Of a stretch of DNA of 64,000 nucleotides, positions 1 to 64,000 are shown in pieces. Numbering within the stretch: the stretch's first letter is position 1; the number at the start of each line of letters is the position of its first letter. The stretch lies in the NCBI RefSeq assembly GCF_003410055.1, contig NZ_QUZK01000002.1, forward strand, positions 1-64,000. Direction: 5' to 3'. The position numbers were made by a program, and so were the translations under genes. Source of the DNA: Wenzhouxiangella sediminis. GTDB taxonomy: Bacteria; Pseudomonadota; Gammaproteobacteria; Xanthomonadales; Wenzhouxiangellaceae. Under the pieces are notes generated by a model, which was not told where the DNA came from, made no database searches, and saw only the letters and a list, made by a program, of their open reading frames with translations.

Positions 1-70
1 CGACGTGTCGAGACCCCCGCACCGCCCGGTGGCACCAACCTCACCCAGGCTCCCAACCCCCAAAGCGCGG

Positions 71-110
71 AACGAAAGAACGAAAGAACGAAAAAACGAA
101 CTAACGAAAC
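71..110. repeat. Octamer tandem repeat
   Basis: Five imperfect head-to-tail copies of the octamer AACGAAAG occupy the gap beyond the 3' end of the NatB-like gene. Read on the minus strand the block is T-rich and directly follows a GC-rich hairpin, so it may double as the U-rich tail of that gene's terminator. No coding potential is seen in positions 1-130. Confidence 0.7.
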
Positions 111-112
111 CG

Positions 113-131
113 GGGCGCGCAGCGCGCGCCC
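113..131 (-). terminator. Probable terminator of the S33/NatAB operon
   Basis: GGGCGCGC and GCGCGCCC form a perfect 8-bp stem around a 3-base loop, touching the stop codon of the NatB-like gene. On the minus strand it is followed within about 20 bases by the T-rich octamer repeat. The T-run is not immediately adjacent, so termination efficiency is uncertain. Confidence 0.5.
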
Positions 132-1300
132 TACGCCGAGGTGAAGATCAGCCGCGGCCGATTGTAGAGCGTGCCGGCGACGGCGGCCAGGATGGCGGCC
201 AGCAGTCCGGTCGTGCCCATCGAGAACCCGAACCAGGCCCAGTTGACCGGTTCCCCGCGTACCAGCTCGAGGATCAGCACGTTCTGGCTGAGGAGGGGAA
301 CGAGGGTCATCCAGGTTTCCGCGCGGCTCGGGTCGATCAGGATCCAGAAGCTGGGGATCATGGGGATGAGCACGACCATGCCCATGTAGCTCTGCGCTTC
401 GCGGAAGCTCTTGGCGAAGGACGCCAGGATGGTGAGCAGCGCTGCCGCCAGCAGGGCGGCGGGTGCGACCAGCAGAAAGGCCAGGCCGGCGACGCGGAAA
501 TCGAGGTTGAGTGCGACGTCCATCGAGGCGACCGGCAGGAAGCCCATGGCGTAGACGAAGGCGATCAGGCCCAGCGCCAGCGTGGCCAGGGCGAAGAAGG
601 TTGTGGCTCCGAGCTTGCCGGCCATGATCTGCCAGCGCGGCAACGGGTTGATCAGCAGGGGTTCGAGCGACTTGCGCTCGCGCTCGCCGGCGGTGGTGTC
701 GATGGCCATGTGCATGGAGCCCATGAACACCGTGATCAGGATGAAGTAGGGCAGGAAGGCGAGCACCATGCCGCCGCGCGACTCGGGCGTGGAGAGGTCC
801 TTGACCGTGACGTTGATCGGCCGGGTGATTTCCGGGTGTACGCCGCGAAGCTGCAGCCTGAGTTGGCTGACTTGCTGGCTGTAGCCGTTGAGATAGGCCC
901 GGACGCGGCTGATCGACGCGCCGGTGTAGCGCCGCGACTGGTCGGCGATGATTTCCACCGGCGCCGGCCGGCCGGCTTCCCAGGCTTCGCCGAAGTCCGG
1001 CCCGATACGCAGGACCACTTCCTCGTCTTCGCGGCGCACGGCGCCTTCGGGATCCTCGGGTGCTTCCTCGATCAGTACGCCCTGGCGCTCGAGGAAGCCG
1101 ATCAGGTTGGGCGCGTTCTCGGCGCCGACCACCGGCAGTTCGAGACGCGATTCCATTCGTTCGGCAGCCTGGCTGGCCATGAAGGAGATCATGACCGCGA
1201 AGATCACCGGCCCCATCAGCGGCCCGATCACCAGGGTGTTGAGAATCACCCGGCGGTCGCGGAAGTTGTCGAGCAGTTCCTTGAGGAATACGGCGATCAT
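131..1300 (-). CDS. ABC-2 type exporter permease, NatB-like
   Basis: This 389-residue inner-membrane protein has one N-terminal membrane segment (about residues 15-40), a long periplasmic loop (about 45-175) and a C-terminal cluster of about five hydrophobic helices. That is the ABC-2/NatB permease layout. The segment after the second helix (AGERERKSLEPLLINPLP, roughly residues 205-222) is typical of the family. The start overlaps the upstream ATPase gene by 4 bases, so the two should form one exporter. NatAB of Bacillus exports sodium; the substrate here cannot be read from sequence. Confidence 0.88.
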   Translation of the reverse strand: MIAVFLKELLDNFRDRRVILNTLVIGPLMGPVIFAVMISFMASQAAERMESRLELPVVGAENAPNLIGFLERQGVLIEEAPEDPEGAVRREDEEVVLRIGPDFGEAWEAGRPAPVEIIADQSRRYTGASISRVRAYLNGYSQQVSQLRLQLRGVHPEITRPINVTVKDLSTPESRGGMVLAFLPYFILITVFMGSMHMAIDTTAGERERKSLEPLLINPLPRWQIMAGKLGATTFFALATLALGLIAFVYAMGFLPVASMDVALNLDFRVAGLAFLLVAPAALLAAALLTILASFAKSFREAQSYMGMVVLIPMIPSFWILIDPSRAETWMTLVPLLSQNVLILELVRGEPVNWAWFGFSMGTTGLLAAILAAVAGTLYNRPRLIFTSA

Positions 1301-2037
1301 GCGAGCAGCCCCTCGGCGGATCCGATGAGTTTGACGAAGGCGTCCTCGAGATTGGCCTCGCCCGAGCGCTGGAGCAGCTCGTCGGCCGTGCCCTCGGCGG
1401 CGACCTTGCCGTCGGCGATGATGACGATGCGGTCACACAATGCGGCGACCTCCTGCATGATGTGCGTCGACAGCACCACGCAACAGCCCTGCTTCTTCAG
1501 TTCCCTCAGGAATTCGCGCAGGGCGCGGGTGGTCATGACGTCGAGGCCGTTGGAGGGCTCGTCGAGCAGGACGGTGCGCGGGTCGTGGATGAGTGCGCGG
1601 GCGATGGCCACCTTGACGCGCTGGCCCTGGGAAAAGCCCGTGGTGCGGCGGTCGATGAACTCGCTCATGCCCAGGATCTCGGTGAGCTGTTCGGTGCGGC
1701 GCTCGATGTCGGCCTTGCCCAGGCCGTGCAGCTTGCCGTAGTAGCGGATGTTCTCGCGGGCGGTCAGCCGGTCGTAGAGCCCCCGGGAATCGGGCACGAC
1801 CCCGAGCGCGCGCTTGATCGACAGCGGCTGGACTTCCGGGTCGATGCCGTCGACGCGCATGTGGCCGGAATCCGGGCGCAGCAGGGTGTAGAGCATGCGC
1901 AGGGTGGTGGTCTTGCCGGCGCCGTTGGGACCGAGCAGGCCGGTGATTTCGCCGTCGCGCGCGGTGAAGCTGACGTTGTCGACGGCAACGACCTTGCCCT
2001 TGTTGAAGGTCTTGCGGAGATTCTTCGCTTCGATCAT
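1297..2037 (-). CDS. ABC exporter ATPase, NatA-like
   Basis: This is a 246-residue cytoplasmic ATPase that would power the adjacent NatB-like permease. Walker A (GPNGAGKTT) lies at about residues 36-44, followed by a variant signature (FSQGQ in place of LSGGQ) and Walker B (LLDEPSNGLD). The reading frame stays open far upstream, but the start at 2037 (MIEAKNLRKTF) gives the normal family N-terminus and overlaps the S33 peptidase stop as ATGA, indicating translational coupling. The order peptidase, ATPase, permease suggests one transcript. Confidence 0.92.
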   Translation of the reverse strand: MIEAKNLRKTFNKGKVVAVDNVSFTARDGEITGLLGPNGAGKTTTLRMLYTLLRPDSGHMRVDGIDPEVQPLSIKRALGVVPDSRGLYDRLTARENIRYYGKLHGLGKADIERRTEQLTEILGMSEFIDRRTTGFSQGQRVKVAIARALIHDPRTVLLDEPSNGLDVMTTRALREFLRELKKQGCCVVLSTHIMQEVAALCDRIVIIADGKVAAEGTADELLQRSGEANLEDAFVKLIGSAEGLLA

Positions 2038-3518
2038 GGCGCCGGTCCGAGCAGGTCGAGAAAGAAGGGTTCGTGGCCGATGCGTTCCATGCACTCGACT
2101 TCGAGGTCGTCCACGCTGGCCTCGCGCACGAACTGCGTGGCGATCGAACTCATGCAGGGGTTGGTCATCACGATGTGACCGCGCCCGTCGGCGATGAGGT
2201 GCCGGCTGTTGGAAAACTGCGCGGCCGCCTCGTTGCCGTAGGTCGGCGGGGTGACCGGGTCGAGTTCGCCGGACAGCAGCAGCACCGGCACATCGCTGTC
2301 GAAGGGCTCGTGGAAGTCCGCCGGCGCCTCGCCGGCCGGCCACCATTCGCAGACCTGCGCATAGACTTCGGTCATGCTGTTGCCCAGCAGCGTTTCGGAC
2401 TGATCGTTCTGTTCGGGCCACACCGGCCAGTCCTCGCTGCAGCCCACCGAGAAGTTGAGCCCGATGGCGATCATGTCGTTCATCCGGTCGGTGACGATCA
2501 TGGCCTGGCTGGCCAGGCGCTCCGGGCTGCCGGTGCGGGCGGCCTCGTGCACCAGGTAGGGGATCATCATCTGCGTTTCCGGGTTGTAGGCCAAAAAGCG
2601 CAGCGCGCTCGCCAGCACTTCCCGGTTGAACGGCAGGTCGATGCCCTGGCCGGTACGCGGATGGGTGACGACGATGTCCCGGGCGTTGTCGCGGTAGCGC
2701 GCCTTGAGTTCGGCGAAGGCTTCGCTGAGTTGAGGGAAGGCTTCGGCGCAGTCGGCGGTTTCACGGCAGTCCTCGAAGACCTTCTCCAGCGCCCGGTCGA
2801 GCATCATCGCGTGCTCCGAGCCGAGCGCCAGGCGTGTGGGAACGACGCCGTCGAGCACGACCGTGCGCACGCGATCCGGGTAGTTGCGCAGGTAGACCTG
2901 GGCGAGGCGGGTGCCGTAGGAGCCGCCGACGAGATTGAGGCGTTCGAAGCCGTAGGCCTCGCGCAGGGCGTCGAGGTCGGCGGCTGCCTGCGTGGTCGTG
3001 TAGAACTCGACCTGCGCATCCCATTCGGCCAGGCAGGCCTTGAGCTGTTCGTTGAGTTCCGCCCAGTCGGGCTGCAGCCACAGCTCGCCCTGGTCGTCGA
3101 AACTGCACTCCAGGGCGTTCGAGCCCCCGGTGCCGCGCTGGTCGAGAAAGATCAGGTCGCGCTCGCGGTTGAGCTCGTGCAGCGCGGCCTGCATGATCGG
3201 CAGCGCGTCGCGCGCCGACTGCCCGGGGCCGCCCGCCAGGAAGACGATCGGATCGGCCAGGACGGTGCTCGCGCGGGCCTGCTTGACGGCAAAGGCCAGC
3301 TCGAGCTGCCGGCCGTCCGGCTCGGCGGGGTTTTCCGGCACGGTCAGCGTGCCGCACAGGGCGGAGGCCGTCAGCCGGCCGCCGCCGGCCGAGAGCTCGC
3401 ACTTGGAAAGGTCCGCCCAGCGGTCGTCGACGCGGGCTTCCTGCGCTGACAGCGGCGTGACGGCGAGCACCAGAAGGCCGGCGCCCAGAGTGGATCGAAA
3501 TCCGGATTTGATTCCCAC
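2034..3518 (-). CDS. Secreted S33-family alpha/beta-hydrolase (TAP-like peptidase)
   Basis: This 494-residue exported serine hydrolase begins with a signal peptide (about residues 1-25, ending LSA-QE). The nucleophile elbow GGSYGTR places the catalytic serine at S200. D420 (in SGELDPVTPP) and H448 (in GRGHIVM) complete the triad. The early GGPGQS motif matches proline-iminopeptidase/tripeptidyl-aminopeptidase relatives and forms the oxyanion region. It probably trims peptides in the periplasm or outside the cell. It is the first gene of the operon with the NatAB-like exporter and is divergent from the YadGH-like exporter across a gap of about 100 bases. Confidence 0.9.
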   Translation of the reverse strand: MGIKSGFRSTLGAGLLVLAVTPLSAQEARVDDRWADLSKCELSAGGGRLTASALCGTLTVPENPAEPDGRQLELAFAVKQARASTVLADPIVFLAGGPGQSARDALPIMQAALHELNRERDLIFLDQRGTGGSNALECSFDDQGELWLQPDWAELNEQLKACLAEWDAQVEFYTTTQAAADLDALREAYGFERLNLVGGSYGTRLAQVYLRNYPDRVRTVVLDGVVPTRLALGSEHAMMLDRALEKVFEDCRETADCAEAFPQLSEAFAELKARYRDNARDIVVTHPRTGQGIDLPFNREVLASALRFLAYNPETQMMIPYLVHEAARTGSPERLASQAMIVTDRMNDMIAIGLNFSVGCSEDWPVWPEQNDQSETLLGNSMTEVYAQVCEWWPAGEAPADFHEPFDSDVPVLLLSGELDPVTPPTYGNEAAAQFSNSRHLIADGRGHIVMTNPCMSSIATQFVREASVDDLEVECMERIGHEPFFLDLLGPAP

Positions 3519-3615
3519 GTGTTAGAACCCAAGATGTAAAGAGCCCGGCACGGCAGGCCGGGGACAGCCTGCTATTCTGCCTTGCTGCCCGACCGAAACC
3601 AATAGGCCGATTGTC

Positions 3616-4539
3616 ATGAATGCGCTGGAAGTCCGCGACCTCAGGAAGGTCTATCGCAACGACGTCGTCGCCCTGCGGGGCGTCAATCTCGAAGTCGCCG
3701 AGGGCGATTTTTTCGCCCTGCTGGGGCCCAACGGGGCCGGCAAGTCGACCCTGATCGGTATCGTCAGCTCGCTGGTCAATGCCACCTCCGGAGAGGCGAG
3801 GGTCTTCGGCATCAGCGTGCAGAAGGAGCGCTCGCGCGCGATGGCTCAGATCGGGCTGGTGCCGCAGGAGGTCAACTTCAACCAGTTCGAAAAGCCCTTC
3901 GACATCGTCGTCAACCAGGCCGGTTACTACGGCGTGCCGCGTCGTATCGCCCGTGAACGCGCCGAGCACTACCTGAAGAAGCTCAGCCTCTGGGACAAGG
4001 CCTTCGGTCCCTCGCGCCAGCTCTCCGGCGGCATGAAGCGCCGCCTGATGATCGCCCGGGCGATGGTGCACGAACCGAAGCTGCTGATCCTCGACGAGCC
4101 CACGGCCGGGGTCGACATCGAGATCCGCCGCTCGATGTGGAAGTTCATTTCCGAGATCAACGAAGCCGGCACGACCGTGATCCTGACCACTCACTACCTC
4201 GAGGAAGCCGAGAACCTGTGCCGCAACGTGGCCATCATCGACCACGGCGGCATCATCGAGAACACGTCGGTCAAGGCGCTGCTGGGCAAGCTGCAGGTCG
4301 AGACATTCGTGTTGGACCTGCGCGAGCCGATCGACAGCCTGCCGGAAGTCGACGGGATAGAGATCATCAAGCGCGATGCCAGCACGCTCGAGGCCAGCAT
4401 TCCGAAATCGCGCAGCCTCAACCGCCTGTTCCGGGTGCTCGAGGAGCAGGGCGTCGAGGTCATATCGATGCGCAACAAGGCCAATCGCCTCGAGGAGCTG
4501 TTCATGCGCCTGGTGGGCATCGACGAGGAGGCGGCATGA
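3616..4539 (+). CDS. yadG: ABC exporter ATPase, YadG family
   Basis: The 307-residue product closely follows the E. coli YadG pattern along its whole length: Walker A GPNGAGKST near residue 40, the stretch NQAGYYGVPRR, signature LSGGMKRRLM, Walker B LLILDEPTAGVD and the C-terminal NKANRLEELF segment. It is a cytoplasmic ATPase of an ABC-2 exporter whose substrate is not known in the family. The stop overlaps the start of the permease gene (ATGA), so the two are translationally coupled. Confidence 0.93.
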   Translation: MNALEVRDLRKVYRNDVVALRGVNLEVAEGDFFALLGPNGAGKSTLIGIVSSLVNATSGEARVFGISVQKERSRAMAQIGLVPQEVNFNQFEKPFDIVVNQAGYYGVPRRIARERAEHYLKKLSLWDKAFGPSRQLSGGMKRRLMIARAMVHEPKLLILDEPTAGVDIEIRRSMWKFISEINEAGTTVILTTHYLEEAENLCRNVAIIDHGGIIENTSVKALLGKLQVETFVLDLREPIDSLPEVDGIEIIKRDASTLEASIPKSRSLNRLFRVLEEQGVEVISMRNKANRLEELFMRLVGIDEEAA

Positions 4540-5321
4540 GCGTCGACGTATCCGCACACAGCTACTGGATCGGCTACAAGACCATCCTGATCAAGGAAGT
4601 CACGCGCATCCTGCGAATCTGGCCGCAGACCCTGATCCCGCCGGTGATCACGATGACGCTCTATTTCGTCATCTTCGGCTCGATCATCGGCCGGCGCGTG
4701 GGCGAAATGGGCGGCATCGACTACATGGAGTTCATCGTGCCGGGCCTGATCATGCTGTCGGTGATCACCAATAGCTACGGCAACATCACCAGCTCGTTCT
4801 TCGGGGCGAAGTTCGGCAAGCACATCGAGGAGCTGCTGATCAGCCCGCTGCCGCCGTGGATCATCCTGGCCGGGTACGTCTCCGGGGCGCTGTTCCGGGC
4901 GCTGAGCGTGGGTTTCCTGGTCTGGCTTGTCGCCGGGTTTTTCTCGGGCTTTTTCATGCACAACGCCCTGGTGACCATCTCCATCCTGGTGATGACGGCG
5001 GTCGTCTTTGCCCTGGGCGGGTTCATCAACGCCATCTACGCCCAGAAGTTCGACGACATCGCGATCATCCCGACCTTCGTGCTGCAGCCCATGACCTACC
5101 TCGGCGGGGTGTTCTTTTCGGTCGGCCTGCTGCCGGGGCTGTGGGAGCAGGTGGCGCTGGGCAACCCCATCCTCTACATGGTCAACGCGCTTCGCTACGG
5201 CATGCTGGGGATAACCGACGTGTCGCTGGGCCTGGCGTACTTCATGATCGTGCTCTTCGGCACCCTCCTGGGCGGCATCGCGTTGTTCCTGCTCAAACGG
5301 GGAACCGGCCTCAGAACCTGA
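4536..5321 (+). CDS. yadH: ABC-2 exporter permease, YadH family
   Basis: This 261-residue inner-membrane protein has about six hydrophobic segments. The ABC-2 signature region (IEELLISPLPPWIILAGY) lies near residue 100 and a second conserved stretch (PMTYLGGVFF) near residue 190. It starts at the ATG overlapping the stop of the yadG-like gene. A longer open frame upstream is only the shadow of the ATPase gene. It forms the channel half of the YadGH exporter. Only a weak 5-bp hairpin follows the stop. Confidence 0.92.
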   Translation: MSVDVSAHSYWIGYKTILIKEVTRILRIWPQTLIPPVITMTLYFVIFGSIIGRRVGEMGGIDYMEFIVPGLIMLSVITNSYGNITSSFFGAKFGKHIEELLISPLPPWIILAGYVSGALFRALSVGFLVWLVAGFFSGFFMHNALVTISILVMTAVVFALGGFINAIYAQKFDDIAIIPTFVLQPMTYLGGVFFSVGLLPGLWEQVALGNPILYMVNALRYGMLGITDVSLGLAYFMIVLFGTLLGGIALFLLKRGTGLRT

Positions 5322-5355
5322 TGGTGGCCGGCATAGCCGGACTCCCCTCTACTTG

Positions 5356-5371
5356 TGTGACGGCCATCACA
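5356..5371. promoter_or_regulatory. Perfect CRP/Clp-type binding site
   Basis: TGTGA-N6-TCACA is present without mismatch, flanked on the right by further T residues as in the extended consensus. Its centre lies about 60-61 bases before the transcription start inferred from the promoter at 5389-5417, the spacing expected of a class I CRP-activated promoter. This would make expression of the large subtilase respond to carbon status or cAMP, or to a Clp homologue. The regulator itself is not in this window. Confidence 0.75.
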
Positions 5372-5388
5372 TTTTAGCCGGCGCTGAT

Positions 5389-5417
5389 TTGACGCGTTGG
5401 TGTGCATCCCGTATTTT
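5389..5417 (+). promoter_or_regulatory. Sigma-70-type promoter of the subtilase gene
   Basis: The -35 element TTGACG (5389-5394) and the -10 element TATTTT (5412-5417) are separated by exactly 17 bases. The predicted start near 5424 gives a leader of about 145 bases before the ATG at 5569. The CRP-type site immediately upstream supports the assignment. Confidence 0.65.
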
Positions 5418-5568
5418 GCGTGATCCAATGGGGAATTCGTAGTTCGGAAACCGTCCGGTTACCGGCCTGCGGAAAATGGACAACGCGAGTCGCTCCGGGG
5501 GGCAGCGGCGACCCGGTCAGTAGATCGGGCGCAGAGACTCGCAAGACGCAAACTAACTGGGAGTACCA

Positions 5569-8500
5569 ATGAAAATCAGATGGTTGATGGCGATAGTCGC
5601 CCTGATACTGGCAGCCGCGATATCCGTCCCGGCCGCCGCTCAGGGTGTCAAGGCCTCCGATTCCAGCGAGCGGAGAAGTCCGCAGCAGGAAGAGGTCTAC
5701 GTGGACCCGCAGCTGGCCACGAATCTCAAGTCACGCGGCAGCGCCCGCATGTTCATCTACATGAAGGAAAGCGCGGACCTGTCGCCGGCCTTCGGGATGG
5801 ACTGGGAGGAACGCGGCTGGTTCGTGTACCGCACCCTCAGGGATCTGGCTGATCGCAGCCAGGCGGACATCAAGGCGCAGCTCGACAGTCTGGGCGCGGA
5901 TTACCGCTCCTTCTGGATCGACAACGTCATCGCCGTCAAGAACACCGACCTGAACATGCTCAACGCGCTGGCCAAGCGCGGCGATGTCCAGGCCTTGGTC
6001 CAGGAGCCGGTCGGGTTCATTCCCGAGCCGGAGAACAACGCCGAGACCAAGAACCAGATCAATGCGGTGGTCGCCAGCGTTGCCCAGATCAACGCCCCCG
6101 ACGCCTGGTCCCAGGGCTACACGGGCCAGGGCGTTTCGGTCGGCATCATCGATTCCGGCACCCGGTACACGCACGAGGCCCTGGTCAACCAGTACCGCGG
6201 CAACCTCGGCGGCGGCGTGTTCGACCACAACTACAACTGGTTCGACGACGGCGGCAGCACCGAGCCGCAGTGGCCGAACCCCCACGGCACGCACGTTTCC
6301 GGCACGGCCGTCGGCGACGACGGCGGCGCCAACCAGATCGGTGTCGCACCCGGCGCCGACTGGGTGTCCTGCCTGGGCTGCACGAGCACGAGCTGCCCCG
6401 GCACGAATCTTCTGGCCTGCGCCCAGTTCATGGCCGCGCCGACCGACCTGGCCGGCAACAACCCCGATCCGAGCCAACGCGTCCACGTCGTGAACAACTC
6501 CTGGGGCGACTGCGGTCAGTCCTACGACGGTTGGTACCAGGGTTCGGTTGACGCCTGGATCGCCGCCGGCGTCGTGCCCGTCTTCTCCAACGGCAACGCC
6601 AGCAACTGCGGCTACAGCGCCCCGCCGGGGCTGAACACGGTCGGCAACCCGGCCCGCTACGGCTCGGTCCTGGGCATCGGCTCGACCGGCAACGCCGACG
6701 GGCAGTACGCCAGTCACTCCAACTGGGGTCCCACCGACGATCCCAACGACGGCACCGACCCGACCCTGCCCGACCCGATGGGTTACAACGATCTCAAGCC
6801 GAACGTCGTGGCCCCGGGTGTGAGCATCTGCTCGGCCTATTCGACCGGCGACGCCAACTACACCTGCGGCTTTACGGGCACCTCGATGTCCTCCCCGGCC
6901 GCCACCGGCGTGATCGCGCTGATGATCAGCGCCGCCCCGAGCCTGGCCGGCGACTACGCCACCCTCGGCACGCTGCTGATGGAAACCGCCAACCCGGTGC
7001 CGTACGACTCCGGTGAAGGCGGCGAAGGGCCCGGCAACGTGCCCAACTACGCCACCGGCTGGGGCGAGATCGACGCGCTGGCCGCCGTCACCGCCGCCGC
7101 GGCCCTCGAAGGACCGCAGGGCGACCTGACCGGCACCGTGACCGACAACAACTCGGGCCTGCCCATCGCCGGCGCCGATGTCGTGATCACCAATCCGAAT
7201 CCGCCGCCGCCCGAGTGGTCGGCGAGCACCGACGAGAGCGGCGAGTTCGCTCTGACGATGTCGGAAGGCACTTTCGACGTCGACGTCTCGGCCTACGGCT
7301 ACCAGGCCGCGACCGAAACCGGCGTGAGCATCGTCGAGAACCAGACGACCGACATCCAGGTTTCGCTGGTGCCGGCCGCCACCTACGAGGTGAGCGGTGT
7401 CGTGACCGACAACACCACCGGCTGGCCGCTGCACGCCGAAATCGAGATCGACGGCTATCCGAACAGCCCGATCTACACCGACCCGAGCGACGGCAGCTAC
7501 TCCGTGACCCTGCCCGAAGGCATGGCCTTCGACTTCACCGTCACGGCCCTGAGCGGCGGATACGACTTCGCCACCCGCACCGTCGGCCCGCTGACCGGCG
7601 CCCAGACGGAAGACTTCGCGCTCGACGCCGACCTGGTGGCCTGTAGTGCGCCGGGTTACGGCAATACTGCATCGACCGTGCTGACCGAATCGTTCGACGC
7701 GACGAGTGCGCCTGCCGGCTGGACTGTCGAAGACTACGATGGCGGTGGTCAGACCTGGAGCTTCGACAATCCCGGTGGTCGCGCCAATGAGACCGGCGGT
7801 TCGGGCAATTTCGCGATTGTCGACTCCGACAATTACGGCCTTGGCGGTAGCCAGGACACCGGCATGATCACGCCGGCAATCGACCTCAGCGGTGCCGTGA
7901 ATGCCGAAGTTTCGTTCAACTACGACTTCCGCAATATTGGTGCTACCGCAGAGGTTGACGTCAGCACGGACGGCGGCTCCAGCTGGGCCAACGAGTGGTC
8001 CCTGTCATCCCAGACCCGTGGTCCCGTTTCGGCGAGCGTGAACCTGGCGGACTATGCGGGTGAAGCCAGCGTGCAGCTTCGATTCCGCTACAGCGATGCC
8101 TCCTGGGACTACTGGTGGCAGGTTGATGATGTCGAAGTGATCGAGTTCGGTACCTGTGGACCCGCCATGGGTGAACTGGTCACCGGCCGCGTTACCGACG
8201 CCAACGACGGCAGCGCCCTGATCGGCGCCACTGTTTCGGTGGACGGCACCTCGCAGTCGACCGTGACCGGCACCTCGATGGACCCGGCTCTGGGCGACGG
8301 TGCCTACAATCTCTTCGTGCCGGCCGGCAGCCAGACCATCACGGTCTCCGAGACCGGCTACGAAGACGGCACGCTCAGCGACACCTTCGTTAACGGCGCC
8401 GCGCGCCGCGAAGATTTCGCCCTGAACGCCGGCCGCCTGGCGGCCCAGCCGCAGTCGCTGTCGCAGACGGTGACCTTCGGCCAGAGCGATGACGGTTACC

Positions 8501-11500
8501 TGGTGCTTGTCAACGACGGCACGGCAGAGGCGACGGTGAACCTGTCCGTCAGCCATCCCGCCAACCAGGACTTCGAAGGCAGCTTCGCCCCCGCGGGCTG
8601 GCAGGTCCAGAACCTGGGCGGCGATTGCGTGTGGAACCGCAACGACACCGACGGACGACCGAACTATGCCGGCGGCGACGGATTCTCGGCAAGCGCCGAC
8701 TCCGACGTCTGCGGCAGCGGTACGACCATGAACACAGCGCTGGTTTCGCCGTCCTTCGCGGTGACCGCCGGTTCCTCGCTGGACTACGTGGTTTCCTATA
8801 ATCACCTCGGTTCCAGCTATCTGAACGTCGACATCAGCACCGACGGCGGCTCCACCTGGACCACGCTGCAGAGCTACACCGCCGACGAGTCCGACGAAGG
8901 CCCGGGTACGCCCGAAAGCCTCGACATCAGCGCCTACGACGGTGAAACCGCCCAGGTCCGCTTCCACTACGAGTCGCCGGGCTGGAACTGGTGGGCCCAG
9001 GTCGACCAGATCGATGTCGCCAACGTCGACTGGCTGACGCTGACGCCGGACAACGGCACTTTCGCCGACGGCCCGGTCACGTTCTTCGAGACCTTGAACG
9101 TCACGCCGACCTTCAACGCCGCGGCCCCGTCGATCACGACGCCGGGCACCTACCTGGCGACCATCGTGGTCGAGAACGACACGCCCGGCGGCACGATCGA
9201 AGTTCCGGTCGAAATGATCGTCGAGCCTGCCGCCAATCAGGCGCGCATCGCCGGCACGATCAGCAGCCTCGGCTACTGCGACGGTGATCCGGTCCCGCTG
9301 GCCGGCGCCAACGTGGAAATCGTCGGCGGCTCGACCACCTTCAACGTCACCAGCGGCGGTGCCGGCGGCTACGAGCTCTGGCTCGATGTCGCGGAAGGCC
9401 CGCTGACCCTGACGGTCAGTGCGCCGGGCCACGAGGATCGCGTCCTCAGCGGCGTTCCGCTGACGAGCCAGTCGACCACGACGCGCGATGCCGAGCTGCG
9501 GACGAGCACCCCGTGTGCGTCTTCCTCGCCGGCCTCGCTGTCGACGACGCTCCTGCCGGACGAAACCGACACCCTGAGCATGACGCTGACCAACGACGGC
9601 GCCGGCGACCTGAACTGGAACGAGTACACGTTCAGCGGCAACGTCACGCTGATCGACCAGGTCGACAACGGCAACGACGGCATCGTCAGCGACCGCTTCA
9701 CCGGCCTGCCCGGTTCCACCGGCGCCTACAGTGCCGAGGACTTCTCGGTCAACGGTGAGGGTGTGGTCGAGCTGACCGCCGACGGCTTCACCGGCAGCGC
9801 CAACCCGGCTATCGAAACCTTCGCCACCGAGATCGGCTTCTACATCTACCCCGATGCCGGCGGCGTACCGGCCGGTCACCCCGAGGACGGCGGCGGCACC
9901 GAAGCCTTCTCCTATGTGGGGGCTCCGGGCGATGCCGCGATCACCATCGTGGACGACTCGCTGACGCTCGACGTCAGCGCCGTCAACGGCGGCGATCCGC
10001 TCGACCTGTCGGCCGGCAGCTACTGGCTGGTGGCGTACGCGACCGTCCCGGGCACCGAAGGTGATCCGCGCTGGAACTGGTATGCGGCCACCTCCGGCGA
10101 AGGCGCCTCGCCCCAGATCATCACGCCGGGCTCGGCCTTCGGCGGCTCGTTCCCGAACTGGACCTCGCTGCCGGCCGGAGTGGACCCCGTCTTCTCCAGC
10201 ATGGCGATGAACGTCCAGGGCTTCCTGGAGTGCGGTGCCAGCTGGATCACGGGTCTGACCCCGGCCAGCGGCGCTGTTTCCGGAGACTCGTCCGATTCGA
10301 TCGATATTGGCATCGACTCGACGGGCCTGCTGCCGGGTGAGTATCAGGGCACCGTCTGCCTGCAGACCGATGACGCGAACAACGACACGATCGTCATTCC
10401 CGTCACCCTGACCGTCGATGCGCCGGCGAGCTTCGCGACCGTCGAAGGCAACGTCATGAGCCTCGGCTACTGCGATGAGGACGTGCAGCCCGCGCAGGGC
10501 GCTTCGGTGACCATCGACGGTGCGGTCAGCAGCTACAACACCACGACCGACGCCAGCGGCAACTACAGCGTGTCGATCGACAGCGCCGAGTCGCCGGTTG
10601 ACGTGTCGGTGTCCTACGCCGGCCACCTGCCCTCGAACGTCACGGGCGTTGCGCTCAGCGCCGGTTCGACCTCGACGGTGGACTTCAGCCTCGACCTGGA
10701 TGCCGCCTGTGCGCAGGCCGATCCGATGTCGATGGGCCCGGTCATGCTGCCGGATACCCAGGAAGTCGAATCCCTGACGATGTACAACTACGGGGTCCAG
10801 CCCTACGACTGGACGCTGGAGTTCGACGGCATCAACAACGGGATCAACGGCACCACCGACGTGGTGGCCGGAGGCGGCTTCGAGGAAGGTACGCCCAACA
10901 GCAGCTGGGACGAGGCGTCCGACGCCTTCGGCACCCCGCTGTGCGATGAGGGCAGCTGCGGTCTCGGCGGCGGCACCGGCCCGAACAGCGGCTCCTGGTG
11001 GGTCTGGTTCGGCGGGCTCGACGAAGCCGTCGAGACGGGCTCGGTGACGCAGGCGGTGACCATTCCGAACGGTCCGAGTGCGGAACTGTCGTTCTTCCTC
11101 GAGATTCCGACGGCCGACGTGAGCGGCAGCCTGGAAGTGACCCTGGACGGCGACCTGCTGTTCTCAGTGAGCGAAGCCGACGCCGCGTCCTACTCGACGT
11201 ACCAGCAGGTGACGGTCGACGTCAGCAGTTATGCCGACGGCGGCACCTACGACCTGCAGTTCTACGGCGCCACCAACTCCCAGACGGTGGATGCGGTCAC
11301 GAACTTCTTCGTCGACGACGTCAGCCTGGTGGTTCAGCCGGCCGGCGACTGCTCGAACCCGCAGGCCATCGGCTGGGCCAGCCTGGACACCACGTCGGGC
11401 ACGGTCACGCCGGGTGGCAACGCCAGCGTCAACGTCACCTACGACAGCACGGGCCTGAGCGTCGGTACCTACGAGGCCAGCCTGTGCTTCGACACGACGG

Positions 11501-11646
11501 ACCCGATGGCCGGCGACAACGGCCTGATCATCATTCCGGTGATGATGGACGTCACCCAGGATGAGGTGTTCTGGGATCGCTTCGAAGGCACCACGGTGAC
11601 CGGCGAAGAGGATCCGAGCCGCTTCCTGCGCAAGCGTCCGGAGTAA
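5569..11646 (+). CDS. Giant secreted S8 subtilase with repeated adhesive modules and C-terminal DRFE motif
   Basis: The 2025-residue product starts with a signal peptide (1-25) and a propeptide-like segment (about 45-150). The subtilisin domain follows with D195 (IIDSGT), H239 (HGTH), oxyanion N343 (SNGN) and S439 (GTSMSSP). After about residue 515 come alternating modules. Carboxypeptidase-regulatory-like beta-sandwiches start near 518, 605, 868, 1226 and 1624. MAM/choice-of-anchor-like domains start near 705, 999 and 1768. Ig-like segments ending in CLQTDD or CFDTTD start near 1559 and 1934. The motif VFWDRFE (2000-2006) precedes a 19-residue basic tail. It is probably an extracellular or surface protease with substrate-binding repeats. 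The leader ATG has a GGGAG Shine-Dalgarno element. Confidence 0.93.
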   Translation: MKIRWLMAIVALILAAAISVPAAAQGVKASDSSERRSPQQEEVYVDPQLATNLKSRGSARMFIYMKESADLSPAFGMDWEERGWFVYRTLRDLADRSQADIKAQLDSLGADYRSFWIDNVIAVKNTDLNMLNALAKRGDVQALVQEPVGFIPEPENNAETKNQINAVVASVAQINAPDAWSQGYTGQGVSVGIIDSGTRYTHEALVNQYRGNLGGGVFDHNYNWFDDGGSTEPQWPNPHGTHVSGTAVGDDGGANQIGVAPGADWVSCLGCTSTSCPGTNLLACAQFMAAPTDLAGNNPDPSQRVHVVNNSWGDCGQSYDGWYQGSVDAWIAAGVVPVFSNGNASNCGYSAPPGLNTVGNPARYGSVLGIGSTGNADGQYASHSNWGPTDDPNDGTDPTLPDPMGYNDLKPNVVAPGVSICSAYSTGDANYTCGFTGTSMSSPAATGVIALMISAAPSLAGDYATLGTLLMETANPVPYDSGEGGEGPGNVPNYATGWGEIDALAAVTAAAALEGPQGDLTGTVTDNNSGLPIAGADVVITNPNPPPPEWSASTDESGEFALTMSEGTFDVDVSAYGYQAATETGVSIVENQTTDIQVSLVPAATYEVSGVVTDNTTGWPLHAEIEIDGYPNSPIYTDPSDGSYSVTLPEGMAFDFTVTALSGGYDFATRTVGPLTGAQTEDFALDADLVACSAPGYGNTASTVLTESFDATSAPAGWTVEDYDGGGQTWSFDNPGGRANETGGSGNFAIVDSDNYGLGGSQDTGMITPAIDLSGAVNAEVSFNYDFRNIGATAEVDVSTDGGSSWANEWSLSSQTRGPVSASVNLADYAGEASVQLRFRYSDASWDYWWQVDDVEVIEFGTCGPAMGELVTGRVTDANDGSALIGATVSVDGTSQSTVTGTSMDPALGDGAYNLFVPAGSQTITVSETGYEDGTLSDTFVNGAARREDFALNAGRLAAQPQSLSQTVTFGQSDDGYLVLVNDGTAEATVNLSVSHPANQDFEGSFAPAGWQVQNLGGDCVWNRNDTDGRPNYAGGDGFSASADSDVCGSGTTMNTALVSPSFAVTAGSSLDYVVSYNHLGSSYLNVDISTDGGSTWTTLQSYTADESDEGPGTPESLDISAYDGETAQVRFHYESPGWNWWAQVDQIDVANVDWLTLTPDNGTFADGPVTFFETLNVTPTFNAAAPSITTPGTYLATIVVENDTPGGTIEVPVEMIVEPAANQARIAGTISSLGYCDGDPVPLAGANVEIVGGSTTFNVTSGGAGGYELWLDVAEGPLTLTVSAPGHEDRVLSGVPLTSQSTTTRDAELRTSTPCASSSPASLSTTLLPDETDTLSMTLTNDGAGDLNWNEYTFSGNVTLIDQVDNGNDGIVSDRFTGLPGSTGAYSAEDFSVNGEGVVELTADGFTGSANPAIETFATEIGFYIYPDAGGVPAGHPEDGGGTEAFSYVGAPGDAAITIVDDSLTLDVSAVNGGDPLDLSAGSYWLVAYATVPGTEGDPRWNWYAATSGEGASPQIITPGSAFGGSFPNWTSLPAGVDPVFSSMAMNVQGFLECGASWITGLTPASGAVSGDSSDSIDIGIDSTGLLPGEYQGTVCLQTDDANNDTIVIPVTLTVDAPASFATVEGNVMSLGYCDEDVQPAQGASVTIDGAVSSYNTTTDASGNYSVSIDSAESPVDVSVSYAGHLPSNVTGVALSAGSTSTVDFSLDLDAACAQADPMSMGPVMLPDTQEVESLTMYNYGVQPYDWTLEFDGINNGINGTTDVVAGGGFEEGTPNSSWDEASDAFGTPLCDEGSCGLGGGTGPNSGSWWVWFGGLDEAVETGSVTQAVTIPNGPSAELSFFLEIPTADVSGSLEVTLDGDLLFSVSEADAASYSTYQQVTVDVSSYADGGTYDLQFYGATNSQTVDAVTNFFVDDVSLVVQPAGDCSNPQAIGWASLDTTSGTVTPGGNASVNVTYDSTGLSVGTYEASLCFDTTDPMAGDNGLIIIPVMMDVTQDEVFWDRFEGTTVTGEEDPSRFLRKRPE

Positions 11647-11684
11647 TCCCGCGCTGACCTCGTCCCCCTACGAGGACGAGACAC

Positions 11685-11726
11685 AAAAAAATCCCGGTCG
11701 GACTTCCGGCCGGGATTTTTCTTTTT
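11685..11726. terminator. Bidirectional Rho-independent terminator
   Basis: ATCCCGG (11691-11697) pairs with CCGGGAT (11710-11716). An A-run lies on the left and a T-run on the right, and the stem can extend through A-T pairs. It sits between convergent genes, closing the subtilase on the plus strand and the small minus-strand gene at 11784. Confidence 0.85.
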
Positions 11727-11783
11727 CTGCTTGGCGAATCGGCGGGGCAGTCCCCGTGAGAACATGCCCTCAAGGGTAGATGT

Positions 11784-12212
11784 TCAGATCTTGATGCCCC
11801 CGCCGGGCCCCATGCCGCCGGAGCCGCCGGGTCCTCCCTGGCCGCCCATCCCGCCGAACTGGCCGCCGCCTTCCTGGCCGGGCACCATGATCGAGGACTG
11901 GGCTTCGCGCTGCAGGCGCTTGAGCTCCTCGATGGTCTCCTCGACCGCTTTCTCGGCGGCCTCGGGAAACTGGCGGACGGCTTCGGAAAGCGACTCGACC
12001 TCGAGTTCGAAGTTGATCGGCAGGGCGCCTGCGGGGCTCATCACCTGCGTCTGCCCGACGTAGCGCACCGAACGCGACGCATCGTCTTCACCGTCGGCCG
12101 TCACCGGCGTGAGTCGCTGGATCGTGCCCACGTGCCGATCGCTGAATGTCTCTTCCCGGTAGAGCGACTCGCCGTCCATGGCCAGCTGCTCGCGCATGCT
12201 GCTTTCGTTCAT
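11784..12212 (-). CDS. Uncharacterised 142-residue protein with glycine-rich tail
   Basis: I do not recognise this family. No signal peptide or membrane helix is visible. Residues 1-75 are polar and mixed; residues 75-105 form an acidic amphipathic helix (EAAEKAVEETIEELKRLQRE). The last 30 residues are almost entirely Gly with Met, Gln and Pro. A clear AGGAG ribosome-binding site precedes the ATG at 12212, supporting a real gene. It is monocistronic, facing the subtilase terminator. The tail resembles low-complexity phase-separating or adhesive tails, but that is only a guess. Confidence 0.7.
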   Translation of the reverse strand: MNESSMREQLAMDGESLYREETFSDRHVGTIQRLTPVTADGEDDASRSVRYVGQTQVMSPAGALPINFELEVESLSEAVRQFPEAAEKAVEETIEELKRLQREAQSSIMVPGQEGGGQFGGMGGQGGPGGSGGMGPGGGIKI

Positions 12213-12330
12213 TACTTGCTCCTGGTTGGGATGCTGTTGCGATGTCCTGTCTGGATGTTGGGGGCGCGGGCGTACGGATTCAAAGCGCGCACGTTGCGAT
12301 CACGCCGGCAAAGCTCTAATGTAGAACGTG

Positions 12331-13869
12331 ATGAATCGCACTGAAAACCCCCGCATCCGAGTGCCGGTCGCCGGCCGTTGGCTGACGGCTTTCGCCGTGC
12401 TCTTTCTTGCCCTGGCGTCCATTGCTCAGAGCCCGCCCCCCGACGCCAGTGGGCAGGGCGCGCCCGTCGTGCACGTGCTCGCCGTCGACGGTGCCATCGG
12501 ACCGGCGACGCGCGACTACATCGTGCGCGGCATCGAGGAGGCCGAGGCGGCCGGGGCGGCGCTGGTGGTCCTGCAGCTCGACACGCCCGGCGGTCTCGAT
12601 GCCTCGATGCGCGACATCATCAAGAAGATCCTCAACGCCCGAGTGCCCGTGGCCACCTGGGTCGGCCCGCCGGGCGCACGCGCGGCCAGCGCCGGCACCT
12701 ACATGCTCTACGCCAGTCACGTGGCGGCCATGGCGCCTTCCACCAATCTCGGCGCGGCCACGCCGGTTCAGATCGGCGGCGGTGGCGGCGGCGACGAGCA
12801 GCCGGGGTCGCCCATGGAGCGCGCGCGCGAAGCCCTCGATGAACCGTCGGCCGAGGAATCCGGCGGCAACGCCGCAGAGGGCTCGGCGACATCGGGCGAT
12901 CAGGGCGGCGAGGTGACCGCCGAGAGCCAATTGCCGCGGGAGGAACAGGCGCCGCGGTCGGGCGACGCCATGACTCGCAAGGCGGTCGAGGATGCCGTCG
13001 CCTACATCCGCGGCCTGGCCGAACGTCACGGCCGGAATGCCGACTGGGCCGAGCGCGCGGTACGCGAAGCGGTCAGCCTCACGGCCTCCGACGCCGCCGA
13101 AATGAATGTCATCGACCTGGTCAGTCCGGACATTCCGGCGCTGCTCGAGGCCATCGACGGCCGCGAGGTTCGGATGGCTTCCGGCCCGCTGGCGCTGGCG
13201 ACGGCCGGCGCCGGCATCGTCGAGAAGGAGCCGGACTGGCGCAATCGTTTCCTGAGCGTGCTGACCAATCCCACCCTGGCCTACATCCTGCTGATGGTCG
13301 GTATCTACGGCCTGATTCTGGAAGGCTACAATCCGGGCGCGCTGGTGCCGGGCGTGATCGGCGGCATCTGCCTGCTGCTGGCGCTCTACGCGTTCCAGAT
13401 CCTGCCCGTCAACTACGTCGGCCTGGCGCTGATGCTGCTGGGTTTCGCGCTGATCGCCGTGGAGTTGTTCGTGCCTTCGCTGGGCATCCTCGGCATCGGC
13501 GGGGTCGTTGCCGTGGTGGTCGGCTCGGTCATCCTGATGGACAGCGACGTGCCGGGCATGGGCATCAACACCGGGCTGATCGCCGCCATGGGCCTGGTCT
13601 CCGCGTTGCTGTTCCTCGTGATTGTCTACCTCGCGGCCAAGGCGTTCCGGCGGCCGCAGGTGGCCGGCCGGGAAGCGCTGCCCGGACACCGCGCCGAGGC
13701 GATCAGCGATTTTCACGACGGCGAGGGGCGGATCCACCTCGAGGGCGAGGACTGGAGCGCCGAATCGGAACACCCGATCGCCAAGGGGCAGGAAGTCGAG
13801 ATCATCGACGTCGACGGCCTGGTTCTCAAAGTGCGTCCCATCGAATCATCCGAAGGAGCGACACCATGA
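12331..13869 (+). CDS. NfeD-family membrane serine protease (ClpP class)
   Basis: The product (512 residues from this ATG; a GTG lies one codon upstream) has an N-terminal signal or membrane segment and a ClpP/SppA-like protease domain with the dyad S120 ([10 protein letters not shown]) and K217 (MTRKAVEDA). About four membrane helices follow (roughly 300-430), then a C-terminal soluble OB-fold NfeD domain. A Gly/Glu/Ser-rich insert of about 60 residues separates the two catalytic residues. The stop overlaps the slipin start (ATGA). Family knowledge: long NfeD proteins cleave stomatin-type partners, which fits the next gene. Confidence 0.92.
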
Positions 13870-14639
13870 ACATCGACACCGTTTCGTTTCTTGGCACCGC
13901 GCTGGTCCTGCTGGTCCTGCTCGTGGCCAATACCATCAAGATCCTGCGCGAGTACGAGCGCGGGGTGATCTTCACGCTGGGGCGCTTCACCAAGGTCAAG
14001 GGCCCCGGACTGATCATCGTCATTCCCCTCATCCAGCAGATCGTGCGCGTGGACCTGCGCACCATCGTGATGGACGTGCCGACCCAGGACGTGATTTCCT
14101 TCGACAACGTCTCGGTCAAGGTCAACGCGGTGGTCTACTACCGCGTGATCGATCCGGAAAAGGCGATCATCAACGTCGAGCGCTACATGGACGCGACCAG
14201 CCAGCTCGCCCAGACCACGTTGCGCTCGGTGCTGGGCAAGCACGAGCTCGACGAGATGCTGGCCGAACGCGACAAGCTCAACGAGGACATCCAGAAGATT
14301 CTCGACCGCCAGACCGACGGCTGGGGCGTGAAGGTCACCAACGTCGAGATCAAGCACGTCGACCTCGACGAGTCGATGATCCGCGCGATCGCCAAGCAGG
14401 CCGAGGCCGAGCGCCAGCGCCGCGCCAAGGTGATCCATGCCGAAGGCGAACAGCAGGCCTCCGAGAAGCTGGTGGAGGCCGCCACGAAGCTGGCCGAGGC
14501 GCCGGGCGCACTGCAGCTGCGTTACATGCAGACCCTGACGGAGATTGGCGGCGAACAGAACACCACCGTCGTCTTTCCCCTGCCGATGGATTTCATCAGG
14601 CCATTCATGGACGGCCTGGACAAAAAGGAGAAAACGTGA
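13866..14639 (+). CDS. Slipin / stomatin-like SPFH protein
   Basis: This 257-residue membrane-anchored scaffold protein has one N-terminal hydrophobic helix (about 8-25), then a Band 7/SPFH domain ([16 protein letters not shown] through the [11 protein letters not shown] segment) and a charged coiled coil rich in Ala and Glu (about 170-215). SPFH proteins organise membrane microdomains and oligomerise. Its gene overlaps that of the NfeD protease by 4 bases, the conserved pairing of bacterial slipins. The stop overlaps the GTG of the next gene. Confidence 0.93.
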
Positions 14640-15073
14640 ACAAGACCCTGACCGCCTGCGCCCTGATCGGCCTGCTGACCACGATTTCCGTAAACGCTTC
14701 GGACTGGTTCGGAACAGCACCCGAGACGAACGCCGACCCGACCGACGTGGCTGTGCTCATGGCCGATCCGCAATCCAGCCTGGACCAGCGGCTGACGGTG
14801 TCGGGCCGCATGACTGACGTGTGTACCAATCGTGGCTGCTGGGCCGTGTTCGAAAACGACGGAGAGATGCTGCGCATCGTCGCACGCGACCACGGCTTTG
14901 CCATTCCCGCCGACCTGCGGGGGCCGGCGATCGCGCACGGCGTCCTCGAGCGCCACGAGATGTCGCCGGAAACCGCCGAGCACATGGTCACCGAGGACGG
15001 CGCCGACCCGGGCCTGCTCGAGGACCCGGTCGCCTACCGCCTGGTCGCCGACGGCGTGAAGGTCATGCCCTGA
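14636..15073 (+). CDS. Exported DUF4920-type protein
   Basis: The product has 145 residues with a signal peptide (about 1-22, ending VNA-SD). The rest matches the small DUF4920 fold. A conserved cysteine pair lies in CTNRGCW near residue 65 and could form a disulfide or bind metal. The start is GTG at 14636, chosen because AAGGAG lies 5 bases upstream and it overlaps the slipin stop. It is the third gene of the NfeD/slipin operon. Function unknown; an envelope role is inferred. Confidence 0.82.
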
Positions 15074-15095
15074 CGCGGCGAGCCGGATTACCCGG

Positions 15096-15935
15096 TCAGT
15101 CGTCCCACTCGGGGGAGAGGCCCTCGGGCTTGCAGATCCGGCGCTTCTTGTCGAGCTCGGCGATGCGCGCCTGGTCGTCTTCGCTGAGCTGGAAGTCGAA
15201 GATGTCGAAGTTGGTCGAGGCGTGGTGCGGGTTGGAGGTGGCCGGAATGGCGGCGACCCGATCCTGCTCGACGAGCCAGCGCAGGGCGACCTGTGCGGCG
15301 GTCTTGCCGTACTGCTCGCCGATGTCCCACAGCACCGGGTCGTTGACCGTACGCGCCTTCGCCAGCGGCATGTAGGCGGTCAGGATCAGGTTGTGGCGCG
15401 CCAGCACGCGTCGCAGCTTGTCCTGGCCCAGATAGACGTGGTATTCGACCTGGTTGGTGGCCAGCTGACCCTCGCCGCAGAAGGCGACGGCCTGTTCGGT
15501 CTGGTCGATGGTGAAGTTGCTCAGGCCGATGTGCCGCGTCAGGCCGTCTCGCCGGGCCCGCATGAGCGCCTCCAGGGTGGGGTTCATGCCGTTGCCCCCG
15601 AAAACCGGCCAGTGCAGCAGCAGCAGGTCGACGTAGTCGGTCTGGAGCCGCTTGAGGCTGCCCTGGACCGAGCGGATGAAGGCCGACGGGTCGTACTGGT
15701 CGACCCACACCTTGGTCGTGATGAACAGGTCCTCCCGGCGCACGCTGACCCGCTTGATCGCGCGCCCCACGGCCGCCTCGTTGCGGTAGATCTGGGCGGT
15801 ATCAACGTGCCGGTAGCCCAGCTCGAGCGCATGCGGGAGGATCTCCTCGACGGTGGCTTCGTCGAGCTCGAAAGTGCCGAAGCCCAGGGCCGGCATGTTG
15901 ACGCCATTTGCCGCGATTGTCGGCACATCGTTCAT
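15096..15935 (-). CDS. Aldo/keto reductase (2,5-diketogluconate reductase-like)
   Basis: The 279-residue cytoplasmic TIM-barrel NADPH oxidoreductase carries the full catalytic tetrad: D45 and Y50 (DTAQIY), K75 (TTKVW) and H108 (LLLHWP). It resembles the DkgB group, which reduces small carbonyls such as methylglyoxal or 2,5-diketo-D-gluconate. The start overlaps the stop of the carbonic-anhydrase-like gene upstream by 4 bases, so they form a two-gene operon. Confidence 0.93.
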   Translation of the reverse strand: MNDVPTIAANGVNMPALGFGTFELDEATVEEILPHALELGYRHVDTAQIYRNEAAVGRAIKRVSVRREDLFITTKVWVDQYDPSAFIRSVQGSLKRLQTDYVDLLLLHWPVFGGNGMNPTLEALMRARRDGLTRHIGLSNFTIDQTEQAVAFCGEGQLATNQVEYHVYLGQDKLRRVLARHNLILTAYMPLAKARTVNDPVLWDIGEQYGKTAAQVALRWLVEQDRVAAIPATSNPHHASTNFDIFDFQLSEDDQARIAELDKKRRICKPEGLSPEWDD

Positions 15936-16507
15936 GAACTTTCCCCCTCGTCCAGATATTGATCCTTCAGCCGAACGTAATGCGCGGCCGAATATCGAAG
16001 CATTTCGAGCTCGCGCTCGCTCAGTTCCCGAACCGGCTCGGCCGGACGGCCGCGATACAGCCGTCCCGACTCCAGCCGCTTGCCGGGGCTGACCAGACTG
16101 CCGGCGGCCAGCATGACGTCGGCGGCGATCTCGGCGCCGTCGAGCACCAGGGCGCCCATGCCGATCAGGCAGCGGTCGCCGATCGTGCAGGCGTGCAGGA
16201 TGGCGCCGTGACCGACGGTGATGTCCTCGCCGAGGACGAGCGGCAGGCCGCCGGGTGTGTAGGGCCCGTCATGGGTGACGTGGCAGATCGTGCCGTCCTG
16301 GATGTTGCTGCGCGCGCCCACCCGGATCTTGTTGACGTCGCCGCGCAGCACCGCGCCCGGCCAGACGGAAACATCGTCGCCCAGCTCGACCCGGCCGATC
16401 ACGCTCGCGGCGGGGTCGACCCAAACCCGGGCTCCCAGCGTCGGTTGCAGGCCCTGCCAGGCCCTGGTGGAGCGGCTCACGTTCCGTTTCCCTCGCGATT
16501 TATGCAC
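15932..16507 (-). CDS. Gamma-carbonic-anhydrase-like hexapeptide protein (YrdA/PaaY group)
   Basis: This 191-residue left-handed beta-helix protein begins with PTLGARVWVDPAASVIGRV and the loop GAVLRGDVNKI. Candidate zinc ligands are the histidines of CHVTHDG (near 80-84) and VGHGAILHAC (near 100). A C-terminal helix follows. Family members form trimers and bind zinc or iron, though carbonic anhydrase activity is proven for few. It is the first gene of the pair with the aldo-keto reductase and faces the argS upstream region. Confidence 0.9.
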   Translation of the reverse strand: MHKSRGKRNVSRSTRAWQGLQPTLGARVWVDPAASVIGRVELGDDVSVWPGAVLRGDVNKIRVGARSNIQDGTICHVTHDGPYTPGGLPLVLGEDITVGHGAILHACTIGDRCLIGMGALVLDGAEIAADVMLAAGSLVSPGKRLESGRLYRGRPAEPVRELSERELEMLRYSAAHYVRLKDQYLDEGESS

Positions 16508-16579
16508 ATTGTCATGGCCCCGTAAAGGAAACAGGGGCTTAACGCGCCGTAGCTAACAGTCAATTCGCCTTTAACCTGC

Positions 16580-16711
16580 AAGATATTGTTTTATTTATTG
16601 TTTTCAATCTGTCGAAAAAATGACCAAAGTGCTGCGGGCGCGCTCGTGACGGGGCTCGGACGGCTTGTTCCCGGACTTGTTCACACAGTTTTCCACAGGC
16701 TCTGTGGATAA
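16580..16711. other. AT-rich segment followed by paired DnaA boxes
   Basis: In the gap between the divergent yrdA-like gene and argS, a stretch strikingly AT-rich for this genome (about 16580-16621) is followed by TTTTCCACA (16689-16697) and TGTGGATAA (16703-16711). The second is an exact DnaA box (TTATCCACA) on the minus strand; the first has one mismatch. They form an inverted pair 5 bases apart. TTGTTCACA lies just upstream as a weaker third box. The layout resembles a small replication origin or a DnaA-controlled promoter. A -10-like TACAAT (16742-16747) could serve argS. Confidence 0.55.
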
Positions 16712-16775
16712 CCTTGCAATCACAAGCCCCGTGCGCATCGTTACAATACCTGCTGTTTCTGCAGTTTGGCAAAAC

Positions 16776-18533
16776 ATGCGCGCCCACATCGAGGAATTGA
16801 TCAGCCAGGCCCTGGGGTATCTCAAACGCGAGGGCCAGCTGCCCGCGGAGCTCGACCCACGAATCGAAATCGAACATACCCGCGACCGCAGTCACGGCGA
16901 CTACGCCTGCAACATCGCCATGGTACTGGCCAAGCGGGCCTCGATGCCACCGCGTGAACTGGCCGAGAAGCTAAAGGAGCGGTTGCCCGCCTCCAAGCGC
17001 GTGTCCCGCGTCGAGGTGGCCGGGCCCGGCTTTCTCAACTTCTTCGCCAGCAACCATTATCTGAAGGTCGTCCTGCGCGACATCCTGGCCGAGGGCGAGG
17101 GCTACGGCCGTGCGCCGGAGGGCAGCCGCGAGGACGTGCTGATCGAATTCGTCAGCGCCAACCCCACCGGCCCCCTGCACGTGGGCCACGGTCGCGGGGC
17201 GGCGTACGGAGCGAGCCTGGCGGCGATCCTCCAGGCCGCCGGCCACCGCGTTCACCGCGAGTACTACGTCAACGACCACGGCCGTCAGATGGACATCCTG
17301 GCCGTTTCGGTCTGGCTGCGCTACCTCGAGCTCAGCGGCGAGAAGGTCGGTTTCCCGGCCAACGGCTACCGCGGCGACTACATCTACGACATCGCGCGCG
17401 AGGTGCGCAAGCGCCACGGCGACGACCTGCGCCACGCCGGCATGAAGGTGTCCGAGGGCCTGCCCGCCGACGGGCCCGACGGCGACTCCGAAAAACACGT
17501 CGACGCACTCATCGCCCGCGCCCGCGAGCTGCTCGGCGAGAACGGCTATGAGGCCTGCTTCCAGGCTGCGCTGGAGACCATGGTCGAAGACATTCGCGAA
17601 GACCTCTCGGCCTTCGGTGTGGAATTCGAGCGCTGGTTCTCCGAACGCGAGCTCGAATCCAGCGGTGCGCTGGCGCGCGCGCTCGACAAGCTCGACGAGC
17701 AGGGCTGGCTCTACGAGAAGGACGGCGCCAAGTGGTTCAAGGCCACCGAGCTGGGTGACGACAAGGACCGAGTGGTCGTTCGCGAGAACGGCCGCACCAC
17801 CTACTTCGCCTCCGACGTCGCCTACCTGCTCGACAAGCTGGGCCGCTGCAGCGGCACCTCGCTTTATGTCTTCGGCGCCGATCACCATGGCTACGTGCCG
17901 CGCCTGAAAGCCGCCGCGGCCGGCCTGGGCGAGAATCCCGACCGGCTGGAATTCCAGCTCGTCCAGTTCGCGGTACTCTACCGCGGCGGCAAGAAGGTGC
18001 AGATGTCGACGCGTTCGGGCAGTTTCGTGACCCTGCGCGAGCTTCGCGACGAGGTCGGCAACGACGCCGCGCGCTACTTCTACGTGATGCGTTCGCACGA
18101 GCAGCATCTCGACTTCGACCTCGACCTGGCCAAGTCGCGCGCCAACGAGAACCCCGTCTACTACATCCAGTACGCGCACGCGCGCATCATGAGCGTGTTT
18201 CGCGAACTCGACAGCCGCGGCCTGCGCCACAACCAGGCCATCGGCGAGGCCGCCGTCGAACGCCTCGAGACCGATCATGAACAGGAGCTGCTGCGCATGG
18301 TCGGCCGCTTCCCCGAGCTGATCGAATCGGCGGCGCGCCAGCGCGCCGCGCACGTGCTCGCCCACTACCTGCACGACCTGGCGGCCGGTTTCCACTCCTG
18401 GTACAACGCCACGCCGTTCCTGGTCGACGACGAGGACCTGCGCAACGCCCGCCTTAACCTGGTCGCGGCGGTCGGGCAGGTCCTTCGCAACGGCCTGGGC
18501 CTGATCGGCGTGTCCGCGCCGAAGGAAATGTAG
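16776..18533 (+). CDS. argS: Arginyl-tRNA synthetase
   Basis: The 585-residue class I synthetase charges tRNA-Arg in the cytoplasm. It has the N-terminal additional domain (about 1-105), the HIGH motif as HVGH in ANPTGPLHVGHGR, the MSTRSG segment in the KMSK position and the C-terminal DALR anticodon-binding domain (about 465-585). The frame is open from 16665, but the earlier ATG lies within the DnaA-box region. The start at 16776 (MRAHIEELISQAL) gives the normal family N-terminus. The SPOR-domain gene follows 1 base after the stop. Confidence 0.97.
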   Translation: MRAHIEELISQALGYLKREGQLPAELDPRIEIEHTRDRSHGDYACNIAMVLAKRASMPPRELAEKLKERLPASKRVSRVEVAGPGFLNFFASNHYLKVVLRDILAEGEGYGRAPEGSREDVLIEFVSANPTGPLHVGHGRGAAYGASLAAILQAAGHRVHREYYVNDHGRQMDILAVSVWLRYLELSGEKVGFPANGYRGDYIYDIAREVRKRHGDDLRHAGMKVSEGLPADGPDGDSEKHVDALIARARELLGENGYEACFQAALETMVEDIREDLSAFGVEFERWFSERELESSGALARALDKLDEQGWLYEKDGAKWFKATELGDDKDRVVVRENGRTTYFASDVAYLLDKLGRCSGTSLYVFGADHHGYVPRLKAAAAGLGENPDRLEFQLVQFAVLYRGGKKVQMSTRSGSFVTLRELRDEVGNDAARYFYVMRSHEQHLDFDLDLAKSRANENPVYYIQYAHARIMSVFRELDSRGLRHNQAIGEAAVERLETDHEQELLRMVGRFPELIESAARQRAAHVLAHYLHDLAAGFHSWYNATPFLVDDEDLRNARLNLVAAVGQVLRNGLGLIGVSAPKEM

Positions 18534-18534
18534 G

Positions 18535-19077
18535 GTGGCGAGACGACAGGCAAAACGCGGCGGCTCGACGGCCGGCGGCGGCCTGCTGACTTTCGGTGCG
18601 GGTGTGGTCTGCGGCCTGGTGCTGGCGACGCTGGCCTGGCTGGCCGGCTACCTGCCCGGGCGCGACGATCCGGACGGACCGCAGCAGCCGTCCGGACGAG
18701 ACGAGCCGCCCATCGCCGAGGAAGTCGCCGGCGAGCGCAGTCGCCAGTACGACTTCTTTACCGTGCTGCCCGAGCGCGAGGTGGTCGTGCCGGAAGAGGA
18801 AATCGCCGAGCGCGCCCGCGAACGCAGCAGCGAGACGGCCAGCCAGGGCCCCTACGTCCTGCAGGTGGGTTCGTTCCGGTCCGGCGAGGACGCCGAGGGC
18901 CTGCGCGCACAGGTCACGCTGCTGGGCCTCGACGCCCGCGTGCAGTCGGTGACCGTCGACGACGTCACCTGGCATCGCGTGCGGGTCGGTCCCTTCGAAA
19001 GCGCCCGCGAAGCCGACGGGGCGCGTCGTCGCCTGCTCGACAACGGCTTCGAGGCGATGGTGCTCAGCGGCGGATGA
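18535..19077 (+). CDS. SPOR-domain membrane protein
   Basis: This 180-residue protein has a short basic cytoplasmic N-terminus, one membrane helix (about residues 17-38), a charged linker, and a C-terminal SPOR domain (about 102-180, beginning GPYVLQVGSF) of the kind that binds denuded peptidoglycan at the septum. It looks FtsN-like in layout. The GTG start lies one base after the argS stop, with an AAGGAAA-type ribosome site inside the end of argS. argS followed by a SPOR gene is a common arrangement in gammaproteobacteria. The stop overlaps the patatin ATG. Confidence 0.9.
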   Translation: MARRQAKRGGSTAGGGLLTFGAGVVCGLVLATLAWLAGYLPGRDDPDGPQQPSGRDEPPIAEEVAGERSRQYDFFTVLPEREVVVPEEEIAERARERSSETASQGPYVLQVGSFRSGEDAEGLRAQVTLLGLDARVQSVTVDDVTWHRVRVGPFESAREADGARRRLLDNGFEAMVLSGG

Positions 19078-20195
19078 GCCGGGAGTCGCACGCCGCACTG
19101 GTCCTGCCCGGCGGCGGCGCGCGCGGCGCCTACCAGGTCGGCGTGCTGAAAGCCGTCGCCGAACTGCTCGGCGAGCACAAGACGCCGTTTCCGATCATCA
19201 CCGGCACCTCGGCCGGCGCCATCAATGCCGCGGTGATGGCCTCCCACGCCGGAGACTTCGCCTACGGCGCGGCCCGCCTCGAGCATTTCTGGGGCAATTT
19301 CCGTTGTCACCAAATCTACCGCACCGGCTGGCTGCACAACCTCGGTCGCGGCCTGCACTGGCTGGCCTCGATGACGCTGGGCGGCCTGGGGGTGGCCAAC
19401 CCGAAGTCCCTGCTCGACAACCGGCCGCTCGGGGACCTGCTCGAACGCGAACTCGACACCGAGGGCATCGAGCGCTCGGTCGAGTCCGGCCTGCTCAAGG
19501 CCCTGCTGGTGACCGCTTCGGGATACACATCGGGGCGGGCCGTGACCTTCTTCCAGGCCGACGATCGCATCGAGGGCTGGCAGAAGGGAAAACGCATCGG
19601 CCGGCGCGCCCGGATCCGCCCGGCCCACCTGCTGGCCAGTGCCGCGCTGCCGCTGCTGTTTCCCGCCGCCCGCATCGGCCACGAGTACTTCGGCGACGGC
19701 GGGATGCGCCACACCACGCCGCTGAGCCCGCCGATTCGCATGGGCGCCGATCGCATGCTCATCATCGGCACGCGCGACGTCCGGCCCGATCCGGAGCCCG
19801 CCGAGGATGTCGCCTATCCATCGCTCGGCGAGGTGGGCGGCTACCTGCTGGACGTGATCTTCATGGACTACCTGACCAACGACCTGGCCCGGCTCGAGCG
19901 CATCAACCGCACGCTCGAGCAGGTCCCCGAAGATCGAATGGAGAAGACCGGACTGCGCCCGGTCGACACCCTGCTGATCCAGCCCTCGACCGACGTGCGG
20001 GAAATCGCGATGCGCCACCGCCACCGCGTGCCCGCCAGTGTCCGGACCCTGCTCAAGGGCGTCGGCGCCTGGGGCGAGGGGCGGCTGCCCAGCTACCTGC
20101 TGTTCGAGGCGGAGTTCTGCCGCGAGCTGATCGAGCTGGGCTACCGCGACGGCCTGGCGGAGAAGGAAAGGATTCGCGAACTTTTCGCGCAGTGA
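19074..20195 (+). CDS. Patatin-like phospholipase
   Basis: The 373-residue serine acyl hydrolase has the glycine-rich oxyanion loop PGGGARGAYQ (about 11-20), nucleophile S46 in GTSAG and the dyad aspartate D208 in GDGG. No signal peptide is present, so it is probably a cytoplasmic or inner-membrane-associated phospholipase or lysophospholipase. It overlaps the SPOR gene (ATGA) as the third member of the argS transcript. Its C-terminal 150 residues, with a patatin-associated helical region, are less conserved. Confidence 0.92.
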   Translation: MSRESHAALVLPGGGARGAYQVGVLKAVAELLGEHKTPFPIITGTSAGAINAAVMASHAGDFAYGAARLEHFWGNFRCHQIYRTGWLHNLGRGLHWLASMTLGGLGVANPKSLLDNRPLGDLLERELDTEGIERSVESGLLKALLVTASGYTSGRAVTFFQADDRIEGWQKGKRIGRRARIRPAHLLASAALPLLFPAARIGHEYFGDGGMRHTTPLSPPIRMGADRMLIIGTRDVRPDPEPAEDVAYPSLGEVGGYLLDVIFMDYLTNDLARLERINRTLEQVPEDRMEKTGLRPVDTLLIQPSTDVREIAMRHRHRVPASVRTLLKGVGAWGEGRLPSYLLFEAEFCRELIELGYRDGLAEKERIRELFAQ

Positions 20196-20199
20196 CGAG

Positions 20200-20221
20200 C
20201 GGCCGGACGCAACCGGCCGCC
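20200..20221. terminator. Perfect 8-bp hairpin between convergent genes
   Basis: GCGGCCGG (20200-20207) and CCGGCCGC (20214-20221) flank a 6-base loop, just past the patatin stop and before the minus-strand sugar dehydrogenase stop. No T-run follows on either strand, so it may stall polymerase or protect 3' ends rather than act as a classical terminator. Confidence 0.45.
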
Positions 20222-20238
20222 GCCTGGAGTCCTTCCGC

Positions 20239-21525
20239 CTACTGTTCGAAGCGATCCTGGAATATCAGCCCGACCGGGCTGGTGTCGCCTTCGAAGCGGA
20301 AGATGCCGCCGGAGCGCACGACGTAAAGATTACCGGCCTCGTCTTCGCCGAAGCTTCTCAGGTCGGGTGCGCTCACCGGGAATTCGCTCTCGGTCCAGCC
20401 GCCGTTGTCGGGATTGGCGAACCAGATCTGACCGGAGCAGTAATCGCCGTAGATGTAGGTTCCAGTAAGGCTGTCGACCGGCCCGCGGTAGCGATAGCCG
20501 CCGGTGACCGAACACTCGCTGCCGCTGCGCGAGTAGCTCAGCACCGGCAGGGTCGAGCCGGCGAGCGGGCAGGGGTTGCTGGTGCCGCTGGCGAATTCGG
20601 CTTCGCAGACGTCCCATCCGTAGTTCCGACCGCCGGCATCCTCGGCGGGCTCGAAATCGATCTCCTCCCAGTCCCACTGGCCGACGTCGCCGATCCACAG
20701 GTCCCCGGTGTCGCGGTCGAAGCTCCAGCGCCAGGGATTGCGCAGGCCGTAGGCCCAGACCTCACCGCAGGCGTTCGGATCACTGGCGAAGGGGTTGTCC
20801 GCGGGCACGGCGTACTCGGCCGAGCCGTCCAGGTTGGCGGCGCAGAGATTGTTGCTGCCGGCCGGGGTGGTGCTGTCGACGTCGATGCGCAGCATCTTGC
20901 CGAGCAAGGCGGTCGTGACATTGTCCTTGCAGCTGCCGCCGGTCTGGCTGTTGTCGGGATCGAGGGTCTGCGCGCGGTTGCAGGGGTCGTTGCTGCTGCC
21001 GCCGTCGCCCATGCCGATGTAGAGATAGCCGTCCGGGCCGAAAACCAGGTTGCCGCCGTTGTGATTGGAGAAGTCCTGCGTGACGGTCAGCAGGATGCGC
21101 CGGCTGTTGGGGTCGACCTGGTCCGGGTCGCCGGCGCTGACCTGGTATTCGGCGATCACCGTGTCGCCGTTGGGCACGCCGGCAAGTCCGTCGGCGGTGA
21201 AGTTGACGTAGAGCAGGCCGTTGGAATTGAAATTCGGGTGAAAGGCGAGGCCGAGCAGGCCGCGCTCGCCGGAGGCCGAGGTCAGGCCGGTGATGTCGAG
21301 GAAGTTGCCCGACTGGACCTGATCGTTCTCGACGATCTTGACGATGCCGCCCTGCCGGACGACGAACAGCCGGCCGCTGCCGTCGCCGGCATGGACCAGC
21401 CCGAGCGCGCCGCTGAAGGTGCCGGTGGGGAGTACCTCCTCGAGCGTGACGTCGCCCGGAATCTGCGCAAACAATGAGGTGGCGGAAAAGAGGAAGCTCA
21501 GGAGAAGAATGCGAAGCGCTGGCAT
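20239..21525 (-). CDS. Secreted PQQ-dependent aldose sugar dehydrogenase with C-terminal DRFE motif
   Basis: The 428-residue exported protein has a signal peptide (about 1-20, SLFA-Q) and a six-bladed beta-propeller of the soluble glucose/sorbosone dehydrogenase family. Recognisable landmarks are GERGLLGLAFHPNF, DGYLYIGMGDGG, GKMLRID and YGLRNPWRWSFD. Family members oxidise aldoses with PQQ in the periplasm or outside the cell. After the propeller the chain ends IFQDRFEQ, the last eight residues, matching the tails of three other secreted proteins here. Its promoter region lies at 21526-21630, after the terminator of the upstream protease gene. Confidence 0.93.
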   Translation of the reverse strand: MPALRILLLSFLFSATSLFAQIPGDVTLEEVLPTGTFSGALGLVHAGDGSGRLFVVRQGGIVKIVENDQVQSGNFLDITGLTSASGERGLLGLAFHPNFNSNGLLYVNFTADGLAGVPNGDTVIAEYQVSAGDPDQVDPNSRRILLTVTQDFSNHNGGNLVFGPDGYLYIGMGDGGSSNDPCNRAQTLDPDNSQTGGSCKDNVTTALLGKMLRIDVDSTTPAGSNNLCAANLDGSAEYAVPADNPFASDPNACGEVWAYGLRNPWRWSFDRDTGDLWIGDVGQWDWEEIDFEPAEDAGGRNYGWDVCEAEFASGTSNPCPLAGSTLPVLSYSRSGSECSVTGGYRYRGPVDSLTGTYIYGDYCSGQIWFANPDNGGWTESEFPVSAPDLRSFGEDEAGNLYVVRSGGIFRFEGDTSPVGLIFQDRFEQ

Positions 21526-21632
21526 GGGTCCTTCCTTCGTGTCGATGAGTGAGGCACCCCCTATCGCATCAACGAGTATAGGCCAAACACGAAGCTTCGA
21601 TCTCGTCTCGTCGGCTGTCGGCGGATAAAGAA

Positions 21633-21660
21633 AAAGGCCGGGATGTCCCCGGCCTTTCTT
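21633..21660 (-). terminator. Rho-independent terminator of the lysyl endopeptidase-like gene
   Basis: AAAGGCCGGG (21633-21642) and CCCGGCCTTT (21648-21657) form a perfect 10-bp stem with a 5-base loop. On the minus strand a run of T residues follows (complement of 21628-21635). It closes the protease gene before the separately promoted sugar dehydrogenase gene. Confidence 0.85.
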
Positions 21661-21680
21661 GCCAGTCCTTCGGCGTTTCC

Positions 21681-24242
21681 TCAGGGCGCCGGCGGCGCCT
21701 CGAAACGGTCGAGGAAAATCTGGGGCGGCTGGCTGCAGGCGTCGACCTGCAGGTCGTCGACGTGCCAGCCGATCTGCCGGATGATGGCGTTGCTGCCGAA
21801 GCGGAATCTCAGTCGCACGCTTTCACCGGCCTGGTCGGAGAGATCGACCGAATAGCGCTCCCAGGTGTCGCGCGGGTCGCCGCACCAGGCCGACGCGCCT
21901 TCGAGCGGATTGCTCGAGCCGGACTCGATCACCCCGTCGTAGGCCCGGACCTGGATATCCGAGTCCGGAACCTGCGCCCAGCTGTTGCCGTCGTCGGTGG
22001 AGATCTCGAGGATGCCGCCGTCGAAGCAGCCGCCGGAGGAAGACTCGATGTCCTGCCAGGTGCGGAAGTTCAGGTAGACGCCGACCGCCGAGGCGGGCAG
22101 GGCGATCTGCGGCGAAACCAGGCGCTGGTCGGACGTGCCGGATACGCTCTCGGCGAAAGCCGAGCGCGACCCTTCCCAGGCACGAGCGTCAGACGCGATC
22201 CAGGTGACGCTGCCGCTCGAGCCCGCCGTGCTCCAGCCGGCGGGAATGCCGGCGTCCTCGAAGCCCTCGGACAGGAGATTCTGGGTCTCGGTGCCGAGCG
22301 GGCAATCGCCCGGGCCGGCCTGGGTGGTGAAGCTCGTCGCATCCGACCAGGCCGCGTCTCCGCACTGGTTGCCGGCGCGAACGCGCACGTAGTGGGTGGT
22401 GTTGGTGTCGAGCGCGGCACTCACCGTGTGCTGGGTCGCGGCTTCGACCGCCGAATAGACGACATCGTTGAAGGCGGCGTCAGTGGCGATTTCGAGCTGG
22501 TACTCCGCGGCCTGCGCCACCGAAGTCCAGCTGATCGTCGGCGTGGCCGGCACGTTGATGGCGCCGTCGGCCGGGCCGGTGATGGTGGCGGCCGCAGGCG
22601 CCGCATCGGTCAAGGTCACCGAGAGGTTGCGCGAGACGTCGATGCCGCCGCCGCTGCCGGCCAGCTCGAACTGGAAGGTGCCGGTGCCGGCGCTGGAGAG
22701 GTTATCCAGCGTCAGGGTGGTGCTTCCCGGCGGGGTTACGGGGTTGACCGAGAAGGACGCGGTTGTGCCGGCCGGCGTTCCGGAGGTGGACAGATTGACC
22801 GGGTCCGAGAAGCCGCCCGAGACGCTGAGACTCACGGGAATATCGAGCGGGTCGAAGCCGCACTGGGCCAGGCTGTCGGAGGCGAGATCGAAATCCCAGG
22901 AGGCGGGGTCGGTACCGTCGATGCCGTCCGGATTGGTTCCACCGGGATCGAGCCAGTCGCGCAGGCGGCTGGCCGCGGCGCTGCCGTCCCAGGCGATCGC
23001 GAACTTGCCGTAGCAGTCGTATTCCTGGTTGCCGCAGGCGGCCAGGCCGCCTGAGAGAAAGCCGACCAGGCGCTTGTTCTGGGGATGCCAGATGCCGGAG
23101 CCGGAAGAGCCCGGCTCGGTCGTGCCGTCGTCCCAGAAGGGGATTTCCCAGTGGGTGTTCGGCGTGCCCGGGCCGCCGATGCAGCTGGCCGTGGTGTCGA
23201 GATTGGATTCGGCGAAGCTGATCGCCTTCTCGTCGGTGCTCGGATGGTGAATGGCGACCGCGCCGCCGGGTTGGGTGTTGGTGCGATCCCAGCCGGCGTA
23301 GTGCACGTTATAGGCCTCGGGCGGCTCCTCCTCCAGTTCCACGAGCGCCATGTCGACGTCCGAACGGGATGCGCGGTAGATGGCGCCTGACTGGCTGTCG
23401 GCCAGCGAACCGCCGCTGAGCGCGCCGCAAGTGGGCGATTCGAAATTCCAGTAGACGACCATCGACTGGTCGTTGCCGGTGCTGATGCCGCAGTGGTTGG
23501 CGGTCAGGAACCAGGGCGTGAGCGAGGTCGGCACGTCGTTGATCAGCGTGCCGGTGCAGGTCCAGATGCCGTTGAGCGTGTAGACGCCGACGCTTCGGAT
23601 CTCGTCGCGCCAGGGATCGCCCTCCGGACAGACGACGTCGTTGTTGCAGCTGCCCTGCCGAACCATGTAGGGGCCGCCCTGGCGACCGAAGAAATCACGG
23701 TAGCCGCCAGAGACCTGGGCCAGGGTGAGCTCGGGTGTGGCGACGCCGGCCGGCACGAAGACTTCGATGACGGCAGAATCGCCCGGAATCACGGGAGTCC
23801 AGAATTCGCCGTGGTCGGCGTTCCGGTCGCTGTCCCAACCGCCCTGGAAGAACGTCCGTGCGGCGTCGTAGATGTGGAGGCGCGCGCCTTCGCTCAGGTG
23901 TAAGTCCGTAAACCCGAAGCTGAGGTCGGTTGCACCCGGCACCTCGATGGCCAGGCGCCAGATCCGGTCGCCGTTCGGCAGCGTGGCCCAGCGGCCGCTG
24001 TCGGCTAGCGTCGCGCGGCTGGAGAAGGGCTCGGCGTACTGGAGCGGCTCGCCCAGCTTGGCCGGGTCGGCGTCCCGCTCGCGCAGCTGGACCGGATCGA
24101 TGGAAGGAAAGACTTCGGCCGGAAGGTCGCCCGACAGGCTGTCGGCATCGGTCTGCCAGCTCATGGGAGGCTGGCGATCGCCGGCCGCGAAGGCGGTGGC
24201 CGAGATAACGCCCAGAATGAGCGCGATGAAGATTCTTTGCAT
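21681..24242 (-). CDS. Secreted lysyl endopeptidase-like serine protease with C-terminal DRFE motif
   Basis: The 853-residue exported protease has a signal peptide (1-19), a propeptide (about 20-200) and a chymotrypsin-fold domain closely resembling Achromobacter protease I: QGSCNNDVVCPEGDPWRDE, catalytic H250 (TANHCG), D297 (DVDMALVEL) and S380 (PGSSGSG). The YDCYGKF segment keeps the Asp thought to select Lys. Downstream lie Ig-like and fibronectin-III-like modules (about 480-640) and a MAM-like domain (about 670-835). It ends IFLDRFEAPPAP. The frame is open 46 codons further upstream, but the ATG at 24242 has a GAGGAG ribosome site and starts the signal peptide. Confidence 0.93.
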   Translation of the reverse strand: MQRIFIALILGVISATAFAAGDRQPPMSWQTDADSLSGDLPAEVFPSIDPVQLRERDADPAKLGEPLQYAEPFSSRATLADSGRWATLPNGDRIWRLAIEVPGATDLSFGFTDLHLSEGARLHIYDAARTFFQGGWDSDRNADHGEFWTPVIPGDSAVIEVFVPAGVATPELTLAQVSGGYRDFFGRQGGPYMVRQGSCNNDVVCPEGDPWRDEIRSVGVYTLNGIWTCTGTLINDVPTSLTPWFLTANHCGISTGNDQSMVVYWNFESPTCGALSGGSLADSQSGAIYRASRSDVDMALVELEEEPPEAYNVHYAGWDRTNTQPGGAVAIHHPSTDEKAISFAESNLDTTASCIGGPGTPNTHWEIPFWDDGTTEPGSSGSGIWHPQNKRLVGFLSGGLAACGNQEYDCYGKFAIAWDGSAAASRLRDWLDPGGTNPDGIDGTDPASWDFDLASDSLAQCGFDPLDIPVSLSVSGGFSDPVNLSTSGTPAGTTASFSVNPVTPPGSTTLTLDNLSSAGTGTFQFELAGSGGGIDVSRNLSVTLTDAAPAAATITGPADGAINVPATPTISWTSVAQAAEYQLEIATDAAFNDVVYSAVEAATQHTVSAALDTNTTHYVRVRAGNQCGDAAWSDATSFTTQAGPGDCPLGTETQNLLSEGFEDAGIPAGWSTAGSSGSVTWIASDARAWEGSRSAFAESVSGTSDQRLVSPQIALPASAVGVYLNFRTWQDIESSSGGCFDGGILEISTDDGNSWAQVPDSDIQVRAYDGVIESGSSNPLEGASAWCGDPRDTWERYSVDLSDQAGESVRLRFRFGSNAIIRQIGWHVDDLQVDACSQPPQIFLDRFEAPPAP

Positions 24243-24413
24243 TTGGGTGGAGCTCCTCGTGTTTCGCCCGGTGGGACGCCCCCAAGGGTGATATCGGATT
24301 GACGAAACGCCAGAGGATATCGGATGCCGGGCGCGGATGCATCCCGCCCTCGGTGCCCGGTGTCGTGTTTTCGCTCGCAAAGCCGCAGCGCGGACGGTCC
24401 GCGGCCCGGCCGT

Positions 24414-25268
24414 TCAGTGTTTGTGGCGGAACAGCGCCGAGATGTCCCGGCCCGTCTCGCCGGCATTTACCAGCGCTTGGTAATCGCCCAGGGCCTGCCG
24501 GAGCACGGCGGAGTCGAAGCCGGCTTCGCGGCAGAGGTGGTCGCAGATTTTCAGGTCCTTGAGCAGCAGTTTCGGGTCGAATCCCGTTTCGAAGGAATCG
24601 GCCAGCATGGTGCGGCCGCGCTTGTCGAGGAACCAGTTGCCGGCCGCGCCGCCGCCGAGCAATTCCAGCATGGGTTCGCTGGGCAGGTCGAGGCGTTGCA
24701 TCAGGGCCAGCGATTCGCAGACCGCTTCGGCGATGCCGGCGACCATCAGCTGGTTGACCGCCTTGGCCGACTGGCCGGCGCCGGAGGGGCCCAGGTGACG
24801 CATGACGCGCGCGTAGCTGTCGATGACGGGGCGGATCTTTTCGATCGCGTTCTCGTCGCCCCCGGCCATCACGGCCAGCTGGCCGTTCTTCGCGCCTTCC
24901 ACGCCGCCGGTCACCGGCGCGTCGACAAAGGCCACGTCCAGCCCGGCCAGGTCTTCGGCGAGTTCGCGAGCGGTGATCGGCGCGACCGTGGAGTGGTCGA
25001 TCACGACCTGGCCGGCACGCAGTGCCTCGCGCATCGCCGCGACGACTTCGCGCAGGTCGTCGTCGGCGGACACGCACAGGCAGATCACGTCGACCGATGC
25101 CGCCAGCGCGGCCGGCGAGTCCGCGGCCGTGATGCCGTCATGTTCGGCGGCGAAGTCCCGGGCTTTCTGGCCCGAGCGGTTCCAAACGGCCGCCAGGTGC
25201 CCGTCGCGGTGAAGATGCCCGGCCATGGGCAGGCCCATGGCACCCAGTCCGATCCAGCCCGTTTTCAT
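24414..25268 (-). CDS. NAD(P)-dependent beta-hydroxyacid dehydrogenase
   Basis: The 284-residue cytoplasmic enzyme belongs to the 3-hydroxyisobutyrate / tartronate semialdehyde reductase family. It has an N-terminal Rossmann motif GLGAMG (residues 7-12), the substrate-binding segment DAPVTGGVEGAKNGQLAVMAGG (about 118-140) and the catalytic lysine in GAGQSAKAVNQLM (near 168). The precise substrate cannot be read from sequence. It is monocistronic; a GC-rich palindrome at 24389-24403 beyond the stop may end transcription. Confidence 0.92.
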   Translation of the reverse strand: MKTGWIGLGAMGLPMAGHLHRDGHLAAVWNRSGQKARDFAAEHDGITAADSPAALAASVDVICLCVSADDDLREVVAAMREALRAGQVVIDHSTVAPITARELAEDLAGLDVAFVDAPVTGGVEGAKNGQLAVMAGGDENAIEKIRPVIDSYARVMRHLGPSGAGQSAKAVNQLMVAGIAEAVCESLALMQRLDLPSEPMLELLGGGAAGNWFLDKRGRTMLADSFETGFDPKLLLKDLKICDHLCREAGFDSAVLRQALGDYQALVNAGETGRDISALFRHKH

Positions 25269-25317
25269 ACTCGCCTACTCCAATGTTGTCGTGCCGCCCC
25301 TGCCCCAGGATTCTTCA

Positions 25318-25409
25318 CCTGAAACCTGAAACCTGAAACCTGAAACCTAACCTCCACCTTCAGCCCCCACACCCTGACGCCCCACCCAACCCCCGGAACC
25401 CCGAACCCC
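25318..25409. repeat. CCTGAAA heptamer array plus shared 18-mer (intergenic element, half copy)
   Basis: Four exact tandem copies of CCTGAAA span 25318-25345. At 25392-25409 lies CCCGGAACCCCGAACCCC, the exact reverse complement of 42625-42642 in the intergenic element beside hrpB. The two non-coding loci therefore share both components. Nothing in 25269-25416 looks coding. Confidence 0.8.
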
Positions 25410-25416
25410 AAGAAAC

Positions 25417-27279
25417 CTAGGTTTCCAGGTAGGTATAAGCCGACAGACCTTCAGCCAGCAGCCGTTCCAGGTCCTCGGCCTCTTCGCGCCCCAGGCCCGC
25501 GTTGGCCACGCGGGCGCGGCAGGCGGTCATCAGTTCGCGCGGATTGTAGCCGACCAGTTCCAGCAGCATGTCGGCGGAGTCGCCGGCGCGGGCGTTGTCC
25601 AGCCGGAAGCCGCCATCGCAGAGATGGACGTCGATGCTGTCGGTGTCGCCGAACAGGTTGTGGATGTCGCCCAGGGTTTCCTGGTAGGCCCCGGCCATGA
25701 AGATGCCGAGCAGGTAGGTCTCGTCCGGCTTGATGCGGTGGACCGGCAGGGTCGGTTCGAGCAGGCCGCGGTCGACGTAGCGGTCGATGCGGCCGTCCGA
25801 ATCGCAGGTCAGGTCCTCGAGCACGGCGCGCTCGGTCGGTTCCTCGTCGAGCCGGCTCAGCGGCAGGATGGGAAAGACCTGGTCGATCGCCCAGATGTCG
25901 GGCAGGGACTGGAAGATCGAGAGGTTGATGAAGTACTTGGCCGAGAGCTGGTAGCGGATGCGCTCGCCCAGTTCGCGGTGACGGCGGTGCTCGGGATCGA
26001 GCTGGGTCGAGAGCTGCTCGAGAATGGCGTTGTAGATCGGCTCCAGCCGGGCACGATCGGACAGCGGCAGGTCGCCGTAAAGGAACAGGTTCCGGCCTTC
26101 CTCGAGCAGGTGCTCGGCTTCGAGAAAGCTCTCCTCGGGCTCGCGCTCGTCGGCCTGGGCCAGCACTTCGGACAGCCCGCGGATGACCGGCGGGTCGTCC
26201 TCGCCGCCGCCATGGGCGTCGCGCGGCAGGGTTTCGGTCTCGGTGACGTTGGTGACCAGCACGGCGTGGTGCGCAGTCAGCGCGCGGCCCGATTCCGAAA
26301 GCAGGTCCGGCATGGCCAGTTCGTGCTCGCGGCACAGCTCGGCGATGCCGCCGACGATGGCATGGGCGTACTGTCCCACCGAGTAATTCATCGAGCAGAA
26401 GCTGCGCGTGCCGCCGCCTTCGTAGTCCACGCCCAGTCCGCCGCCGATGTCGAGGCGCTTGATGGCGATACCGGCGCGCACCAGCTCCACGAAGTAGCGG
26501 CCGGCCTCGCGCACGCCGCGCTGGATGTCGCGCAGGTTGGAAATCTGCGAACCCATGTGGAAGTGCAGCAGGGTCAGCCAGTCGAGGCAGCCGCTCGAGC
26601 GCATCTCCTCGGCCAGCTTCAGGACCTGGCTGGCCGCCAGGCCGAACTTGGCCCGCTCGCCGCCGGTGTTCTGCCAGTTGCCGGTCCCCAGTGAGGACAG
26701 ACGCAGGCGCACGCCGACCTCCGGGGTCACGCCCAGGCGCTCGGCCTCTCGGCGGATCAGCGGCCACTCGCCGGGTTTCTCGATGACGATCACCGGCTTG
26801 AGCCCGAGCTTGAGCCCGCTCAAGGCCAGGCGGATGTAGGCGGCGTCCTTGTAGCCGTTGCAGATGATCAGGCTGCCCGGGCGGCTGACGGCCAGGGCGG
26901 TGATCAGCTCCGGCTTGCTGCCGACCTCCAGCCCCAGCCCGTCGACCCTGGACAGGGTGCGCACCACGCTGGCCTGCTGGTTGACCTTGATCGGGTAGAC
27001 CAGGTTGTAGCGCCCGCCGTAGTCGAGTTCGTCGATGGCGGTCTCGAAGGCTTCCCTGAGCTGCCCGGCGCGGGCGCGCAGGATGTCGGGAAAGCGCAGC
27101 AGCATGGGCAGGCGCAGGCCGTCGGCCCGCGCCCGCTCGACGATATCGGTCAGCGCGAGCCGCCGCTTGCGGTCAGGGCAGGCCAGAAGGCGGCCCTGTC
27201 CATCGAGGTCGAAGTAGCCTTCCGACCAGCGATCGATGGCGTAGCGACGGCGGGCGCGGGCAATGGTCTTGTCGGTCAT
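25417..27279 (-). CDS. speA: Biosynthetic arginine decarboxylase
   Basis: This 620-residue PLP enzyme (fold III, alanine-racemase type) makes agmatine and CO2 from arginine, the first step of putrescine formation by the agmatine route. PLP lysine K98 lies in YPIKVNQ. Other landmarks are GLEVGSKPEL, HFHMGSQISN, the glycine loop DIGGGLGVDYEG and SESGRALTAHHA. The start at 27279 (MTDKTIARARRRY) fits SpeA; ten extra in-frame codons upstream cover a likely promoter (TACAAT on the minus strand). Divergent from speE, it marks a polyamine locus. No agmatinase gene lies in the window. Confidence 0.96.
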   Translation of the reverse strand: MTDKTIARARRRYAIDRWSEGYFDLDGQGRLLACPDRKRRLALTDIVERARADGLRLPMLLRFPDILRARAGQLREAFETAIDELDYGGRYNLVYPIKVNQQASVVRTLSRVDGLGLEVGSKPELITALAVSRPGSLIICNGYKDAAYIRLALSGLKLGLKPVIVIEKPGEWPLIRREAERLGVTPEVGVRLRLSSLGTGNWQNTGGERAKFGLAASQVLKLAEEMRSSGCLDWLTLLHFHMGSQISNLRDIQRGVREAGRYFVELVRAGIAIKRLDIGGGLGVDYEGGGTRSFCSMNYSVGQYAHAIVGGIAELCREHELAMPDLLSESGRALTAHHAVLVTNVTETETLPRDAHGGGEDDPPVIRGLSEVLAQADEREPEESFLEAEHLLEEGRNLFLYGDLPLSDRARLEPIYNAILEQLSTQLDPEHRRHRELGERIRYQLSAKYFINLSIFQSLPDIWAIDQVFPILPLSRLDEEPTERAVLEDLTCDSDGRIDRYVDRGLLEPTLPVHRIKPDETYLLGIFMAGAYQETLGDIHNLFGDTDSIDVHLCDGGFRLDNARAGDSADMLLELVGYNPRELMTACRARVANAGLGREEAEDLERLLAEGLSAYTYLET

Positions 27280-27356
27280 GGCGCCAATTGTAGCGGGCAA
27301 GCAGGGCAATCATCCGGGTTAACATCTGCGCTGAATCCAAGCCCGAGCGAATCAAC

Positions 27357-28193
27357 ATGCTCCCAAGCGACCGCAAGTGGTTTACCGAGGTCAACGCCGA
27401 GGCCGGCAGCGCCGAGTCCTGGTCCATCGAGGCGCACCTGGCCCGCGAAGTGACCGACTTCCAGACCATCGACGTCTACCGCACCAGCCACTGGGGCAAC
27501 CTGATGGTCATCGACGGCTTTGTCATGCTGACCACACGGGACAACTTTCTCTACCACGAGATGATGACGCATCCGGCGCTGTTCTCTCACCCCGAGCCCA
27601 AGCGGGTGCTGATTATCGGCGGCGGCGATTGCGGAACGCTCAGGGAGGTGCTTGCGCACGATTCGGTGGCGCGCTGCACCCAGGTGGAAATCGACGAGCA
27701 GGTCACCCGGCTGTCGGAAAAGTATTTTCCCGAGCTGTGCGAGCGTAACGGCGACCCCCGCGCCGAGCTGCTCTTCGATGACGGCCTGGCGCACGTCAAG
27801 AACCTGGAGCCCGGCAGCATGGACGTCATCATCGTCGACTCCACCGACCCGATCGGTCCGGCCGAGGGCCTGTTCGGTCCCGAGTTCGTCGTCGACTGCT
27901 ACCGGGCGCTGGCCGACGGCGGGATGTTCCTGCAGCAAAGCGAGTCGCCGCTGCTGCACGGCAAGCTCATCGCCGGGATTCGCGACAACATGGACAAGGC
28001 AGGGTTTTCGACCATCCGGACGCTCGGGTTTCCGCAGCCCTGCTACCCCTCGGGCTGGTGGTCGGTCACGCAGGCCCGGAAAGGCGGAGAGATCGAACCG
28101 GTCAGCGCCGAGCGCTTCGCCGCCAGCGGCATCACCACGCGTTACTTCAACCCGGGAGTGCACGTGGGGGCGCTGGCGACGCAGTTGCCCTGA
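27357..28193 (+). CDS. speE: Spermidine synthase
   Basis: The 278-residue aminopropyltransferase converts putrescine and decarboxylated SAM to spermidine. It shows the SAM-binding loop IIGGGDCGTLRE, the acidic VEIDEQV motif, LLFDDGLAHV and the catalytic region IIVDSTDPIGPAEGLF, ending with the SGWWS segment typical of SpeE. It is divergent from speA across 77 bases, so both are probably controlled from the same short region. Confidence 0.96.
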   Translation: MLPSDRKWFTEVNAEAGSAESWSIEAHLAREVTDFQTIDVYRTSHWGNLMVIDGFVMLTTRDNFLYHEMMTHPALFSHPEPKRVLIIGGGDCGTLREVLAHDSVARCTQVEIDEQVTRLSEKYFPELCERNGDPRAELLFDDGLAHVKNLEPGSMDVIIVDSTDPIGPAEGLFGPEFVVDCYRALADGGMFLQQSESPLLHGKLIAGIRDNMDKAGFSTIRTLGFPQPCYPSGWWSVTQARKGGEIEPVSAERFAASGITTRYFNPGVHVGALATQLP

Positions 28194-28287
28194 TCCGCGG
28201 GAAGCGCAGATGCAAAAGGTTTGGCAGGATGTATTATGGATTCTCGTTATTGATGACGAGTGAACCGCAACCCCGGGACAACCAGCA

Positions 28288-29742
28288 ATGAAAAAGAACC
28301 TGCTTGCGGGGATGATCCTCGCTCTTTCCGCGTCGCTGCCCACCGCGCTTGTCGCGGCCTCCGTCAGCGTCTCCCAGAAACCCGAACTGACCCCGGACGC
28401 GTTGCTTTGGCAGCTCGACGCCGAGCACGGCGGTGCGAGCTTGCGGGTCGTTCGACCCGATGGTCGTATCGAGGTCCATTCGGTCGGTGTCGACGAAGAC
28501 GAGATTGCCTTCGGTATCGGTGACGAAGCCCTGCCGGATGGGGCCTATCTGTGGGAAATCAGTCTCGCTCCCCGGTTGACCGACGAACAGCGCTCGCAAC
28601 TCGAACGTGCGCGCGAGGAGGATAGAGAGTTGCCGACCATGGCCGATATCCGGGGGGCTCGCGTTCAGGGCAGCTTCCGGGTCGTGGAAGGCTCGGTTTA
28701 CGGTGTCTTGGAAGATGGCGTGGCGCCGGCCGGCGAGATCGAACGAACCAGCGGCACCCCCACTCCGCAGGCTGCGCCGCTGACCGGCGATCTGACGGTT
28801 CGCAACAGCCTGTGCGTCGGTTTCGACTGCGCCGATTCCGAATCCTACGGCGCCGATACCATCAGGCTGCGTGAGGATCGATTGCGGATCGCCTTCCTCG
28901 ACGACAGCACCCTGGCGGGTTTTCCCGCCGGCGACTGGCAGATTCGAATCAACGAGGGTACCGGCGGCGGCGCCAATCTGTTCGCCATCGATTGGCTCGG
29001 GACCGGTTCGAACGGCAACGGCGACGATGCGCCCGCATCCACACCGTTTCGGATCGACGGCAACGCGCCCAGCAACTCCCTGTTCATCGCCAACGACGGC
29101 GATGTCGGTCTCGGTACGCCCACGCCCGCTCTTGAACTGCACGTTCGCGATGGCGATTCGCCCGCCCTCCGCCTGGAGCAGGACACTTCCTCCGGATTCG
29201 CCGCGCAATCCTGGGATATCGCCGGCAACGAGACCAGCTTTTTCGTCCGTGACGTAACCAACGGCAGCACCCTGCCGTTCAGGGTCCGGCCCGGTGCCGA
29301 CAGCAATGCGCTGGTTGTCAGCGATGACAGTTTCGTCGGTATAGGGGTTCTTTCGCCGCAAGCGCGTCTTCACGTCGTCGGCGATGCCCGCATCGACGGT
29401 GCGCTCTACCAGCTCTCCAGTCGAGCGGCCAAGACGGGCTTCGAACGCCCGGATGCATCGACTCTGCTCGATGGGATCGAACAGCTCTGGCTGGGATTCT
29501 GGCAGTACAAGGAAGGTGACCGGGGAGCCAGGCACTTCGGTCCCACCGCCGAGGATTTCCACGCCGCCTTCGGGCTGGGCGGGGACGCACGGCATATCAG
29601 TCCCACTGATATGGCCGGCATTGCACTCGGCGCCACTCAGGCCCTGCGCGAAGAAATCGAGCGACGCGACAACACCATCGCGGACCTGGAGCGGCGTCTG
29701 CAACGCATCGAAGCCGCGCTCGACGTGCAGCCGACTCACTGA
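28288..29742 (+). CDS. Exported protein with S74-like intramolecular chaperone domain
   Basis: The 484-residue product has a signal peptide (about 1-23, ALVAA), a beta-rich N-terminal part (25-150), a middle region with tail-fibre-like repeats (GDVGLGTPTPALELHVRDG near 270, FVGIGVLSPQARLHVVGDA near 350) and a C-terminal segment resembling peptidase S74. In S74 domains a Ser..Lys dyad cleaves the chaperone off; here LSSRAAK (near 376-382) is in the matching place, followed by FGPTAEDF, DMAGIALGATQAL and a coiled coil (EEIERRDNTIADLERRL). S74 domains usually mature phage tailspikes, but no phage gene is near. The next gene starts 9 bases later. Confidence 0.8.
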   Translation: MKKNLLAGMILALSASLPTALVAASVSVSQKPELTPDALLWQLDAEHGGASLRVVRPDGRIEVHSVGVDEDEIAFGIGDEALPDGAYLWEISLAPRLTDEQRSQLERAREEDRELPTMADIRGARVQGSFRVVEGSVYGVLEDGVAPAGEIERTSGTPTPQAAPLTGDLTVRNSLCVGFDCADSESYGADTIRLREDRLRIAFLDDSTLAGFPAGDWQIRINEGTGGGANLFAIDWLGTGSNGNGDDAPASTPFRIDGNAPSNSLFIANDGDVGLGTPTPALELHVRDGDSPALRLEQDTSSGFAAQSWDIAGNETSFFVRDVTNGSTLPFRVRPGADSNALVVSDDSFVGIGVLSPQARLHVVGDARIDGALYQLSSRAAKTGFERPDASTLLDGIEQLWLGFWQYKEGDRGARHFGPTAEDFHAAFGLGGDARHISPTDMAGIALGATQALREEIERRDNTIADLERRLQRIEAALDVQPTH

Positions 29743-29751
29743 GGCAGAATT

Positions 29752-30771
29752 ATGGCAATGCGTCAGGAATTCGCGGGTCGATTCGTGCGGGTGGCTCTGT
29801 GCGGCCTGGCCGCTCTGTTAGCGGCGGCGCCGGCTACCGCCGAACTGGTGGGGCTGGTGCACGACACCGCAGACGGCAGCCTCCAGGCGGTCGCCATCAA
29901 CTCCGACACCGGTGCGGTCACGCCGGCGGGAGCGAGCGCCGCCGACTGTTGTCTGGTGCCGACCGGGCTTTCCGTGACGGATACGGCGGGAGAGCGTTTT
30001 TTTGTCGTGGGTGAGTGGACCGCCGGCGCCACCGCGGGATCCACCAGCCTGCACGAGCTGGGGTTCGACGGTCTTTTGGTCAACTCCGTGGTCCTGGCGG
30101 AGGTGCCGCGATCGGTGCTTGCCTGGGACGACCAGAACGCCCGCCTGATCTCTCTGCGCCACGAACCGGAAACCACGCTGCTGGCCATCGACCCCGTCAG
30201 CGGCGCGGTAAGCACGCTCGGGGGAGCGCAAACCGACTGCTGCGAGGTGATCGCGGGGGTGTCAGCCATCGATTCCGCCGGCCAACGGCTGTTCGTTGCC
30301 GGGCGCTCCTTCGGCGCCACGGACTGGTCGCTGCTCGAGTTCGACCTGGGCAGCGGCGCGGTCAGCGAGGCAGCCGTACTGCCGACCGGCCGTCCGGGGT
30401 TCATGCTCTATGACAGCGCCACGGGGCGGGTCGAGGTCATGATGCAGACTGCGCTTGCCGACTCAGGAAGCCTGGTCGCGATCGATCCGGCCACTGCCAC
30501 CCTCGATACGCTGGCCACCTACAGCAATGGCGATTGCTGCCTTTACGCACCGGGCGACGGGGCGAGTCGCAGTGACGATGGCGAAGTGATCTGGGCCGCG
30601 GGTATCGGCGGTGCGAGCGCTGCGGGCTTTTTCGGCCAGTTCGCGCTGGGCCTCGATCGTCCCGTCGATATCCAGCCCATGGATGCCGGCTATCACATGC
30701 TCGCGCTGGTGGTCGACGGCAGCACGGTCGTTCCCGGCATCCTGTTCCGGGATCGCTTCGAACAGCCTTGA
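29752..30771 (+). CDS. Uncharacterised secreted protein with DCC repeats and C-terminal DRFE motif
   Basis: The 339-residue protein is not assigned to a family. It has a signal peptide (about 1-30, APATA-EL) followed by beta-propeller-like repeats. The vicinal-cysteine motif DCC occurs three times about 100 residues apart (ADCCLVPTG, TDCCEVIAG, GDCCLYAPG), each followed by a blade ending in phrases like RFFVVGEW or RLFVAGRS. It ends LFRDRFEQP, the tag shared with three other exported proteins. A GAGG element 7 bases before the ATG supports the start. It is in an operon with the S74-like gene. Confidence 0.78.
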   Translation: MAMRQEFAGRFVRVALCGLAALLAAAPATAELVGLVHDTADGSLQAVAINSDTGAVTPAGASAADCCLVPTGLSVTDTAGERFFVVGEWTAGATAGSTSLHELGFDGLLVNSVVLAEVPRSVLAWDDQNARLISLRHEPETTLLAIDPVSGAVSTLGGAQTDCCEVIAGVSAIDSAGQRLFVAGRSFGATDWSLLEFDLGSGAVSEAAVLPTGRPGFMLYDSATGRVEVMMQTALADSGSLVAIDPATATLDTLATYSNGDCCLYAPGDGASRSDDGEVIWAAGIGGASAAGFFGQFALGLDRPVDIQPMDAGYHMLALVVDGSTVVPGILFRDRFEQP

Positions 30772-30778
30772 GCGGGGG

Positions 30779-32323
30779 TCAGGAACGGGGCCGCGCCTCG
30801 GGGGCGCCGCACTCCGGCGATCCGGCCAGTTCCAGCGACCATTGCGTGAGCATGGCGCGCAGCGCCTGCGCGGTGTCTCCGCGCGCTATCTGAGAGGAGA
30901 TCCAGGCCAGGGCTTCACGGCAGCGCGCGTGGCGTTTGAGCAGGGTGTTTATATGCAGGGCCGCAAATTGCTCTGCACGGTTTCGCTCGTAGAGACGCTC
31001 GCTCAGCCGCGCGGCCAGCGAAAGGTCATCCGACTCCGGTTCCGCCGCGCGAACAAGGGCGTCGACCCACGCAGCCAGCACGGTGTCGCTGGCATCCGAC
31101 AAGTCCTCGTGCGTGGCAAGCGCATAAGCCTCCTCACGGCGTTCGGCTTCCACCAGGGCCGTCAGTGCCTCGCTCCAGATCTCCAGATCGCGCTCGTTCT
31201 CCAGCGCCTGCAAAAGCTGGTCGGCGGCCGTGTCGGGATCGCCCAGGTCGAAGTGAATGCGGGCGCTTTCGATCAGCCGCCAGCGCACCGATTCGGTCCT
31301 GCCCGGTGCTGAGTCGATCGTGTCCAGAGCTTCCTGTGGCTGCCCGTTGCGGCGCAGCACGGCGACCAGGTTCTCCCGCGCCCGTTCGGCGCCCGGCTCG
31401 AGCTCGAGCGCCCGCGCCAGGCTCTTTCGTGCCGACTGCAGCTGCCCCAGTTCGGCCTGGGCGGTGCCCAGGTTGGTCCAGGCGACGGCGCTTGCAGGGT
31501 CGGCTTCGACGGCGCGCGTGAATGCGTCGGCCGCGCCCGCGACGTCCCCGGCCGACCAGGCCTTGCGGCCGCGGAGGATATGGATCCGCGAGCCGGCCGC
31601 GTGGGCGGCCAGGTATTCGGCTACGGGATCGTCGGGCGTGATGCCGATCTGGCCGGCCTTGGAGAGGTGCTCCTGCATGCCATCCGGGTCGCCGAGTCCC
31701 CGCAGGGCCATGGCCAGCGGGTAGTGCAGCCGATCGGCCCGGGGTTCGGCTTCCAGGGCGCTTTCGAGAAACTCTCTGGCTTGCTCGTATTGTTCCAGCG
31801 CAAGACGGGCCTCGCCCATGCCGGCCAGCGCCGCCGGCGCGCCATCGTCAATCTCCAGGGCACGCTGAAATGCCCGAACTCCCGGTTCGGCGCGACCGGC
31901 GTCCAGGTAAAGTCGTCCGATCCGCGTCCAGCCGGGCCCGGCGAGTGCGGGGTTGAGGGCGATGGATTCGAGAAACTGCCGGCGCGCATCGTCGGTTTCG
32001 CCGCGCTGGCCGAGAATGATGCCTTTCAGATAGGGCCAGCGACCGTCGAAGGGATCCGTTTCGGCTGCTCGTTGGTAGGCCGCCAGGCTCACGTTTTCGA
32101 ATCCCGTGGCCTGATAGAGCATGCCCAGTTCGCCCCAGGCCTCGGCCAGGGTGGCGGCGCCGGCGTCCCTCGATTGTTCGACCAGAGCGCGCGCCGACTC
32201 GATCTGCGCTGCGAGCGCCGGATCCATGCCGGCAGTGTCGGGGTGTTCGATCTGCGCGGCCTGCGCGGTCGGCGCTATCGAATGGACCAGGATGGCCGCG
32301 ATCAGGAGTCGGCGCCGGATCAC
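30779..32323 (-). CDS. Exported tetratricopeptide-repeat protein
   Basis: The 514-residue product starts with a signal peptide (IRRRLLIAAILVHS to about residue 22). It is then almost wholly helical, with about ten TPR units, for example LAEAWGELGMLYQATGFENVSLAAYQRAAETDP and SAVAWTNLGTAQAELGQL. The GTG at 32323 is preferred because it overlaps the stop of the CRTAC1-type gene (GTGA) and begins the signal peptide, whereas a longer open frame reads through the end of that gene. TPR proteins mediate protein contacts; it probably partners the co-transcribed CRTAC1-like protein. Confidence 0.85.
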   Translation of the reverse strand: MIRRRLLIAAILVHSIAPTAQAAQIEHPDTAGMDPALAAQIESARALVEQSRDAGAATLAEAWGELGMLYQATGFENVSLAAYQRAAETDPFDGRWPYLKGIILGQRGETDDARRQFLESIALNPALAGPGWTRIGRLYLDAGRAEPGVRAFQRALEIDDGAPAALAGMGEARLALEQYEQAREFLESALEAEPRADRLHYPLAMALRGLGDPDGMQEHLSKAGQIGITPDDPVAEYLAAHAAGSRIHILRGRKAWSAGDVAGAADAFTRAVEADPASAVAWTNLGTAQAELGQLQSARKSLARALELEPGAERARENLVAVLRRNGQPQEALDTIDSAPGRTESVRWRLIESARIHFDLGDPDTAADQLLQALENERDLEIWSEALTALVEAERREEAYALATHEDLSDASDTVLAAWVDALVRAAEPESDDLSLAARLSERLYERNRAEQFAALHINTLLKRHARCREALAWISSQIARGDTAQALRAMLTQWSLELAGSPECGAPEARPRS

Positions 32324-34008
32324 GGCGCAGGCCTTTGGCCCTCGCCCTGGACCAGCGTGTGGTAGCTGCCGGCCGACAGGGCCTCGAATCGTTCCCGTGT
32401 TCCGTCGGCCCATGTGACGTCCACCGAAGCGGCTTCGTCTTCACCCTGCAGTGCGAACAGCAGGCGAGCATCGCGGGCCGAGAGGTAGCTGCCATCCGTT
32501 GCCGCTCGCTGTCGCTGGCCTTGCCCTTGTGTGAGCCGGCCCTCGGCGCCGAGGGCATCGCGCGACGGCTCGCCGGTCACCAGACGTACCCCTAGCCATT
32601 TGCCGGTGGTCGGCGCCCGGTTGTGCAGCAGCCGGGGGCGGTCGTGATTGTTGCAAATCAGGACGTCCAGGCGACCGTCGTTGTCGATGTCGCCGGTGGC
32701 CAGTCCGCGTCCGACGGCCGGCGCCAGCGCGGGATCGCCTTCCATGACCTGCTCGAAGCGCCGCGATCCGGTGTTGCGAAGCATCAGGTCACGCTGGGAC
32801 AGCGGGAATCGGCTATCGGCCTGGCGCTGTGCCTCTATGACGCGTACGGCGCCGTTGGCGATCATCAGGTCGGGCAGCGCGTCGCGGTCGAAGTCGGCGA
32901 GCGCAACGCCGAAACCGGTGAACGGCAACGTGGTCGCGTGCAGGCCCCAGGCCGCGGTGTCGTCGAAGAAATCGCCCTGTCCCCGGTTGCGATAGAGCGT
33001 GTTGCTCTCGCCGGTCAGGTGCGTGAGCAGCAGATCCCAGTCGCCGTCGCCGTCGACGTCGGCGACGGCGATGCCCATTCCGGCTTCCATCTGGCCATGC
33101 CGGTTGACCGCCGTGCCGGTCAACAGGGCCTGTTCGGAAAAACGGTCGGCTTCGTTGCGCCAGAACTGGTTCATGTCGCCGTCGTTGGCCACGAACACAT
33201 CGCGCCGGCCGTCACCGTCCAGGTCGACCACGGCCACACCCAGGCCGCGCAGAGGCGGGTGGTCGCCGAGCCAGTCCATTGTGGCGTCGTCAAAGCGCCC
33301 GTTGCCCTGGTTGAGGTAGAGCACATCGCGAGCGGCTTCGAACACGCCCGGACCGCAGTAGTCGCGCCGGGTGGACTCGGCCAGGCAGGTGGGGTTGGAT
33401 TCCGGGTCGTAGTCCACGTAATTGGTGACGAACAGGTCGAGCCGTCCGTCCGAATCGATGTCGGCGACCGATGCGCTGGCGCCGAAGCCCGCGTGGGCCG
33501 TGCCGGAGGACTCGCTGATGTCGGTGAAGCTGCCGTCGCCGTTGTTGCGCCAGAGGCTGTTGGGCCCGTAGTTGGTGATGTAGAGGTCGGGGTGGCCGTT
33601 TCCGGTCAGGTCGCCGGCGGCCACGCCCATCCCGTAGCCTCGGGCGTCGAGGCCCGATTCGGCGGTGACGTCCACGAAGCGGATCCGGTCGCTTGAGGAT
33701 GCATTGCGGTAAAGCCGGGTGGCTTCTCGAACTGGCGGCTCGGCATCGTGGCGCTTGTTCGGAACCGCGCCGCTTTGTACGAGCACGATATCGAGTCGGC
33801 CGTCGCCGTCGTAATCCACCAGGCCGCAGCCGCCGCCGACGATCTCGGGGTAGTGCCAATCGCCGCTGAGCCCGTTGTCGTGGCGAAAAACGAGGCCGCT
33901 GTCGGCGGTGATGTCTTCAAACTGAACGGCCCCGGGCAGTGCCGAGGCCGAAATCGTCAGGCAGTAGACCAGGAGCGCCGTTTTCGACGCCCCGCGTAAG
34001 GTGCCCAT
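32320..34008 (-). CDS. Secreted CRTAC1-type FG-GAP/VCBS beta-propeller with ASPIC/UnbV domain
   Basis: The 562-residue exported protein has a signal peptide (about 1-27) and an integrin-like propeller built of calcium-binding loops such as DYDGDGRLD, DIDSDGRLD, DLDGDGRRD, DVDGDGDWD and DIDNDGRLD, followed by a C-terminal ASPIC/UnbV domain (about 470-555). Family members are extracellular; their function is largely unknown, with adhesion or sugar binding proposed. Its stop overlaps the GTG of the TPR gene, so the pair is translationally coupled. Confidence 0.9.
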   Translation of the reverse strand: MGTLRGASKTALLVYCLTISASALPGAVQFEDITADSGLVFRHDNGLSGDWHYPEIVGGGCGLVDYDGDGRLDIVLVQSGAVPNKRHDAEPPVREATRLYRNASSSDRIRFVDVTAESGLDARGYGMGVAAGDLTGNGHPDLYITNYGPNSLWRNNGDGSFTDISESSGTAHAGFGASASVADIDSDGRLDLFVTNYVDYDPESNPTCLAESTRRDYCGPGVFEAARDVLYLNQGNGRFDDATMDWLGDHPPLRGLGVAVVDLDGDGRRDVFVANDGDMNQFWRNEADRFSEQALLTGTAVNRHGQMEAGMGIAVADVDGDGDWDLLLTHLTGESNTLYRNRGQGDFFDDTAAWGLHATTLPFTGFGVALADFDRDALPDLMIANGAVRVIEAQRQADSRFPLSQRDLMLRNTGSRRFEQVMEGDPALAPAVGRGLATGDIDNDGRLDVLICNNHDRPRLLHNRAPTTGKWLGVRLVTGEPSRDALGAEGRLTQGQGQRQRAATDGSYLSARDARLLFALQGEDEAASVDVTWADGTRERFEALSAGSYHTLVQGEGQRPAP

Positions 34009-34032
34009 GCGCTCGGGGAATGCGTGCCGAGC

Positions 34033-34467
34033 TTACTCGGCCGGGCAGTCGCCGATGCGCTGGCCGGAGACGGTGATGGTCATCTGCATGGCGCCCATCG
34101 GGGTTTCCATGTTGCCGTTGATGGTGCCGTTGGCGGTATCGCCGGCGAACTGCATCTCGGCATCCATGGTCATCTGGGTGCCGTCGGGCTGGGTGCATAC
34201 CATCGAGTAGTCCATGCCGTCGCGGCGCAGGTCCTTGTGGGTGATCTCGCACTCGTCGACGTCGTCGAGGAAGGCGTCGCCCTCGGCGATGTCCTCGGCG
34301 GTCACGCATTCTTCGCTGGTCTGGTTCTGGTCCGGGATCGGCACATCGCCGGAGAAGGTCATGCTGTTTTCGTACTTCCACAGGCCGGGCTCGATGTTCG
34401 GCGTCTCGGCGACGACGACGGTGGCCAGGCCAAGCGCCAGGGCGGCGGCAAGCGTGCGTGCAATCAT
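34033..34467 (-). CDS. Exported DUF3617 protein
   Basis: The 144-residue periplasmic protein has a signal peptide (1-21, VVVA-ET). The family pattern PGLWKYENSMTF, then SEECVTAEDI, CEITHKDL, YSMVCTQPDG and a final DCP, gives four conserved cysteines probably forming two disulfides. Function is unknown across the family. The open frame extends 25 codons upstream, but the ATG at 34467 follows a GAGGAG ribosome site and starts the signal peptide. Confidence 0.88.
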   Translation of the reverse strand: MIARTLAAALALGLATVVVAETPNIEPGLWKYENSMTFSGDVPIPDQNQTSEECVTAEDIAEGDAFLDDVDECEITHKDLRRDGMDYSMVCTQPDGTQMTMDAEMQFAGDTANGTINGNMETPMGAMQMTITVSGQRIGDCPAE

Positions 34468-34635
34468 TGTGTCACTCCTCGGGTTTGGGGAAACCGGGCC
34501 TCGGCCCGGCAATTTCTTGTCGACATGTTTCAGGTAACGCAAACGGCCACGCAGTCATGCCAGCCCACGAGGCAGTTTCAGGGCATTGTACCGCGGCTCA
34601 TCCGGACAACCTGAGCGGCGGCTGAATACCCAGCC

Positions 34636-36411
34636 TCAGTAGCAGCGCGGTATGCGCGATCCGATGACCTTGCGGCACTCCCGCTCCGGCTCGTCGCCGA
34701 GATCGAAGGTGACCTCCAGGCGCACGCGGTGGTCGATGGGCTGGTCGTTTTCCCGGAAGGGTTCGAAACGCCAGTCCGCGATGGCCTCGCGCGCCGATTC
34801 TCCGAACGACAGGCCCCGGGGCGTCTCGTCGAGTACGCGCACGTCGCTGACGCTGCCGTCTCGGGTGACCAGGAATTCCACCTCGACGCTGCCGTCGATG
34901 CCGCGCTGCCTGGCGCGCACCGGGTATTCCGGCTCGATGCGTTCGAGCAGCTTGCCGCCGGCGGGCCGTGCCGCTTCGGCCGCTTTGGCCTGGGGCCGCG
35001 GCGCCGCGGGCAGTTCCGGCACGGCCAGGGCGGGTCGTTCCAGCATGGCCAGTTCGCGGCCGGCCGATTGCTCCAACGATGCTGCAACCGATCGATCGAT
35101 CCATTCCGAGGCCGGCGGCAGGCGGTCGGTTTCCATCTTCGGCAGCGCGGGCGGCTCGGACGAGACGGGCGCCGGATCCGAACCGCCTGCGAGTTCGGCC
35201 GGCGTCCCGATCGGGTCGGGCGAGTCGACGTCAGGCACGGACTGCGCGACCCTTGCGGGCTCGTTCGCCGCCGGTGTCGGCCGGGCGTCTTCCTCCGTGC
35301 TGGCCGCCCTGGCCGGCGGGGGCGTTGTCTCCTGCGATCGAGCCGGTGCAGTGTCCGAAGCACGGGTCGGCTCGACCTCCGTCACGACGGATTCGCTCGG
35401 GGGCTCGTTCGCCGGCCGTTCGGTCTCGTCGCCGACGAACTGCAGTCCGCCGACCGCCGCCACGACCAGGGCCAGCAGCATCGCCGGTCCGGTCAGGCCG
35501 AGCTGGCGGTCGGGCCGGCCGCGCTCGACCAGGCGCCGGATGCGGCTGAGCATCTGTCCGTCGTGGACAGCCAGGGCCAGGCGCGGGCCCCGGAAACGGA
35601 GTTTCTCGAGTGACGCCAGCATTTCCACGTAGGCCAGTCGGTCGTCCGTGACCGCCACGGCGAGGTCGTCGCAGGCGTTTTCCCGCTCGACGCGGATGCG
35701 CCGGGAAACCCAGCGGACCACCGGGTGGTAGAAGAGAGCGGTTTCGACCACGGTCTGGCACAGGTTGACCAGGTGATCCAGACGGCGCACGTGGGCCAGC
35801 TCGTGTGCCAGCACCATCTCCAGCTGGCGCGTCGGCAGGCCGGTCATGACCGCCGGCGGCAGCAGGACCAGCGGCTTGAGCCAGCCGATGACCACCGGCG
35901 AGCGGATACCGTCCGACACGGCGACGGCCACCGGGCGGCCGATCGCCAGGCGGCGGGCGAGTGCGGTCAGCCGCGGTGCAAGCGATTCGGCCGCCACGCG
36001 GTCGGCGCTTCGCCTGAGCCTGCGAAGAAACTGCCAGCCCATCAGCAGGCGCGCGCTGAGCACGATCACGCCGGCCAGCCAGGCCGCCACGATCCACTGC
36101 ATGATCGATGTGGCCTGGCCGTCTGTGGCGCCCGCCGCGAGGCCGGAAAGCGAGACCGCGGCCGATTGATTCGGGACCGCAGCGTTCGTTGCCGCCGCCG
36201 CGCCGTCGAGCAGGACGGCCAGCGTGACCGGCGGCGCCAGGGCGAGCAGCGCCATGGCGATCACCGCTGTCACATAGCGGGACTGTGCGCTCGCGCCTCG
36301 CATGAGGGGCAGCGAGGCCGCGTAGAGCAGGCCGATGAGGGCGCCTTGCCAGAGGAAGTGCAACAGCGACAGGCCGAGTGCCTCGACCAAGGCGTGATCG
36401 AGCCAGCTCAT
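34636..36411 (-). CDS. M56 (BlaR1-like) membrane metallopeptidase fused to a TonB C-terminal domain
   Basis: The 591-residue integral membrane protein has about four N-terminal helices around a zinc peptidase domain with HELAH at residues 203-207 and the downstream glutamate in ERENACDDLAV. A further helix near residue 310 leads to a Pro/Glu/Ala-rich periplasmic linker (about 330-490) and a TonB_C domain (about 492-575: RIEPEYPVRARQRGIDGSV, WRFEPF). The penicillin-binding sensor of BlaR1/MecR1 is absent. It overlaps the BlaI-type repressor gene by 4 bases, so signal-dependent cleavage of that repressor is the family-based expectation. The reading frame is open upstream, but MSWLDHALVEAL at 36411 is the natural start. 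Confidence 0.9.
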   Translation of the reverse strand: MSWLDHALVEALGLSLLHFLWQGALIGLLYAASLPLMRGASAQSRYVTAVIAMALLALAPPVTLAVLLDGAAAATNAAVPNQSAAVSLSGLAAGATDGQATSIMQWIVAAWLAGVIVLSARLLMGWQFLRRLRRSADRVAAESLAPRLTALARRLAIGRPVAVAVSDGIRSPVVIGWLKPLVLLPPAVMTGLPTRQLEMVLAHELAHVRRLDHLVNLCQTVVETALFYHPVVRWVSRRIRVERENACDDLAVAVTDDRLAYVEMLASLEKLRFRGPRLALAVHDGQMLSRIRRLVERGRPDRQLGLTGPAMLLALVVAAVGGLQFVGDETERPANEPPSESVVTEVEPTRASDTAPARSQETTPPPARAASTEEDARPTPAANEPARVAQSVPDVDSPDPIGTPAELAGGSDPAPVSSEPPALPKMETDRLPPASEWIDRSVAASLEQSAGRELAMLERPALAVPELPAAPRPQAKAAEAARPAGGKLLERIEPEYPVRARQRGIDGSVEVEFLVTRDGSVSDVRVLDETPRGLSFGESAREAIADWRFEPFRENDQPIDHRVRLEVTFDLGDEPERECRKVIGSRIPRCY

Positions 36412-36809
36412 GCTTCGCTTTCCCCGTCGCTTTCGCTGCGCAGCCGCTGGACCAGTTGCTCGATGGCTTCGAGCTCCTCGGAACTGGCGGGCCGCGAGGT
36501 GCCCAGGGCCTGCAGGACGAGTTGCGAGGCCGATCCCTCGTAGACGCGATCCATGAAGTCGTCGAGCATCGCGCGCTGCGTGGGCTCCTCGCCCACCGCC
36601 GGCTGAAAGACGTGGGCGCGCTGCGAGTCGTCGCGCACCAGCAGGCCCTTGCCGTGCATGATCTGCATCTGCTTGAGCGTCGTCGTGTAGCTGTGGCCGG
36701 CGCTCACGCCGATGCCCTCGTGGACTTCGCGGACGGTCGACGGTCCGTGCTGCCACAGGAACTTGAGGATCTTGAGTTCGGAAGGCGTGGGTTTCGGTGT
36801 CGTGCTCAT
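36408..36809 (-). CDS. BlaI/MecI-family transcriptional repressor
   Basis: The 133-residue protein has an N-terminal winged helix (SELKILKFLWQHGPSTVREVHEGI; recognition region SYTTTLKQMQIMHGKGLL) and a C-terminal dimerisation helix region. Family members bind dyad operators and are inactivated by cleavage through the partner M56 protease, encoded immediately downstream with an ATGA overlap. The start at 36809 (MSTTPKPTPSEL) has GGAG upstream; ten earlier in-frame codons are unlikely to be translated. A near-palindrome at 36839-36852 is a candidate autoregulatory operator. Confidence 0.9.
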   Translation of the reverse strand: MSTTPKPTPSELKILKFLWQHGPSTVREVHEGIGVSAGHSYTTTLKQMQIMHGKGLLVRDDSQRAHVFQPAVGEEPTQRAMLDDFMDRVYEGSASQLVLQALGTSRPASSEELEAIEQLVQRLRSESDGESEA

Positions 36810-36838
36810 CGCTTGGCTCCGGAAGGCGGACGGCTGCA

Positions 36839-36852
36839 ACGAATATTTTCGT
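36839..36852. promoter_or_regulatory. Candidate operator of the BlaI-type repressor
   Basis: ACGAA-TATT-TTCGT is a dyad located 30 bases before the repressor start, in a locally AT-rich patch of the 198-base gap 36810-37007. On the minus strand TTGCAC (complement of 36856-36861) could be a -35 element. The site does not match the staphylococcal TACA-N2-TGTA operator; the assignment rests on position and symmetry only. Confidence 0.35.
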
Positions 36853-37007
36853 AGGCGTGCAATTTATCGCTGCCCGGCCACGGGTGTCAAACGCCGCCCG
36901 GCCGGCACCCGGTGCGCCCCCGTCCGTTCGCGTGGGCGCCTGGCCTGGGATAGACTGGGCGCAGTATTCAAGGAGGGGATCGCGCCGATGTCGCCAGGAA
37001 CGCCGCC

Positions 37008-37985
37008 GTGGCTCCGGCCCTGAAGCGCCGCATCCGGTGGCTGTTCGCCGTCGCGCTGGTGGTGTTCGTCGGCGGGGCGTGTCGTGCGCCGGATCCGCCC
37101 CTTCGCGTCGGCGTCCTGGTCTGGCCGCCCTACGACCTGGCCTATCTCGCAGTCGAGCGGGAGTTCGTCGACCGGGACGATGTGCGCCTGGTCACCTTTC
37201 ACTCGCCCTCGGAAGTCGCGCGCAGTTTCCGCTACGGACTGCTCGACGCGATGTTCACCACCAGCCATTTCGTGCTGAGCCTGGCGCCCGACGTCGACGG
37301 TGTGCGTATCGTGTACGTGATCGACTCGAGCCGGGGCGGCGACGTCCTGCTGGCCAAGCCGCGGATCGATTCGCCGCAGGACCTGGCCGGTCGCCGGGTC
37401 GGGGTCGAGGCCGCACCACTGGGACTCTACACCCTGGAGCGAGCGCTGGACCGGATGGGGCTCGATCGCGATGCCGTGGAGATTGTCGCCATCGACACGG
37501 CCGAACACTTCAGGGCGTGGCAGGAAGACCGGGTCGATGCCCTTGTGACCTACGAGCCCACGCGCAGTCAGCTCAAGCGCCTGGGCGCGAAGGAGCTGTT
37601 CAGCAGCCGGCAGATTCCCGACGAGATTCTCGATGTGCTGGTGGTGCGGGACGACATCATCGAAGCGCGGCGCGAACGCCTGGAGGACCTGGTGGAGGGC
37701 CTGGATCGCGCGCTGGCCGCGTATCGGGCAGACCCTGCGGGCACGGTTTCGGAGATGGTGCAGCGACACCCGATCAGTCCCGCGGAGTTCATGCTGGCGA
37801 TGGAGGGTGTCGAATTGTTCGACCTGGCGGACAATGTTCGTCTGCTCGGCGCCGCGGACGGGCGGATCGCCGAGGCCCTGGAGAAGCAGTGTGAGGTGAT
37901 GGTCGCCGCCGGCATGCTGGAGCGCCCGCCGGGCCTGGAGAGCGTCATCGATCCCTCGATCGTCGAGCAGGCGGCAGCGCGGTGA
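37008..37985 (+). CDS. Periplasmic substrate-binding lipoprotein, NMT1/SsuA-like
   Basis: The 325-residue binding protein has a signal peptide ending in a lipobox-like VGGAC (cysteine near residue 25) and two alpha/beta lobes: RVGVLVWPPYDLAYLAVERE, DAMFTTSHFVLSL, LAGRRVGVEAAPLGLYTLERAL and DALVTYEPTRSQL. This is the ABC-type nitrate/sulfonate/thiamine-precursor binding fold. No ABC permease or ATPase is adjacent; instead a GGDEF/EAL membrane protein overlaps by 4 bases, suggesting a sensory role. The GTG start lacks its own ribosome site; a strong AAGGAGGGG precedes an overlapping 11-codon reading frame at 36988. Confidence 0.85.
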   Translation: MAPALKRRIRWLFAVALVVFVGGACRAPDPPLRVGVLVWPPYDLAYLAVEREFVDRDDVRLVTFHSPSEVARSFRYGLLDAMFTTSHFVLSLAPDVDGVRIVYVIDSSRGGDVLLAKPRIDSPQDLAGRRVGVEAAPLGLYTLERALDRMGLDRDAVEIVAIDTAEHFRAWQEDRVDALVTYEPTRSQLKRLGAKELFSSRQIPDEILDVLVVRDDIIEARRERLEDLVEGLDRALAAYRADPAGTVSEMVQRHPISPAEFMLAMEGVELFDLADNVRLLGAADGRIAEALEKQCEVMVAAGMLERPPGLESVIDPSIVEQAAAR

Positions 37986-40090
37986 AATACGCCTTTCCCC
38001 TGCGTCTTTCGATTCCGCTGCTGATTTTCCTGACCGGGTGCGTGATCCTGGCCAGTGCCTGGATGCTCGAGTACCGGGCGCTTCAGCGCCATGCCGAGAA
38101 CCTGGGCGCCGGCCAGCTCAAGATCACCGCCAGCTTCATCGGCGCGGAGGTGGAAGCGGCGCTGCGCAACCGCAACCCGGCCGAAGCCCGGGCCGCCGTC
38201 GAGCGCGCGATGTCGAACCCGGTCGTCGAGCGCATCGACTTCACTGACCCCCAGGGGCGCGTCCTCTTTTCGAGCCACCCTTCGGCGGTGGGCCGGCACC
38301 GCGACCAGCTCGAGCCGGTACAGGAGTTGATCGGGGCCTTGCCGGACCAGTCGCCCACGGGCGACATGGCCACCGCGAGACTGGTTGGCGGGGCGCGCCT
38401 GGGAGGGCGGTTTCCGCTGCGCATGCCGATCTCTCCCGACCGGATTGTGACGACCCGGATAGGCACGCTTTACCTGGTGGTGGACGTCACCGGCGAGCTC
38501 GCTCGGCAGCGCGAGGCCCTGGCCGGCCGCATGCTGACCTGGGTCGGACTTCTGATGCTGGTTGCACTGGGTTTCTGGCTGCTGCTGCGTTCTCTGTTGC
38601 TGCGCCGCATCGACAACCTCATCCACTCCGTCCGGGCGGTCGGAAAGGGCGATTTCACCCAGGTGCCTTCGGTGGGCGGCAGCGACGAGTTGGGGACCCT
38701 CGGGCGCGAGCTGGGCGTCATGGCGGCCCGGCTTCGCGACCACTCGGAGAAGCTGGCCTACCTCTCCGACCACGACCCGCTCACCGGCTTGCTGAACCGG
38801 CACGGGTTCGAGGCCGAGCTCGATCGCAGCCTGCGCGCGGTGCGGCGCAGCGGCAGCCGACAGGTTCTCGCCCTTTTCGACATCGACAGCCTGCGCGTGA
38901 TCAACGACACCCAGGGACACCAGGCCGGCGACGAGTTGCTGCAGCTCATCGCCCAGCTCCTGCGCGACGCCTTGCCCGATGCCCTTGCCGCTGCCCGCGT
39001 CGGCGGCGACGAATTCGCGCTGCTGGTCGAGCTGATGCCCGATGAATCCGCCGAGTCGATCGCGCGGCGACTGCAGGCCGAAATGCTCTCCCTTCGCTTC
39101 GAGTACGGCGGCGAGCGGTTCGGTATCCAGGTGAGCATCGGCCTCGTGGAGCTCGTCTCGAGCGTGGATTCGGCGGCCGATGCACTGGGCTACGCCGATG
39201 CCGCCTGTTACGAGGCCAAGGATCGGGGTCGCGGGAGCTACTACGTGGGCGATGTCGACCGCGTCTCGAGCGAGCGCATGCGCGGCGACATGAAATGGGT
39301 CAGTCGCATCCAGTCCGCGCTGGACGCCGATCGCCTGCGCCTGTTCGCCCAGCGCATCGTTCCGGCGGCCGCCTCGGTGAGCGTTTCCGATCTGCGTTTC
39401 GAGGTGCTCGTGCGCATGCTCGATGAGCACAACCAGGTGCTGCCGCCGGGTGCTTTCCTGGAAGCCGCGGAGCGCTACAACATGGTCCAGCGGATCGATC
39501 GCTGGGTTGTCGAGCGCACGCTCGAATGGCTGCGGGGCGACCGGCGCATGCGCGGTCGCGTGGCCAGCTGTTCGGTGAACCTCTCGGGCATGAGTCTCGG
39601 CGACGAGCAAATTCTGGAGCGCGTGGGCGCCTGGGCGCGCGACAGCGGCATGGACCCTTCCATCCTGTGCTTCGAGGTGACCGAGACGGCGGCGATCCGC
39701 AACCTGTCGCAGGCGCGCTGGTTCGTCGATCGCCTGCGCGACATGGGTTGTCGCATGGCGCTCGACGACTTCGGGACGGGCCTGTCTTCCTTCGCTTATC
39801 TCAAGGGCCTTCCCGTCGACCTGATCAAGATCGACGGCACGTTCGTGCGCGACATGCTCAATGATCCGGTGGACCGGGCGGTGGTGACCGCCATCAACGA
39901 CATCGCGCACGAGGTCGGCATGCGCACGGTCGCGGAGTTCGTCGAGGACGACGCCACTTTTGACGCGCTGCGTCGGATCGGCGTGGATTTCGCCCAGGGT
40001 TACGGCATCGCCAGGCCGCTGCCGCTGGATGAGCTGATCGCCGATCACATCGGGGCTGTCAATGCCGTGGGCGGCTACTTCGAAAAGTGA
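37982..40090 (+). CDS. Membrane HAMP-GGDEF-EAL cyclic-di-GMP protein
   Basis: The 702-residue protein has membrane helix 1 (about 9-29), a periplasmic sensor loop (30-180), helix 2 (about 184-204), a HAMP segment, a GGDEF domain with intact GGDEF at 341-345, and an EAL domain (about 450-690). The EAL motif itself reads E474-V-L, while ETAAIR, DDFGTG, KIDGTFV, AEFVE and QGYGIARP are kept. No RxxD inhibitory site is seen at the usual distance before GGDEF. It probably makes and may degrade c-di-GMP under control of the coupled binding lipoprotein (GTGA overlap). Confidence 0.93.
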   Translation: MKYAFPLRLSIPLLIFLTGCVILASAWMLEYRALQRHAENLGAGQLKITASFIGAEVEAALRNRNPAEARAAVERAMSNPVVERIDFTDPQGRVLFSSHPSAVGRHRDQLEPVQELIGALPDQSPTGDMATARLVGGARLGGRFPLRMPISPDRIVTTRIGTLYLVVDVTGELARQREALAGRMLTWVGLLMLVALGFWLLLRSLLLRRIDNLIHSVRAVGKGDFTQVPSVGGSDELGTLGRELGVMAARLRDHSEKLAYLSDHDPLTGLLNRHGFEAELDRSLRAVRRSGSRQVLALFDIDSLRVINDTQGHQAGDELLQLIAQLLRDALPDALAAARVGGDEFALLVELMPDESAESIARRLQAEMLSLRFEYGGERFGIQVSIGLVELVSSVDSAADALGYADAACYEAKDRGRGSYYVGDVDRVSSERMRGDMKWVSRIQSALDADRLRLFAQRIVPAAASVSVSDLRFEVLVRMLDEHNQVLPPGAFLEAAERYNMVQRIDRWVVERTLEWLRGDRRMRGRVASCSVNLSGMSLGDEQILERVGAWARDSGMDPSILCFEVTETAAIRNLSQARWFVDRLRDMGCRMALDDFGTGLSSFAYLKGLPVDLIKIDGTFVRDMLNDPVDRAVVTAINDIAHEVGMRTVAEFVEDDATFDALRRIGVDFAQGYGIARPLPLDELIADHIGAVNAVGGYFEK

Positions 40091-40150
40091 TTCGCACGCT
40101 TCGTCCGCGGACGTGGTTCGCCGCTGATCCCGACCTCGACGTGCGCGTGG

Positions 40151-42565
40151 TCAAGGGGTCTCGGGCCAGTTGTGCTTGGGGTAGCGACCGCGCATGTCCT
40201 TGCGCACCTCCGGGTAGGCATTCTTCCAGAAGCTCGCCAGGTCGGCGGTGACGGCCAGCGGTCGGTCGGCCGGTGAAAGCAGGTGGACCTGGACCGGTAC
40301 CCGGCCGCGCGCCACAGTGGGCGTCCGGCGGCAGCCCAGCATGGCCTGCAGTTTCACCCGCAGGGAAGGCGGGTTTTCCGTGCGGTAGTCGAGCTGCGCG
40401 CTCCGGCCGGAAGGCAGCTTGAGGTGAGTCGGCGCCAGCTCGCGCAGGTCACGCGCCCGGTCGTGCCCGATCCGCGCCGAGAGCAGGGCAACCAGGTCGA
40501 GCGACTCGAGGTCGCGCCAGCGACTCAGGCCGGCCAGCCAGGGCGCCAGCCAGTCTTCCAGGGTCGCGGCGAGTGTCGCGTCGTCCAGGGCGGGCCAGTC
40601 TTCCGGCCATAGCGAGCGCAACAGGGCGACGCGGGCCTGGAATTGACGGGCCGCCTCCGTCCAGGGCAGTGTCTCGATTCCCTTGCGTTCGACGGCGCTG
40701 AGCAAACCGGCCTGCAGTGCTTCCGGCCCGGGTCGGTCGAGTTCGGTCGACGCCAGAACGAGGGCGCCCAGGCGGCGTTCGCATCGAGCCACGACCGTTC
40801 CGCGGCGCTCGTCCCAGTCGGCCTTTTCTGCCGTTCGGATCCGGTGCTCCAGCACCGATTCGAGTTCGTCCCGGGTCACCGGGGCAGCCAGGAAAATTCT
40901 GGCTTCGCGGGCCTGGCCATCGAGATCGCAGGCGACGATGAATTCGCTGCCGGCCAGGGGGTCGGCGCCATCGAGAAAGGCGCCGCGACCGTTGCTGAGC
41001 AAGAATCGTCCGCGCCGACCGCCCCGCGATTGCCCGACCCGATCGGGCCAGGCCGAAGCGAGCAGGGCACCGACGCCGAGCCGGGTCTGCGGCTCGTCGC
41101 GGCGTCTTCCGGCCAGGCGGTCGGCCGCCTTGCGAATCCGTGCAAGCAGGCCGCCGGCTCTCGATCCGGCCCGGCGCAGGCGCGCCAGCCGCAGGGACAG
41201 ATCGGCCTCGCCGAATCCGCCGAGGTCGCGCTCGCCCAGAAGGGCGGCGAGTTCGGCCGCTGTTCGTGCCAGGCCCAGCCGGCGGCCGACCAGGACCATG
41301 TGCGCCAGGCGCGGATGGACGCCCAGTTCGAGCATGGCGCGGCCGTGGGCGGTAATGCGGCCTTCCGCGCCCAGGGCGTCGAGCGACTGCAACAGTTCGC
41401 TGGCCTGGTCATGCGCGGCGGACGGTGGGGGATCCAGCCAGGACAGCTCCCGGGGATCACTGACGCCCCACTGCGCCAGCTCCAGCACCAAGGGTGCCAG
41501 GTCGGCCGAGGCAATTTCCGGTGCCGTCTGCGGTTGCAGCCGGGCCTGCTCGGCTTCGGTCCATAGCCGATAACAGCAGCCCGGTTCCAGTCGCCCCGCC
41601 CGACCACGACGCTGCTCGGCCGACGCCCTGGAAACGCGCTCGGTGACCAGGCGGGTCATCCCGCTGTTGGGGTCGAAGCGGGCGCGGCGCTGCCAACCGG
41701 CGTCGACGACAATGCGAATGCCCTCGATGGTCAGGCTCGATTCCGCCACCGCGCTGGCGATCACCACCTTGCGTTCGCCCGCCCGGGCGGGCCGGATGGC
41801 TTCGTCCTGCTCGGCCGGCGCAAGCTGCCCGTGGAGCAGGTACGGGCGCGCGTCCCCGGGCAGCCGGCCGGAGAGTCGTTCGGCGACCCGCCGCATTTCG
41901 CGCATGCCCGGCAGGAACACGAGGACCGAGCCGGGCTCGCTTTCGAGCGCCTCGAGCACGACGGCGGCGGCCTGCGCCTCCATCGGGCGCTGCCGCGTGG
42001 CCGGCCGGTACCGCACCTCGACCGGGTAGCTTCGCCCCTCGGCCGCAACCACCGGGCAATCGTCGAGCAGCGACGAAAGCCGTTCGGCGTCGAGCGTGGC
42101 CGACATCACCACGACGCGCAGATCCTCGCGCAGGGCCTGTTGGCACTCGCGCACCAGGGCCAGGCCCAGGTCGGCCTGCAGCGACCGCTCGTGGAACTCG
42201 TCGAAGACGATCGCGGCGTAGTCCGACAGTCCGGGGTCGGACTGGATCATGCGCGTGAGGATGCCCTCGGTGACCACTTCGATGCGGGTCGTGTCCGACA
42301 CGCGGGTGTCCAGGCGCGTGCGGTAGCCGACCGTCCTTCCGACCGGCTCGTCGCGCTGCGCGGCCATGAAGCGCGCGGCCGCGCGTGCCGCCAGTCGCCG
42401 GGGCTCGAGCATGAGGATGCGCCGCCCCCTGCGCCACCCGGCTTCCAGCAGGGCCGGCGGCACGCGCGTGGTCTTGCCGCTGCCCGTTGGAGCCTGCAAC
42501 AACACGGTTGAGTGCCGCTCGAGCGTGTCGAGCAGTTCCGGTAGGGCGTTGTCTACGGGGAGCAT
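40151..42565 (-). CDS. hrpB: ATP-dependent helicase HrpB
   Basis: The 804-residue DEAH/RHA-type helicase has Walker A APTGSGKTT (about 25-33), motif II DEFH (DEAH variant usual for HrpB), motif III MSATLD, the C-terminal helicase motif QRRGRAGR, a helicase-associated region and the HrpB-specific C-terminal domain ending PEVRKDMRGRYPKHNWPE. The cellular role of HrpB in proteobacteria is poorly defined, with RNA remodelling assumed. It is monocistronic, with its promoter region overlapping the repeat element at 42576-42740. Confidence 0.96.
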   Translation of the reverse strand: MLPVDNALPELLDTLERHSTVLLQAPTGSGKTTRVPPALLEAGWRRGRRILMLEPRRLAARAAARFMAAQRDEPVGRTVGYRTRLDTRVSDTTRIEVVTEGILTRMIQSDPGLSDYAAIVFDEFHERSLQADLGLALVRECQQALREDLRVVVMSATLDAERLSSLLDDCPVVAAEGRSYPVEVRYRPATRQRPMEAQAAAVVLEALESEPGSVLVFLPGMREMRRVAERLSGRLPGDARPYLLHGQLAPAEQDEAIRPARAGERKVVIASAVAESSLTIEGIRIVVDAGWQRRARFDPNSGMTRLVTERVSRASAEQRRGRAGRLEPGCCYRLWTEAEQARLQPQTAPEIASADLAPLVLELAQWGVSDPRELSWLDPPPSAAHDQASELLQSLDALGAEGRITAHGRAMLELGVHPRLAHMVLVGRRLGLARTAAELAALLGERDLGGFGEADLSLRLARLRRAGSRAGGLLARIRKAADRLAGRRRDEPQTRLGVGALLASAWPDRVGQSRGGRRGRFLLSNGRGAFLDGADPLAGSEFIVACDLDGQAREARIFLAAPVTRDELESVLEHRIRTAEKADWDERRGTVVARCERRLGALVLASTELDRPGPEALQAGLLSAVERKGIETLPWTEAARQFQARVALLRSLWPEDWPALDDATLAATLEDWLAPWLAGLSRWRDLESLDLVALLSARIGHDRARDLRELAPTHLKLPSGRSAQLDYRTENPPSLRVKLQAMLGCRRTPTVARGRVPVQVHLLSPADRPLAVTADLASFWKNAYPEVRKDMRGRYPKHNWPETP

Positions 42566-42575
42566 GGGGCTGTCT

Positions 42576-42740
42576 AGGCTTCAGGGTTCAGGTTTCAGGT
42601 TTCAGGTTTCAGGAAAACACCTAAGGGGTTCGGGGTTCCGGGTTCCGGGTTCGGGAAAACAAACGGCCTGGCGCGGCTTGTCCGCCCACCGCTGCTCTAA
42701 TGCGCCCCGGCGTCCCCCTGAACCCTGAAACCTGAAACCT
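42576..42740. repeat. Intergenic element with inverted heptamer-array ends
   Basis: The left end (42576-42613) carries TTCAGG units, three of them exact TTTCAGG repeats. The right end (42717-42740) carries the reverse orientation as CCTGAACCCTGAAACCTGAA. Between them lie GGTTC/CGGG repeats (42625-42655) and about 60 non-repeated bases. It fills the gap between hrpB and the thioredoxin-like gene. The 18-mer at 42625-42642 recurs inverted at 25392-25409. This is a non-coding mosaic element of unknown type. Confidence 0.75.
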
Positions 42741-42743
42741 TCT

Positions 42744-43301
42744 CTACTCCTTCCACTTGATATTGCAGCCGATCGAGGGTTTCTGGTCCTCGGTGATCGG
42801 CAGGCCGGCCTGCAGGGCGTCGAGGGCGGCGCGGACGTCGCGGCCGGTGACCGGCTTGTCGTTGCCGGGGCGGGAGTCGTCGAGCTGGCCGCGATAGGCC
42901 AGGCGCCGGTCGCCGCCGAAGACGTAGAAGTCCGGCGTGCAGGCGGCGCCGAAAGCGCGGGCGACGTTCTGCGATTCGTCGAACAGGTAGGGGAAGGGGA
43001 ATCGCTTCGAGCGGGCCAGTTCCGCCATGCGTTCGGGGCGGTCCTGCGGATAGCCGGTCACGTCGTTGCTGCTGATGGCGACCACGCCCACCCGGCCCCG
43101 GTCGTAGTCGTTGCCGAGGCGGACGAGTTCGTCTAGCACGTGCTTGACGAAGGGGCAGTGGTTGCAGATGAACATCACCAGCGTCGCCTCGCTGCCGGCG
43201 ATGTCTTCGAAGCTCAGCATCTCGCTGCTGACCGTATCAGGCAGCCGGAAATCGGGTGCGGGCGTGCCCAGCGGAAGCATCCTGGATTCGGTTCTCGACA
43301 T
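42744..43301 (-). CDS. Thioredoxin-like (AhpC/TSA-type) protein
   Basis: The 185-residue cytoplasmic thioredoxin-fold protein opens with the peroxiredoxin-like PAPDFRLPDT. It has the CxxC active site CNHCPFVKH (cysteines near 47 and 50), the segment TPDFYVFGGDRRLAYRGQLDD and a conserved C-terminal SIGCNIKWK. Proteins of this kind are widespread but uncharacterised thiol oxidoreductases. No signal peptide is seen. Confidence 0.9.
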   Translation of the reverse strand: MSRTESRMLPLGTPAPDFRLPDTVSSEMLSFEDIAGSEATLVMFICNHCPFVKHVLDELVRLGNDYDRGRVGVVAISSNDVTGYPQDRPERMAELARSKRFPFPYLFDESQNVARAFGAACTPDFYVFGGDRRLAYRGQLDDSRPGNDKPVTGRDVRAALDALQAGLPITEDQKPSIGCNIKWKE

Positions 43302-43394
43302 GGCAGATCCCGATTGGAGGTTGATCCACGATTGATCGTGGCGGACAGATGGTCTCCTGGCGGCATTCTACAACCTGAAGCGCGGTGTCCAATC

Positions 43395-44282
43395 CTACGT
43401 GCGAGCCGCCTGAGTGAGGAGATCGGCCAGGCGGCGCGTGCCCGGCCCGGCGCCGTCGCCGTCGGCGAACACCAGGTAGAGGGTCGCGTAGCGCTCGCGT
43501 CCCTTCTCCAGCGGCAGCGGCAGGAGCTGGCCGCTTTCGAGCTCGCGCCGGATGATGTCCTCTGCGTACCAGGCAAAACCCAGCCCCATGCAGGCGGCCC
43601 GGATCGACGTCGCCTTGCTGGTGACCGTCCAGCGCCGCTCGCTCACGCGGTAGGCCTCGCTGGCGGCCGGTTGGCTGCCGCTGTCGCGCACCACCAGGTG
43701 ACGGTGGCCGCGCAGGTCGTCCAGGCTCAGGGTGCGACCGAGCTGGTGCAGGGGGTGGTGCGGTGCCGCCGCGGCGATGAAGCGCACCCGCATGAGCGGG
43801 TCGCCGACGAATCCCGGCGGAATCGAAGACGCAATCGCCAGGTCCACCGCGCCCCGGGTGAGCAGCTCGCTGGTACCGCCCAACACCGATTCGTGGAGCT
43901 GGACGCGCATGTCCGGAAAGTCCCCCGATAGCTCGTCGAGGCACTCCAGCAGCAGCCAGGTCGGAAAGATGATCTCGGCGGCGAGCTTCAGCTCCGCTTC
44001 CTCGCCGGCGGCCAGGCGACCGGCCAGCCGCTCGAGCTGGCCCGATTCGTCCAGCAGGGCCCTGGCGCGCCGGTACAGGGTGTGGCCGGCCGGCGTCAGG
44101 ACCGCGCGCCGGCCTTCGATGGTGAACAGCTCGACGCCCAGCAGTGTTTCGATGCGGTCGACGGCGTAGCTGAGGGTCGACTGCGACTTGTTGACGGCGT
44201 CTGCCGCCGCTGCGTAGCTGCCGCCCTCGACCACGGCGACCAGTGCCCGCCACTGCTCGAGCGTGATCCTGGCATGTTCCAT
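43395..44282 (-). CDS. LysR-family transcriptional regulator
   Basis: The 295-residue protein has an N-terminal winged helix (LEQWRALVAVVEGGSYAAAADAVNKSQSTLSYAVDRIE) and a periplasmic-binding-like effector domain (about 90-290). It is divergent from azoR, the classical arrangement for LysR control of the neighbouring gene. A T-N11-A dyad lies directly before its start codon. The effector could be a quinone or electrophile given the azoR and pirin neighbours; this is inferred from context only. Confidence 0.93.
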   Translation of the reverse strand: MEHARITLEQWRALVAVVEGGSYAAAADAVNKSQSTLSYAVDRIETLLGVELFTIEGRRAVLTPAGHTLYRRARALLDESGQLERLAGRLAAGEEAELKLAAEIIFPTWLLLECLDELSGDFPDMRVQLHESVLGGTSELLTRGAVDLAIASSIPPGFVGDPLMRVRFIAAAAPHHPLHQLGRTLSLDDLRGHRHLVVRDSGSQPAASEAYRVSERRWTVTSKATSIRAACMGLGFAWYAEDIIRRELESGQLLPLPLEKGRERYATLYLVFADGDGAGPGTRRLADLLTQAART

Positions 44283-44283
44283 G

Positions 44284-44298
44284 TTCGAACAAATCGAA
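44284..44298. promoter_or_regulatory. LysR-type T-N11-A operator
   Basis: TTCGA-N5-TCGAA is a perfect inverted repeat containing the LysR T-N11-A pattern (44285-44297). It sits in the 111-base gap between the divergent lysR-type gene and azoR, two bases from the regulator start codon, and probably mediates autorepression and azoR control. Confidence 0.6.
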
Positions 44299-44393
44299 TG
44301 ATTAGGCCGAAATTATGAGCTTTTTATTCGACCCAGGCAAACATATCCTTTCGGGCAACGATCAATCACCGTTTCCCCATCGGAGGTAACGCC

Positions 44394-44996
44394 ATGAAAA
44401 CTCTTCTCGTCATCAAGTCCAGCCTGTTCAACGGCCAGGGTCAATCCAGCCGGCTCGCCGATGCCTTTGTCGAGCGCTGGCGCGGCAACAATCCGGATGG
44501 ACGTGTCCTGTGCCGCGACCTCGCGCTCGAGCCGGTGCCGCACTTGAGCGCCGAGACCTTCAGGGGATTCCAGGCCGACCCGGTCGAGCGCACGCCCGAG
44601 CAGCACGCGGCGGTGGCTGTGTCGGATTCGCTCATCGCCGAGTTGAAATCGGCCGACGAACTGGTCCTGGGGCTGCCGATGTACAACTTCTCGGTGCCGT
44701 CCACGCTCAAGGCCTGGATGGATCATGTGGCCCGCGCCGGTGTGACCTTCCGCTACACCGAAAGCGGCCCGGAAGGATTGGTCGGCGACAAGCCGATGTA
44801 TGTGTTCGCCGCTCGTGGTGGTCAGTACGCCGGCACCGACATGGACACGCAGACGCCGCTGATCCGCATGTTCTTCGGCATGCTGGGTATCAGCGACATC
44901 CGCTTCACCTATGCCGAAGGCCTGGCCCTGGGCGACGAGCAGGCCGAACAGGCGCGCGCGCAAGCGGTCGAAGCCATCGAACGACTGGCGGCCTGA
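44394..44996 (+). CDS. azoR: FMN-dependent NADH azoreductase / quinone reductase
   Basis: The 200-residue flavodoxin-fold oxidoreductase has the FMN loop KSSLFNGQGQSSRLAD near residue 8, the conserved LPMYNFSVPSTLKAWMDHVARAGVTFRY (about 100-127) and a later FAARGGQY segment, all diagnostic of AzoR. It reduces quinones and azo compounds by two electrons, giving electrophile resistance. A GGAGG ribosome site precedes the ATG. It is followed at 21 bases by a pirin gene, likely in the same transcript. Confidence 0.94.
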   Translation: MKTLLVIKSSLFNGQGQSSRLADAFVERWRGNNPDGRVLCRDLALEPVPHLSAETFRGFQADPVERTPEQHAAVAVSDSLIAELKSADELVLGLPMYNFSVPSTLKAWMDHVARAGVTFRYTESGPEGLVGDKPMYVFAARGGQYAGTDMDTQTPLIRMFFGMLGISDIRFTYAEGLALGDEQAEQARAQAVEAIERLAA

Positions 44997-45017
44997 GGGC
45001 CGTCGAGGAGACGCACC

Positions 45018-45893
45018 ATGACTACGCTACGCAAGCTCGAAGGCATCATCGAGTCCCGTCCGACTTCGGACGGTGCCGGCGTCAAGCTGCGCCGCAGCCT
45101 GGGTCAGCAGGCGCACGACTCGGTCCGCCTGGACCCCTTCCTGATGCTCGACGAGTTCTACTCCGACAATCCGGACGACTATCTCGCCGGGTTTCCGCCG
45201 CACCCGCATCGCGGCTTCGAGACGGTGACCTACATGCTCGAAGGCCGCATGCGCCACGAGGACCATCTCGGCAACACCGGTGATCTCGGTCCCGGCGGCG
45301 TACAGTGGATGACCGCCGGTCGGGGCGTCATCCACTCCGAGATGCCGCAGCAGTCGGAAGGGGGCATGCGCGGATTTCAGCTGTGGATCAACCTGCCGGC
45401 CGCGGAGAAGATGAAGTCGGCCGCCTATCGCGATATTCCCGCCGATGGGATTCCCGAGATCGAGCTGGCGGCGGGGCAGCTGCGCGTGATCGCCGGCTCG
45501 CTCACGGTCGACGGGCAGAGCGCGGCGGGTCCGGTCAACGGCCGGGCGGGCGCGATGTCCACCGACCCGCGCTTCTACGACCTGCGCCTGTCGCCGTCCG
45601 GCGAAATCGAGCTGCCTTTGCCGGCCGGTCACGCCGCCTTCGTCTATGCCTACGAGGGCGAGGCGGAAATCGGTGGTGAGGCCTTGCCGCATCGCGCCGC
45701 CGGCGTGCTGGGTGACGGCGATGCCGTGCGCATCCGCGCCGGGCAGTCGGGGGCATCGCTCCTGATTCTGGCCGGCAAGCCGATCGGCGAGCCGGTGGCG
45801 CAGTACGGTCCTTTCGTGATGAATACGCGCGAGGAAATCGAGCGGGCGATCGAGGACTACCGCACAGGGCGGTTGACCGAAGCGGCCGCCTGA
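45018..45893 (+). CDS. Pirin family protein (YhhW/quercetinase-like)
   Basis: The 291-residue bicupin has pirin metal-site residues in FPPHPHRGFETVTYMLEGRMRHEDH (about 56-80) and GRGVIHSEMPQ (about 97-107). The N-terminal segment GAGVKLRRSLGQ and the C-terminal segment GEPVAQYGPFVMNTREEI are typical. Some pirins have quercetin dioxygenase activity or sense redox state through iron. Together with azoR it forms a probable quinone/flavonoid-stress transcript. A GAGGAG site precedes the ATG. Confidence 0.94.
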   Translation: MTTLRKLEGIIESRPTSDGAGVKLRRSLGQQAHDSVRLDPFLMLDEFYSDNPDDYLAGFPPHPHRGFETVTYMLEGRMRHEDHLGNTGDLGPGGVQWMTAGRGVIHSEMPQQSEGGMRGFQLWINLPAAEKMKSAAYRDIPADGIPEIELAAGQLRVIAGSLTVDGQSAAGPVNGRAGAMSTDPRFYDLRLSPSGEIELPLPAGHAAFVYAYEGEAEIGGEALPHRAAGVLGDGDAVRIRAGQSGASLLILAGKPIGEPVAQYGPFVMNTREEIERAIEDYRTGRLTEAAA

Positions 45894-45902
45894 GCGGGCG
45901 TT

Positions 45903-46427
45903 TCAGGTCGCGGGCGCTTGCTGTCGGCGCACTCGCCGGGCGAATCGTCCGGCGCGGTTGAGGCCGATGCGCAGCGGCAGCGGCAGGGCTTCGAGCGGCA
46001 GGCGGTCGAGCAGGTTGCGCGTCGTCAGTCCGATTGCGGTGTCGCCCGTCACTTCCAGGCGGCGCTGGAAGAACAGCGTGTCGGGGTCTTCGAGCCGGGC
46101 GAGCAGCAGCAGGAACTCGACGGCCCGCCCGCGGATGGTGGCCTCGGCCGGTTCACGATGGGAAACGGCCTGCAAACGCCCCTGGCCGGCGGTGACCACC
46201 CAGCGAAGCTTCATGTCCTCGATTTCGATCGCCAGCCGGCGGCCGGCCAGGAAGTCGAATTCCCCGTCGGCAATCAGTTCAGTCAGCAGGCGGTTGAGTG
46301 TTTGCTCGAGCAGGTGCCGCTGGACGGGGGGCGGGCAGAGCCGAACGGGCAGGGCCGCGATCTCCGGCGGCGGCATGCGCCGTGCCAGGAAGTCGAGCGG
46401 ATGGGCGATTCTTCCGGGCTGGTGCAT
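45903..46427 (-). CDS. ubiT: UbiT: SCP2-type factor for anaerobic ubiquinone synthesis
   Basis: The 174-residue protein is an SCP2 sterol-carrier-like domain with the UbiT (YhbT) pattern: LPVRLCPPPVQRHLLEQTLN, DGEFDFLAGRRLAIEIEDM, then DPDTLFFQRRLEVTGDTAIGLTTRN and a terminal PLPLRIGL. UbiT works with UbiU and UbiV in oxygen-independent ubiquinone synthesis; those partners are not in this window. The frame is open upstream, but the ATG at 46427 begins the conserved region. It lies downstream of the cytochrome gene on the same strand, with a strong palindrome between them. Confidence 0.88.
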   Translation of the reverse strand: MHQPGRIAHPLDFLARRMPPPEIAALPVRLCPPPVQRHLLEQTLNRLLTELIADGEFDFLAGRRLAIEIEDMKLRWVVTAGQGRLQAVSHREPAEATIRGRAVEFLLLLARLEDPDTLFFQRRLEVTGDTAIGLTTRNLLDRLPLEALPLPLRIGLNRAGRFARRVRRQQAPAT

Positions 46428-46463
46428 GACGTGATGTCTCTCGGCGGCGCGGTCGGCAACCCA

Positions 46464-46487
46464 CCGGGATTCGAGGTCGAATCCCGG
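46464..46487. terminator. Perfect 11-bp palindrome between cytochrome c and ubiT
   Basis: CCGGGATTCGA and TCGAATCCCGG flank a 2-base spacer. It lies just after the cytochrome stop codon on the minus strand. No T-run follows, so it may be an attenuating or mRNA-stabilising hairpin, or a protein-binding dyad for ubiT, rather than a classical terminator. Confidence 0.45.
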
Positions 46488-46507
46488 CGGCGATGGGACG
46501 ACGCGGA

Positions 46508-46858
46508 TCAGTCGTCCAGGCTGCGGATGTAGGCGACGAGGTTGTCGAGGTCTTCGTCGTTGAGCGAATGACCGAAGGCGGTCATGATCGGCGACAGTCC
46601 GACCGCGGCGCCGCCGTCCTTGATGACCGTGCGGATGTGGGCGTCGTCGACGGCGTTCTGCCATTCGGCGTCGCTCAGGTCGCGCGGCTGCGGATTGAGC
46701 GCGGCCGAAGCCGGGCCGTCGCCCTTGCCGGTCGGGCCGTGGCAGGTCGCGCACAGTTGCTTGAACTTGGTTTCACCGGCGGCGGCGTCGGCGGCCAGGG
46801 ACGGTTGGGCCGCGGCGGCGCCAGCGGCGAGAATGACTGCAGTCAAAAGAACACGCAT
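46508..46858 (-). CDS. Periplasmic class I c-type cytochrome
   Basis: The 116-residue protein has a signal peptide (about 1-23, SLAA-DA), the haem attachment motif CATCH (C36, C39, H40) and the distal ligand M92 in SPIMTAFG. The size and the final LDNLVAYIRSL helix are those of small soluble electron carriers or subunits. The reading frame is open 33 codons further upstream, but the ATG at 46858 has an AGGAG ribosome site and starts the signal peptide. It is divergent from ctaA. Confidence 0.92.
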   Translation of the reverse strand: MRVLLTAVILAAGAAAAQPSLAADAAAGETKFKQLCATCHGPTGKGDGPASAALNPQPRDLSDAEWQNAVDDAHIRTVIKDGGAAVGLSPIMTAFGHSLNDEDLDNLVAYIRSLDD

Positions 46859-46944
46859 TTCGACTCTCCTGTGGGTCTGGGTTGTGCGTACGCCTATTCT
46901 AGGGCCGGGCGATCCGTCTGCGCTGAATCGAGGCTGAATAAACG

Positions 46945-46975
46945 CCAAAAGATGCACTGATTATATCGCTTTTGG
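46945..46975. promoter_or_regulatory. Inverted repeat around a TATAAT box in the cytochrome c / ctaA gap
   Basis: CCAAAAG (46945-46951) and CTTTTGG (46969-46975) flank a 17-base centre that contains ATTATA, i.e. TATAAT on the minus strand (46960-46965), facing the cytochrome gene. An operator overlapping that promoter is plausible. For ctaA a -10-like TATACT lies at 47042-47047. The regulator is unknown. Confidence 0.35.
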
Positions 46976-47095
46976 TGCGTCCGTGGCGCCAAGGCGCTTT
47001 GCGGCAGCGGGCGCGCTGCGCCACGTGGACGCTGTCCGACCTATACTTGTCGCCCGGATTCGAAACACCGTAGAACCTCCTGCAAGGCACCCGGA

Positions 47096-48157
47096 ATGAA
47101 CTTGATCGAGAAACACCACCAGCGCCGCGTCGGCATCTGGCTGCTCCTGTGCTGCCTGGTCCTCTTTTCCCTGGTCATGCTCGGCGGCGCGACCCGCCTG
47201 ACGGGCTCGGGCCTGTCGATGGTCGAGTGGGAGCCGGTGACCGGCATCATCCCGCCGACCAGCGAAGAAACCTGGATGCGGGAATTCAATGCTTATCGCC
47301 AGAGCCCGGAGTACCAGAAGGTCAACCGCGGCATGTCGCTCGACGAGTTCAAGGTGATCTACTGGTTCGAGTTCGGTCATCGTCTGCTGGCGCGCTCGCT
47401 CGGACTGGTGTTCGCGCTGCCGCTGGCCTGGTTCTGGTGGCGCGGCTGGATTCCGCACAGGTTGCGTTGGCCCCTGCTGGGGCTTCTGGGGCTGGGTGCC
47501 CTGCAGGGCTGGATGGGCTGGTACATGGTCCAGAGCGGCCTGATCGACATCCCGCGAGTCAGCCCCTATCGCCTCGCCGCCCACCTGAGCCTGGCGCTGA
47601 TCATCTTCTCGTTCATGTTCCGGCTGGCACTGGGTCTGCTCATGCCGGCCGAGCACCGGCCGCATCCGATGCGTCGCTGGACCGTCACCTTGCTGGTGAT
47701 GACCGGGCTGACCGTCTTCGTGGGCGCCTTCGTGGCGGGCCTGCGCGCCGGTTTCGTGTACAACGATTTCCCGTTCATGGCCGGCCGCCTGATTCCCGAA
47801 GGCATCCTGGGACTGGAACCCCTGTGGCGCAATTTTTTCGAGAATACCGCCACGGTCCAGTTCATGCACCGCGTGCTGGCGCTCTCCACGCTGGCGGTGG
47901 TGATCGCCGCCTGGATCCGCCAGCGCGCTCATTCTCTCGATCGCGGTGCGCGCCTTGCCTTCCATGTGCTCTTCGCGATGGTCACCTTGCAGGTCGCGCT
48001 CGGCATCGCGACGCTGATGCTGTACGTGCCGGTGCTGCTCGGAACCCTGCACCAGGGAACGGCGGTGCTGGTGCTCGGCGCGGTGATTGCCGCGGACTAT
48101 CGCGTCAGCCACGCACCCGCAGCCGGAGCGCATTCGGGTCGCCTGGCGCCGGCTTGA
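47096..48157 (+). CDS. ctaA: Haem A synthase (COX15/CtaA type 2)
   Basis: The 353-residue inner-membrane enzyme oxidises haem O to haem A for aa3 oxidases. It has eight predicted helices with the conserved motifs GGATRLTGSGLSMVEW (about 30-45), EFGHRLLAR (His near 100), AAHLSLAL, FMHRVLAL and LHQGTAVLVL, whose histidines bind haem. It shows the proteobacterial/mitochondrial COX15 form. No cytochrome oxidase subunit genes adjoin it. Confidence 0.95.
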   Translation: MNLIEKHHQRRVGIWLLLCCLVLFSLVMLGGATRLTGSGLSMVEWEPVTGIIPPTSEETWMREFNAYRQSPEYQKVNRGMSLDEFKVIYWFEFGHRLLARSLGLVFALPLAWFWWRGWIPHRLRWPLLGLLGLGALQGWMGWYMVQSGLIDIPRVSPYRLAAHLSLALIIFSFMFRLALGLLMPAEHRPHPMRRWTVTLLVMTGLTVFVGAFVAGLRAGFVYNDFPFMAGRLIPEGILGLEPLWRNFFENTATVQFMHRVLALSTLAVVIAAWIRQRAHSLDRGARLAFHVLFAMVTLQVALGIATLMLYVPVLLGTLHQGTAVLVLGAVIAADYRVSHAPAAGAHSGRLAPA

Positions 48158-48182
48158 CCCGTTTTGCGGGGTGACATTGCCC

Positions 48183-48884
48183 TCAGGAGTCGAGTGCGCC
48201 GCGTGCGGCCCGCTCGAGTCTGTGGGCATCGGTGACGGTGATGACGCGCGCGTCCACGTCGAGCGCGCCGGCGCGTTGCAGCGCCGTCAGGCTCCTCGAA
48301 AAGGTTTCGGGCTGTACCGCCAGTAATCCCGCGATGTGCTTCTTGCTGGCCTCAAGGCGAAACGTCTCGGGCTCCCCCTGCTTTCGGTATTCGTCGAGCA
48401 AGTAGTGCGCCACGCGCAGATGCGCGTTCTGCAGCGCCAGTGACTCGATCTGATCGATCTTCTCGTGCATGCGCATCGACAGGGTGCCCAGCAGGCGAAA
48501 GCAGGCGGCCGGGTCGTCCCGAAGCGATTCGACCAGGTCGTCGGCGTCGAATCCGACCAGTTCGCTCGGCTTGAGCGCGGCGCAGTGGACCGGGTAGACA
48601 CGCCTGGGCATGAACAACGTCGCCTCGGCGAAGCTACGTCCCGGGTTGATGATTGCGATGATCTTCTCCTGGCCGGCGTCGGAAAGGCGATACAGCTTGA
48701 GCTGGCCCGTTCGGCACAGCCAGATGCGACGCGCGGGGTCGCCTTGACGGAACAGTGTTTCGCCGCGCTCGACGGATACCGCGCGTGCCTTGGCCAGGGC
48801 GCGCGCCGCTCCCGGCTCGTCCAGGCCGCTCAGCAGCGGAAATCGGCGCAGCTCCTCGATGGTCGGTTCTCGACGGTCATTCAT
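48183..48884 (-). CDS. Crp/Fnr-family regulator, Dnr-like
   Basis: The 233-residue protein has a cyclic-nucleotide-binding-like beta-roll (about 15-125), a dimer helix (MRMHEKIDQIESLALQNAHLRVA) and a winged helix with recognition sequence QPETFSRSL. The E..SR contacts are those of FNR/DNR proteins that read TTGAT half-sites. The N-terminal four-cysteine cluster of FNR is absent, and the overall resemblance is to the haem-based NO sensor DNR. The ATG at 48884 is preferred over 48899 because GGAGGA lies just before it. A matching box at 48962-48975 lies in its upstream region. Confidence 0.9.
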   Translation of the reverse strand: MNDRREPTIEELRRFPLLSGLDEPGAARALAKARAVSVERGETLFRQGDPARRIWLCRTGQLKLYRLSDAGQEKIIAIINPGRSFAEATLFMPRRVYPVHCAALKPSELVGFDADDLVESLRDDPAACFRLLGTLSMRMHEKIDQIESLALQNAHLRVAHYLLDEYRKQGEPETFRLEASKKHIAGLLAVQPETFSRSLTALQRAGALDVDARVITVTDAHRLERAARGALDS

Positions 48885-48961
48885 GGCAACATCCTCCATG
48901 CGGCCCCGACGGGAGCCGAATTGGCGTATAGTGAGTAAACCAGTATTTCATATACCACTAT

Positions 48962-48975
48962 TTGACCGGAATCAA
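48962..48975. promoter_or_regulatory. FNR/DNR-type box
   Basis: TTGAC-N4-ATCAA differs by one base from the FNR/DNR consensus TTGAT-N4-ATCAA. It lies between the divergent Dnr-like regulator and the PLP decarboxylase gene, 15 bases before the decarboxylase ATG. On the minus strand TTGATT (48975-48970) and TATGAA (48952-48947) are spaced 17 bases as a possible promoter of the regulator. On the plus strand TTGGCG (48921) and TATTTC (48944) could drive the decarboxylase, with the box just downstream. Confidence 0.65.
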
Positions 48976-48989
48976 CAAACCGGATCTCG

Positions 48990-50996
48990 ATGGACATGAA
49001 CAGGCACGACGACGAGCAACTGGTGGATTGGCTCAGCCCGCTGTTTCTGGGCTCCTACGCCGAGAACAACGAGCTGCTGGAGAAAGTGCTCGTGGAGCTG
49101 CTGCGCGATCACGTCTATTGGCGACGCAACATCCACCCCGAGGATCGCCCCCAGATCCCCGTACTGGCCGAGACGGGCCCCGAGTACCGGCGCTTCGTCG
49201 GCCGCATGAAGACCGAATTGCACGGCCTGACCGCCCGCCTGAAAAACTCCGCCCCTTTCTTCAACCCGCGCTATATCGGCCACATGGCCTCGGACCTGCT
49301 GCTGCCGGGGCTGATCGCCCAGCTGGTCACGACGCTGTACAACCCCAACCATGTCACCGACGAAGCCTCGCCGGTGACCCTGCCGCTCGAGCTCGACCTC
49401 GGCCGGCAGCTGGCGACCATGTTCGGGCTCAACACGGATCCCGAGCGCGAACCCTGCGCCTGGGGTCACGCCACTTCGGGCGGCACCATCGCCAACGACG
49501 AGGCGCTCTGGTATTTCCGCGCCGTGCGCTACTGGCCGCTGGCGGCTGCCAGCGCCATGCGCGAAGCCGGCTTCGAGCCCGGGGAGATCGCCTACGGCCC
49601 GAAGGATTTCCTGCAGGCTTCCGACCACGCCCTGTTCAACCTGCCCATCGACACCGTCATCCGTCTGAGGCGCGCCCTGCTGGCCGAGGTGGAACGCAAG
49701 CTCGACCGGCGCGAGGCGCGCCGCCTGGCCAAAGCGATCGAGGCCGAACGGGTCGAGACCCTGGGCATGGCCGAGTTCCATGCCCGCCACCCGGCGCTCG
49801 GCACGCCGGCCGTTCTGGTGGCCGATACCGCGCACTACTCCTGGGAGAAGGCGCTCAAGCTTCTGGGCCTGGGTAGCGCGCAGCTCGAAGCCGTCGCCGT
49901 CAACGAGCGCATGCGCCTGGACGCCGACGCGCTCGAGCGCAAGCTCGCCCAGCTCCACGAGCAGGGCCGGCCGGTGCTGGCGGTGATCGGCATTCTCGGC
50001 ACCACCGAATTCGGATCGATCGATCCGATCCACGAAATCGTGGCCGCCCGGCAGCGCTGGCGAAAGGCGGGCCTGGAGTTCGCCGTCCACGTCGACGCCG
50101 CCTGGGGCGGCTACCTGGCCAGCATGTTCCACCGGCCCGACGGCACGCTGCTCGGTCACGAAGAGATGCAGCGCGATTTCCACTTCTTCCCGTCGGCGCC
50201 GGTCTACAAGGCCTTCGCCGCGCTTCGCCATGTCGACTCGCTGACGGTCGATCCGCACAAGCTGGGCTACGTGCCTTTCGGCTGCGGCGCCTATGTGGCG
50301 CGCAATCGCGGCATGACCGACTTCATCAGCCAGAAGGCCGCCTACGTCTTCGACGAGGCCGAAGCCACCGCCGACTCGGAATACGAGCGCCGCTTCCGCA
50401 ACCTGGGCCAGTACATCCTAGAGGGATCCAAACCCGGTGCGGCCGCAGCCGGCGCCTGGCTGAGCCACCGGGTGCTGCCGCTGGACGCCGAAAACATGGG
50501 TCGCCTGATCAGCGAGACGATCCGCAACTGCGAATATTTCTTCGAGCACGTCGACCAGTTGCGCGACGAGCTCGACGGCATCGCCCGCGTGGCCCTGCCT
50601 TTCGAGCCCGACACCAACCTGGTCTGCCTGGCGATCAATCCGGCCGGCAACCGTTCGCTGGCGAGGATGAACGCCTTTGGGCGCCGGCTCTACGCGCACC
50701 TGGGCGTGGGCGAAGAGATCGATATCCACACGCGCGAGTTCTTCGGCTCACGCACCCTGGTGCACCGCGACAAGCTGGGGGCGAAGGCCGCGGCGCGGCT
50801 GATGGATGAACTCGATCTCGACCCGGCGACCTTCGTGGAAGAGCCCGACGATTCCGGAGAGCAGGCCGACAGCGTCTTCCTGCTGCGCCACACCCTGATG
50901 AATCCCTGGCTGAGCGGACACGAGGAAGGCCTGAACTACCTCGACCGCTACTGCCGACACCTGGCCGCCCTGGTGCGGCGCGAACTGGCCGACTGA
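48990..50996 (+). CDS. Group II PLP-dependent amino acid decarboxylase (tyrosine decarboxylase-like)
   Basis: The 668-residue cytoplasmic enzyme has the PLP lysine K424 in DPHKLGYVPFG, the upstream HVDAAWGGY motif (PLP Asp), ATSGGTIAND and an N-terminal region with YIGHMASDLLLPGL and LYNPNHVTDEASP. The length and these segments resemble the tyrosine/aromatic amino acid decarboxylases of lactic acid bacteria more than GadB. It would release CO2 from an amino acid to give an amine, consuming a proton. The FNR/DNR box upstream suggests oxygen or NO control. The substrate is inferred only. Confidence 0.88.
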   Translation: MDMNRHDDEQLVDWLSPLFLGSYAENNELLEKVLVELLRDHVYWRRNIHPEDRPQIPVLAETGPEYRRFVGRMKTELHGLTARLKNSAPFFNPRYIGHMASDLLLPGLIAQLVTTLYNPNHVTDEASPVTLPLELDLGRQLATMFGLNTDPEREPCAWGHATSGGTIANDEALWYFRAVRYWPLAAASAMREAGFEPGEIAYGPKDFLQASDHALFNLPIDTVIRLRRALLAEVERKLDRREARRLAKAIEAERVETLGMAEFHARHPALGTPAVLVADTAHYSWEKALKLLGLGSAQLEAVAVNERMRLDADALERKLAQLHEQGRPVLAVIGILGTTEFGSIDPIHEIVAARQRWRKAGLEFAVHVDAAWGGYLASMFHRPDGTLLGHEEMQRDFHFFPSAPVYKAFAALRHVDSLTVDPHKLGYVPFGCGAYVARNRGMTDFISQKAAYVFDEAEATADSEYERRFRNLGQYILEGSKPGAAAAGAWLSHRVLPLDAENMGRLISETIRNCEYFFEHVDQLRDELDGIARVALPFEPDTNLVCLAINPAGNRSLARMNAFGRRLYAHLGVGEEIDIHTREFFGSRTLVHRDKLGAKAAARLMDELDLDPATFVEEPDDSGEQADSVFLLRHTLMNPWLSGHEEGLNYLDRYCRHLAALVRRELAD

Positions 50997-51018
50997 CAAC
51001 AACCGAGGAGCCACTGAC

Positions 51019-51495
51019 ATGAAACACGGAACCAACGTACTGCTCGCCGTCCTGATCACGCTGGGCCTCAGCGGCGTCGCCGGCGCACAGCAGGGCAAGC
51101 ACGAGCAAGGCCACCACGAAATGCACGCCAGCGGGGAGCTCCAGCTGCAGCGCCCGGAGTCGGGCAAGTGGGCCAGCGACGAATCCCTCCGGCAGGGCAT
51201 GAGCGAACTCGAGGCTGCCTTCGGGCCGGCCCACGCGGCCTACCGCAACGATGCCTTCGACGCCGAACAGGCTGCTGGGCTGGCCGACACGATCGAGCAG
51301 AAGGTCAACTTCATGTTTGCCAACTGCCGTCTGCCCGCGGACGCCGATGCCGAGCTGCACAAGCTGCTCGCCGCCTCGCTGGATGCCGCGCGCATGTTGC
51401 GAGAGTCCGACGAACCGCATCGGGGCCTGCATCGGCTCCACCGCGTACTGCAGGCCTATCCTGAACACTTCGAGCACCCCGGCTGGGCGGACTGA
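51019..51495 (+). CDS. Small exported histidine-rich helical protein
   Basis: This 158-residue protein has a signal peptide (about 1-23, VAGAQ) and a His-rich mature N-terminus (KHEQGHHEMH) that could bind metal. The remainder is predicted helical with one cysteine (FANCRLPADADAELHKLL), suggesting a four-helix bundle. I cannot assign a function. GAGGAG precedes the ATG 22 bases after the decarboxylase stop, so it is probably co-transcribed with that gene. Confidence 0.75.
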   Translation: MKHGTNVLLAVLITLGLSGVAGAQQGKHEQGHHEMHASGELQLQRPESGKWASDESLRQGMSELEAAFGPAHAAYRNDAFDAEQAAGLADTIEQKVNFMFANCRLPADADAELHKLLAASLDAARMLRESDEPHRGLHRLHRVLQAYPEHFEHPGWAD

Positions 51496-51602
51496 CCCGA
51501 TCGCCGGGCGCGGTCGCGATCGGTCGCTCCCGACCTGCGGGGTACACTGAACGCCCATTCGGGCGAACGCCCCCACTCTTCAACGATCGAGGAAAGCCGC
51601 TG

Positions 51603-53171
51603 GTGACCCGCCTTTTTCCGAGACTGATCATCCTCGCATGGGGACTGAGTGCCGCCATCGCCCTGGCCGGGGACGACCGCGCCGGAATTCGTCCGGCTTA
51701 CGAGTTCGACACGCAAGAGGCTTTCGATTCCGGGCAGATCCCCGCCTACGCGGGCGCGCACGATGCCGTCCACGACCGCATCGATGCCGATATCGAGCGG
51801 CACATCGGCGAGCTTCAGCGCTGGGTGCGTCAGCGCTCGATCAGCGCGCAGGACGACGGCATCGACGCCATGGCCGGAATGCTCGCCGGCGACCTGCGCC
51901 GACTCGGCTTCGCCGAGGTCGACATCGTCGAAACCGACGGTCATCCGGGGGTGTTCGGGCACTACGATGCCGGCGCGGAGAAGACCCTGGTCGTCTACAT
52001 GATGTACGACGTCCAGCCGGTCGAAGACAATTGGCAGATCGACGATCCCTTTGCCGGTGAGCTGGTCGAAACCGAGCTGGGCACGGTCCTGATGGCGCGC
52101 GGCGCCACCAACCAGAAAGGCCCCGAGCGGGCGTTTCTCAACGCGCTCGACGCGATCATCGCGACCGAGGGCACGCTGCCCGTCAATCTCTACGTCGTGG
52201 CCGAGGGCGAGGAGGAGCTGGGATCGACCCATTTCGACCAGGTCCTGGCCCCCTACGCGGATCGCCTGCGCGAGGCCGACGGCGCGTATTTTCCGATGAA
52301 CCTGCAGGGCAGCGGCGGCTCGGTATCGCTCAACCTGGGCGTCAAGGGCATCGTTTACTTCGAGCTGCGCTCGGCCGGCGGCGACTGGGGCGGCCCGCGC
52401 GATAACGAGATTCACGGCTCCTACAAGGCCGTCGTCGACGCTCCGGCACTGAGGCTGGTCAACGCCATCGCTTCGATGACTTCCGCCGACGGCAACACGG
52501 TGCTCATCGACGGCTGGTACGAAGGCCTGCGCGGGCCGACGCCGGAAGAACAGCGGCTGATCAACGGTATGGTCGAACGCGACGCTTTCGCCGGACTTCA
52601 GGAATCGCTCGGCGTCGAGCGCTGGGTGCAGGACCTGGAATCGCGGGATCTCGTGCTGCGCTACCTGTTCGAGCCGACGCTCAACATCAACGGCATCTGG
52701 TCGGGCTACACGGGCGAGGGCGGCAAGACGATCCTGCCGCAGGTCGCCACCGCCAAGATCGACTCCCGCTTGCCGCCCGGACGCGAGCCCGAGCAGGTCT
52801 GGCGCATGATTCGCGATCACCTGGATCGCCACGGCTACGCCGACCTGGAGATCGTCCAGATCGAAGGTCGCGGCTATCCGGCGGCAAGCACCTCCGTGGA
52901 ATCCGGGCTGGTGCGCACCGCCATTTCGGTGTTCAACCGATACGGTCACCCGCCCGCGGTGTCCCCTTGGCTGGCGGGCAGCGCGCCCTTCTACCAGTTC
53001 ACCGATCACCTCGACCTGCCGTTCGTGTTCGGCGGGCTCGGTCACGGCGCCGGCGCGCACGCGCCCGACGAGTTCATGCTCATTCATCCGGCCGAAGGCG
53101 TGCATGCGGCCGGGCTCGCCGAGGTCGAGAAGTTCTACGCCGACCTGCTGTTCGCCTTCGCCGAGGGCTGA
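51603..53171 (+). CDS. Exported M20-family peptidase with altered metal ligands
   Basis: The 522-residue product has a signal peptide (about 1-22) and the M20 fold with an inserted dimerisation domain. The usual first-ligand motif HxD reads M134-Y-D136, and the bridging Asp in RGAxDxKG is N170 (RGATNQKG). The catalytic/metal pair E204-E205 (GEEELGS), DSRLPPG and the C-terminal HGAGAHAPDE are kept. It may be a di-peptidase subgroup with a changed metal site, or a non-hydrolytic relative. The GTG start has AGG-type ribosome binding. The 3' end overlaps the convergent nnrS gene by 37 bases. Confidence 0.88.
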   Translation: MTRLFPRLIILAWGLSAAIALAGDDRAGIRPAYEFDTQEAFDSGQIPAYAGAHDAVHDRIDADIERHIGELQRWVRQRSISAQDDGIDAMAGMLAGDLRRLGFAEVDIVETDGHPGVFGHYDAGAEKTLVVYMMYDVQPVEDNWQIDDPFAGELVETELGTVLMARGATNQKGPERAFLNALDAIIATEGTLPVNLYVVAEGEEELGSTHFDQVLAPYADRLREADGAYFPMNLQGSGGSVSLNLGVKGIVYFELRSAGGDWGGPRDNEIHGSYKAVVDAPALRLVNAIASMTSADGNTVLIDGWYEGLRGPTPEEQRLINGMVERDAFAGLQESLGVERWVQDLESRDLVLRYLFEPTLNINGIWSGYTGEGGKTILPQVATAKIDSRLPPGREPEQVWRMIRDHLDRHGYADLEIVQIEGRGYPAASTSVESGLVRTAISVFNRYGHPPAVSPWLAGSAPFYQFTDHLDLPFVFGGLGHGAGAHAPDEFMLIHPAEGVHAAGLAEVEKFYADLLFAFAEG

Positions 53172-54319
53172 GCCGGGCCGCGCTCGAGCGACAGCACGAC
53201 GAAGGTCGTCAGCAGGCCGGTGCTCCAGCAGGCCGCGGCCAGCAGCAAGGAGCCGGGGCTGCCGGCCCCGAAGAGCCTGGCCAGCGCCGCCACGGCCATC
53301 AGGATGGTCGTCGCCACCAGCCAGCAAGCGCGGGCCGTCGGATCGATCCTCAAGCGGAGTAATCGAGTGCGCAGCATGATGATGCTTGTCAGCGTGCCGA
53401 GTGCGCCGACGGTAATCGCGTGCGTTGCCGTGGCGGGCGCCAGCCCCAGGTCGAAGCCGCGGCTCGCGCCCAGGAGGATCAGTCCGGCGCCGAGCCAGGC
53501 GTAACCCGGGCCCAGGCAGAAAAGGTCGGTCCGGCCCGCGCACTCCCAGAGACGCCAGCGCAGCAGCCTCACGATCGCCAGAGCCCCGGCGACGACCAGC
53601 AGCAGGCCGTGAACGAGGCCCAGGGCCGGAACCGGTCCGGTGACTGCCGCGCCGATCATCGACAGTAGAATCGCCCCCTCGATGCGCGGCTGCACACGTG
53701 CTTCCAGGCTTCCGCCGCGACGTTCGATGGCCCCGGCCGCTGCCGGAGCGATCAGACGCCCGCCGAAGAACAGCATCAGCACGGCGAACAGCACGACCGC
53801 CTCGCCCAGTATGAGGTACAGCACGAATCCGCCGCCCCGGGCCAGCACCAGATGAAAGGCGGCCGCGCAGGCGCACAGCGCGATGACCAGGGGCCCGGTC
53901 AGTCGGTTGCGCCATTTCTTGGCCGCCTTCATGAAGCGCGGCGCGGCGGTCGCGGCCAGCACGGCGGCGAAGCCGATGTTGCTCACCGCCGCCAGCAGGC
54001 TTTCGGGCACAAACAAGAAGGCCAGGCGAGCGGTCAGCCACAGCCCCAGCAGCAGCGCCAGCCGCGGCCACTCGACGCGGTTGACCAGGAAGCCGCAGAC
54101 CACCGCCAGCGCGTAGCCGAACAGCAGCTCGTGAGCATGCCCGGCCACGGTACGCAGGCCGGGCGGCGCCGGCATCAATCCGGTCCAGGCGGCGGCGAAG
54201 ATCGGAACGACGAGCGCCCCGTACAGAGCCGCCAGCGGAAAGAACCAGGTTTCGGTGATGACACGCGGAGCGGTGCCGGCCCACGCGCTCGAGCGCCCGG
54301 TCTCGGAGGTTTCTGCCAT
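53135..54319 (-). CDS. nnrS: NnrS family haem/copper membrane protein
   Basis: The 394-residue protein has about twelve membrane helices. The family motif AGHAHELLFGYALAVVCGFL lies near residue 55, a late helix contains THAITVGALGTLTSIIM, and R/W-rich loops follow (LLRWRLWEC). NnrS binds haem and copper and protects iron metabolism against nitric oxide. It is usually controlled by NO regulators, which fits the Dnr-like gene 5 kb away. The start at 54319 (MAETSETG) is chosen over an open upstream frame; no strong ribosome site is visible. The end overlaps the convergent M20 gene. Confidence 0.9.
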   Translation of the reverse strand: MAETSETGRSSAWAGTAPRVITETWFFPLAALYGALVVPIFAAAWTGLMPAPPGLRTVAGHAHELLFGYALAVVCGFLVNRVEWPRLALLLGLWLTARLAFLFVPESLLAAVSNIGFAAVLAATAAPRFMKAAKKWRNRLTGPLVIALCACAAAFHLVLARGGGFVLYLILGEAVVLFAVLMLFFGGRLIAPAAAGAIERRGGSLEARVQPRIEGAILLSMIGAAVTGPVPALGLVHGLLLVVAGALAIVRLLRWRLWECAGRTDLFCLGPGYAWLGAGLILLGASRGFDLGLAPATATHAITVGALGTLTSIIMLRTRLLRLRIDPTARACWLVATTILMAVAALARLFGAGSPGSLLLAAACWSTGLLTTFVVLSLERGPAQPSAKANSRSA

Positions 54320-54340
54320 AATATGCATTCTACATACTTT
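54320..54340. promoter_or_regulatory. Possible NsrR-type half-site upstream of nnrS
   Basis: AATATGCATTC (54320-54330) matches 9 of 11 positions of the NsrR half-site AAGATGCATTT, followed by a weakly related TACATACTTT. It lies directly before the nnrS start in an AT-rich patch. The match is from memory of the enterobacterial consensus and is tentative. Confidence 0.3.
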
Positions 54341-54380
54341 ATTGGGTTGCCGGCCTGTCGGCGCCCCGGGAGCAAGCAAC

Positions 54381-54668
54381 ATGACCCACCTGACCAATCC
54401 CCGCTTCAAGGCCTGGGAGTGCGTCGGCTGCGGTCGCATCGAAGCGCCCCAGCCCTGCCTGGGCATCTGCCAGGATCGCGCCGTCGAGTTGGTTCATGCC
54501 GACGACTACGAGCGGCTGCAGGCAGACAATCGCCAGATGCGCGAACTGATCCTGCGCCTGGCACGCACCAGCCCGCGAGAAGGTCAGTGGGAGGCGGGCT
54601 ATCGGGCGCTGCAGAGTCGAGCGCTGGATCTGCTCGATCGGCTCGAGCGGCAGGACGCGCCGAATTGA
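54381..54668 (+). CDS. Small cysteine-rich (zinc-ribbon-like) protein
   Basis: The 95-residue cytoplasmic protein carries four cysteines near the N-terminus in WECVGCGRIEAPQPCLGICQ, a probable zinc or iron-sulfur knuckle, then a helical coiled region (about 38-90: ERLQADNRQMRELILRL). The family is not recognised. GGGAG precedes the ATG. It is divergent from nnrS and 7 bases before ilvA, which suggests shared transcription with ilvA. The frame is open upstream but crosses the nnrS start. Confidence 0.75.
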   Translation: MTHLTNPRFKAWECVGCGRIEAPQPCLGICQDRAVELVHADDYERLQADNRQMRELILRLARTSPREGQWEAGYRALQSRALDLLDRLERQDAPN

Positions 54669-54675
54669 TGCCAGA

Positions 54676-55920
54676 ATGACGGCCATGGCCATCGAACTGG
54701 CACTATCCGACCTGCAGGTCGCGAGTGAACGCATTCGCGGTCAGGTCGTGCGAACGCCCTTGACCGGCAGTGAGCGCCTGTCCGAACGCATCGGCGCGCC
54801 GCTGTCTCTCAAGCACGAGAACCTGCAGCTGACCGGCTCGTTCAAGATCCGCGGCGCCAGCAACAAGCTCGCCAGGCTGAACGACGGTGCCGACCGCCCG
54901 GCCGGCGTGGTGGCCGCTTCGGCAGGCAATCACGCCCAGGCGGTGGCCCACGCCGCCCGGCGCTTCGGGCTGCCGGCCACGGTGGTCATGCCCGAGACCG
55001 CGCCGATGACGAAGGTCGACGCCTGCCGGGCGTTGGGCGCGCGCATCGAGCAGGTCGGCACCAGCCTCGAGGAAGCCACCGGACGCGCGCATGAACTGAG
55101 TGAGCGCGAGGGGTTGGCGTTCATTTCGCCCTACGACGACTGGGACATCATTGCCGGTCAGGCCAGCTGCGGCCTGGAGATGCTCGAGGATCTGCCCGGG
55201 ATGACGGCCTGTGTCGTGCCCCTCGGAGGCGGCGGCCTGCTTTCGGGTATTGCGCTCGCGCTGAAGCTGCAGCGCCCCGACATTCGCCTGATCGGCGTGC
55301 AGGCCGATGCGGTCGCGCCCTGGCGGCATTTTCTCGCCGACGGCGGCTTCGAGGCCATCGATCCGCGGGCGCGCACGATCGCCGACGGCATCAGCGTCAA
55401 GGCACCCGGCAAGCTCACCCGCCAGGTCATTGCCGAACACGTCGACGAGATCGTCACCGTCGACGACAACGCGATCGCAAGCGCCATCGTGACCCTGCTG
55501 GAGAGCACGCGCACGATCGCCGAAGGCGGCGGCGCGGTCGCCCTTGCGGCGCTGCTGGAGGATCGCATCGCGGTTTCCGGCGACGATCGGGTGGCCTGCG
55601 TGATCTCCGGCGGTAATATCGACATGGCCCTGGTGGGCCGCTCCATCGACTACGGCCTGAATGCCAGCGGGCGCTTGCTGAGCGTCGCCGTGACCCTGCC
55701 GGACCGGCCGGGCAGTCTGGCCGGACTGATCGATGAAGTGGCCTCGCTCGGCATGAACGTCCGCGAGGTCCGCCACCGCCGGGGCGAGGTGCATGTGCCG
55801 GTGGGGTTTACCGAGATCACGCTTGAACTCGAGACGCGCGATGCCGGGCACCAGGCCGAATTGTTCGAACGGCTGGCCGGAAAGGGGATCGGTGTGCGTG
55901 TGCTTGGCGCGTCAGATTGA
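54676..55920 (+). CDS. ilvA: Threonine ammonia-lyase with ACT domain
   Basis: The 414-residue PLP (fold II) enzyme deaminates threonine to 2-oxobutanoate, entering isoleucine synthesis or catabolism. PLP lysine K57 lies in TGSFKIRGA, the phosphate-binding glycine loop is GGGGLLSG, and SAGNHAQAVA is conserved. A single C-terminal ACT-like domain (about 330-414) corresponds to the short IlvA/TdcB form rather than the two-ACT long form. An alternative ATG lies three codons in. It follows the small cysteine-rich gene by 7 bases. Confidence 0.93.
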   Translation: MTAMAIELALSDLQVASERIRGQVVRTPLTGSERLSERIGAPLSLKHENLQLTGSFKIRGASNKLARLNDGADRPAGVVAASAGNHAQAVAHAARRFGLPATVVMPETAPMTKVDACRALGARIEQVGTSLEEATGRAHELSEREGLAFISPYDDWDIIAGQASCGLEMLEDLPGMTACVVPLGGGGLLSGIALALKLQRPDIRLIGVQADAVAPWRHFLADGGFEAIDPRARTIADGISVKAPGKLTRQVIAEHVDEIVTVDDNAIASAIVTLLESTRTIAEGGGAVALAALLEDRIAVSGDDRVACVISGGNIDMALVGRSIDYGLNASGRLLSVAVTLPDRPGSLAGLIDEVASLGMNVREVRHRRGEVHVPVGFTEITLELETRDAGHQAELFERLAGKGIGVRVLGASD

Positions 55921-55946
55921 CACTGCATCACGATGAAGGCTCCACG

Positions 55947-56309
55947 ATGAGTGACCGCATTCGCATCCAGCGCATCTACGACCATGATCAGGACACGACC
56001 GGCACGCGCGTGCTGGTCGACCGCGTCTGGCCGCGCGGCGTCTCCAAGGACGATGCCAACCTGGATCACTGGTACAAGGAACTCGCGCCCTCGAGCGAAC
56101 TCCGAAAGTGGTTCGGCCACGATCCCAAGTTGTGGGCAGCCTTCAAGCAGAAATACCGCAAGGAATTGAAGGACGACGACAAGCGTGAGCAGTTAAGGGA
56201 ACTGGCCGAAATGGCCGGCTCGGATGGGCTGGTGCTGCTCTACGGCGCGAAGGACACGGAGCACAACCAGGCGGTCGTGCTCCGTGAAGTGCTCGAGGAA
56301 ATTCTCTGA
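55947..56309 (+). CDS. DUF488-family protein
   Basis: The 120-residue cytoplasmic protein has the DUF488 signature: RIQRIYDHD, GTRVLVDRVWPRGVSKDDANLDHWYKELAPS, LRKWFGHDP and the C-terminal GLVLLYGAKDTEHNQAVVL. Function is unknown. The start at 55947 begins the conserved part; ten upstream in-frame codons overlap the ilvA stop region. It ends in a strong inverted repeat shared with the convergent gene. Confidence 0.9.
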   Translation: MSDRIRIQRIYDHDQDTTGTRVLVDRVWPRGVSKDDANLDHWYKELAPSSELRKWFGHDPKLWAAFKQKYRKELKDDDKREQLRELAEMAGSDGLVLLYGAKDTEHNQAVVLREVLEEIL

Positions 56310-56314
56310 TGGGT

Positions 56315-56347
56315 GAAGTCCACGCAAATCTACTGCGCGTGGACTTC
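56315..56347. terminator. 11-bp inverted repeat between convergent genes
   Basis: GAAGTCCACGC (56315-56325) and GCGTGGACTTC (56337-56347) form a perfect 11-bp stem with an 11-base loop, six bases after the DUF488 stop and overlapping the stop codon of the minus-strand gene. There is no T-run. It probably serves as a shared transcript end. Confidence 0.5.
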
Positions 56348-56663
56348 AATCCTTCCAGTAGTCGTTGGCTGCCGCGATGGTCTGGAAATGCACCGCGACC
56401 ACGTGCGAGGCGGCGATCAGGTCCTCGGCGTCCTCGGAGTATTCGGGCCGCTGATCGAACAGCACTTCCTTGTTCGGCTGTGTCGCCACCACGGCCCGGC
56501 GGGCCAGCTTCACGGCCAGGTCGAAGCCTTCGGCCGGCGTGCCGGTGATCAGGCTGAGGGCGTCCTCGCTTTGCCCGGCTGGTGAGTTCGCCGGTTCCTG
56601 GGCCGACAGCGGGCCCATGGCCAACAGGCCGGCCAACAGGACGACTATTCTCCAGTTCTTCAT
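56346..56663 (-). CDS. Small exported protein of unknown function
   Basis: The 105-residue protein has a signal peptide (1-22, PLSA-QE) and an acidic/helical mature part (SEDALSLITGTPAEGFDLAVKLARRAVV, then HVVAVHFQTIAAANDYW). There are no cysteines and no recognisable domain. GGAGAAG lies upstream of the ATG. The gap 56664-56771 beyond its start is AT-richer and probably contains its promoter. Confidence 0.7.
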   Translation of the reverse strand: MKNWRIVVLLAGLLAMGPLSAQEPANSPAGQSEDALSLITGTPAEGFDLAVKLARRAVVATQPNKEVLFDQRPEYSEDAEDLIAASHVVAVHFQTIAAANDYWKD

Positions 56664-56771
56664 TATGCTTCTCCTCAGAATGATGGCTGCGAGATATTAC
56701 ATGCGGGTTGCATGCATGATTCGCAAGCCGGCCCCTGGAGAAGACCGCGTGGGCTGCTGCGGGTGGCTGGG

Positions 56772-57077
56772 TCAGCCCTGCTGGCTGCGCTCATCGCGCA
56801 CGCGCTGCTGGGCGCGGCGGAAAGCGTCCTCGATTTCGGAATTGTCGAACATGGGCATCGGCGCGTCCGGGTCGGGATCGCGCAGCACGAACACCGCGCC
56901 ACAGTATTCGCAGGCCTCGCGGCCGGAACGATGCACGGGCACGTAGACGCGCGGGTGGGCGTTCCACAGCTTCATCTCGGGCGTCGGGCAAGACAGCGGC
57001 AGGTCTTCCCAGCTGACCTCGTATTCATGCTCCCGGCAGGCGGGTTGGAGTTCGCCTTCCTTGCGTTTGGCGACCAT
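56772..57077 (-). CDS. Zinc-finger (CHCC-type) protein
   Basis: The 101-residue cytoplasmic protein carries a zf-CHCC pattern similar to the mitochondrial NDUFS6 tail: LSCPTPEM, then NAHPRVYVPV, then CEYCGAVFVL (cysteine, histidine and two cysteines as zinc ligands). The remainder is acidic and helical. Bacterial members are small and uncharacterised. The start MVAKRKEGE is the only suitable ATG. Confidence 0.8.
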   Translation of the reverse strand: MVAKRKEGELQPACREHEYEVSWEDLPLSCPTPEMKLWNAHPRVYVPVHRSGREACEYCGAVFVLRDPDPDAPMPMFDNSEIEDAFRRAQQRVRDERSQQG

Positions 57078-57239
57078 CGGGCTTTCTCCGCAGCGGATCC
57101 ATTACCAGCGCCATATGGTACTCGCTTGAAGGCGCCGGTGGTGACGGCGGACCGCCATCGGCGGCCTGATCGATGTCAAATCAACGCTCCCAGCGGCGTG
57201 ATAGTTTGATCGTCATAAGTGAAGCGGAGCGAGAGCGAC

Positions 57240-58454
57240 ATGAAAATCGACGTAGCCATCGTCGGTGCCGGCCCGGCCGGCCTTTGCCTGGCCCGTGCCC
57301 TCGACGGCATGGGTCTCGAAATCCGATTGTTCGACGGTAGCTCCGGGGAGTCCCTGGCCGACCCGGCCGAGGACGGGCGGGAGATCGCGCTGACCCACGC
57401 CTCGCAGGCCGTGCTGGAGCGCCTCGGTGTCTGGCAGCGGCTGGATTCCGATGCGCTCAGCGATCTGCGCGATGCGGCGGTGTTCGACGGGGAGTCGGAA
57501 CGCCCCATGCGTATCAGCCACGCCGACGGCGGCAGGGAACGGCTCGGCACGCTCGTCGCCAATCACCACATCCGCAAGGCCGCCTGGGACGCCGTGGCCG
57601 CTCAGGACGGGGTCGAGGTGGAGGCGGGCGTCTCCGTCGAGGGCACGGCCCTGTCAGCCGGCGGTCGCCGGCTCTCCCTGTCCGACGGGCGCTCGGTCGA
57701 TGCCGAACTGGTCATCGCCGCCGATTCGCGCTTTTCCGGCCTGCGCCGGGCGGCCGGGATCGGCGCGAGAATGCGCGATTTCGGGCGCAGCATGCTGCTG
57801 GCCCGGATGCGCCTGGAGCACGACCACGAACACGTCGCCTGGGAGTGGTTCGGCTACGACCGCACCCTGGCGTTGCTGCCGCTCAACGGCCGGCGCGCCT
57901 CGGCGGTCATCACCCTGCCGCACGAGCAGGCCCGGCGGCTGTCGGAGCTCGACGAAGCCGAGTTCAACCGTGAAGTCACCGCCATGTACCGCGGACGCCT
58001 CGGCGAGATGCGCCTGGAAGGCCAACGGCATCTGTATCCGCTGGTCGGTGTCTGGCCCGACCGGCTGGTGAGCGAGCGACTGGCTGCCGTGGGCGACGCC
58101 GCCGTGGGCATGCACCCGGTCACCGCCCACGGCTTCAATCTGGGACTGACCGGCATCGACATCCTCTCCGGCGAGATGCGCGCGGCGATCGGGCGGGGCC
58201 GGCCGGTCTCCGACCCCGCCGTGCTATCGGCCTATCAGCGCCGGCACCGGATGGCCAGCCTGCCGCTGTACCTGGCGACCGCCACGGTGGTCGGGCTCTA
58301 TACCGACGACCGTCTGCCGGCCCGCTTGCTGCGCCGCTCGGTGCTGCGCGTGGCCAGTCGCGTCGCGCCCTTCCGGCAGGCCGTGGCGCGTCAGCTGACC
58401 GGAAAGGGCGGCCTGCCCGGGCCGCTGGAATTCCTGCGCGGGACGCCGCCGTGA
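57240..58454 (+). CDS. ubiM: FAD-dependent ubiquinone-biosynthesis hydroxylase, UbiM-like
   Basis: The 404-residue flavoprotein monooxygenase has the dinucleotide motif VAIVGAGPAGLCLARAL at the N-terminus, the segment DGREIALTHASQAVLERLGVW typical of UbiM, the DG motif (VIAADSRFSGLRR) and the second FAD motif LAAVGDAAVGMHPVTAHGFNLGL. UbiM hydroxylates the quinone ring and can replace UbiF/Coq7; UbiH/UbiF/UbiL paralogues are alternatives. A GTG at 57219 would add seven residues, but ATG 57240 starts at the Rossmann strand. Its stop overlaps the next gene (GTGA). Confidence 0.85.
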   Translation: MKIDVAIVGAGPAGLCLARALDGMGLEIRLFDGSSGESLADPAEDGREIALTHASQAVLERLGVWQRLDSDALSDLRDAAVFDGESERPMRISHADGGRERLGTLVANHHIRKAAWDAVAAQDGVEVEAGVSVEGTALSAGGRRLSLSDGRSVDAELVIAADSRFSGLRRAAGIGARMRDFGRSMLLARMRLEHDHEHVAWEWFGYDRTLALLPLNGRRASAVITLPHEQARRLSELDEAEFNREVTAMYRGRLGEMRLEGQRHLYPLVGVWPDRLVSERLAAVGDAAVGMHPVTAHGFNLGLTGIDILSGEMRAAIGRGRPVSDPAVLSAYQRRHRMASLPLYLATATVVGLYTDDRLPARLLRRSVLRVASRVAPFRQAVARQLTGKGGLPGPLEFLRGTPP

Positions 58455-59038
58455 GCCGCCGCATCCTGATCATCCAGGGCCACCCCGACCCGGCCGAAGA
58501 GCACTTCGGGCACGCCCTGGCCGCGGCCTACCGCAAGGGCGCCGAGGCCGCCGGCCACAGCGTGGAAGCGGTGCGCCTGGCCGATCTCGATTACCCCATG
58601 CTCGCCAGCGAGAAGGAATGGACCGACGGCGAGTTGCCCGCATCCCTGCGCCCGGTGCAGGAGCAGATCGCCAGGGCCGATCACCTGGTTTTCTTCTTTC
58701 CGCTTTGGCTGGGCACCCTGCCGTCCCGGGTCAAGGCTTTTCTCGAGCAGGTCATGCGCCCCGGCTTCGCGTTTGCCGCCGACGCGCGAGAGGGCATTGG
58801 CGAGCGCCTGCTCAAGGGGAAGTCGGCGCGCGTGGTCATCACCATGGGCATGCCCGGGCCGGTCTATCGCTGGTTCTTCGGCGCCCATGGGTACCGCAAC
58901 CTCAAACGCAATATCCTGCACTTCTGCGGCATCCGGCCCGTGCGGCGCTGTTTCGTCGGCGGCGTGGCCGGCAAGAACGATCGGGGACGCTCGCGCTGGC
59001 TCGGGCGAATCGAGGCCCTGGGCCGCAAGGGCGCCTGA
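58451..59038 (+). CDS. NAD(P)H quinone oxidoreductase, flavodoxin-2 family
   Basis: The 195-residue flavodoxin-fold enzyme resembles the NQO1/MdaB/KefF group: ILIIQGHPDPAEEHFGHALAAAY (FMN/FAD loop), the dimer/active-site region ADHLVFFFPLWLGTLPSRVKAFLEQVMRPGFAF and VVITMGMPGPVYRWFFGAHG. The GTG start overlaps the ubiM-like stop by 4 bases. An antiporter gene follows 18 bases later, reminiscent of KefF-type quinone reductases that sit next to cation antiporters. Confidence 0.92.
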   Translation: MSRRILIIQGHPDPAEEHFGHALAAAYRKGAEAAGHSVEAVRLADLDYPMLASEKEWTDGELPASLRPVQEQIARADHLVFFFPLWLGTLPSRVKAFLEQVMRPGFAFAADAREGIGERLLKGKSARVVITMGMPGPVYRWFFGAHGYRNLKRNILHFCGIRPVRRCFVGGVAGKNDRGRSRWLGRIEALGRKGA

Positions 59039-59056
59039 ACCGGCTACCCTTGCGGA

Positions 59057-60286
59057 ATGGAAGAGCCCGTCACGCAAGCCCAAACCCTGATTACCCTCGG
59101 CGCGCTACTGCTCGGCGGCCTGGCGGTGGAGACGGTCGGCCGGCGGCTGCCGGTGCCGCGCGTGACCCTGCTGTTGATCTTCGGCTACCTGATCGGGCCC
59201 GACATGGCCGGCTTTCTCGACGCCTCGGAGGCGAAGCGGTGGTTCGAGCCGATGACCACCATCGCCCTGGTGATGGTGGGCTTTTTGATCGGCGAGAAAT
59301 TTCACCCCGAGCGCATGCGCGCCTGGGGACGAACGGCCCTGGTGGTCTCGCTGGTCCAGGCCGTCGCGACCGCGGCCGTGACCACGTTCGGCCTGATGCT
59401 GCTGGGCATCGAGCCGGCCGTCGCCCTGTTGCTGGGCGGTGTGGCTTGCGCCACCGCACCGGCGGCTACCTTCGACGTCGTGCGCGAGGAATCCGCGGCC
59501 GGTCCGCTGACCGACACGCTGCTCGGCGTGGTGGCCTTCGACGATGCCTGGGCGCTGCTGATCTTCAGCCTGGCGGCTGCCGCGGTGGCCGTCATGACCG
59601 GGATGGGAGAGGGCAACGGCTTTCTGTTCCACGCCGTGCGCGAAGTCGGCGGCGCTGTACTGCTCGGCGGCGTGCTGGGCCTGTTGGCCGGCTTGCTGAC
59701 GCAGCGCATCCGGCCGGGTGAGCCGACCCTGCTCGAGGCGCTGGGCATCGTGTTGCTCACCGCCGGACTGGCGACGCTCTGGAACCTGTCGTTCATTCTT
59801 GCCGCGATCACCATGGGTGCCGTCATGACCAACGTGGCCCGTCATCACCAGCGCGCCTTCCACGAGATCGAGCATATCGAGTGGCCCTTCCTGTTGTTGT
59901 TCTTCGTGCTGGCCGGGGCCTCGCTGCACGTCGATGTGCTGCTCGGCGTGGGCGTGCTCGGGTTCGCCTATGTCGCGTTGCGCGTCGTCGGCAAGATCGG
60001 CGGCGGGGTGCTGGGCGTGGCGCTGGCCGGCGGCAGCCCCACGCTCAGGCGCTGGCTGGGTCCGGCACTGCTGCCGCAGGCGGGCATCGCGCTGGGCCTG
60101 GCGCTGATCATCGAGCAGCGCTTTCCCGAAATCGACGGTTACCTGCTGACGATGGTGATCGCGGCAACCGTGATCTTCGAAATTTTCGGCCCGCCCTGCA
60201 CGCGCCTGGCCCTGCGGCGCTCCGGCGAGGCAGGGCAGGCCCGGCCCGAAGATGAAGGTGAAGACGAGACGCCTTACAGTCCCTGA
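59057..60286 (+). CDS. Cation:proton antiporter (CPA2/KefB-type)
   Basis: The 409-residue membrane protein has about twelve helices and the CPA fold (LLLIFGYLIGPDMAGF, GVACATAPAATFDVVREE, VVAFDDAWALL with the ion-site acidic pair DD). There is no C-terminal TrkA/RCK domain; the tail is short and charged. It probably exchanges Na+ or K+ for H+. It follows the quinone reductase gene. Its last 13 bases overlap the convergent lipoprotein gene. Confidence 0.9.
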   Translation: MEEPVTQAQTLITLGALLLGGLAVETVGRRLPVPRVTLLLIFGYLIGPDMAGFLDASEAKRWFEPMTTIALVMVGFLIGEKFHPERMRAWGRTALVVSLVQAVATAAVTTFGLMLLGIEPAVALLLGGVACATAPAATFDVVREESAAGPLTDTLLGVVAFDDAWALLIFSLAAAAVAVMTGMGEGNGFLFHAVREVGGAVLLGGVLGLLAGLLTQRIRPGEPTLLEALGIVLLTAGLATLWNLSFILAAITMGAVMTNVARHHQRAFHEIEHIEWPFLLLFFVLAGASLHVDVLLGVGVLGFAYVALRVVGKIGGGVLGVALAGGSPTLRRWLGPALLPQAGIALGLALIIEQRFPEIDGYLLTMVIAATVIFEIFGPPCTRLALRRSGEAGQARPEDEGEDETPYSP

Positions 60287-61587
60287 TCCACGGCGGTGAT
60301 TCGGCCCTGCGGTCCGACCAGGATCAGTTCGCCCCGGTCGCCGATGTCGAAGCGCTGGACGCCGGCCAGTAAATCGAGGAATCGCTTCTCCAGGCTCATC
60401 AGGGGTTCGCGGCAGGCCATCTTCGTGGCCGCCGCCGGACCGACCGACAAGCCTTCGCCGCTCAGTTCGTAGCCGGCCGTGTAGCGGTTGCAGGCGGCCC
60501 GGCCGGCGACGCGCCCGTCATCGTCGAACTGCAGGCTGATCTCGACCTCCTCTCCGTCTTCGATCGCGTCGGGGACCGGATCCTCAGCCAGTTGCACCAC
60601 CCGCCAGGTGCTCGCGGTGAGCAGGTCGAGGGGCTTGCCGCCGCAACCGCCCAGCCGGCCGTCTTCGAACTGCATGGCCACAGTGTAGGGGTGCGGCATG
60701 CCGGTGGCCGAATCCCGGCAGAGGCTTCGCTCGAAGGCCGCCAGGATCGGGCCGTGCTCGCCGAGTCCGCGAAACCGGGTGGTTCGGCCGCTCGAGCCGG
60801 TCTGCACGATGGGCGCGGTCGTGACGGTCTGCCCGTAGTCGCTGGTCAGCTCGATCAGTTTCTCGCCGATCTCGACGCGCCATCCGGGCTCGTTGCCGCC
60901 CCCGGAAACCGGTGCGGACAGGGGCTCCAGCCGCCGGCAGTCGCGGACCGCTTCGTCGCCGCGGAGGAGCAGGATTTCTCCGCCCTTTTCGTGAATGCCC
61001 AACTGCGACTCGCCGCCGGCGCGATAACGGACCCCCGAAGCCGCCGGGACCTGTTCGACGCTGTGCAGCTGGCCGTCGACGGCCAGGAACAGGTGCTCGT
61101 CGACCGCTCCGAACATCACTTCGGTGCCACCGCACTGCCAGGCCTGGCCGAAGCCGGCTGCAATCGGCTCGTGCAGACGCACTTCACCCAGTTCGGCGCG
61201 TCCATCCTCCGGCATGACGAGGACCGGCCCGGTCAGTCTGAGCAGCTCGTCGCCCACCAGCACGGCCGCGCTCAGCTCGTAGATCGAGGGGGCATTACTC
61301 TCGGGCTGGACCGAAAAGCCGAGCGGGACCGGAACCTGGCGCCCTTCGAGGCGGGTGCTGAATCGCGTCAGCGACTTGCGCCCGTCGGGGCCGACGGCGT
61401 CGACGGCAACCAGCATTTCGGCGTCGCCGGGCAGCGCGATCCGCTCGGGATAGAACAGCTGGGCTTCCACGAAAAAGGGGTCGGGGGCCTCGGCCCCGGC
61501 CGCCTCATCGTCCGAGCGCATGTCGACCGTCCAGGTGCAGCCGACCAGCCAGAGGATCACGGGAAACAGGGCGAACAGTCTTTTCAT
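60274..61587 (-). CDS. Multi-domain lipoprotein: YbaY-like, MliC-like, COG3650-like and META modules
   Basis: The 437-residue outer-membrane or periplasmic lipoprotein has the lipobox LVGC (C17). Residues about 33-125 resemble YbaY (AQLFYPERIALPGDAEML...PVPLGFSV). Residues about 135-215 resemble the lysozyme inhibitor MliC (WQCGGTEVMFGAVDEHLFL, ASGVRYRAGG, CRRL). Residues about 220-320 match a COG3650-like segment (GNEPGWRVEIG). The final part (about 320-437) is a META/HslJ domain (GRAACNRYTAGYELSGEGL, MACREPLMSLEKRFLDLL). Such modules usually occur in separate stress lipoproteins; domain calls are by eye. Confidence 0.82.
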   Translation of the reverse strand: MKRLFALFPVILWLVGCTWTVDMRSDDEAAGAEAPDPFFVEAQLFYPERIALPGDAEMLVAVDAVGPDGRKSLTRFSTRLEGRQVPVPLGFSVQPESNAPSIYELSAAVLVGDELLRLTGPVLVMPEDGRAELGEVRLHEPIAAGFGQAWQCGGTEVMFGAVDEHLFLAVDGQLHSVEQVPAASGVRYRAGGESQLGIHEKGGEILLLRGDEAVRDCRRLEPLSAPVSGGGNEPGWRVEIGEKLIELTSDYGQTVTTAPIVQTGSSGRTTRFRGLGEHGPILAAFERSLCRDSATGMPHPYTVAMQFEDGRLGGCGGKPLDLLTASTWRVVQLAEDPVPDAIEDGEEVEISLQFDDDGRVAGRAACNRYTAGYELSGEGLSVGPAAATKMACREPLMSLEKRFLDLLAGVQRFDIGDRGELILVGPQGRITAVDQGL

Positions 61588-61682
61588 CGTCAGGCCTTCG
61601 TGGACGCGGTCATGTCAGTGATGACCATGATAGGCGCGCCAGGTTCAGGGGGATGGCCGCTTCCGTCTGCGATAATGCGGGC

Positions 61683-63122
61683 ATGGACATTACCGCGCGT
61701 TCCGGTCTGCTCGAAGCCTTCTCCCGCGTGCTGGGGCAATCGGGTGTCGTCCGGGACGCGGCCGACCTCGACCGATACACGGCGGAGCCGCGCGGGCGCT
61801 ACCACGAACGACCGCTGGCGGTGCTTCGCCCGGCCAGCACCCAGGAAGTGGCCGCGATCGTCTTGCTGTGCCGCGAGCATGGCGTGGCGATCGTGCCGCA
61901 GGGCGGCAATACCGGACTGGTCGGGGGGCAGAGCATCGACCGGCCCGAGCACGAGGTCATCCTGAGCCTGGAGCGAATGCGCTCAATCCGCGAGGTCGAC
62001 GCCGACGGCGCCAGCCTGATCGCCGAGGCCGGCTGCACCCTGGCCACCGCGCAGGCCGCCGCCGAGTCCGTCGGCCTGCTGTTCCCCATGAGCCTGGCCT
62101 CGGAGGGTACGGCGACCATCGGCGGCAACATCGCGACGAATGCCGGGGGGCACCTGACCGTTCGCTACGGCAACATGCGCCGGCAGGTGCTGGGCCTCGA
62201 GGTCGTGCTTGCCGACGGCCGCGTGCTCGACGGCCTGACCTCGCTGAGAAAGGACAACAGCGGCTACGACCTCAACCAGCTCTTCATCGGGTCGGAGGGC
62301 ACCCTGGGGATCATCACCGCCGCCTCGCTCAATCTCGTCTCGATGCCGCGACAGAGCATGACGGCCTTCATCGGCGTGCACGACCTGCCCGCCACCCTGA
62401 CTCTGTTGCGCCTGCTGCGAAACCATCTGGGCGAGACCGTCTCGGCGCTGGAACTGATGCCGCGACTGGCGCTGGACTTCGTGCTCGACTACCTGCCCGA
62501 TGCCCACGATCCGCTGGTGCGCGCGTATCCCTGGTACCTGCTGCTCCAGTGCGACACGGCGGTCGCCGGCGACTGGCTGCAGGATGCCTGCGTGCAGGCC
62601 CTCGAGCGTGCCGCCGACGAGGGCGTGGCGGCGGATGCCGTCGTCGCCGGCGACGACACCCGGGCGAACAGCCTCTGGCGGCTGCGCGAGGCGATCTCGC
62701 CGGCGCAGAAGACCGGCGGCGTCAGCCTCAAGCACGACATCTCGGTCCCGGTGGCGACCATCCCGGAATTCGTCGCCGAAACCTGTGCCGCCCTCGAGCG
62801 GCAGGTGCCCGGCATCCGGCCCTGCGTGTTCGGGCACATCGGCGACGGCAACCTGCACTTCAACCTGAGCCAGCCCGAAGACATGGCCGCCGATGCCTTT
62901 CGGGCCCTGGAGGGTGACTGCAACCGCATCGTATTCGACGCCGTCGTCCGTCACCGCGGCTCGATCGCCGCCGAGCACGGCATCGGCCGGCTGCGCGCAG
63001 GCGAGCTGGCGCGGCGGGGCGATGCCGTGCGCCTCGACCTGATGCGGCGCCTCAAGCGGGCCCTCGATCCCGACGACCTGCTCAATCCGGGCAAGGTGCT
63101 GGCGCCCGGCGAGTCCGGGTGA
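61683..63122 (+). CDS. FAD-binding oxidoreductase, GlcD/D-2-hydroxyglutarate dehydrogenase-like
   Basis: The 479-residue VAO-fold flavoenzyme has the FAD-binding stretch IVPQGGNTGLVGGQS (about 70-85), SEGTATIGGNIATNAGG (about 140-157), the FAD-oxidase C domain with GHIGDGNLHFNLS and the end motif EHGIGRLR ... LDPDDLLNPGK. It oxidises a D-2-hydroxy acid to the 2-oxo acid; the precise substrate is uncertain. The start at 61683 (MDITARSGLL) is chosen over an open upstream frame. The stop overlaps the ATG of the next gene (TGATG). Confidence 0.93.
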   Translation: MDITARSGLLEAFSRVLGQSGVVRDAADLDRYTAEPRGRYHERPLAVLRPASTQEVAAIVLLCREHGVAIVPQGGNTGLVGGQSIDRPEHEVILSLERMRSIREVDADGASLIAEAGCTLATAQAAAESVGLLFPMSLASEGTATIGGNIATNAGGHLTVRYGNMRRQVLGLEVVLADGRVLDGLTSLRKDNSGYDLNQLFIGSEGTLGIITAASLNLVSMPRQSMTAFIGVHDLPATLTLLRLLRNHLGETVSALELMPRLALDFVLDYLPDAHDPLVRAYPWYLLLQCDTAVAGDWLQDACVQALERAADEGVAADAVVAGDDTRANSLWRLREAISPAQKTGGVSLKHDISVPVATIPEFVAETCAALERQVPGIRPCVFGHIGDGNLHFNLSQPEDMAADAFRALEGDCNRIVFDAVVRHRGSIAAEHGIGRLRAGELARRGDAVRLDLMRRLKRALDPDDLLNPGKVLAPGESG

Positions 63123-64000
63123 TGGCCAGGCGAGTGCTCGTGATCGGCGGCGGTGTCGTGGGGGCGACCACGGCGCTGGCCCTGGCCGAGCGCGATTTCG
63201 AAGTCACGCTCATCGACAAGCGTGACCGCCTCGCCGACGACACCAGTCATGCCAACGGCGGTGGGGTCACGCCGCTGCATTCCGAACCCTGGAACGGCCC
63301 GGGACTGGCCACCAGCCTGTTCTCCTATCTCGGCCGCGGCGACGCCCCCTGGCAGCTGCCCCTGGGCAGCTTGCCCTCGCTGGGCGGCTGGGGCCTGCGC
63401 TTCCTGGCCCAGTCCAGGTCGTCGCGCTTTGCGGCCAATGCCCGAGCCAACATCCGACTGGGCCTGTACTCGCTCGATCGCATGCGCGCTTGGCGATCCC
63501 GCTACGGATTCGAATACGCGCAGACGACGGCCGGGTCCATGCAGCTGTACTTTTCGCGGCCAGCGCTGGACCGGGCGCTCACCACGCGCCGCCGGCTGAT
63601 CGAGGGGCTCGGCGAGGTCGAACCGCTTGCCGCCGACGAAGCCGTCGCCCGCGAACCCGCGCTGACGCCGGTGGCCGAGCGGCTCGCCGGTGCGCTGTTC
63701 TATTCCCGTCACGAATCCGGCGATGCGGCGCGGTTCGCGCGCTGCGCGGCCGCCGAGGCCGAACGCCAGGGGGCGCAGATGAGGCTGGGCAAAGCGGTAA
63801 GCCGCATCGTCTGCGACCAGGGCCGATTCAAGGCGGTGGCCGTCGCCGGGGGATCGATCGAGGCGGATGCCTGCGTGATCGCCGCCGGGCCCGAGACGCC
63901 GCGCCTGCTGGCGCCGCTCGGCCTGCGCGTTCCGATCCGACCCGTCCGCGGGTACTCGGCCAGCTTCGAGCTCGACGACGCCGGGGCGTTGCCGAAACTC
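63122..64000 (+). CDS. DadA-like FAD-dependent amino acid dehydrogenase (truncated by window end)
   Basis: 293 codons are present; the gene runs past the window edge. The N-terminal Rossmann motif VIGGGVVGATTALALAERDFEVTLIDKR, the ANGGGVTPLHSEPW segment and RPVRGYSASFEL fit the D-amino acid dehydrogenase small-subunit family (DadA), which passes electrons to the quinone pool. It is translationally coupled to the D-2-hydroxyacid oxidase gene, suggesting joint oxidation of D-configured substrates. Confidence 0.9.
   Translation, partial: MARRVLVIGGGVVGATTALALAERDFEVTLIDKRDRLADDTSHANGGGVTPLHSEPWNGPGLATSLFSYLGRGDAPWQLPLGSLPSLGGWGLRFLAQSRSSRFAANARANIRLGLYSLDRMRAWRSRYGFEYAQTTAGSMQLYFSRPALDRALTTRRRLIEGLGEVEPLAADEAVAREPALTPVAERLAGALFYSRHESGDAARFARCAAAEAERQGAQMRLGKAVSRIVCDQGRFKAVAVAGGSIEADACVIAAGPETPRLLAPLGLRVPIRPVRGYSASFELDDAGALPKL

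Follow-up and report, generated by a model that had tools for sequence, protein, structure and literature searches.

A candidate two-gene operon for a surface fibre in Wenzhouxiangella sediminis, pairing an exported S74 protein with a tagged propeller protein

In a stretch of 64,000 nucleotides (the window) from contig NZ_QUZK01000002.1 of Wenzhouxiangella sediminis, a gene for a secreted protein with a phage-type S74 chaperone domain is followed at once by a gene for a protein with a C-terminal tag. The question raised by this locus is what an S74 domain is doing in an exported bacterial protein, and whether the second protein is its partner. The first-pass annotation, made from the sequence, had suggested a trimeric surface fibre with an exported partner; this reading is plausible but unproven. 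The features of the two genes, here called A and B, are as follows.

28288..29742, + strand: gene A, exported S74 fibre protein, 484 aa (open reading frame, Pfam, structure model)
28288..28359, + strand: Sec-type signal peptide of A, about residues 1-24, without lipobox (inspection)
28378..28713, + strand: N-terminal Ig/FNIII-like sandwich of A, residues 31-142 (model, VIA)
28780..29397, + strand: beta-rich stem of A, residues 165-370 (conservation and Bd2133 alignment; model weak)
29416..29739, + strand: S74/ICA chaperone-protease domain and C-terminal coiled coil of A, residues 377-484 (Pfam, MyRF ICA fold)
29416..29418, + strand: codon of Ser377, proposed nucleophile, with the proposed cut at Leu376/Ser377 (dyad spacing, conservation)
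29431..29433, + strand: codon of Lys382, proposed dyad base (dyad spacing, conservation)
29752..30771, + strand: gene B, exported propeller protein with C-terminal tag, 339 aa (open reading frame, structure model)
29842..30717, + strand: six-bladed beta-propeller of B, residues 31-322 (model, Foldseek, VIA, repeat alignment)
30745..30762, + strand: C-terminal tag FRDRFE of B, residues 332-337 (tag scan)

Both open reading frames lie where they had been annotated, and B starts 9 bases past the stop of A. The stretch GAGG, a possible ribosome-binding site for B, overlaps the stop codon of A, and the product of B terminates in ILFRDRFEQP. The pair is flanked by speE (27357-28193) and a convergent TPR gene (30779-32413); further neighbours are speA and genes for an NAD-binding dehydrogenase, an FG-GAP/ASPIC protein, a DUF3617 protein and an M56/TonB_C protein. 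The promoter scan of 28100-30900 found no sigma-70-like sites. Gene B contains three terminator-like sites (1.6 expected), of which two overlap, so the operon status of A-B is drawn solely from gene spacing and conservation. PHROGs matches were found in five of the ten neighbours scanned. Among these matches, a trypsin-like protein hits a minor tail protein through its fn3-like part, and a TonB_C part hits a spanin; they are read as domains also present in cellular proteins. The scanned neighbours contain no phage operon, which agrees with the earlier statement that no phage genes surround A.

The C-terminal part of A had been described as S74-like, with Ser and Lys of LSSRAAK in the dyad positions. 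Pfam recognises PF13884 (Peptidase_S74) at residues 377-428 (E 2.8e-5; 24.8 bits, curated cut-off 22), and in the scan of the own genome the domain scores 28.9 bits. Absence of an S74 fold had been named beforehand as a reason to give up the claim. The best PDB fold match of the A model, which was made from an alignment of 36 rows picked as S74-bearing, is the self-cleaving ICA domain of MyRF (7dc3; E 1.2e-4, prob 1.00, TMt 0.58, rmsd 5.8, 142 columns), followed by T4 gp34 and Bd2133, both with low TM-scores. The 50 VIA matches listed for A include no S74 chain; this is not evidence against the domain, since that list is filled by the N-terminal domain of A. A profile of 36 A relatives finds only four PDB sequences at E <=0.01, namely Bd2133, MyRF, 8ojn and 8oml. 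The last two carry the chain name 'cell wall surface anchor family protein' and, judged from that name, were taken for MAT fibres (see below).

Ser377 and Lys382 are 5 residues apart, as are the dyad residues of MyRF and the phage endosialidase endoNF. MyRF S587 and K592 correspond to S911 and K916 of endoNF, and alanine at either MyRF position abolishes the cut (PMC8326128), while Bd3182 of Bdellovibrio is cut at the catalytic Ser782 and the S782A change blocks cutting (PMC10769870). Poor conservation of Ser and Lys in relatives was the other refuting outcome named in advance. Both residues are in place in 53 of 54 relatives, which were chosen from 81 with a profile that covers only the sequence following the dyad; this tail profile was built from rows picked as S74-bearing. 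In the 54th (L177) the position was extrapolated and could not be placed, and this row was not counted as conserved and was left out of the tree described below. The 27 rows without an S74 tail by this profile were not part of the count. An S74-like dyad is still visible in six of them (L143, L147, L164, L174, L193 and L198), and others are truncated at the edge of a contig or have no S74 domain. A separate Pfam run recognises S74 in 57 of the 81 rows, and all five genus orthologues have LSSRA(A/L)K. A chance resemblance to S74 was ruled out by the Pfam score, the MyRF fold match and the dyad conservation, the last because Ser and Lys are kept in relatives that were selected without reference to them.

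The signal peptide of A reported earlier is apparently of Sec type, judged by inspection, as was that of B. Residues 31-142 are modelled at pLDDT ~90, with 3d33 as the best VIA match (Z 8.5, rmsd 2.4, 80 aligned), and FlgD_ig was found in 4 of 81 A relatives. Most of the invariant columns of the family fall in residues 165-370, where the structure model is poor. This stem contains two stretches of the form V-G-x-G-x-x-x-P-x-x-x-L (residues 273-284 and 350-361). The tail-fibre-like repeats of the first-pass annotation have a counterpart in PHROGs tail-fibre and virion families, which match residues 257-367 and also the S74/coiled-coil part (377-475), and its coiled coil behind S74 fits a modelled helix at residues 439-480.

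Among the closest published parallels are the mosaic adhesive trimeric (MAT) fibres of Bdellovibrio, the best-studied bacterial case that was found, for which S74 self-cleavage has been reported (PMC10769870). Those of the S74 subgroup (e.g. Bd3182) are exported bacterial fibres, as A appears to be, and like A have a terminal S74 domain and a Ser-Lys dyad. The stem of A matches Bd2133 in the profile search (E 9.7e-10), and both of its capping-loop-like stretches align with like stretches of Bd2133, although the MAT consensus has 11 positions (PMC10769870) and the stretches in A have 12. A conserved beta-rich domain of ~130 aa directly follows the signal peptide of MAT fibres and, according to the available part of PMC10769870, has no PDB homologue. 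A has a beta sandwich of similar size and place, compared here by description, but in the model it looks Ig/FNIII-like. A is also about half the typical MAT length (~1,000 aa; PMC10769870), and it has a fixed partner gene, whereas the available part of PMC10769870 names no MAT partner and states that the surface element holding the fibre awaits identification.

Two other groups of S74 proteins were compared with A. Those of phages (endosialidase NF/K1F, the T5 L-shaped tail fibre and the GA-1 neck appendage), as far as their descriptions were available, share the S74 domain behind a beta-rich stem and the Ser-Lys spacing of 5. However, A has a signal peptide, no nearby phage genes and no close viral homologue. 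The MyRF/MrfA transcription factors share the ICA fold and the dyad and supply the best fold match, but are described as eukaryotic, membrane-tethered and DNA-binding (PMC8326128), and A lacks such domains. One A relative from a Chloroflexi MAG (L127, 4854-6338) has S74 followed by a C-terminal hydrophobic stretch and a basic end, a layout that recalls MyRF, where self-cleavage frees the N-terminal trimer from the membrane.

An S74 domain in an exported bacterial protein had been presented as an anomaly, a view that was not borne out. In bacterial genome contigs 280 A relatives from many phyla were confirmed. The best 80 of the 280 were kept and come from Lysobacterales, Acidobacteriota, Thermodesulfobacteriota, Chloroflexota, Rhodobacterales, Bacteroidota and others. 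Among plasmid records, 21 of 72,556 match A, and several of the matches are labelled 'tail fiber domain-containing protein'. Together with the published MAT fibres, the relatives and the plasmid labels mean that an exported S74 protein is no rarity. On viral contigs, 25 stretches fit a search pattern and none was confirmed as a relative; matches in phage records (11 of 50,697) are partial, and none covers 80 % of A.

Further S74 genes were seen in other arrangements. The own genome encodes three S74 proteins besides A (L077, L078 and L079). Their N-terminal parts are alike, starting YQGQLQ, are unrelated to the N-domain of A by BLAST, and the proteins resemble A over at most 37 residues. At L079 (3631-7217 of G000:C40, outside the window), a tagged 609-aa protein is encoded upstream of the S74 gene, and the two products have 11 of 17 residues in common in the signal peptide region. 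In another genome (L090, 208-2015 of G003:C33), a gene for a tagged 103-aa protein begins within an S74 gene, and B is absent. Four adjoining genes that match A form a tandem array of S74-type proteins at L086 (7665-15751 of G021:C90), and 13 places on the 76-kb plasmid of Roseovarius faecimaris (NZ_CP034347.1) match A. An exported-looking ORF of ~110 aa follows the fibre gene in all four loci of one set, mostly from Desulfobulbales (L153, L162, L186 and L190). In two Betaproteobacteria MAGs (L192 and L195), an ORF of ~240 aa lies 8-21 bases past the fibre gene; its product has a signal peptide and a hydrophobic, Arg-rich C-terminus but is not B-like in sequence, and is perhaps another partner.

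B could not be assigned to a family in Pfam, PHROGs or NCBIfam. Its model (pLDDT 79.1, pTM 0.79, ~24 strands) is a six-bladed propeller. Foldseek matches TolB (1crz, E 3.5e-9), and VIA matches nidogen (1npe; Z 20.1, rmsd 3.3, 255 aligned) with the YWTD propellers of LRP/LDLR tied; 923 of 984 chains reach Z >=8. In the model, the overall fold is thus like that of YWTD/NHL-type propellers (nidogen, LDLR/LRP), TolB and kelch proteins, but searches of Pfam, NCBIfam and PDB sequences gave no match of weight to YWTD or any other named propeller family, and B differs in having one Cys-Cys per two-blade unit and a C-terminal tag. The protein is built from three repeats, each ~98 residues long and containing a single Cys-Cys (at 66, 163 and 262). 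Pairwise alignments of the repeats score above the mean of shuffles (z 14.7, 4.8 and 3.6), and for the pair with z 3.6 the top score of 1000 shuffles beats the real score. Of the 18 B-type rows listed, two being counted twice under other names, 14 have three or more Cys-Cys. Three rows have two, which either sit in adjacent or outer repeats, one Cys-Cys being missing, or lie 195 apart; further rows are truncated. Cys-Cys are mostly spaced 94-102 apart. From the model and the repeats, B appears to have pseudo-threefold symmetry, as an S74 trimer would, and we infer that this is probably more than coincidence.

The pair is conserved in related genomes, as the annotation had asked to be checked. 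Within the genus, A matches were found in 20 of 30 genomes, with full-length orthologues in the own genome and in G002, G007, G008 and G026. B is found in these five only and adjoins A in all of them. The speE/TPR surroundings are kept in G002, the neighbours differ in G007 and G026, and speE is not beside A in G008. In G007 an in-frame stop lies inside the S74 domain of A and in G026 A is split; these interruptions may be assembly errors. The survey of the order started from B-type matches, found in 27 of 398 genomes. A is directly upstream in 19 of the 27, including all 16 genomes with a B match at E <=1e-12, which have A, and in 8 of the 27 A is absent from the 6-17 kb examined around the match. 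B-type repeats were further found in long proteins whose surroundings have no A. Starting from A instead, a B-type gene directly follows in 13 of the 80 named A loci and not in the other 67; gene starts in the loci of relatives are those of a codon-usage caller, which misses the real gene at 30779-32413 because of overlap. All 22 pairs inspected are on the same strand with A first. On a tree of 53 A proteins, the 'with B' label requires 3 changes (shuffled mean 12.4; none of 500 shuffles as low), and the 'with B' state may have a single origin. In the class, weak B-type matches were found in 6 of 369 genomes besides the own, with no A within ~1.5 kb on either side. Strict mutual dependence of A and B was rejected, since A is also found without B, and B-type repeats without A.

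The tag of B is a recurrent feature of this genome. F-x-D-R-F-E occurs at 46 sites (2 for the reversed pattern), and 23 of 30 sites examined are at most 11 residues from a stop. The window contains three: 30745-30762 (+ strand), 21699-21716 (- strand) and 20245-20262 (- strand). Across 151 genomes of the order, F-x-D-[RG]-F-E strongly exceeds the control in several families (e.g. f1, f4 and f5) and lies close to it in the majority of f2 and f12 genomes. Short B proteins (own, L125, L126, L130 and L134) finish in F-x-D-[RG]-F-[ED], and the long B-type protein L140 finishes in FFDSFE. In the model, the last 13 residues of B, including FRDRFE, are disordered (pLDDT <50). Other B relatives (L131, L132, L137 and L149) have a terminal hydrophobic stretch with Arg, preceded by Big_3_5 Ig repeats in the three that were scanned (L131, L132 and L137), and L123 and L124 have the tag and a hydrophobic Arg tail together. 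CTERM sorting signals sit at the C-terminus of exported proteins, and we take the hydrophobic Arg-rich tails to resemble the IPTL-, PEP- and GlyGly-CTERM signals. Such signals combine a motif, a hydrophobic segment and a basic end, whereas F-x-D-[RG]-F-[ED] has the motif only, and the NCBIfam CTERM models gave no match at a meaningful level to the nine proteins scanned. As tag and tail occupy the same place in B, this suggests that they do a related job, namely delivery to or retention at the surface.

We give about an even chance to the reading that A and B form a two-gene operon for a surface fibre, in which a self-cut A trimer is held by B. It is favoured by the order of the genes (19 of 27 and 22 of 22, above) and the keeping of the pair amid changing surroundings, by the Pfam, fold, PDB profile and dyad evidence for S74, and by the propeller fold of B, a threefold repeat that suits a trimer and the exchange of tag and tail at its end. 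The weak stem model, the 8 B-type loci without A nearby, the 67 A loci without B and the interrupted copies of A in G007 and G026 were counted against it. In addition, A would need a route across the outer membrane, and likeness of fold is no proof of function. From the evidence in its favour we infer export, trimerisation, cleavage, A-B binding, anchoring and an adhesive role. Sec would export A, and three A chains would join at their C-terminal ends via S74 and the coiled coil. After folding of the stem, the Ser377-Lys382 dyad would cut before Ser377 and set the chaperone free. What remains would be a short and stable trimer, its base Ig/FNIII-like and its stem beta-rich. B, an exported propeller of three equal two-blade units, would bind this trimer, perhaps on the threefold axis, and its C-terminal tag, or in some relatives the hydrophobic Arg-rich tail behind Ig repeats, would deliver or hold the fibre at the surface. 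The role would most likely be adhesion, with the stem binding the target, as has been proposed for MAT fibres (PMC10769870). More tentative is the specific proposal that a pseudo-threefold propeller with one Cys-Cys in each of three repeats caps or anchors the self-cleaved trimer on its threefold axis, and that F-x-D-[RG]-F-[ED] is an unnamed Lysobacterales sorting signal that replaces hydrophobic Arg-rich anchor tails at the same place.

Alternatively, A could be a self-cleaving trimeric fibre and B an exported propeller that works on its own, as a ligand binder, lectin or enzyme, and is merely co-expressed, for example in one attachment programme. Propellers often bind ligands on their own, some long proteins carry B-type repeats with no A close by, and many A families have no B. 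However, B adjoins A in 19 of 27 order genomes, the A-B order is constant wherever inspected although the surroundings vary, and the repeat of B is threefold, leaving this explanation possible but doubtful. It is unlikely that the S74 domain is a folding chaperone that has lost cutting, the mature fibre retaining its C-terminal domain. The residue after Ser377 is Ser, where the motif given for MAT-fibre S74 (SDxxxK; PMC10769870) has Asp, but the wider family often has SS here, and a pure chaperone should not need Ser and Lys to be kept in 53 of 54 relatives. A very improbable and disfavoured reading is that A is a recent relic of a phage tail gene without a cellular role of its own. The PHROGs tail-fibre matches, the partial matches in phage records and the interrupted copies in two relatives would fit this, but the 280 relatives are bacterial, no relative on a viral contig was confirmed and no phage record covers 80 % of A. 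A phage origin was rejected on these grounds, for want of phage genes around A, and because B has no phage match.

Exported bacterial S74 fibres were already known. What is new is the fixed, tagged, pseudo-threefold propeller partner; in the literature searched, largely titles and the openings of abstracts, neither an S74 gene paired with a propeller gene nor this tag was found. Bacterial S74 proteins are usually named after phage tails, yet the A family is exported, bacterial and widespread. B, fixed directly behind the fibre gene and with exchangeable tag- or anchor-like ends, is a concrete candidate for the element that holds such a fibre, and the A-B pair offers a route to the role of the F-x-D-R-F-E tag.
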